This document shows positions 1-14,749 of a stretch of 14,749 nt of DNA, piece by piece (position 1 is the stretch's first letter; each line of letters begins with the position of its first letter). The notes under the pieces are model-generated. The model ran no database searches. It was not told the DNA's origin and saw nothing but the letters and a program-made list of their open reading frames with translations. The DNA is taken from positions 1 to 14,749 of the forward strand of contig PKWK01000150.1 in assembly GCA_003133205.1 (NCBI GenBank), given 5' to 3'. The stretch is from Granulicella sp. (GTDB lineage Bacteria > Acidobacteriota > Terriglobia > Terriglobales > Acidobacteriaceae). Both the position numbers and the translations under genes were made by a program.

Positions 1-504
1 CCGATCGAGCAGGAGGGCACGTATCCGCTCCCCGAAGCGCAGCTCGACCGCTTCCTCATCAAGATCCGCGTGCCCTACCCCACCCTCCCCGACGAGCGCT
101 CCATCCTCGACCGCCATCACGCCAGCACCGAACCCAAGGACCTTGAACTCACCCCGCTCAACCCGGTCGACCCCGCGCTCCTCGCCTCCGCTCGCCGTGA
201 GATCCGAGCCGTCCGCATCGAGCCCGCCCTCTTCGACTACCTGCTCACTATCGTCCGCCGCACCCGCGACTGGCCGGCCCTCGCCCTTGGCGCATCCCCC
301 CGAGCCAGCACCAGCCTAATGCTCGTCGCCAAGGCTCACGCCGCCCGCGACGGCCGCGACTTCCTCATCCCCGACGACGTCAAACTGGCCGCCATCCCCG
401 TCCTCCGCCACCGCCTGGTCTTCCGCCCCGAAGCGGAACTGGAGGGCTTCGACACCGATCGCGTCATCCAGGACATCCTCACCGCAACCGCCCTACCAAA
501 ATGA
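1..504 (+). CDS. MoxR-family AAA+ ATPase, C-terminal part (gene runs off the left edge)
   Basis: The frame is open from base 1, so only the C-terminal 167 or so residues are present. The visible start-like GTG at 70 is internal. The first residues read PIEQEGTYPLPEAQLDRF, the conserved MoxR segment after sensor 1; the AQLDRF stretch carries the arginine region at the subunit interface. GASPRAS (about 275-330) is the sensor-2 motif of the lid domain. Walker A and B lie outside the window. MoxR ATPases are thought to act as chaperones that mature or insert metal cofactors into VWA-type partner proteins. The DUF58 gene 48 bp downstream on the same strand is the classic partner, so the two are probably cotranscribed. 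The specific client is unknown. Confidence 0.93.
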   Translation, partial: PIEQEGTYPLPEAQLDRFLIKIRVPYPTLPDERSILDRHHASTEPKDLELTPLNPVDPALLASARREIRAVRIEPALFDYLLTIVRRTRDWPALALGASPRASTSLMLVAKAHAARDGRDFLIPDDVKLAAIPVLRHRLVFRPEAELEGFDTDRVIQDILTATALPK

Positions 505-552
505 CATTCCCATCGTCAGCGGCAGCCAATAATTAGGACAGGAGATCCCCGA

Positions 553-2004
553 GTGCAGACGCTCATTCCCGAACCCGTCACCGCCGTCGCCCGCCCAAAC
601 GGGCGCTTCGGTCGCGCTCTGGGCTTCGGCCTCACTCCGCGAGCGCTTCTGCTCCTGCTCGCCGGGACGCTCCTCTCTATCCCTGCATTCTTCCACCCGC
701 ACCGCCTGTGGATCATGCTTGCCTGGGACGCCTTGGTCGCCACGCTCATCCTCTTCGACCTCACCCAGCTCCCATCGCCTGACAACCTCACAATCACTCG
801 CCGCTTCATCCACTCGCCCGCGCTTGGCGAGCCAACCGAGATTGTCCACGAGATTCTCCAACAGTCGAACGCCCTCCTCGAAGTCCGCGTCACCGACGAG
901 CTGCACCTCGCGCTCATCGCCTCACCCCAAACTCAAAATATCCTGGCCTACCCCCGCGAACCGGCGAAGACCGTGCAATCATGCTATCCAAGTCGCCGCG
1001 GCGACTTCCGCTTAGGCAAAATCTTCCTCCGCTACCGTGGCGCTCTCCGCCTGGTCGAACGCTGGGCCGTTGCCAACACTGAACAGCAAGTTCGCGTCTT
1101 TCCCGCCACCGAGCAGAGCACCGGCAAAACCGCCTTCTACCTAATGCGCGCACGCCAGATTGAACTCCAGAAGCGCCGCCTGCGGCTGCGTGGGACCGGC
1201 CGCGAGTTCGAGAGCCTACGCGACTACCAACCAGGCGACGAGATGCGCAACATCTCGTGGACCGCGACCGCACGCCGCGCCCACCTCATCACCCGCGAGT
1301 TCACCACCGAGCGTTCGCAGAAGGTGTGGATTGTGCTCGACGCGGGCCGGCTCTCGCGCACCGCCTTCGAGATGCGCCGCAGTCAGCCCGAGGTACGCGG
1401 AGAGGTCGAGCAGGACGCCGCCGAGCAGCATCTGCTCACGGTCACACAGCTCGATCAGGCCGCGTCAGCCGCCGTCATGTTGGCGCAGGTGATCGCCGGC
1501 TCGGGCGACAAGTTTGCCCTGATGACCTACGGGCGCAAGGTCCAGCAGCAGCTTCTACCAGGCGCAGGCCCCAGCCATCTGCGCCTATTGATCGACCAGC
1601 TCTCGCAGGTGCGCTCCGAGGCCTCCGAGGCTGACCACCTCCACGCCGTCGCGCGCCTCAAAAACCTGCAGCGCCGCCGAGGCCTTGTCGTCTGGGTGAC
1701 CGAGATGGCCGAATCCGCCGGTCGTCCCGAAGTTGTCGCCGCGGCCGCCGAGCTTATCCGCCGCCACTTGGTTGTGCTCGTCCTTCTCACCCACCCCGAA
1801 CTCGACAGGCTCGCCACACGCGAGCCTCGCACGGTCGACGAGATGTTCGCCTCAACCGCCGCCCAGGAGATGCTCGAACGCCGCCGTGCCACCGTAGCTC
1901 AGCTTCGTCAGCAGGGTGTCCTGGTCATCGAAACCTCGCCCGCCGAGGTCGGTGCGGCCGCCATTACCAAGTATCTCGAAGTCAAAGCCCGGGGCCTTCT
2001 CTAG
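553..2004 (+). CDS. DUF58 domain protein, membrane-anchored VWA-like partner of MoxR
   Basis: A 483-aa protein starting at GTG 553, preceded by AGGACAGGAG (536-545) at good spacing. Two hydrophobic stretches at residues about 30-48 and 52-70 would form an N-terminal hairpin anchor. The DUF58 hallmark REFESLRDYQPGD (217-229) followed by the NISWTATARR stretch (233-242) is clear. The strand ending VLDAGRLS (261-268) resembles the degenerate MIDAS start of the VWA-like fold in this family. Length is normal. It follows the MoxR gene directly, and the pair is conserved across many phyla with a suspected role in envelope or stress functions; no substrate is established. Its TAG stop lies in a CTAG palindrome that also supplies the stop of the convergent SpoIIM-family gene. 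Confidence 0.92.
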   Translation: MQTLIPEPVTAVARPNGRFGRALGFGLTPRALLLLLAGTLLSIPAFFHPHRLWIMLAWDALVATLILFDLTQLPSPDNLTITRRFIHSPALGEPTEIVHEILQQSNALLEVRVTDELHLALIASPQTQNILAYPREPAKTVQSCYPSRRGDFRLGKIFLRYRGALRLVERWAVANTEQQVRVFPATEQSTGKTAFYLMRARQIELQKRRLRLRGTGREFESLRDYQPGDEMRNISWTATARRAHLITREFTTERSQKVWIVLDAGRLSRTAFEMRRSQPEVRGEVEQDAAEQHLLTVTQLDQAASAAVMLAQVIAGSGDKFALMTYGRKVQQQLLPGAGPSHLRLLIDQLSQVRSEASEADHLHAVARLKNLQRRRGLVVWVTEMAESAGRPEVVAAAAELIRRHLVVLVLLTHPELDRLATREPRTVDEMFASTAAQEMLERRRATVAQLRQQGVLVIETSPAEVGAAAITKYLEVKARGLL

Positions 2005-2972
2005 TCGAGTTCGTTGGAACGAGCCTGCTGTCTTCCACCCTCGCTCAACCAGAACCCAAGCCCTGTCAACAGAAACAAACAGACTGCGAATTTCAGCGCC
2101 ACCGGAGCGTTCGTAGGCGAGAGAAACGCCTCCAGACAACCTGCGATGATCAACATTGGAATCGTCCCCGAGATCAGCCGCACGGATTCGCTGCCTGCCA
2201 GCGCCAGTGCATCCTTCCTTCGCATCATTCCCGGAAACAGCAGCCCGGCCGCCAGGCGCAGACCCGCGCCCCCGGAGATGAAGATCGCCGGCAACTCCAG
2301 CGCCCCATGCGCGGCGACGAAGCTCCACAGGCTCAATGCCATGTGATGCTGCCCGCATGCGACGCCGACGACGCCTATGTTGACGCCGTTGGTAACTAGT
2401 AGATAGATCGTCCCCAGACCCGCGATGATTCCGCTGGCAAAAGTATAAAAGCAGACGCCGATGTTGTTGGTCATGATGGCGCTCGAAGCTTGCGGCTTCG
2501 CTGTCAGAACCGAATCGGTCCACATCTGGTGGTGTTCGATCTTGTCGATCATCTCCGGTCCCAGCATTGCATGCACAAACGCCGGACGGGCCAGCGTCAC
2601 CAGCGCTCCCAGTAGCGTACCCGCAAGAAACAGCAACAGCGCGGCGGTCGTATAGGGCAGCAGGCGGCGAAAAATACGGGGATATCCATGTGCCAAAAAC
2701 TCCCACACCGTCGCGGGACTCAACTTCTGACCCGAGTAGATGTAATTGTGTGCGCGGCTCACCAGTTGGTTTAGGTATGCTTCCAACGTGCGGGAGGAAT
2801 GGTCCGCCCGCGTAGCCGAAAGATCCGCCGCAGCCTGCCGGTACAGCAACCCGAAGTCGCGCAGATCATCGCTCGACAGCGTTCTTAGACTGCTAGATTC
2901 AACACGCTGCACCAACGCTTCAAGCCTATTCCAGTTCTCCTGACGAATTTCAATCCAGCGATTCGAGATCAT
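2001..2972 (-). CDS. SpoIIM/DUF95-family integral membrane protein
   Basis: A 323-aa protein if started at ATG 2972. A TTG at 2978 would add two residues but would overlap the start of the divergent gene. The soluble N-terminal part (about 100 residues) is charged and helical. It is followed by several membrane segments: one beginning LLPYTTAALLLFLAG, one around FASGIIAGLGTIYLLVTNG, one around the conserved HGALELPAIFISGGAGLRL, and two near the C-terminus. MTNNIGV and HGALELPAIF are typical of the DUF95 family. Despite the name, the family is common in non-sporulating bacteria and sits beside MoxR, DUF58 and RDD genes. Function is unproven; a transport or envelope role is often guessed. The gene is inverted relative to both neighbours, which is less usual than a codirectional cluster. 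Confidence 0.88.
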   Translation of the reverse strand: MISNRWIEIRQENWNRLEALVQRVESSSLRTLSSDDLRDFGLLYRQAAADLSATRADHSSRTLEAYLNQLVSRAHNYIYSGQKLSPATVWEFLAHGYPRIFRRLLPYTTAALLLFLAGTLLGALVTLARPAFVHAMLGPEMIDKIEHHQMWTDSVLTAKPQASSAIMTNNIGVCFYTFASGIIAGLGTIYLLVTNGVNIGVVGVACGQHHMALSLWSFVAAHGALELPAIFISGGAGLRLAAGLLFPGMMRRKDALALAGSESVRLISGTIPMLIIAGCLEAFLSPTNAPVALKFAVCLFLLTGLGFWLSEGGRQQARSNELD

Positions 2973-2977
2973 AGACA

Positions 2978-3826
2978 ATGAGTATTCCCGGCCACGAGAA
3001 CCAGCTTGATCAGCTTAACATCGAAACTCCCGAGCAGGTTGATCTTCGGCTCCCGATCGCGGGCATCGGTAGCCGATTTCTCGCGATCCTCACCGACACC
3101 ATCATTCAGATCGTCGCGGAGTTGCTGCTCGTTCTGTTTATTGTGGTGTTTCTGAGCGCCTCCCAGCGAGAGCGCTTCGGCGATGTCTCCGACACTGCCG
3201 GCAAGTGGCTAGTCGCCGCAATCATCCTATTCAACTTTCTGCTCTTCTGGGGATATTTTGCGTTGTTCGAAGCCTTCTGGAACGGCCAGACGCCGGCCAA
3301 GCGGCTTGTCAAAATCCGCGTCATCAAGGACTCTGGCCGGCAGATCACACTGTTCGAAGCCCTTGCACGCAACCTGATTCGTGTCATCGATATGATTCCG
3401 CCAAATTTGTACTTCGTCGGTCTCGTCTCTATGCTCTGCAACAAGCAACAAAAGCGCCTTGGAGATTTTGTCGCAGGCACTATCGTGATCCATGAACGGG
3501 ACAATGAACAGCCCGTGTTAGGGCACAACAGCCGCAGCATCACCACCTCCGTTTATCAACCGCCTCTATCTGAATCGGTGAAACGGATAGGCGCATTTCA
3601 ACCCCCCGCCGATGCCGTAGCGCGGCTGCGGGCCGAGGATCTTAATGTGATTGAGTCCTTTCTTGCGCGTGCTCTGGACCTCGATCTATCGACGCGAGCC
3701 GAAATCGCCAGTCGAATTGCCACCTCGATGTTTGCGAAGATGAACCTTCCGCTTCCCCAGGACGTGAACCCAGAGCGCACGCTCGAAGCCATCTCGTATG
3801 CCATGCGGTCGCACAGCAGGATTTGA
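2978..3826 (+). CDS. RDD-family membrane protein
   Basis: A 282-aa protein starting at ATG 2978, only 5 bp from the start codon of the divergent SpoIIM-family gene, so its ribosome-binding region lies inside that gene's first codons. The RDD signature is visible: R33 and D40 in GIGSRFLAILTD, then a later aspartate in LIRVIDMIPP. About three hydrophobic segments cover residues 28-60, 75-100 and the stretch after LIRVID. FWNGQTPAKRLVKIRVI and KQQKRLGDFVAGTIVIHE are typical loop and end motifs. A roughly 100-residue soluble tail follows, common in RDD proteins of MoxR-DUF58-SpoIIM clusters. The molecular role is unknown; some RDD proteins have been linked to ion transport. Confidence 0.9.
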   Translation: MSIPGHENQLDQLNIETPEQVDLRLPIAGIGSRFLAILTDTIIQIVAELLLVLFIVVFLSASQRERFGDVSDTAGKWLVAAIILFNFLLFWGYFALFEAFWNGQTPAKRLVKIRVIKDSGRQITLFEALARNLIRVIDMIPPNLYFVGLVSMLCNKQQKRLGDFVAGTIVIHERDNEQPVLGHNSRSITTSVYQPPLSESVKRIGAFQPPADAVARLRAEDLNVIESFLARALDLDLSTRAEIASRIATSMFAKMNLPLPQDVNPERTLEAISYAMRSHSRI

Positions 3827-3863
3827 TTCGTCACAAAACAACACTAGTCCCTGACAATCGATT

Positions 3864-4206
3864 GATGCTTTGTACAAGAGAGACTGGAGCTCCGCCGAAC
3901 AAGAGTTTCGGCCTTGCCATTGAGTTGAACCCCAATAGTCAGGATGCACATTTCATGTATGCCGGCTATCTCATCTCTCTCAAGCGCAATCAGGAATGGC
4001 AGACGGAGATCCAAAACGCCCTGGCGCTTGATCCCATGAGTTCCTTCACGCGCACGTTCTATGGCTGGCAACTGGTTTATCTCGGGCGCCCCGATGAAGC
4101 GATCGAAGTGCTGCAAAAGGTGCTCGCGTCACAACCCGATTTTGCTTCTGCACACTTGGGCCTGTGGGGGCCGGATCGGAATGGAGAATTGCGGCACGTT
4201 CGTTGA
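3864..4206 (+). pseudogene. TPR-protein gene remnant with a one-base frameshift
   Basis: Two reading frames together give one TPR-like protein fragment. From 3867 one frame reads ALYKRDWSSAEQEFR and ends around 3911. The next frame continues LAIELNPNSQDAHFMYAGYL and further repeats such as DEAIEVLQKVLASQPDFASA. Removing one C at 3912-3913 joins them into EFRLAIELNPNS, a normal TPR helix pair, so a single-base insertion is the simplest explanation. No N-terminal domain and no convincing start exist upstream, and homology stops near HLGLWG (about 4173) before a stop at 4204. The parent was probably one of the long TPR regulators or adenylate-cyclase-like proteins common in Acidobacteria. The fragment is most likely dead. 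Confidence 0.72.
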
Positions 4207-4242
4207 TTCACTACCTCTTAACCCTGCCGGGACGGAGCGACA

Positions 4243-4266
4243 CTGGTGTCAGTTCTGGTGTCAGTT
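4243..4266. repeat. Perfect tandem repeat, 2 x 12 bp
   Basis: The unit CTGGTGTCAGTT occurs twice in immediate succession (4243-4254 and 4255-4266). It lies in the 122-bp gap between the TPR remnant and the convergent DeoR-type gene. The rest of that gap shows no gene and no clear intrinsic terminator. The repeat could be slippage, or a scar or binding site left by a mobile element; the sequence does not decide. Confidence 0.85.
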
Positions 4267-4328
4267 TCATTTCTAAGTGGGTGCTTGGCTGTGCGACGTC
4301 AGATTCCCAAATCCAGCCCATGTTTCAG

Positions 4329-5087
4329 CTATGCCAGCAGCACCTCGATGCCTCTGCTGCGCAGCAACTCTACATATTCAGGAGCAAGCTCGCTGTCTGA
4401 AACGACAGTGTCGGCGGCTTCCAGCGGTGCAACGGGGATCATTCCGCTTCGTCCGAACTTGCTATGGTCGGCAACGATGATTACCCGGTTGGCAATCTCA
4501 ATCATCTTCTGCTCCGACCCGACGACCAGCGTGTTGTTGTTGCTGAATCCCGCATCGGAAACGCTGCCGATGCCCATGATGAGTACGTCGGCACGAATCA
4601 GGTTCAGCATCTGTTCACACAGCGGGCCGAGCATCACACGGATGCGTGGGTCAAGATACCCGCCCGTCAACGTCAGTTCTATGTTTCGCCTCGCTTCGAG
4701 GGTCTCCGCGATGGGCAGGGAATTCGTGACAATATGCAGCGACCTCGACGCCAATTCTCCGGCTACTGCCGCCACCGTCGAGCCGCCATCCAGAATAACG
4801 GTCTGGCCGTCTTCAATCAGGCCGGCTGTCAGGCGGGCAATGCGGCTCTTCTCATCACTGAAGCGCCCACTCTCTACGGTGAAGTCGAACGCTTCGCTCG
4901 CATGGGGCTGCACTGGAACCGCACCGCCGTACACCCTCTTGAGGACGTTTTGCTCTTCCAGATCGTCCAGGTCCCGGCGAACGCTGGACTCAGACGCATC
5001 CAACTCACGGCAAAGAGTCTCCAGGTCAAGGAAATCCTTGGAGTCCAACATCTGACGGATTCTCAGTTGCCGTTCAGCAGCTTTCAT
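4329..5087 (-). CDS. DeoR-family transcriptional regulator of the BMC operon
   Basis: A 252-aa protein from ATG 5087; an in-frame ATG at 5111 would add eight residues, and neither has a strong ribosome-binding site. The N-terminal winged helix-turn-helix is clear (residues about 6-56): LDLETLCRELDASESSVRRD followed by the wing KRVYGGAV. The C-terminal sensor domain of the DeoR_C type contains ILDGGSTVAAVA (98-109), the loop that usually binds a sugar phosphate, and TNSLPIAETL. Members commonly repress sugar catabolic operons and release DNA on binding a phosphorylated intermediate. The gene follows the aldolase gene after 77 bp on the same strand and is likely the last gene of the operon. A phosphorylated substrate or product of the aldolase is the natural candidate effector, but this is inference. 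Confidence 0.92.
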   Translation of the reverse strand: MKAAERQLRIRQMLDSKDFLDLETLCRELDASESSVRRDLDDLEEQNVLKRVYGGAVPVQPHASEAFDFTVESGRFSDEKSRIARLTAGLIEDGQTVILDGGSTVAAVAGELASRSLHIVTNSLPIAETLEARRNIELTLTGGYLDPRIRVMLGPLCEQMLNLIRADVLIMGIGSVSDAGFSNNNTLVVGSEQKMIEIANRVIIVADHSKFGRSGMIPVAPLEAADTVVSDSELAPEYVELLRSRGIEVLLA

Positions 5088-5164
5088 CGTGGAGTGGCAG
5101 AGTCCTGCCATCTGTAAGATGGGTCAGATTCCCTCAAGGCGTTTCATCCTATTGTCGAAGTCGT

Positions 5165-6304
5165 TCACTGCTTTCCCATCGCTCCCATTACCGCGTCGGT
5201 CACTGTCTTCACCAACCGCTCAATCTCAGGCGCGTCGGCCGTGCCGATACTGACGCCATCTCGCGCGCAGGGAAGTAGTGCAATGGAAGTGTTTGTCTCG
5301 AGATCGGACAATTGGCATTCCTTCATTCCCGAAGCGTCGAACCGGGCGTCGGGCAGACCGATGCTCTTCTTGATGTCCAGCAGAGCGGCGGTGTGCTTTT
5401 CCGAAATCTGCGAGATTGGAACCCCTAGTTGCGACGCCAGCATCAGCGTCCAGCAATACGTGTCGACCACCTCCGCGTACCACTCGGCGTGGGTAACCGT
5501 GTCCGCCCAGCAGATGATGCCATGGTTGGCGAGCAGCACAGTGTTGTGCTGCTTTACATACGGCAGCACGGTCTCTGCGAAGGCCTTCGTGCCCGGCGTC
5601 TCATACGGCGAGACCGCCACCTTGCCCACGAAGACCTCGAACTCAGGGATCACCCGGCTTGGCGGAACGCGTCCCGTGATCGCATACGCGGTTGCATGGG
5701 GTGGATGACAATGCACTGCACCTTTCGCTTCCGGCACAGCCTTGTAGATCTCGAGGTGCAGAAGAATCTCGCTGGTGCGGGGCCTCTTGCCGGCAACCTG
5801 CTTGCCATCCAGATCGACCATGCACAGATCATCGGGCGTCAGGTCGAACTTGCTCACCAGGGTCGGCGTGCAGATCACTTCGTTCGGCCCGATGCGATAG
5901 GAAATGTTGCCGCCGTTGCCGTCGACATACTGGCGGTTCCATAGCTTTTTCCCAACCGCACATATCTCTATCTTGACCGCCTCCGCCTCAGGCGTGGTGA
6001 ACAGGCGCGGATCGGCTGCGCTGCGCGTCTGTGGCGTACTCTTCGCGGGGCCGCTGTAGCCGCCTGCGACATTGATGATGCGCGCCGTTGCGCCGCCGTT
6101 GTTGGTCCCGCTTTGCGCCGGAACCACGCCCGTCGAGGCCCCGCCTATCACCAGCTCAATACCGTTCTGTCGCAGAAAATCGCGGGCCGAAGGAGTAACA
6201 ACACATCGCTCAGCCACGCGCACATGCGTCACACCGGCTGTGACTGCGCCTTGCACATCGCGCATCGTCAGTACATTCTGGCCGAAAATATCCATGTTCT
6301 TCAC
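5165..6304 (-). CDS. Class II (FucA-like) aldolase with BMC-type N-terminal extension; signature enzyme
   Basis: A 379-aa protein. GTG 6304 is preferred over ATG 6295 because GAGGTG lies 5 bases before it; the GTG overlaps the TGA of the upstream BMC-P gene. Residues 105-300 are a class II aldolase/adducin domain. E179 (TSE), H198 and H200 (HCH) and H261 (ANHG) show the same spacing as E73, H92, H94 and H155 of E. coli fuculose-1-phosphate aldolase, that is, the catalytic acid and zinc ligands. The first 55 residues form a separate domain with VVTPSARDFLRQNGIELV, a motif seen near the termini of other BMC proteins, followed by a Gly/Ala/Ser/Thr-rich linker (55-95). The last 20 residues (APEIERLVKTVTDAVMGAMG) look like an encapsulation peptide. 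Inferred reaction: fuculose- or rhamnulose-1-phosphate to DHAP and L-lactaldehyde. FucA itself is about 215 aa, so both ends are extensions. Confidence 0.92.
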   Translation of the reverse strand: MKNMDIFGQNVLTMRDVQGAVTAGVTHVRVAERCVVTPSARDFLRQNGIELVIGGASTGVVPAQSGTNNGGATARIINVAGGYSGPAKSTPQTRSAADPRLFTTPEAEAVKIEICAVGKKLWNRQYVDGNGGNISYRIGPNEVICTPTLVSKFDLTPDDLCMVDLDGKQVAGKRPRTSEILLHLEIYKAVPEAKGAVHCHPPHATAYAITGRVPPSRVIPEFEVFVGKVAVSPYETPGTKAFAETVLPYVKQHNTVLLANHGIICWADTVTHAEWYAEVVDTYCWTLMLASQLGVPISQISEKHTAALLDIKKSIGLPDARFDASGMKECQLSDLETNTSIALLPCARDGVSIGTADAPEIERLVKTVTDAVMGAMGKQ

Positions 6305-6618
6305 TTCAACACCTCAGATTCTTGAAATTGTTTATTGCCGGTTGTGATGGAGTCGACAATCAATGTGCAATACGCGTCCACCGGAACTGAACTCGGCCAG
6401 AAGGGATTTGCGGCTTCACGGCCTTCCGTAAAAGCCACCATCTGACCCTTTGCCGCGCCAAGCGCATCCACGGCAACCAACGATTTGCCGCCGCCCAAAC
6501 CATTCTTCGCAACCAGGTTGGTCATCGTAACTGGTTCCAGTACGACCAGTGTCTTCCCGAGTAACTCCGGGACGGCCGGACTGAGTGTGACATGTCCGCG
6601 AACGATGCCCAGCCTCAT
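6301..6618 (-). CDS. BMC-P pentameric shell vertex protein (EutN/CcmL family)
   Basis: A 105-aa protein with the EutN/CcmL fold signature: N-terminal MRLGIVRGHVTLS, the GKTLVVLEPV strand, SLVAVDALGAAKGQMVAFTEG in the centre, and the C-terminal strand VDAYCTLIVDSI. BMC-P proteins form pentamers that cap the vertices of the shell. The ATG at 6618 follows CGGGAGGAG at good spacing and overlaps the TGA of the preceding BMC-P gene by 4 bp; its own TGA overlaps the GTG of the aldolase gene. It is thus translationally coupled on both sides. One of three different BMC-P paralogues in the locus. Confidence 0.93.
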   Translation of the reverse strand: MRLGIVRGHVTLSPAVPELLGKTLVVLEPVTMTNLVAKNGLGGGKSLVAVDALGAAKGQMVAFTEGREAANPFWPSSVPVDAYCTLIVDSITTGNKQFQESEVLK

Positions 6619-6905
6619 GCGCTCCTCCCGTTGCTCCGCTGCGGTATCTGTACCTGATCCACAATGCCGACAACCACCATGCGTGCCGGCGTTGTGTTGC
6701 CATATCGTTCCCGCGCAATGTCGCCGTCGGTGGAGACCAACACGGTCGATCCGTTCGCAGCGCCAATCCAGTCGATAAGCACCAGTGGTTCCGGGCCTGT
6801 GCTGCCATCGGCTTCAAGCCGCTGGGCCACCAGGAAGCGGCAGCCGTCCAAAGTCGCGTGCTTTGCCGCCGGAACTACTGTGCCGTCGATGCGAGCGAGA
6901 AACAT
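6615..6905 (-). CDS. BMC-P pentameric shell vertex protein, divergent paralogue
   Basis: A 96-aa EutN/CcmL-type protein. It begins MFLARIDGTVVPAAKH, where VV and the following lysine match the family start (usually a GxVVAT-like strand and turn). It continues PLVLIDWIGAANGSTVLVSTDGD and ends MVVVGIVDQVQIP. The usual VDxVGAG loop is here IDWIGAANG, making this the most divergent of the three pentamer proteins. The start lies 2 bp after the stop of the aldehyde dehydrogenase gene, with GAGGAT inside the end of that gene as ribosome-binding site, and the stop overlaps the next BMC-P start. Role: vertex capping, possibly of a distinct vertex population or for enzyme attachment. Confidence 0.9.
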   Translation of the reverse strand: MFLARIDGTVVPAAKHATLDGCRFLVAQRLEADGSTGPEPLVLIDWIGAANGSTVLVSTDGDIARERYGNTTPARMVVVGIVDQVQIPQRSNGRSA

Positions 6906-6907
6906 GG

Positions 6908-8368
6908 CTAGATGATCCTCAAGGCATTGCCGATCGTGAGCTGCCGCTCGCGGGTAAACGTAAGCGGCGTAGTAATGCCCTCGCCGGTGGGAGTCGCAAT
7001 GCTGTGGCTCAGATATCCGGGTCCGCCAAACCCCAGCGAGGCCAACGACGAAGCGTTATTGACGAAGATCGTCGTGTCCATGGCGCGCGCCATGCGAGTT
7101 ACGTTGTCAACATTCTTGGAATGAATGATGGCAGTGTGCCGGTAGCCGTGTTCTGCCTTCACTGCCGCCGCGATACCCTCGTCGACATCCTTCACGCGCA
7201 CAATCGGAATGAACGGCATCATCTGCTCTTCCACAACGAAGGCATGGTCCTCGTTGGTCTCTCCGAACAGAATTTGCGTGCTTTCGGGAACGCTGACGCC
7301 GGCAGCCCGTGCCAGCACCGCAACGTCTTTGCCCACGAGTTCCTTCCTCACATGTGCGCGAGCGCAGCCCTTGCCATCGCCCTCGAAGGTAAAGGCAGCC
7401 TTCGTCAATCGGTCAATTGCCGCCTTGTCCAATTCAAAGCCGCCAGCGTTGTGCATCGCCTGCATGAACGCCCGGAATACGGATGCGACGACAAACACCT
7501 CTTTCTCGCCGATGCAGAGCAGGTTATTGTCGAATGCTCCACCCAGGATGATGTCCTTCGCCGCGGCCGCAAGATCGGCTGTCTCATCCACCACAACGGG
7601 CGGATTACCTGGCCCTGCTGCAATTACTCGCTTTCCATACTTGCCCGCAGCCTTCACCACAACCGGGCCGCCGGTCACGCACAGCAATGCGATCTTTGGA
7701 TGCTGGAATATCTGGTCTGCGGCTTCAATACTTGGTTCGAGGATCGTGGTGAGCACGTTGGCCACACCACACTCACGTTCAATTTCGCGGTTGAACAGTT
7801 GCAGCGCATACTGCGCCACTCGCTTCGCCGATGGGTGCGGCGCAAATACCGCGGTGTTCCCCGCAGCCAGAATGTTGATGGCATTCGCAGCCATCGTCGG
7901 CACCGAGTGCGTCACCGGAAGCACCATGCCAATAGCGCCCCATGGCGCACGCTCGATAATGCATAAGCCGGACTTGTCGCTACGAGCATCGCTGCGCATG
8001 GCCTCAACGCCAAGCACGTACTGCATATTCTTCAGCTTCTGAATCTTGTGGTCGAGCCGGCCCACCTTGCTCTCTTCCAACTCCATGCGGCCCAGCTCTT
8101 CGCTACGGTCGATGCAGATCCGTCGAACGATGGAGATCATGCGCCCGCGCTCTTCAAGGCTCATCTCTCCAACCTTCTTCTGTGCCGCATGTGCCGCGTT
8201 GGCAGCCTCATCCACCGTCATGAAGACGCCATCACGCACGGCGCTACTGGTCGGCGTAGCAAATCTGCTGGCCGGCGCGGACGCTGGTTGCGCCGATTGC
8301 AACTGGATACGGAGTCTCGCGACAACCTCCCTCGCAATATCCGCAATCACCTGCTCTTGGTTTGTCAT
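6908..8368 (-). CDS. CoA-acylating aldehyde dehydrogenase of the microcompartment (EutE/PduP type)
   Basis: A 486-aa protein, normal for the family, with AGGAGCAGGA just before ATG 8368. Residues 2-24 (EQVIADIAREVVARLRIQL) form an amphipathic helix typical of an encapsulation peptide, followed by an Ala/Pro/Ser-rich linker to about residue 45. The dehydrogenase domain contains ERAPWGAIGMVLPVTHSVPT (cofactor side), AAGNTAVFAPHPSA, TGGPVVVKAAG and AAGPGNPPVVVDETAD. C285 in FDNNLLCIGEKEV is the catalytic nucleophile. It converts an aldehyde to acyl-CoA using NAD+ and CoA in the lumen; with the aldolase next door the likely substrate is L-lactaldehyde, giving lactyl-CoA. It sits between BMC-P genes, so enzyme and vertex proteins are cotranscribed. 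Confidence 0.95.
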   Translation of the reverse strand: MTNQEQVIADIAREVVARLRIQLQSAQPASAPASRFATPTSSAVRDGVFMTVDEAANAAHAAQKKVGEMSLEERGRMISIVRRICIDRSEELGRMELEESKVGRLDHKIQKLKNMQYVLGVEAMRSDARSDKSGLCIIERAPWGAIGMVLPVTHSVPTMAANAINILAAGNTAVFAPHPSAKRVAQYALQLFNREIERECGVANVLTTILEPSIEAADQIFQHPKIALLCVTGGPVVVKAAGKYGKRVIAAGPGNPPVVVDETADLAAAAKDIILGGAFDNNLLCIGEKEVFVVASVFRAFMQAMHNAGGFELDKAAIDRLTKAAFTFEGDGKGCARAHVRKELVGKDVAVLARAAGVSVPESTQILFGETNEDHAFVVEEQMMPFIPIVRVKDVDEGIAAAVKAEHGYRHTAIIHSKNVDNVTRMARAMDTTIFVNNASSLASLGFGGPGYLSHSIATPTGEGITTPLTFTRERQLTIGNALRII

Positions 8369-8408
8369 TCCTGCTCCTGATCTGTCAATCCCACTGCAAG
8401 CCAGTCAT

Positions 8409-8705
8409 CTACGGCTTCTCCAACACTGTGCCGCCGACCTCGATAACATCCACGATGCCGACAATCACGGCATCAACCGGTGCATCCTTTGTCGCCGGCG
8501 TCAGGCGGGCCGAGCTTCCTTGCGTGAACAACACACACTCGCCGACTCCCGCGCCAACGCTGTCAACGGCCACCACGGAGCTCCCCGAAATCTCAAGCTT
8601 GCTCTCTCTGCTGATGTACGGCTGGATCAGCAGCAGCTTCATTCCGCGGAACTTCGCGTTCTTCTGCGTGGAAACAACGTTGCCAATTACCTTTGCTATA
8701 AACAT
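8409..8705 (-). CDS. BMC-P pentameric shell vertex protein (EutN/CcmL family)
   Basis: A 98-aa protein close to the canonical EutN/CcmL pattern: MFIAKVIGNVVSTQKNAKFR, then KLLLIQPYI, then VAVDSVGAGVGECVLFTQGS, the most conserved loop of the family, and VDAVIVGIVDVIEV at the end. It forms pentamers at shell vertices. Its ATG at 8705 follows a good GAGGTGA. It lies 45 bp after the last BMC-H gene and 40 bp before the aldehyde dehydrogenase gene. Of the three BMC-P proteins here this one matches the family consensus best, so it may be the structural default vertex. Confidence 0.94.
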   Translation of the reverse strand: MFIAKVIGNVVSTQKNAKFRGMKLLLIQPYISRESKLEISGSSVVAVDSVGAGVGECVLFTQGSSARLTPATKDAPVDAVIVGIVDVIEVGGTVLEKP

Positions 8706-8750
8706 GCCGGCTCACCTCATGCGCCTGGGCGGATCAACTTCCGCTCGCAG

Positions 8751-9023
8751 CTATTTCGGCAATACCGACGTAAGGCTGCCATGCGGCCGCGCAATCACAT
8801 GCACGCTCTGCACTTCGCCAACTGCCTTTGCGGCTGCCGCTCCCGCATCCACTGCAGCGCGAACACTGCCCACATCGCCCTGAACAAACACCGAGCACAA
8901 TCCGCTGCCGATCTTGTTCCATCCGACGAACTCGACGCTTGCCGCCTTCAGCATTGCGTCGGTGGCCTGCACAAGTGCGACCAGGCCCTTCGTCTCAATC
9001 ATTCCAATCGCTTCATTGGCCAT
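8751..9023 (-). CDS. BMC-H hexameric shell protein
   Basis: A 90-aa single BMC-domain protein (PduA/EutM/CsoS1 family). [27 protein letters not shown] is the typical first half, and [23 protein letters not shown] with VHVIARPH the second. The loop KIGSGL lines the central pore of the hexamer; here the residue after it is a cysteine (GSGLCSV), unlike its two paralogues. Six subunits form a tile of the shell facets. AGGAG lies 8 bases before ATG 9023. Third of three tandem BMC-H genes. Confidence 0.96.
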
Positions 9024-9071
9024 TTCAATTCTCCTGATTCCAATTGCCTTGTTATCCAGTTGTCGTGACGC

Positions 9072-9341
9072 TTACTTCAACATGCTTTCGACCAGCGCAT
9101 CGTGCGGGCGCGCAATCACATGCGACGACACCAGTTCGCCCACTGACTTCGCTGCGGCTGCTCCGGCATCCACGGCAGCGCGCACGCTGCCCACATCGCC
9201 ACGAACGATCGCGGTTACAAAGCCGCCGCCAATCTGCACGGTCTTCACGAGTTCCACGCTGGCCGCCTTCACCATCGCATCACAAGCCTCGACCAGTCCG
9301 ACGAGGCCCTTCGTTTCGATCAATCCAATTGCTTCACTCAT
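9072..9341 (-). CDS. BMC-H hexameric shell protein
   Basis: An 89-aa single BMC-domain protein: [50 protein letters not shown] and [10 protein letters not shown]. The pore loop is VQIGGGFV, with Gly in place of the Ser of its neighbours, which would widen the pore or change its chemistry. AGAGGAGA precedes ATG 9341. Protein and DNA are so close to the downstream BMC-H gene, for example in the segment encoding [18 protein letters not shown], that a local duplication is likely. Middle gene of the BMC-H trio; facet tile of the shell. Confidence 0.96.
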
Positions 9342-9380
9342 CTTGTCTCCTCTGCTCGATAAAGCAGTTCTTGCCAGCGC

Positions 9381-9683
9381 CTAAGCGACGGCTTTCTTTA
9401 CTGCGGCCTTCTTGTCCTGTTGAACAAAGGAGGGCAATTCATCGTGGGGGCGCGAGATCACCTGTACGGCGACCACCTTGCCAATCCGAGCCGCCGCTTC
9501 GGCGCCAGCATCGGTTGAGGCCTTCACCGCAGCCACGTCGCCTTCGACGAACGCGGTCACCAGTCCAGAACCAACCGTCTGCCAGCCAATAAAAGTTACA
9601 TTTGCCGACTTCAGCATCGCGTCGGTCGCCTCGAACAGCGCGACCAAGCCTGTCGTTTCAATCATTCCAAGCGCTTGTTTCAT
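9381..9683 (-). CDS. BMC-H hexameric shell protein with basic C-terminal tail
   Basis: A 100-aa single BMC-domain protein: QALGMIETTGLVALFEATDAMLKSANV, pore loop TVGSGLV, EGDVAAVKASTDAGAEAAARIG and VISRPHDELPSF. It is about ten residues longer than its two paralogues because of a Lys/Ala-rich tail (DKKAAVKKAVA). Such tails can bind cargo or neighbouring tiles. AGAGAGGA precedes ATG 9683. As the first BMC-H gene after the pduL-like gene it may be the most highly expressed facet protein, but that is a guess from order only. Confidence 0.95.
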   Translation of the reverse strand: MKQALGMIETTGLVALFEATDAMLKSANVTFIGWQTVGSGLVTAFVEGDVAAVKASTDAGAEAAARIGKVVAVQVISRPHDELPSFVQQDKKAAVKKAVA

Positions 9684-9720
9684 CGAGTCCTCTCTTGTTC
9701 CTTCCGTTACCTAAAATGTC

Positions 9721-10413
9721 TTACTTGATCAGTTCAATATCTTTGGTCAGGTGCAAGCCGCACGCATTCGCCTCGTCGGTGTCCATGTGGATGTTGAGCC
9801 GCGAGGTTGGGTCGATACGGACATGCACGTTGTTGAATGTGACACCCGCAGCGCCGCCGACGCGGAGCTTCATCATGTCGCCCTGTTTGACCCTGAAGTA
9901 TGTCGCCTCTTCGGGATTCATGTGCACGTGGATCGCGGCTCGAATGACGCCTTCCTTCAACTGGATCGAGCCCTTGGGTCCCATGATGATCGCGCCCGGC
10001 GATCCCGCGAGATTGCCCGACAGCCGCACCGGAATGTCGTCGAACCCCAGCATGATCGCATCGGTAAACGCCAGTTCGATCTGCGACTGTTTGCGCATCG
10101 GCCCGAGGATGCGAAGGTTTGAGATCAGGCGGCTGCGCGGCCCAATGATCGTCACTTTCTCGTTCGCCGCAAAGTTGCCGGCCTGGTACAGATCCTTGTA
10201 GACCGTCAACTCCGTGCCCGGTCCAAACAGTACGTCCATGTCCTCACGGCAGATGTGCATATGCCGCGCCGAGGCCATCACCGTCAGCGTCGGACCTGTT
10301 CCGTTGCCTTTGCGTCCCAGGTACTCCAACGCAACCTGGCGAACGATCTGTTCGACAAAAGTCCTATCGATCGTTTCGGCCGAATTCGAAAATGCTGAGC
10401 TTCCACATCCCAT
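9721..10413 (-). CDS. pduL: PduL-type phosphate acyltransferase (phosphotransacylase)
   Basis: A 230-aa protein. It swaps CoA for phosphate on an acyl-CoA, regenerating CoA inside the compartment. The two PduL domains show their zinc ligands: SARHMHI (H51, H53) and HVHMNPEEA (H162, H164), plus H209 in LNIHMDTDEANA, the family's closing motif. Residues about 12-35 (AETIDRTFVEQIVRQVALEY) form an N-terminal amphipathic helix as in encapsulated PduL proteins. Reaction inferred here: lactyl-CoA plus phosphate to lactyl-phosphate. Start ATG 10413 has only a weak AGG-type site; the gene lies 21 bp after the kinase gene, so translation may depend on it. The first residues, MGCGSS, are unusual but not a lipobox in context. 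Confidence 0.95.
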   Translation of the reverse strand: MGCGSSAFSNSAETIDRTFVEQIVRQVALEYLGRKGNGTGPTLTVMASARHMHICREDMDVLFGPGTELTVYKDLYQAGNFAANEKVTIIGPRSRLISNLRILGPMRKQSQIELAFTDAIMLGFDDIPVRLSGNLAGSPGAIIMGPKGSIQLKEGVIRAAIHVHMNPEEATYFRVKQGDMMKLRVGGAAGVTFNNVHVRIDPTSRLNIHMDTDEANACGLHLTKDIELIK

Positions 10414-10434
10414 AGGTAGACCTGACTTACTGAA

Positions 10435-11592
10435 CTAGGTTGATTGACACACTCTTGCCCGCTCTACGACGCCCACGGTTTCGCGGGCAACGATGATCTC
10501 TTCATCCGCCGGAATAATGAGCACCTTCACGCGAGATCCCTCAGTTGAAATGGGTCCCGCCTTCCGCGCTGTCCGGTTTACCGCCTCATCCAGTTCCACT
10601 CCGAAGCCCGCGAGGTTCCTGCACACAGCGCTCCGTATATCCGCGCTGTTTTCGCCGATGCCACCCGAAAACGTGATCACATCCAGCCCGCCAAGTTCCA
10701 GCATGAACGCGCCGACATAATGGCGAATCGCCCGCACAAACACGTCCAGTGCAAGCTGCGACCGCTTATCGCCGGCAGCGGCAGCCTCATCCAGGTCGCG
10801 AATATCGCCGCTTCGGCCGCTGATTCCAGCCAGCCCGGATTGGCTCCCCAGGATGCGCGCCATCTCGTCTGCATCCACGCCGAGCTTCTTCATCATGTAC
10901 AGCACCGCAAACGCATCGATGTCGCCGACACGATTGTTTTGCGGCAGACCCGACTGCGGGGAAGTCCCAAAGCTTGTATCGATCGCAACACCATCGCGGA
11001 ACGCTGCAATGCTGGAGCTGCCCCCAAGGTGGCACGAGATATGCCGCAAGTCCGGCTGTCCCATCAACGCCCGAATCCGTTCGCTGGCCGATCGATGACT
11101 CGCGCCATGAAACCCATACCGCCGAATGCCAAACTCCGTGCGCCACTCGTACGGCACCGCGTAGGTCGTAGCCGCTTCGTCGAGAGGTGCGTAGGGAGTC
11201 GTCTCAAACACCGCAACCAGGGGCACGCCCGGCAGTTCATGGCGAAACGCTCGCATCGCCGCAACGTAAGGAGGATTGTGTGCGGGGGCGAAGAAGGCGA
11301 AATCATCCATCGCCGCAAATAAATTCTCATCCACCAGGCGCGGTCCGGGCATCGGCCCCGGATGCACCACCTTGAACCCGACAGCCTCGACTTCCGACAG
11401 GCTCTTTAGAGCTTTGCCCGGGCCCACCACATCGTCAATGCATTTGCGGATCGCTGCCGGATAGTCGGCGCACTCGCCGCCCGGCTGCCCAATCCGCTCC
11501 ACTCGGCCTTCCCCCAGCACCGACTCCTGCGGCATGTCCAGCACGCGGTACTTGAAGGACGTGCTGCCGATGTTGGGTATCAGACATTTCAT
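10435..11592 (-). CDS. Acetate-kinase homologue with altered active site (acyl-phosphate to acid and ATP)
   Basis: A 385-aa protein from ATG 11592. A frame extension upstream to 11655 runs through the promoter region and adds no family sequence. The acetate/butyrate-kinase fold is clear: PNIGSTSFKY start, RRYGFHGASHR with the conserved histidine (H162), NNRVGDID with the catalytic arginine (R221), FSGGIGEN and PADEEIIVARET near the end. Several positions differ from the acetate kinase consensus: GHRVVHGG is GFKVVHPG (Arg91 equivalent becomes K74), VAVFDTAFHQT is VAVFETTPYAP (catalytic Asp148 equivalent becomes E130), and HLGNG is HLGGS. It is the first gene of the BMC operon. It probably acts outside or at the shell, producing ATP from the acyl-phosphate made by PduL, likely lactyl-phosphate rather than acetyl-phosphate. 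Confidence 0.9.
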   Translation of the reverse strand: MKCLIPNIGSTSFKYRVLDMPQESVLGEGRVERIGQPGGECADYPAAIRKCIDDVVGPGKALKSLSEVEAVGFKVVHPGPMPGPRLVDENLFAAMDDFAFFAPAHNPPYVAAMRAFRHELPGVPLVAVFETTPYAPLDEAATTYAVPYEWRTEFGIRRYGFHGASHRSASERIRALMGQPDLRHISCHLGGSSSIAAFRDGVAIDTSFGTSPQSGLPQNNRVGDIDAFAVLYMMKKLGVDADEMARILGSQSGLAGISGRSGDIRDLDEAAAAGDKRSQLALDVFVRAIRHYVGAFMLELGGLDVITFSGGIGENSADIRSAVCRNLAGFGVELDEAVNRTARKAGPISTEGSRVKVLIIPADEEIIVARETVGVVERARVCQST

Positions 11593-11611
11593 TGATAGAT
11601 AATGAGCGTTC

Positions 11612-11640
11612 TTGACTGCAACTAGACGATATCGTATATT
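11612..11640 (+). promoter_or_regulatory. Predicted sigma70-type promoter for the pduS-pduT arm
   Basis: TTGACT (11612-11617) and TATATT (11635-11640) are separated by exactly 17 bp, each one mismatch from consensus. The start of transcription would fall near 11647, giving a leader of about 43 nt with GAGGA at 11676-11680 before ATG 11690. Confidence 0.7.
11626..11635. promoter_or_regulatory. Perfect 10-bp palindrome, candidate operator
   Basis: ACGATATCGT reads the same on both strands and lies between the two opposed -35 boxes, touching both predicted -10 elements. Looser inverted arms surround it: TTGACTGCAAC (11612-11622) against GTTGTCAGAGTCAA (11642-11655). A dimeric repressor bound here would block both directions. 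The DeoR-type regulator of the locus is the obvious candidate, but no known consensus was matched. Confidence 0.5.
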
Positions 11641-11655
11641 CGTTGTCAGAGTCAA
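11626..11655 (-). promoter_or_regulatory. Predicted promoter for the minus-strand BMC operon, overlapping the divergent one
   Basis: On the minus strand TTGACT (11655-11650) is followed after 18 bp by TATCGT (11631-11626), a weaker -10 with four of six matches. The start of transcription would be near 11619, about 27 nt before ATG 11592. It overlaps the plus-strand promoter, so polymerases would compete. Confidence 0.5.
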
Positions 11656-11689
11656 TCAGATTATTGAGAGACTTTGAGGACTGTTGGGA

Positions 11690-13039
11690 ATGACGCCAGA
11701 AATGGGTGTGCGAGTTGGTGCTGCCCGAGGCGGCTCGCAACAGATGACTATCCCTCGAGTAGCCGAACTCGGCATCGTCGGGGCTGGCGGCGGCGGATTT
11801 CCCACTGCGACGAAGCTTGGAACGCGCGTCCCTCTAGTCATCGCCAATGCGGCCGAGTGTGAGCCCTTGCTGCACAAGGACAAGGAACTCCTCTATCACC
11901 TCTCCGAGCCATTTTTGCGTGGCATGGTTGCTGCCATGGAGATGGTTGGTGCGCCGGAAGGCGTCATTGGGATCAAAGAGAAGTATCACGACACCATCGC
12001 CGCACTGGAGCAGCAGGCTCCGAAAGGCATCCGCGTAGCGCCGCTGCCCGATGTCTACCCCGCAGGAGATGAATTCATCCTCGTCCACATGGTCACCGGC
12101 CGCGTGATCCCGCCCGGCGGTCTTCCGAAGGACGTGGACGCGCTCGTCTGCAATGTAGAAACCCTCATGAACATCGGCCTGGACCAGCCAGTGACACACA
12201 AATACCTCACCGTGGCCGGCGCCGTCCGCACGCCTGTCACTTTGCGTGTCCCAATCGGCGTCTCTATCGGCGAGGTCATCGCCGCTGCTGGCGGAGCCAC
12301 AGTCGACGACTTCAGCGTGCTCCTCGGCGGAGTGATGATGGCCAAGCCCGCTGCCGGTCTCGACGTCCCTGTCACCAAAACCACCGGCGGCATAGTAGTC
12401 CTCCCGTCCTCGCACAAGTTGATCGAGCGCCACGCCGCAAAGTGGCCGCAGATCGCGCGCATCGGACGCTCGGCCTGTGACCAGTGCCGCTTCTGCACCG
12501 AGTTTTGTCCGCGCTATCTGCTCGGCCATCCCATCCAGCCGCATCGCGCCATGCAGTCGCTTGGATTCAGCACCAGCCCAGCCGCGATCATCGCCGGCAC
12601 GCTCTATTGCTGCGAGTGCAACCTCTGCACGATGTACGCATGTCCTGAGGACCTCGATCCCAAGACTGTCTGCGCGGAGTCCAAACCGGCGGCGCGCGAG
12701 AACGGGCTCTTCTTCACCGGGACGCCGGAGTCCGTCATCCCCAATCCGATGGGAGAGTTCCGCCGCGTGCCCATGGCCCGTCTGATCTCGCGGCTGGGCC
12801 TGTCCGAGTTCAGCAACGTCGGCCCACTCTCGCACCACGAATTCTCACCCGCCCGCGTTTTACTGCCGTTGAAGCAGCACGCCGGCCTCCCCTCCGTGCC
12901 CGTCGTAAAAACCGGCGATCGAGTCCGCGCAGGCGACGTGCTGGCCGTCCCCCAGGAAGGCAAACTCGGCGCGCGGATCCATGCCAGCATCGCCGGCGTG
13001 GCTCGGCTGACCCACGATGCGGTGGTGCTGGATGCATAG
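11690..13039 (+). CDS. pduS: PduS-like RnfC-family flavin/Fe-S oxidoreductase
   Basis: A 449-aa protein from ATG 11690, with GAGGA 9 bases upstream; TTG 11684 and the ATG at 11744 are alternatives. The N-terminal part has GIVGAGGGGFPTATKL (28-43), the glycine-rich flavin/NADH-binding region shared with RnfC and NuoF, and NAAECEPLLHKDK. Two cluster motifs follow: CDQCRFCTEFCP (C263, C266, C269, C273) and CCECNLCTMYACP (from C307), predicted to hold two [4Fe-4S] clusters. The C-terminus (VVKTGDRVRAGDVLA to the end) is a barrel-sandwich domain. In Pdu compartments PduS reduces cobalamin and docks to PduT. No B12 enzyme is present here, so a role in moving electrons from lumen NADH is more likely. 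It is divergent from the main operon. Confidence 0.92.
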   Translation: MTPEMGVRVGAARGGSQQMTIPRVAELGIVGAGGGGFPTATKLGTRVPLVIANAAECEPLLHKDKELLYHLSEPFLRGMVAAMEMVGAPEGVIGIKEKYHDTIAALEQQAPKGIRVAPLPDVYPAGDEFILVHMVTGRVIPPGGLPKDVDALVCNVETLMNIGLDQPVTHKYLTVAGAVRTPVTLRVPIGVSIGEVIAAAGGATVDDFSVLLGGVMMAKPAAGLDVPVTKTTGGIVVLPSSHKLIERHAAKWPQIARIGRSACDQCRFCTEFCPRYLLGHPIQPHRAMQSLGFSTSPAAIIAGTLYCCECNLCTMYACPEDLDPKTVCAESKPAARENGLFFTGTPESVIPNPMGEFRRVPMARLISRLGLSEFSNVGPLSHHEFSPARVLLPLKQHAGLPSVPVVKTGDRVRAGDVLAVPQEGKLGARIHASIAGVARLTHDAVVLDA

Positions 13040-13065
13040 GTTCGTGCTCGGAAGGAGCCAATATC

Positions 13066-13626
13066 GTGGCTGAAATTCAATCTATAGGTCTCATCGAACT
13101 TTCCAGCGTCGCGACCGGCTACCAGGTCGAGGACGTAATGATCAAGGCCGCGTCCATCAAGATTTTGCTGGCCCGCAGCATCTGCTCGGGAAAGTTCCTC
13201 ATTGCCATCTCGGGCGACGTTGCATCCGTGACCACAGCCGTTGAAGCTGGCGGTGTCGCGGCAGGCGCCTCGCTAATCGAACGGCGTCAGATCGCGCGCG
13301 TGCATCCTTCCGTCCTGCAGGCCATCTCCATGTCGGTCGAGATCAATCCCAGGCAGTTACGCTCGATCGGTGTCATCGAGACCTTCTCCGCAGCCAGCAT
13401 CATCGATGCCGCGGATGCAGCCGTCAAATCGGCAAATGTGACGCTGCTCAAGGTCCATCTCGCCATGGCTCTTGGCGGCAAAGGATTCGTCATGATGGCG
13501 GGCGATGTATCCAGCGTTCAGGCAGCCGTCGAGGCAGGATCGCGAGCCGCCGCCGAAGAGGGCATGCTCGTCGCCCGTGGGGTCATCCCCGCCCCCTCCG
13601 AAGAGCTCTTCCGCGACTACATCTGA
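13066..13626 (+). CDS. pduT: PduT-like tandem-domain BMC-T shell protein with Fe-S pore cysteine
   Basis: A 186-aa protein from GTG 13066, with GAAGGAG 8 bases upstream and only 26 bp after the pduS-like gene. Two BMC domains are fused: residues about 5-90 (IGLIELSSVATGYQVEDVMIKAA, GDVASVTTAVEAG) and about 98-182 (SIGVIETFSAASIIDAADAAVKSANV, GDVSSVQAAVEAG). Three copies make a pseudohexamer. C40 in RSICSGKFL matches C38 of PduT (TICPGKFL), which in the trimer holds a [4Fe-4S] cluster in the central pore. RVHPSVLQAI and VIPAPSEELFRDYI also match PduT. It probably docks PduS and conducts electrons across the shell. Length is normal for PduT. Confidence 0.94.
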   Translation: MAEIQSIGLIELSSVATGYQVEDVMIKAASIKILLARSICSGKFLIAISGDVASVTTAVEAGGVAAGASLIERRQIARVHPSVLQAISMSVEINPRQLRSIGVIETFSAASIIDAADAAVKSANVTLLKVHLAMALGGKGFVMMAGDVSSVQAAVEAGSRAAAEEGMLVARGVIPAPSEELFRDYI

Positions 13627-13655
13627 GTTCTCCCACAGACCGTCATCCTGAGGCC

Positions 13656-13724
13656 GGGTGGCCCACCCTTCACCAACCCCAAAAGCTCGGGTGCCCCATC
13701 CTTCGCGCCTTTGCGAAGGGTGGG
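13656..13724. repeat. Hairpin-forming intergenic repeat element downstream of pduT
   Basis: Two inverted repeats lie here. GGGTGG-C-CCACCC spans 13656-13668. A longer hairpin has arms CCCATCCTTCGC (13695-13706) and GCGAAGGGTGGG (13713-13724), complementary except for one T-G wobble, with a 6-base loop. CCCACCCTTC (13662-13671) is a near-copy of the left arm of the second. The preceding GTCATCCTGAGG and the overall style resemble repeats scattered between genes in Acidobacteriota genomes (recollection, not a search). It may also end transcription of pduT, though there is no T-tract. Confidence 0.65.
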
Positions 13725-13788
13725 ACGTAAACTGCTCGCACCGCTATTGCTGACCGGCCTCAAATGCTTCCAGCAAACCAATCACTTC

Positions 13789-13873
13789 GGTAGTGGGTCA
13801 ATTTGAAGTGAATGACTGAACTTGCCGAAAACCCGACTTTTCAGGCGCGACCACGGTAGTGTCTCAGTTTGAA
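13789..13873. repeat. Imperfect direct repeat, two 19-bp copies
   Basis: GGTAGTGGGTCAATTTGAA (13789-13807) and GGTAGTGTCTCAGTTTGAA (13855-13873) match at 16 of 19 positions and start 66 bp apart. They lie in a roughly 290-bp stretch between pduT and the next gene in which I see no coding sequence. They could be remains of mobile-element ends; no transposase is nearby. Confidence 0.5.
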
Positions 13874-13909
13874 TAAATTGCGCTGTCCTACGATTGTCCT
13901 ATACCTTCG

Positions 13910-13930
13910 GCCAAGCCATCATGGCTTGGC
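13910..13930. terminator. Perfect inverted repeat across the stop of the minus-strand gene, possible terminator
   Basis: Arms GCCAAGCCAT (13910-13919) and ATGGCTTGGC (13921-13930) are perfectly complementary around one central base. The TGA of the secreted-protein gene lies at 13921-13919, inside the hairpin. No T-run follows on either strand, so it may be a processing or factor-dependent signal, not a classic intrinsic terminator. Confidence 0.45.
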
Positions 13931-14581
13931 AGTCACCGCCCGACCGATAGATGCGCGTTTCCAAAACCCTGAGAAACTGACATTCATGCCGCCGCATCCT
14001 TGGTTATCGTCCGCGAGTATGTATTTTCCAGCTAGCATCAGGTCGATCACACACCCCCCATCTACTATGTGAAGTCTATTGCCGCTTGGAACGGCATTGC
14101 CCTTCGCATTGCCGAAGTGTTCGTTCCCGTTCGCACCCTGCCAAACAGCGTTCCCCACCAAGTGCAACCCTCCAGCATTCTTGCTTGCTGAAATCGCCAC
14201 CCGATCCCCGCCGCTCTTCCAAACCCCATACCAGGCTTCAATCGGAGGAGCCACCGTAAACTCCAGCGGCCGTAAATCCTTGGTTCGGAACCATGCTGGC
14301 CCTGCCCCATGGCGGTCAACTCCGTAACCGCATGTCCACTCGCCATTGTTCCTGTAAATCAATACCGGTGAGCCAGGATCACGCTTCTCCAGGAAACAGC
14401 CCGTTGAAGAACCGCAAGCAATCCACATTAGAGCTGGTGTTTTCGTATTTACCTCAGCAAGGTTTGGCTCCTTCTGCGAATCGCTCTCAAAGCCAACAAA
14501 AGGGCAGGCTTCTGTAGGCTTCGTCTGAGCGGAGGCGGAAACCCAAATGCTAAGCAGCAGAATCAATATGCAGCGGTTCAC
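13919..14581 (-). CDS. Secreted protein of unknown function
   Basis: A 220-aa protein from GTG 14581. This start is chosen because GGAGGAA lies just before it and because it begins a textbook signal peptide: MNRCILILLLSIWVSASA, with signal peptidase I cleavage expected after ASA before QTKP. An in-frame ATG at 14740 would bury the signal peptide. The mature part (about 200 residues) has no further membrane segment and contains several cysteines (TEACPF, WIACGSSTGC, WTCGYG, GGCVID, NQGCGG) that could form disulfides in the periplasm. WYGVWKSGGDRVAIS and KYILADDNQGCGG suggest a small beta-rich domain. I do not recognise a family. It is convergent with pduT and probably unrelated to the compartment. 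Confidence 0.75.
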   Translation of the reverse strand: MNRCILILLLSIWVSASAQTKPTEACPFVGFESDSQKEPNLAEVNTKTPALMWIACGSSTGCFLEKRDPGSPVLIYRNNGEWTCGYGVDRHGAGPAWFRTKDLRPLEFTVAPPIEAWYGVWKSGGDRVAISASKNAGGLHLVGNAVWQGANGNEHFGNAKGNAVPSGNRLHIVDGGCVIDLMLAGKYILADDNQGCGGMNVSFSGFWKRASIGRAVTAKP

Positions 14582-14749
14582 GCGTTCCTCCGAGGGACCA
14601 CATCGACAATTGCCAATCGTTAGACGACCCAGGAAATCGTCCCGACTCACAACCTGTCCTTCTCCTTCTTTAGTTTGACACGCGCAGATCGTCAGAAAAG
14701 GGGGAGAGGCGCTATTTCCCGAAAACGGGGGCGGGCTCAACTGGTCGAT
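14582..14749. other. Upstream region of the secreted-protein gene, no gene seen
   Basis: These 168 bases hold the ribosome-binding site GGAGGAA (14586-14592 on the minus strand) and, presumably, the promoter of the secreted-protein gene. I found no -35/-10 pair I would defend. The open frame continuing up to 14740 has no signs of coding use. Confidence 0.4.

Follow-up and report, generated by a model that had tools for sequence, protein, structure and literature searches.

A PVM-type microcompartment locus of Acidobacteriota that also encodes PduS- and PduT-type proteins

We analyzed a stretch of 14,749 nucleotides from Granulicella sp. (contig PKWK01000150.1), referred to here as the window. 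Profile searches of 19 open reading frames (ORFs) placed the genes of an aldolase-type microcompartment, together with those encoding PduS and PduT, in one block at positions 4329 to 13626 (Table 1). The shell is encoded by three BMC-P (EutN/CcmL) genes, three single-domain BMC-H genes, and one tandem-BMC gene. All of the shell, enzyme, and regulator genes named in the initial annotation were recovered by profile match. The block had also been described as bounded by unrelated genes, in agreement with the MoxR/DUF58/SpoIIM/RDD genes and TPR ORF on the left and, on the right, an ORF that matched no Pfam family; these flanking genes look unrelated to the compartment. Among the 19 ORFs scanned, we found no diol dehydratase, glycyl-radical enzyme, or alcohol dehydrogenase, as expected from the earlier statement that B12 and radical enzymes are absent, and no lactate/malate dehydrogenase. 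The best choice of start for the kinase is ATG 11592; for PduS, it is ATG 11690 or ATG 11744.

Table 1. Features of the microcompartment block in the window
Feature	Position	Strand	Evidence
DeoR-family transcriptional regulator	4329..5111	-	Pfam DeoRC 6e-44, HTH_DeoR 9e-13
Class II aldolase	5165..6304	-	Aldolase_II 2.5e-45
BMC-P pentamer protein 1	6301..6618	-	EutN_CcmL 5.8e-16
BMC-P pentamer protein 2	6615..6905	-	EutN_CcmL 2.2e-19
CoA-acylating aldehyde dehydrogenase (AldDH)	6908..8368	-	NCBIfam PRK15398 571 bits, cut-off 403
BMC-P pentamer protein 3	8409..8705	-	EutN_CcmL 2.1e-30
BMC-H hexamer protein 1	8751..9023	-	BMC 1.3e-26
BMC-H hexamer protein 2	9072..9341	-	BMC 1.1e-27
BMC-H hexamer protein 3	9381..9683	-	BMC 1.2e-25
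PduL phosphotransacylase	9721..10413	-	PTAC 1.8e-66; PduL/PTAC 231 bits, cut-off 209
AckA-family acyl kinase	10435..11592	-	Acetate_kinase 1.4e-91; 294.6 bits, cut-off 293.4
Divergent promoter-like element	11612..11655	both directions	Promoter scan and pattern count
PduS-type flavin/Fe-S protein	11690..13039	+	Complex1_51K, SLBB, Fer4_17, RnfC_N
PduT-type BMC-T shell protein	13066..13626	+	Nearest solved structure PduT 3n79

The core enzymes retain recognizable active-site features. The closest solved relatives of the aldolase are fuculose-phosphate aldolases, to which it aligns at a Glu that we take to be catalytic and at an H-x-H motif and a further His, presumably the metal ligands; several class II subfamily models matched it, each not near its cut-off. 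It carries an extra N-terminal domain (about residues 8 to 53) resembling a planctomycete ORF X (hhalign probability 97.7) and ends in an amphipathic helix, a putative encapsulation peptide recognized on visual inspection of 13 rows. The best solved relatives of AldDH, 5jfl and 4c3s, are named aldehyde dehydrogenase and are, we assume, of microcompartment origin; the active-site Cys aligns to that of 5jfl, and an encapsulation-peptide-like N-terminal helix is followed by a variable linker. In PduL, both H-x-H motifs align with those of 5cuo, and 12 of the 13 rows printed show, by eye, an encapsulation-peptide-like helix at the N terminus. Where the solved acetate kinase 2iir has Arg and Asp, the active-site signature of the window kinase has Lys and Glu.

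The PduS-type protein has all four expected Pfam domains, including the FMN/NADH domain, as well as two 4Fe-4S motifs and a Gly-rich motif. Its neighbor, the tandem-BMC protein, is nearest to PduT but scores below the NCBIfam PduT cut-off (125.5 versus 250.3). The pore cysteine motif is CSGKF in the window protein, and the Cys motif is present in 72 of 72 PduT homologues compared as whole proteins. In 3n79, the residue aligned to the pore Cys is Ser, which we take to be a mutated Cys. The adjacency of pduS and pduT is kept in 68 of 72 cases. Upstream of pduS, a promoter-like TTGACT-17-TATATT (plus strand, toward pduS) overlaps head to head with TTGACT-18-TATCGT (minus strand, toward the kinase operon). 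This divergent pattern occurs once in the window versus 0.01 expected, and a looser version occurs in 15 of 35 loci versus 0.17 expected in shuffles, with none in L007 to L022. Because the total count of the promoter scan was not above chance, we report only this conserved divergent element.

The gene set and order of the locus were seen again in dozens of records, and dN was well below dS in the 13 genes compared with relatives, which together argue against a chance arrangement. The constraint on PduS and PduT equaled that on the enzyme genes. One PduS scan yielded 41 Acidobacteriota loci with PduS and at least one of the enzyme genes of the locus; the nearest loci come from metagenome-assembled genomes labelled Acidobacteria or Granulicella. 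The position of the DeoR gene is kept in many related loci.

Judged from its sequence, the locus is a variant of the PVM type (Planctomycetota/Verrucomicrobiota; Erbilgin 2014, as described in PMC4207490 and PMC8857213) and not an unrelated hybrid. This assignment of the shell and enzyme core is based on gene set, gene order, and phylogeny. The window shares with PVM loci the class II aldolase, AldDH, PduL, an AckA-type acetate-kinase homologue, DeoR, and a shell of BMC-P and BMC-H proteins, and its gene order is that of planctomycete PVM loci. In a quick four-protein tree with midpoint root and SH-aLRT support only, the window fell in an Acidobacteriota clade (9 rows, support 100) joined to Verrucomicrobiota PVM loci (33 rows, support 100). 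Other locus types in this tree were L160 and L161 only, with no GRM, SPU, or EUT rows, and we excluded L097, L104, L109, L190, and L200, each of which had fewer than three core genes. The window differs from PVM loci in having PduS and PduT in the locus without a lactate/malate dehydrogenase, in having as many BMC-H as BMC-P proteins (three and three), and in its acidobacterial host, whereas PVM hosts are described in these accounts as "almost exclusively" planctomycetes or verrucomicrobia. In addition, the N-terminal domain of the aldolase is fused in the window, whereas several Planctomycetota loci encode it in an ORF of its own. The initial annotation was right in seeing a self-contained compartment with aldolase, AldDH, PduL, and kinase that also carries PduS and PduT, but "hybrid" and "distinct locus type" were too strong for a core that is PVM by these measures.

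Several catalogued systems resemble the locus in part. The PVM-like loci described by Axen 2014, which include one from the acidobacterium Ca. Solibacter usitatus (PMC4207490) and by gene content cluster next to PVM and GRM5, are characterized by a class II aldolase, DeoR in most, and a core alcohol dehydrogenase in only one; of the features in this description, the window has the aldolase and DeoR. These loci have been considered possible fragments of a GRM5-related locus (PMC4207490). Earlier records also include acidobacterial metabolosomes for rhamnose/fucose (cited in PMC11596606) and the combination of PduS with a class II aldolase, in GRM5 and in Latescibacteria "SPU-like" loci (PMC4207490). 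Clostridial GRM5 loci (fucose/rhamnose) share with the window the class II aldolase, DeoR, PduS, and PduT, the latter two in 57 of 57 loci (PMC6325248), but they have a glycyl-radical diol dehydratase and an alcohol dehydrogenase, neither of which was found in the window. The SPU-like loci (Axen 2014) share AldDH, PduL, PduS, class II aldolase, and an acetate-kinase homologue but have an RpiB-like protein, and none was found in the window. The B12-dependent diol dehydratase of PDU loci was absent from the window ORFs scanned. ACI loci (Acidobacteria, mainly subdivisions 4 and 6; Sutter 2021) are described as having a class II aldolase with a C-terminal encapsulation peptide (putative in the window) and a BMC-P triplet, like the window, but their hydroxyacid dehydrogenase lies in the locus and their AldDH in a satellite, whereas the window has AldDH inside the locus and no 2-Hacid_dh that we could find. 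The aldolase of an ACI-like locus (L163, acidobacterial genome G335), which has 2-Hacid_dh, matched the window aldolase at only 146 bits. We therefore rejected ACI membership, and the suggestion that aldolase-type loci of Acidobacteriota are related candidates did not hold for ACI. The suggestion that the locus may be little studied fared better: among the catalogue descriptions compared, none matched it exactly.

PduS and PduT form the variable part of these systems: their genes lie either within the locus or, in genomes that have a PVM locus, as a pair far from it. Beyond what the initial annotation reported, the pair is also found with PVM loci in Planctomycetota and Verrucomicrobiota, where a satellite position is common, and the PduS proteins of PVM-associated loci belong to different lineages, at least two of them supported (98 for the split). 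The PVM lactate dehydrogenase (LDH) was absent in 24 of the 27 PduS/PduT-positive PVM genomes searched, Acidobacteriota included, and from all 28 Acidobacteriota loci with the four core enzymes (E value, 1e-5). Genome-wide, LDH was detected in 1 of 22 positive versus 10 of 11 negative genomes, all chosen by us because a PVM locus could be seen, fully or partly, or because the aldolase was strong (G117 and G135 are in this count but outside the tree). Across the 51 tree rows, LDH accompanied 3 of 24 positive versus 19 of 27 negative rows (Fisher's test, 4.6e-5, which ignores relatedness). Counting a second lactate/malate-type dehydrogenase, a definition widened after the loci were seen, gave 23 of 27 negative versus 3 of 24 positive rows (1.7e-7); negative rows L187, L188, and L194 had no dehydrogenase, and in L152 the sole match was an ORF distantly resembling zinc-ADH (101 bits). 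When relatedness was taken into account, seven independent pairs remained, with 0 changing the same way and 2 to 4 in opposite ways, which was not significant (P = 0.125 to 0.5). Aldolases without a PVM locus nearby were left out (G235, G265, and G424, that is, L154 to L156, with no close shell genes), as were L106 and L107 (aldolase and two BMC-P only) and L108, L110, and L112 to L114 (no shell genes).

Verrucomicrobiota provided a separate comparison. Aldolase was present in 43 of 194 genomes and in 5 of 6 PduS-positive genomes. The sixth PduS-positive genome (G028, L063, labelled Opitutia) is a probable contaminant and was left out of the count. The prior prediction that PduS-positive genomes lack LDH failed in two of five (G486 and G525), and only 12 of 38 PduS-negative genomes in this phylum had LDH. 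Many PVM loci and genomes themselves likewise lack it. Strict exclusion between PduS/PduT and LDH was therefore rejected as a rule, although it nearly holds in the chosen Planctomycetota and Acidobacteriota genomes, with G215 and Aquisphaera (G020) as exceptions, the latter having both.

How might such a compartment handle its electrons? We consider it somewhat better than an even proposition that the locus encodes an acidobacterial PVM-type metabolosome in which PduS reoxidizes NADH and PduT passes electrons out. The aldolase would split the 1-phosphate of a deoxy sugar into DHAP and a short aldehyde, for which lactaldehyde is the likeliest candidate. From the enzyme families, encapsulated AldDH would convert the aldehyde to acyl-CoA and NADH, PduL would recycle CoA by forming acyl-phosphate, and the AckA-type kinase would yield ATP and the acid. 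On the lumen side, PduS would reoxidize NADH via its flavin and two 4Fe-4S clusters and pass electrons to the PduT pore cluster and on to a cytosolic or respiratory acceptor. Published work on the Bilophila isethionate and Listeria ethanolamine compartments (PMC8667426 and PMC8547011) already proposes that PduS/PduT, or a PduT-like protein, exports electrons. Unlike the window locus, those compartments have radical or B12 enzymes; the idea comes from that work, and we extend it to a PVM setting. The published potentials (PduS flavin, -150 mV; PduT cluster, +99 mV) suit export from NADH, the direction being our prediction. More tentatively, with slightly less than even confidence, we propose that PduS-PduT is a plug-in electron exit gained more than once by PVM sugar-aldehyde compartments, in the locus or as a satellite, replacing or standing beside LDH, so that a compartment otherwise balanced by its own internal dehydrogenase would be wired to the electron transport of the cell. 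Export would be its sole role, as suggested by the absence of B12 and radical enzymes from the locus.

Could PduS instead be a lumenal reductase, one that converts lactaldehyde to 1,2-propanediol, say, while PduT only imports electrons or is structural? Such a reduction has been suggested for the GRM5 compartments of C. phytofermentans and R. inulinivorans (PMC3557285), but the window ORFs scanned include no diol dehydratase or glycyl-radical enzyme to consume 1,2-propanediol, and the flavin/NADH and Fe-S domains of PduS are unlike an alcohol dehydrogenase; we consider this improbable. Even less probable is that the pair is left over from, or serves, a compartment that uses a B12 or radical enzyme and is encoded at another genomic site. 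PduS is described as a cobalamin reductase in Pdu, and 7 of the 27 PduS/PduT-positive PVM genomes, three of them acidobacterial (G002, G014, and G290), have a PFL-like protein of one kind or another, but the other 20 had no such match, and purifying selection on both genes, their conserved adjacency, and recruitment from separate PduS lineages make a relic unlikely. Diol dehydratase (PF02286) was absent genome-wide from all 27 relatives, which proves little since 14 control genomes were also blank. With electron export retained, a different substrate is a weightier alternative, if still an unlikely one: another 1-phosphate sugar, such as 5-deoxyribulose-1-phosphate, would give acetaldehyde or another aldehyde. 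The distance of the aldolase from every subfamily cut-off is consistent with this, as are the varied neighboring sugar genes (FGGY kinase and transketolase in L012; KDPG aldolase and PfkB in L030) and the absence of the rhamnose isomerase RhaA from all seven Acidobacteriota genomes nearest the window, which makes rhamnose use via RhaA unlikely there. Against it, fucose and rhamnose are the sugars used by the PVM compartments reported as characterized, which share this core, and the kinship to fuculose-phosphate aldolases points the same way. We dropped rhamnose as a proven substrate because RhaA was missing and locus neighbors as a clue because they differ among genomes.

Electron transfer across the shell by PduS and PduT has been called an open question (PMC6325248 and PMC8667426); in these accounts the pair is accompanied by B12 or radical chemistry, which could also explain its presence. 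The window locus places it in a sugar-aldehyde compartment with neither chemistry in the locus, a clean setting for how electrons leave such compartments, with a predicted Fe-S exit where many relatives have LDH. The partial swapping of the two among relatives offers natural matched pairs for the export idea, and the shell proteins are parts for building wired compartments. Sugar-aldehyde compartments bearing PduS and PduT occur in many soil and peat Acidobacteriota.

All genes that the initial annotation had listed for the locus were recovered in the window, and that list proved correct (see table). GC content per 1,000 bases was 0.57 to 0.65 across the locus and 0.54 to 0.66 across the window, without a sharp break at the locus ends, and a tRNA search of the window found none. 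A single PduS scan of genome contigs returned 71 loci, of which 44 (41 labelled acidobacterial) had at least one recognized kinase, PduL, aldehyde dehydrogenase (AldDH), or aldolase in the same stretch. All four core enzymes were present in 28 of the 42 Acidobacteriota stretches examined (several of those without the full core were short or cut contigs), and none of these 28 contained, at E 1e-5, the lactate/malate dehydrogenase (LDH) typical of PVM, the fucose/rhamnose microcompartment of Planctomycetota and Verrucomicrobiota. Between the window and five relatives, dN was well below dS for every comparable gene; two dS values were not computable, and relative L001 lacked six genes and had seemingly nonorthologous copies in its H1 and H2 rows. 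Against the four nearest relatives, dN and dS were 0.10 to 0.11 and 0.88 to 1.04 for PduS and 0.05 to 0.07 and 0.74 to 1.25 for PduT. The locus is real and conserved. An Acidobacteriaceae-like copy of it lies on a contig labelled Opitutia (L063), which is probably a binning error.

Positions of the locus and of features in and near it (window coordinates)
Feature	Position	Strand	Content
Locus	4329-13626		Two divergent gene runs
Minus-strand run		minus	In order, starting at the kinase end: AckA-family kinase, PduL, 3 BMC-H, 1 BMC-P, AldDH, 2 BMC-P, class II aldolase, DeoR regulator
Kinase	10435-11592	minus	
Aldolase	5168-6304	minus	
Between the runs	11612-11655		Overlapping promoter-like sites
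Plus-strand run		plus	PduS, PduT
Nearby genes	70-2004		MoxR and/or DUF58

What type of compartment does this locus encode? We built a core tree from AldDH, PduL, kinase, and aldolase, using 54 rows, a quick method with SH-aLRT as the sole support measure, and midpoint rooting. The window paired with its relative L005 (100) inside an Acidobacteriota group (9 rows, 100), which was joined to Verrucomicrobiota PVM loci and the acidobacterial locus L157 (33 rows, 100); planctomycete PVM loci adjoined this larger group, and the acidobacterial loci L160 and L161 fell outside on a long branch. On this placement, in a tree that left out GRM, SPU, and EUT proteins, the window core groups with PVM. The locus is a variant of PVM and is predicted to work like a PVM compartment. 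We rejected its identity with ACI, the Acidobacteria aldolase-type compartment: the ACI-like locus L163 carries a hydroxyacid dehydrogenase, as specified for ACI in its description, and differs from the window locus. A second Acidobacteriota locus type was seen in L160, L161, and L162 (PduS-PduT-PduL-AldDH-BMC-H-aldolase); L160 and L161 have a kinase adjoining this series, and L161 and L162 have a BMC-P triplet. In the window and in planctomycete loci L142, L143, L146, L148, and L149, the neighbourhood of the PVM locus includes MoxR and/or DUF58 genes; the stretches of other Acidobacteriota loci gave no match.

For 27 of the 71 loci, PduS had no visible core enzyme next to it. Aldolase matches (E 1e-15) were found in all of 30 selected genomes except G028, 21 of the 30 having PduS with no core enzyme alongside. 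Among 17 aldolase regions from such genomes (L111 left out of the count), seven held a multigene PVM locus, three a PVM-like end truncated at the contig edge, two the aldolase plus two BMC-P genes, and five no shell gene; the PVM gene order in the fetched regions was DeoR-PduL-H-H-kinase-P-AldDH-P-X-P-aldolase. L154 holds what looks like a locus remnant: an isolated aldolase (6179-7144) that bears a targeting-like helix at one terminus and has a gene resembling nicotinamidase (by eye) as its neighbour. Genes of this kind border the complete locus in L008, L010, L014, and L021, the one in L008 matching Pfam Isochorismatase.

Aligned with solved fuculose-phosphate aldolases, the window aldolase retains the Glu and His positions, which we take to be catalytic and metal ligands, respectively. 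AldDH aligned with 5jfl over its full length, active-site Cys included, and both H-x-H motifs of PduL are retained. The kinase matched acetate kinase, with Lys and Glu replacing the Arg (GHRVVH) and Asp (VFDT) of the solved enzyme, presumably Arg91 and Asp148. Lys and Glu occupy both active-site places in all 54 kinases of the tree set (the window and L005 to L208), and this pair may mark PVM-type kinases as lactate or other acyl kinases. By eye, in 13 printed loci (the PduL of L196 not being visible), short amphipathic helices lie at the N termini of AldDH and PduL and the C terminus of the aldolase; with their variable linkers they resemble encapsulation peptides and are putative ones. The first 60 aldolase residues contain an N-terminal domain with a TPSARDFL motif and no Pfam match. 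By motif, this domain is fused to the aldolase in 9/9 Acidobacteriota and 10/23 Verrucomicrobiota rows, and in several Planctomycetota loci it is encoded by its own ORF, flanked on either side by a BMC-P gene (hhalign 97.7).

The window PduS has all four of the Pfam domains that PMC6325248 gives for this protein, and it also carries two 4Fe-4S motifs and one rich in Gly. Of 73 full-length PduS searched with simple patterns, 70 showed the two Fe-S motifs and 71 the Gly motif; the Fe-S misses were L160 to L162, the pattern being too strict for the two of these sequences printed. PduT aligned with the solved PduT 3n79, which has Ser, presumably a mutation, at the pore position where the window has cysteine. 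The pore motif C-P/S/A-G-K/R/S-Y/F was present in 72/72 PduT homologues, and PduT adjoined PduS in 68 of 72 judgeable cases. In L005, a nearly full relative, transhydrogenase-like genes lie directly downstream of PduT, from 12206 (the first by Pfam, the second by eye). The sites between the divergent runs read TTGACT-17-TATATT (+) and TTGACT-18-TATCGT (-), in a promoter scan that gave 3 sites overall versus 3.5 expected. TTGAC-N-GTCAA occurred in 15/35 loci versus 0.17 expected in shuffled sequence, an excess inflated because the loci are related, and in none of L007 to L022; the 8-mer AGAGTCAA occurred in 26/34. A common control point for the enzymes and the electron module is plausible.

Aldolase and PduS were searched in same-sized draws per phylum. 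Planctomycetota had aldolase in 15/199 and PduS in 5/199 genomes, three of the five being aldolase positive and the other two carrying the most distant PduS. For Verrucomicrobiota the counts were 43/194 and 6/194, with five of six PduS in aldolase-positive genomes (the sixth, G028, is a probable contaminant); the PduS/PduT pair (PduST) was part of the PVM locus in three of these genomes and separate from it in two. Acidobacteriota had aldolase in 11/199 and PduS in 30/199, with both in only six, so PduS there mostly has other partners. In a PduS tree of 50 rows, Verrucomicrobiota PVM PduS lay in a group of 10 rows (98), separate from their PVM counterparts in Acidobacteriota and Planctomycetota, which were united by a branch with support of only 84, and the deltaproteobacterial one grouped with Desulfoluna and Desulfogranum (100). 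The PduS lineages split, yet the Acidobacteriota and Verrucomicrobiota core enzymes join, so PduST was not simply inherited with the core, which suggests that PVM loci acquired it more than once. Repeated uptake argues for a use of PduST.

Among 27 PduST-positive PVM genomes, none had a diol dehydratase (control genomes were empty too), seven had PFL-like proteins, and 11 had RhaA. RhaA was found in 0/7 of the genomes nearest the window (G001 to G006 and G399), which makes a rhamnose route via RhaA unlikely for this clade. Electron export through PduS/PduT has already been proposed for Bilophila, where alcohol dehydrogenase is missing (PMC8667426). We found no description of PduST with PVM loci in the available portions of the BMC literature, including PMC4207490, PMC8217296, PMC6325248, PMC8156839, PMC8857213, PMC11596606, PMC3557285, PMC8667426, and PMC8547011; supplementary catalogue tables, outside this scope, may contain one. 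The mechanism proposed for the predicted window compartment is likely.

Does PduST stand in place of LDH? PVM-type LDH was set apart from other lactate/malate dehydrogenases by score (at least 419 versus at most 239 bits) in 22 plus 11 genomes chosen for a whole or partial PVM locus or a strong aldolase. In these selected genomes, it was present in 1/22 with PduST versus 10/11 without, and it lay away from the aldolase in five genomes without PduST (G054, G117, G135, G167, and G224). Before searching Verrucomicrobiota (score gap, at least 322 versus at most 177 bits), we expected five PduS-positive genomes to lack LDH and PduS-negative genomes mostly to have it. LDH was absent in three of the five and present in two, and was found in only 12/38 PduS-negative genomes, many of the others having weak aldolase matches. 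Across the 51 tree rows for which PduST and LDH status could both be assigned, 3 PduST-positive rows had LDH and 21 lacked it, versus 19 and 8 PduST-negative rows (Fisher 4.6e-5); a wider LDH definition, chosen after the loci were seen, changed the latter to 23 and 4 (Fisher 1.7e-7). An independent-pairs test gave seven pairs, none changing the same way and two to four opposite (P = 0.125 to 0.5). By count the trend is strong; allowing for kinship makes it weak. In the LDH-negative Verrucomicrobiota PVM loci L189, L192, and L193, another lactate/malate dehydrogenase adjoins the aldolase (Pfam), and a zinc alcohol dehydrogenase carries an N-terminal targeting-like helix; L191 has the start of a second lactate/malate dehydrogenase, cut at the contig end. 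The dehydrogenases of L189, L192, and L193 adjoin FGGY-kinase and CCG-domain genes (both by Pfam on L189).
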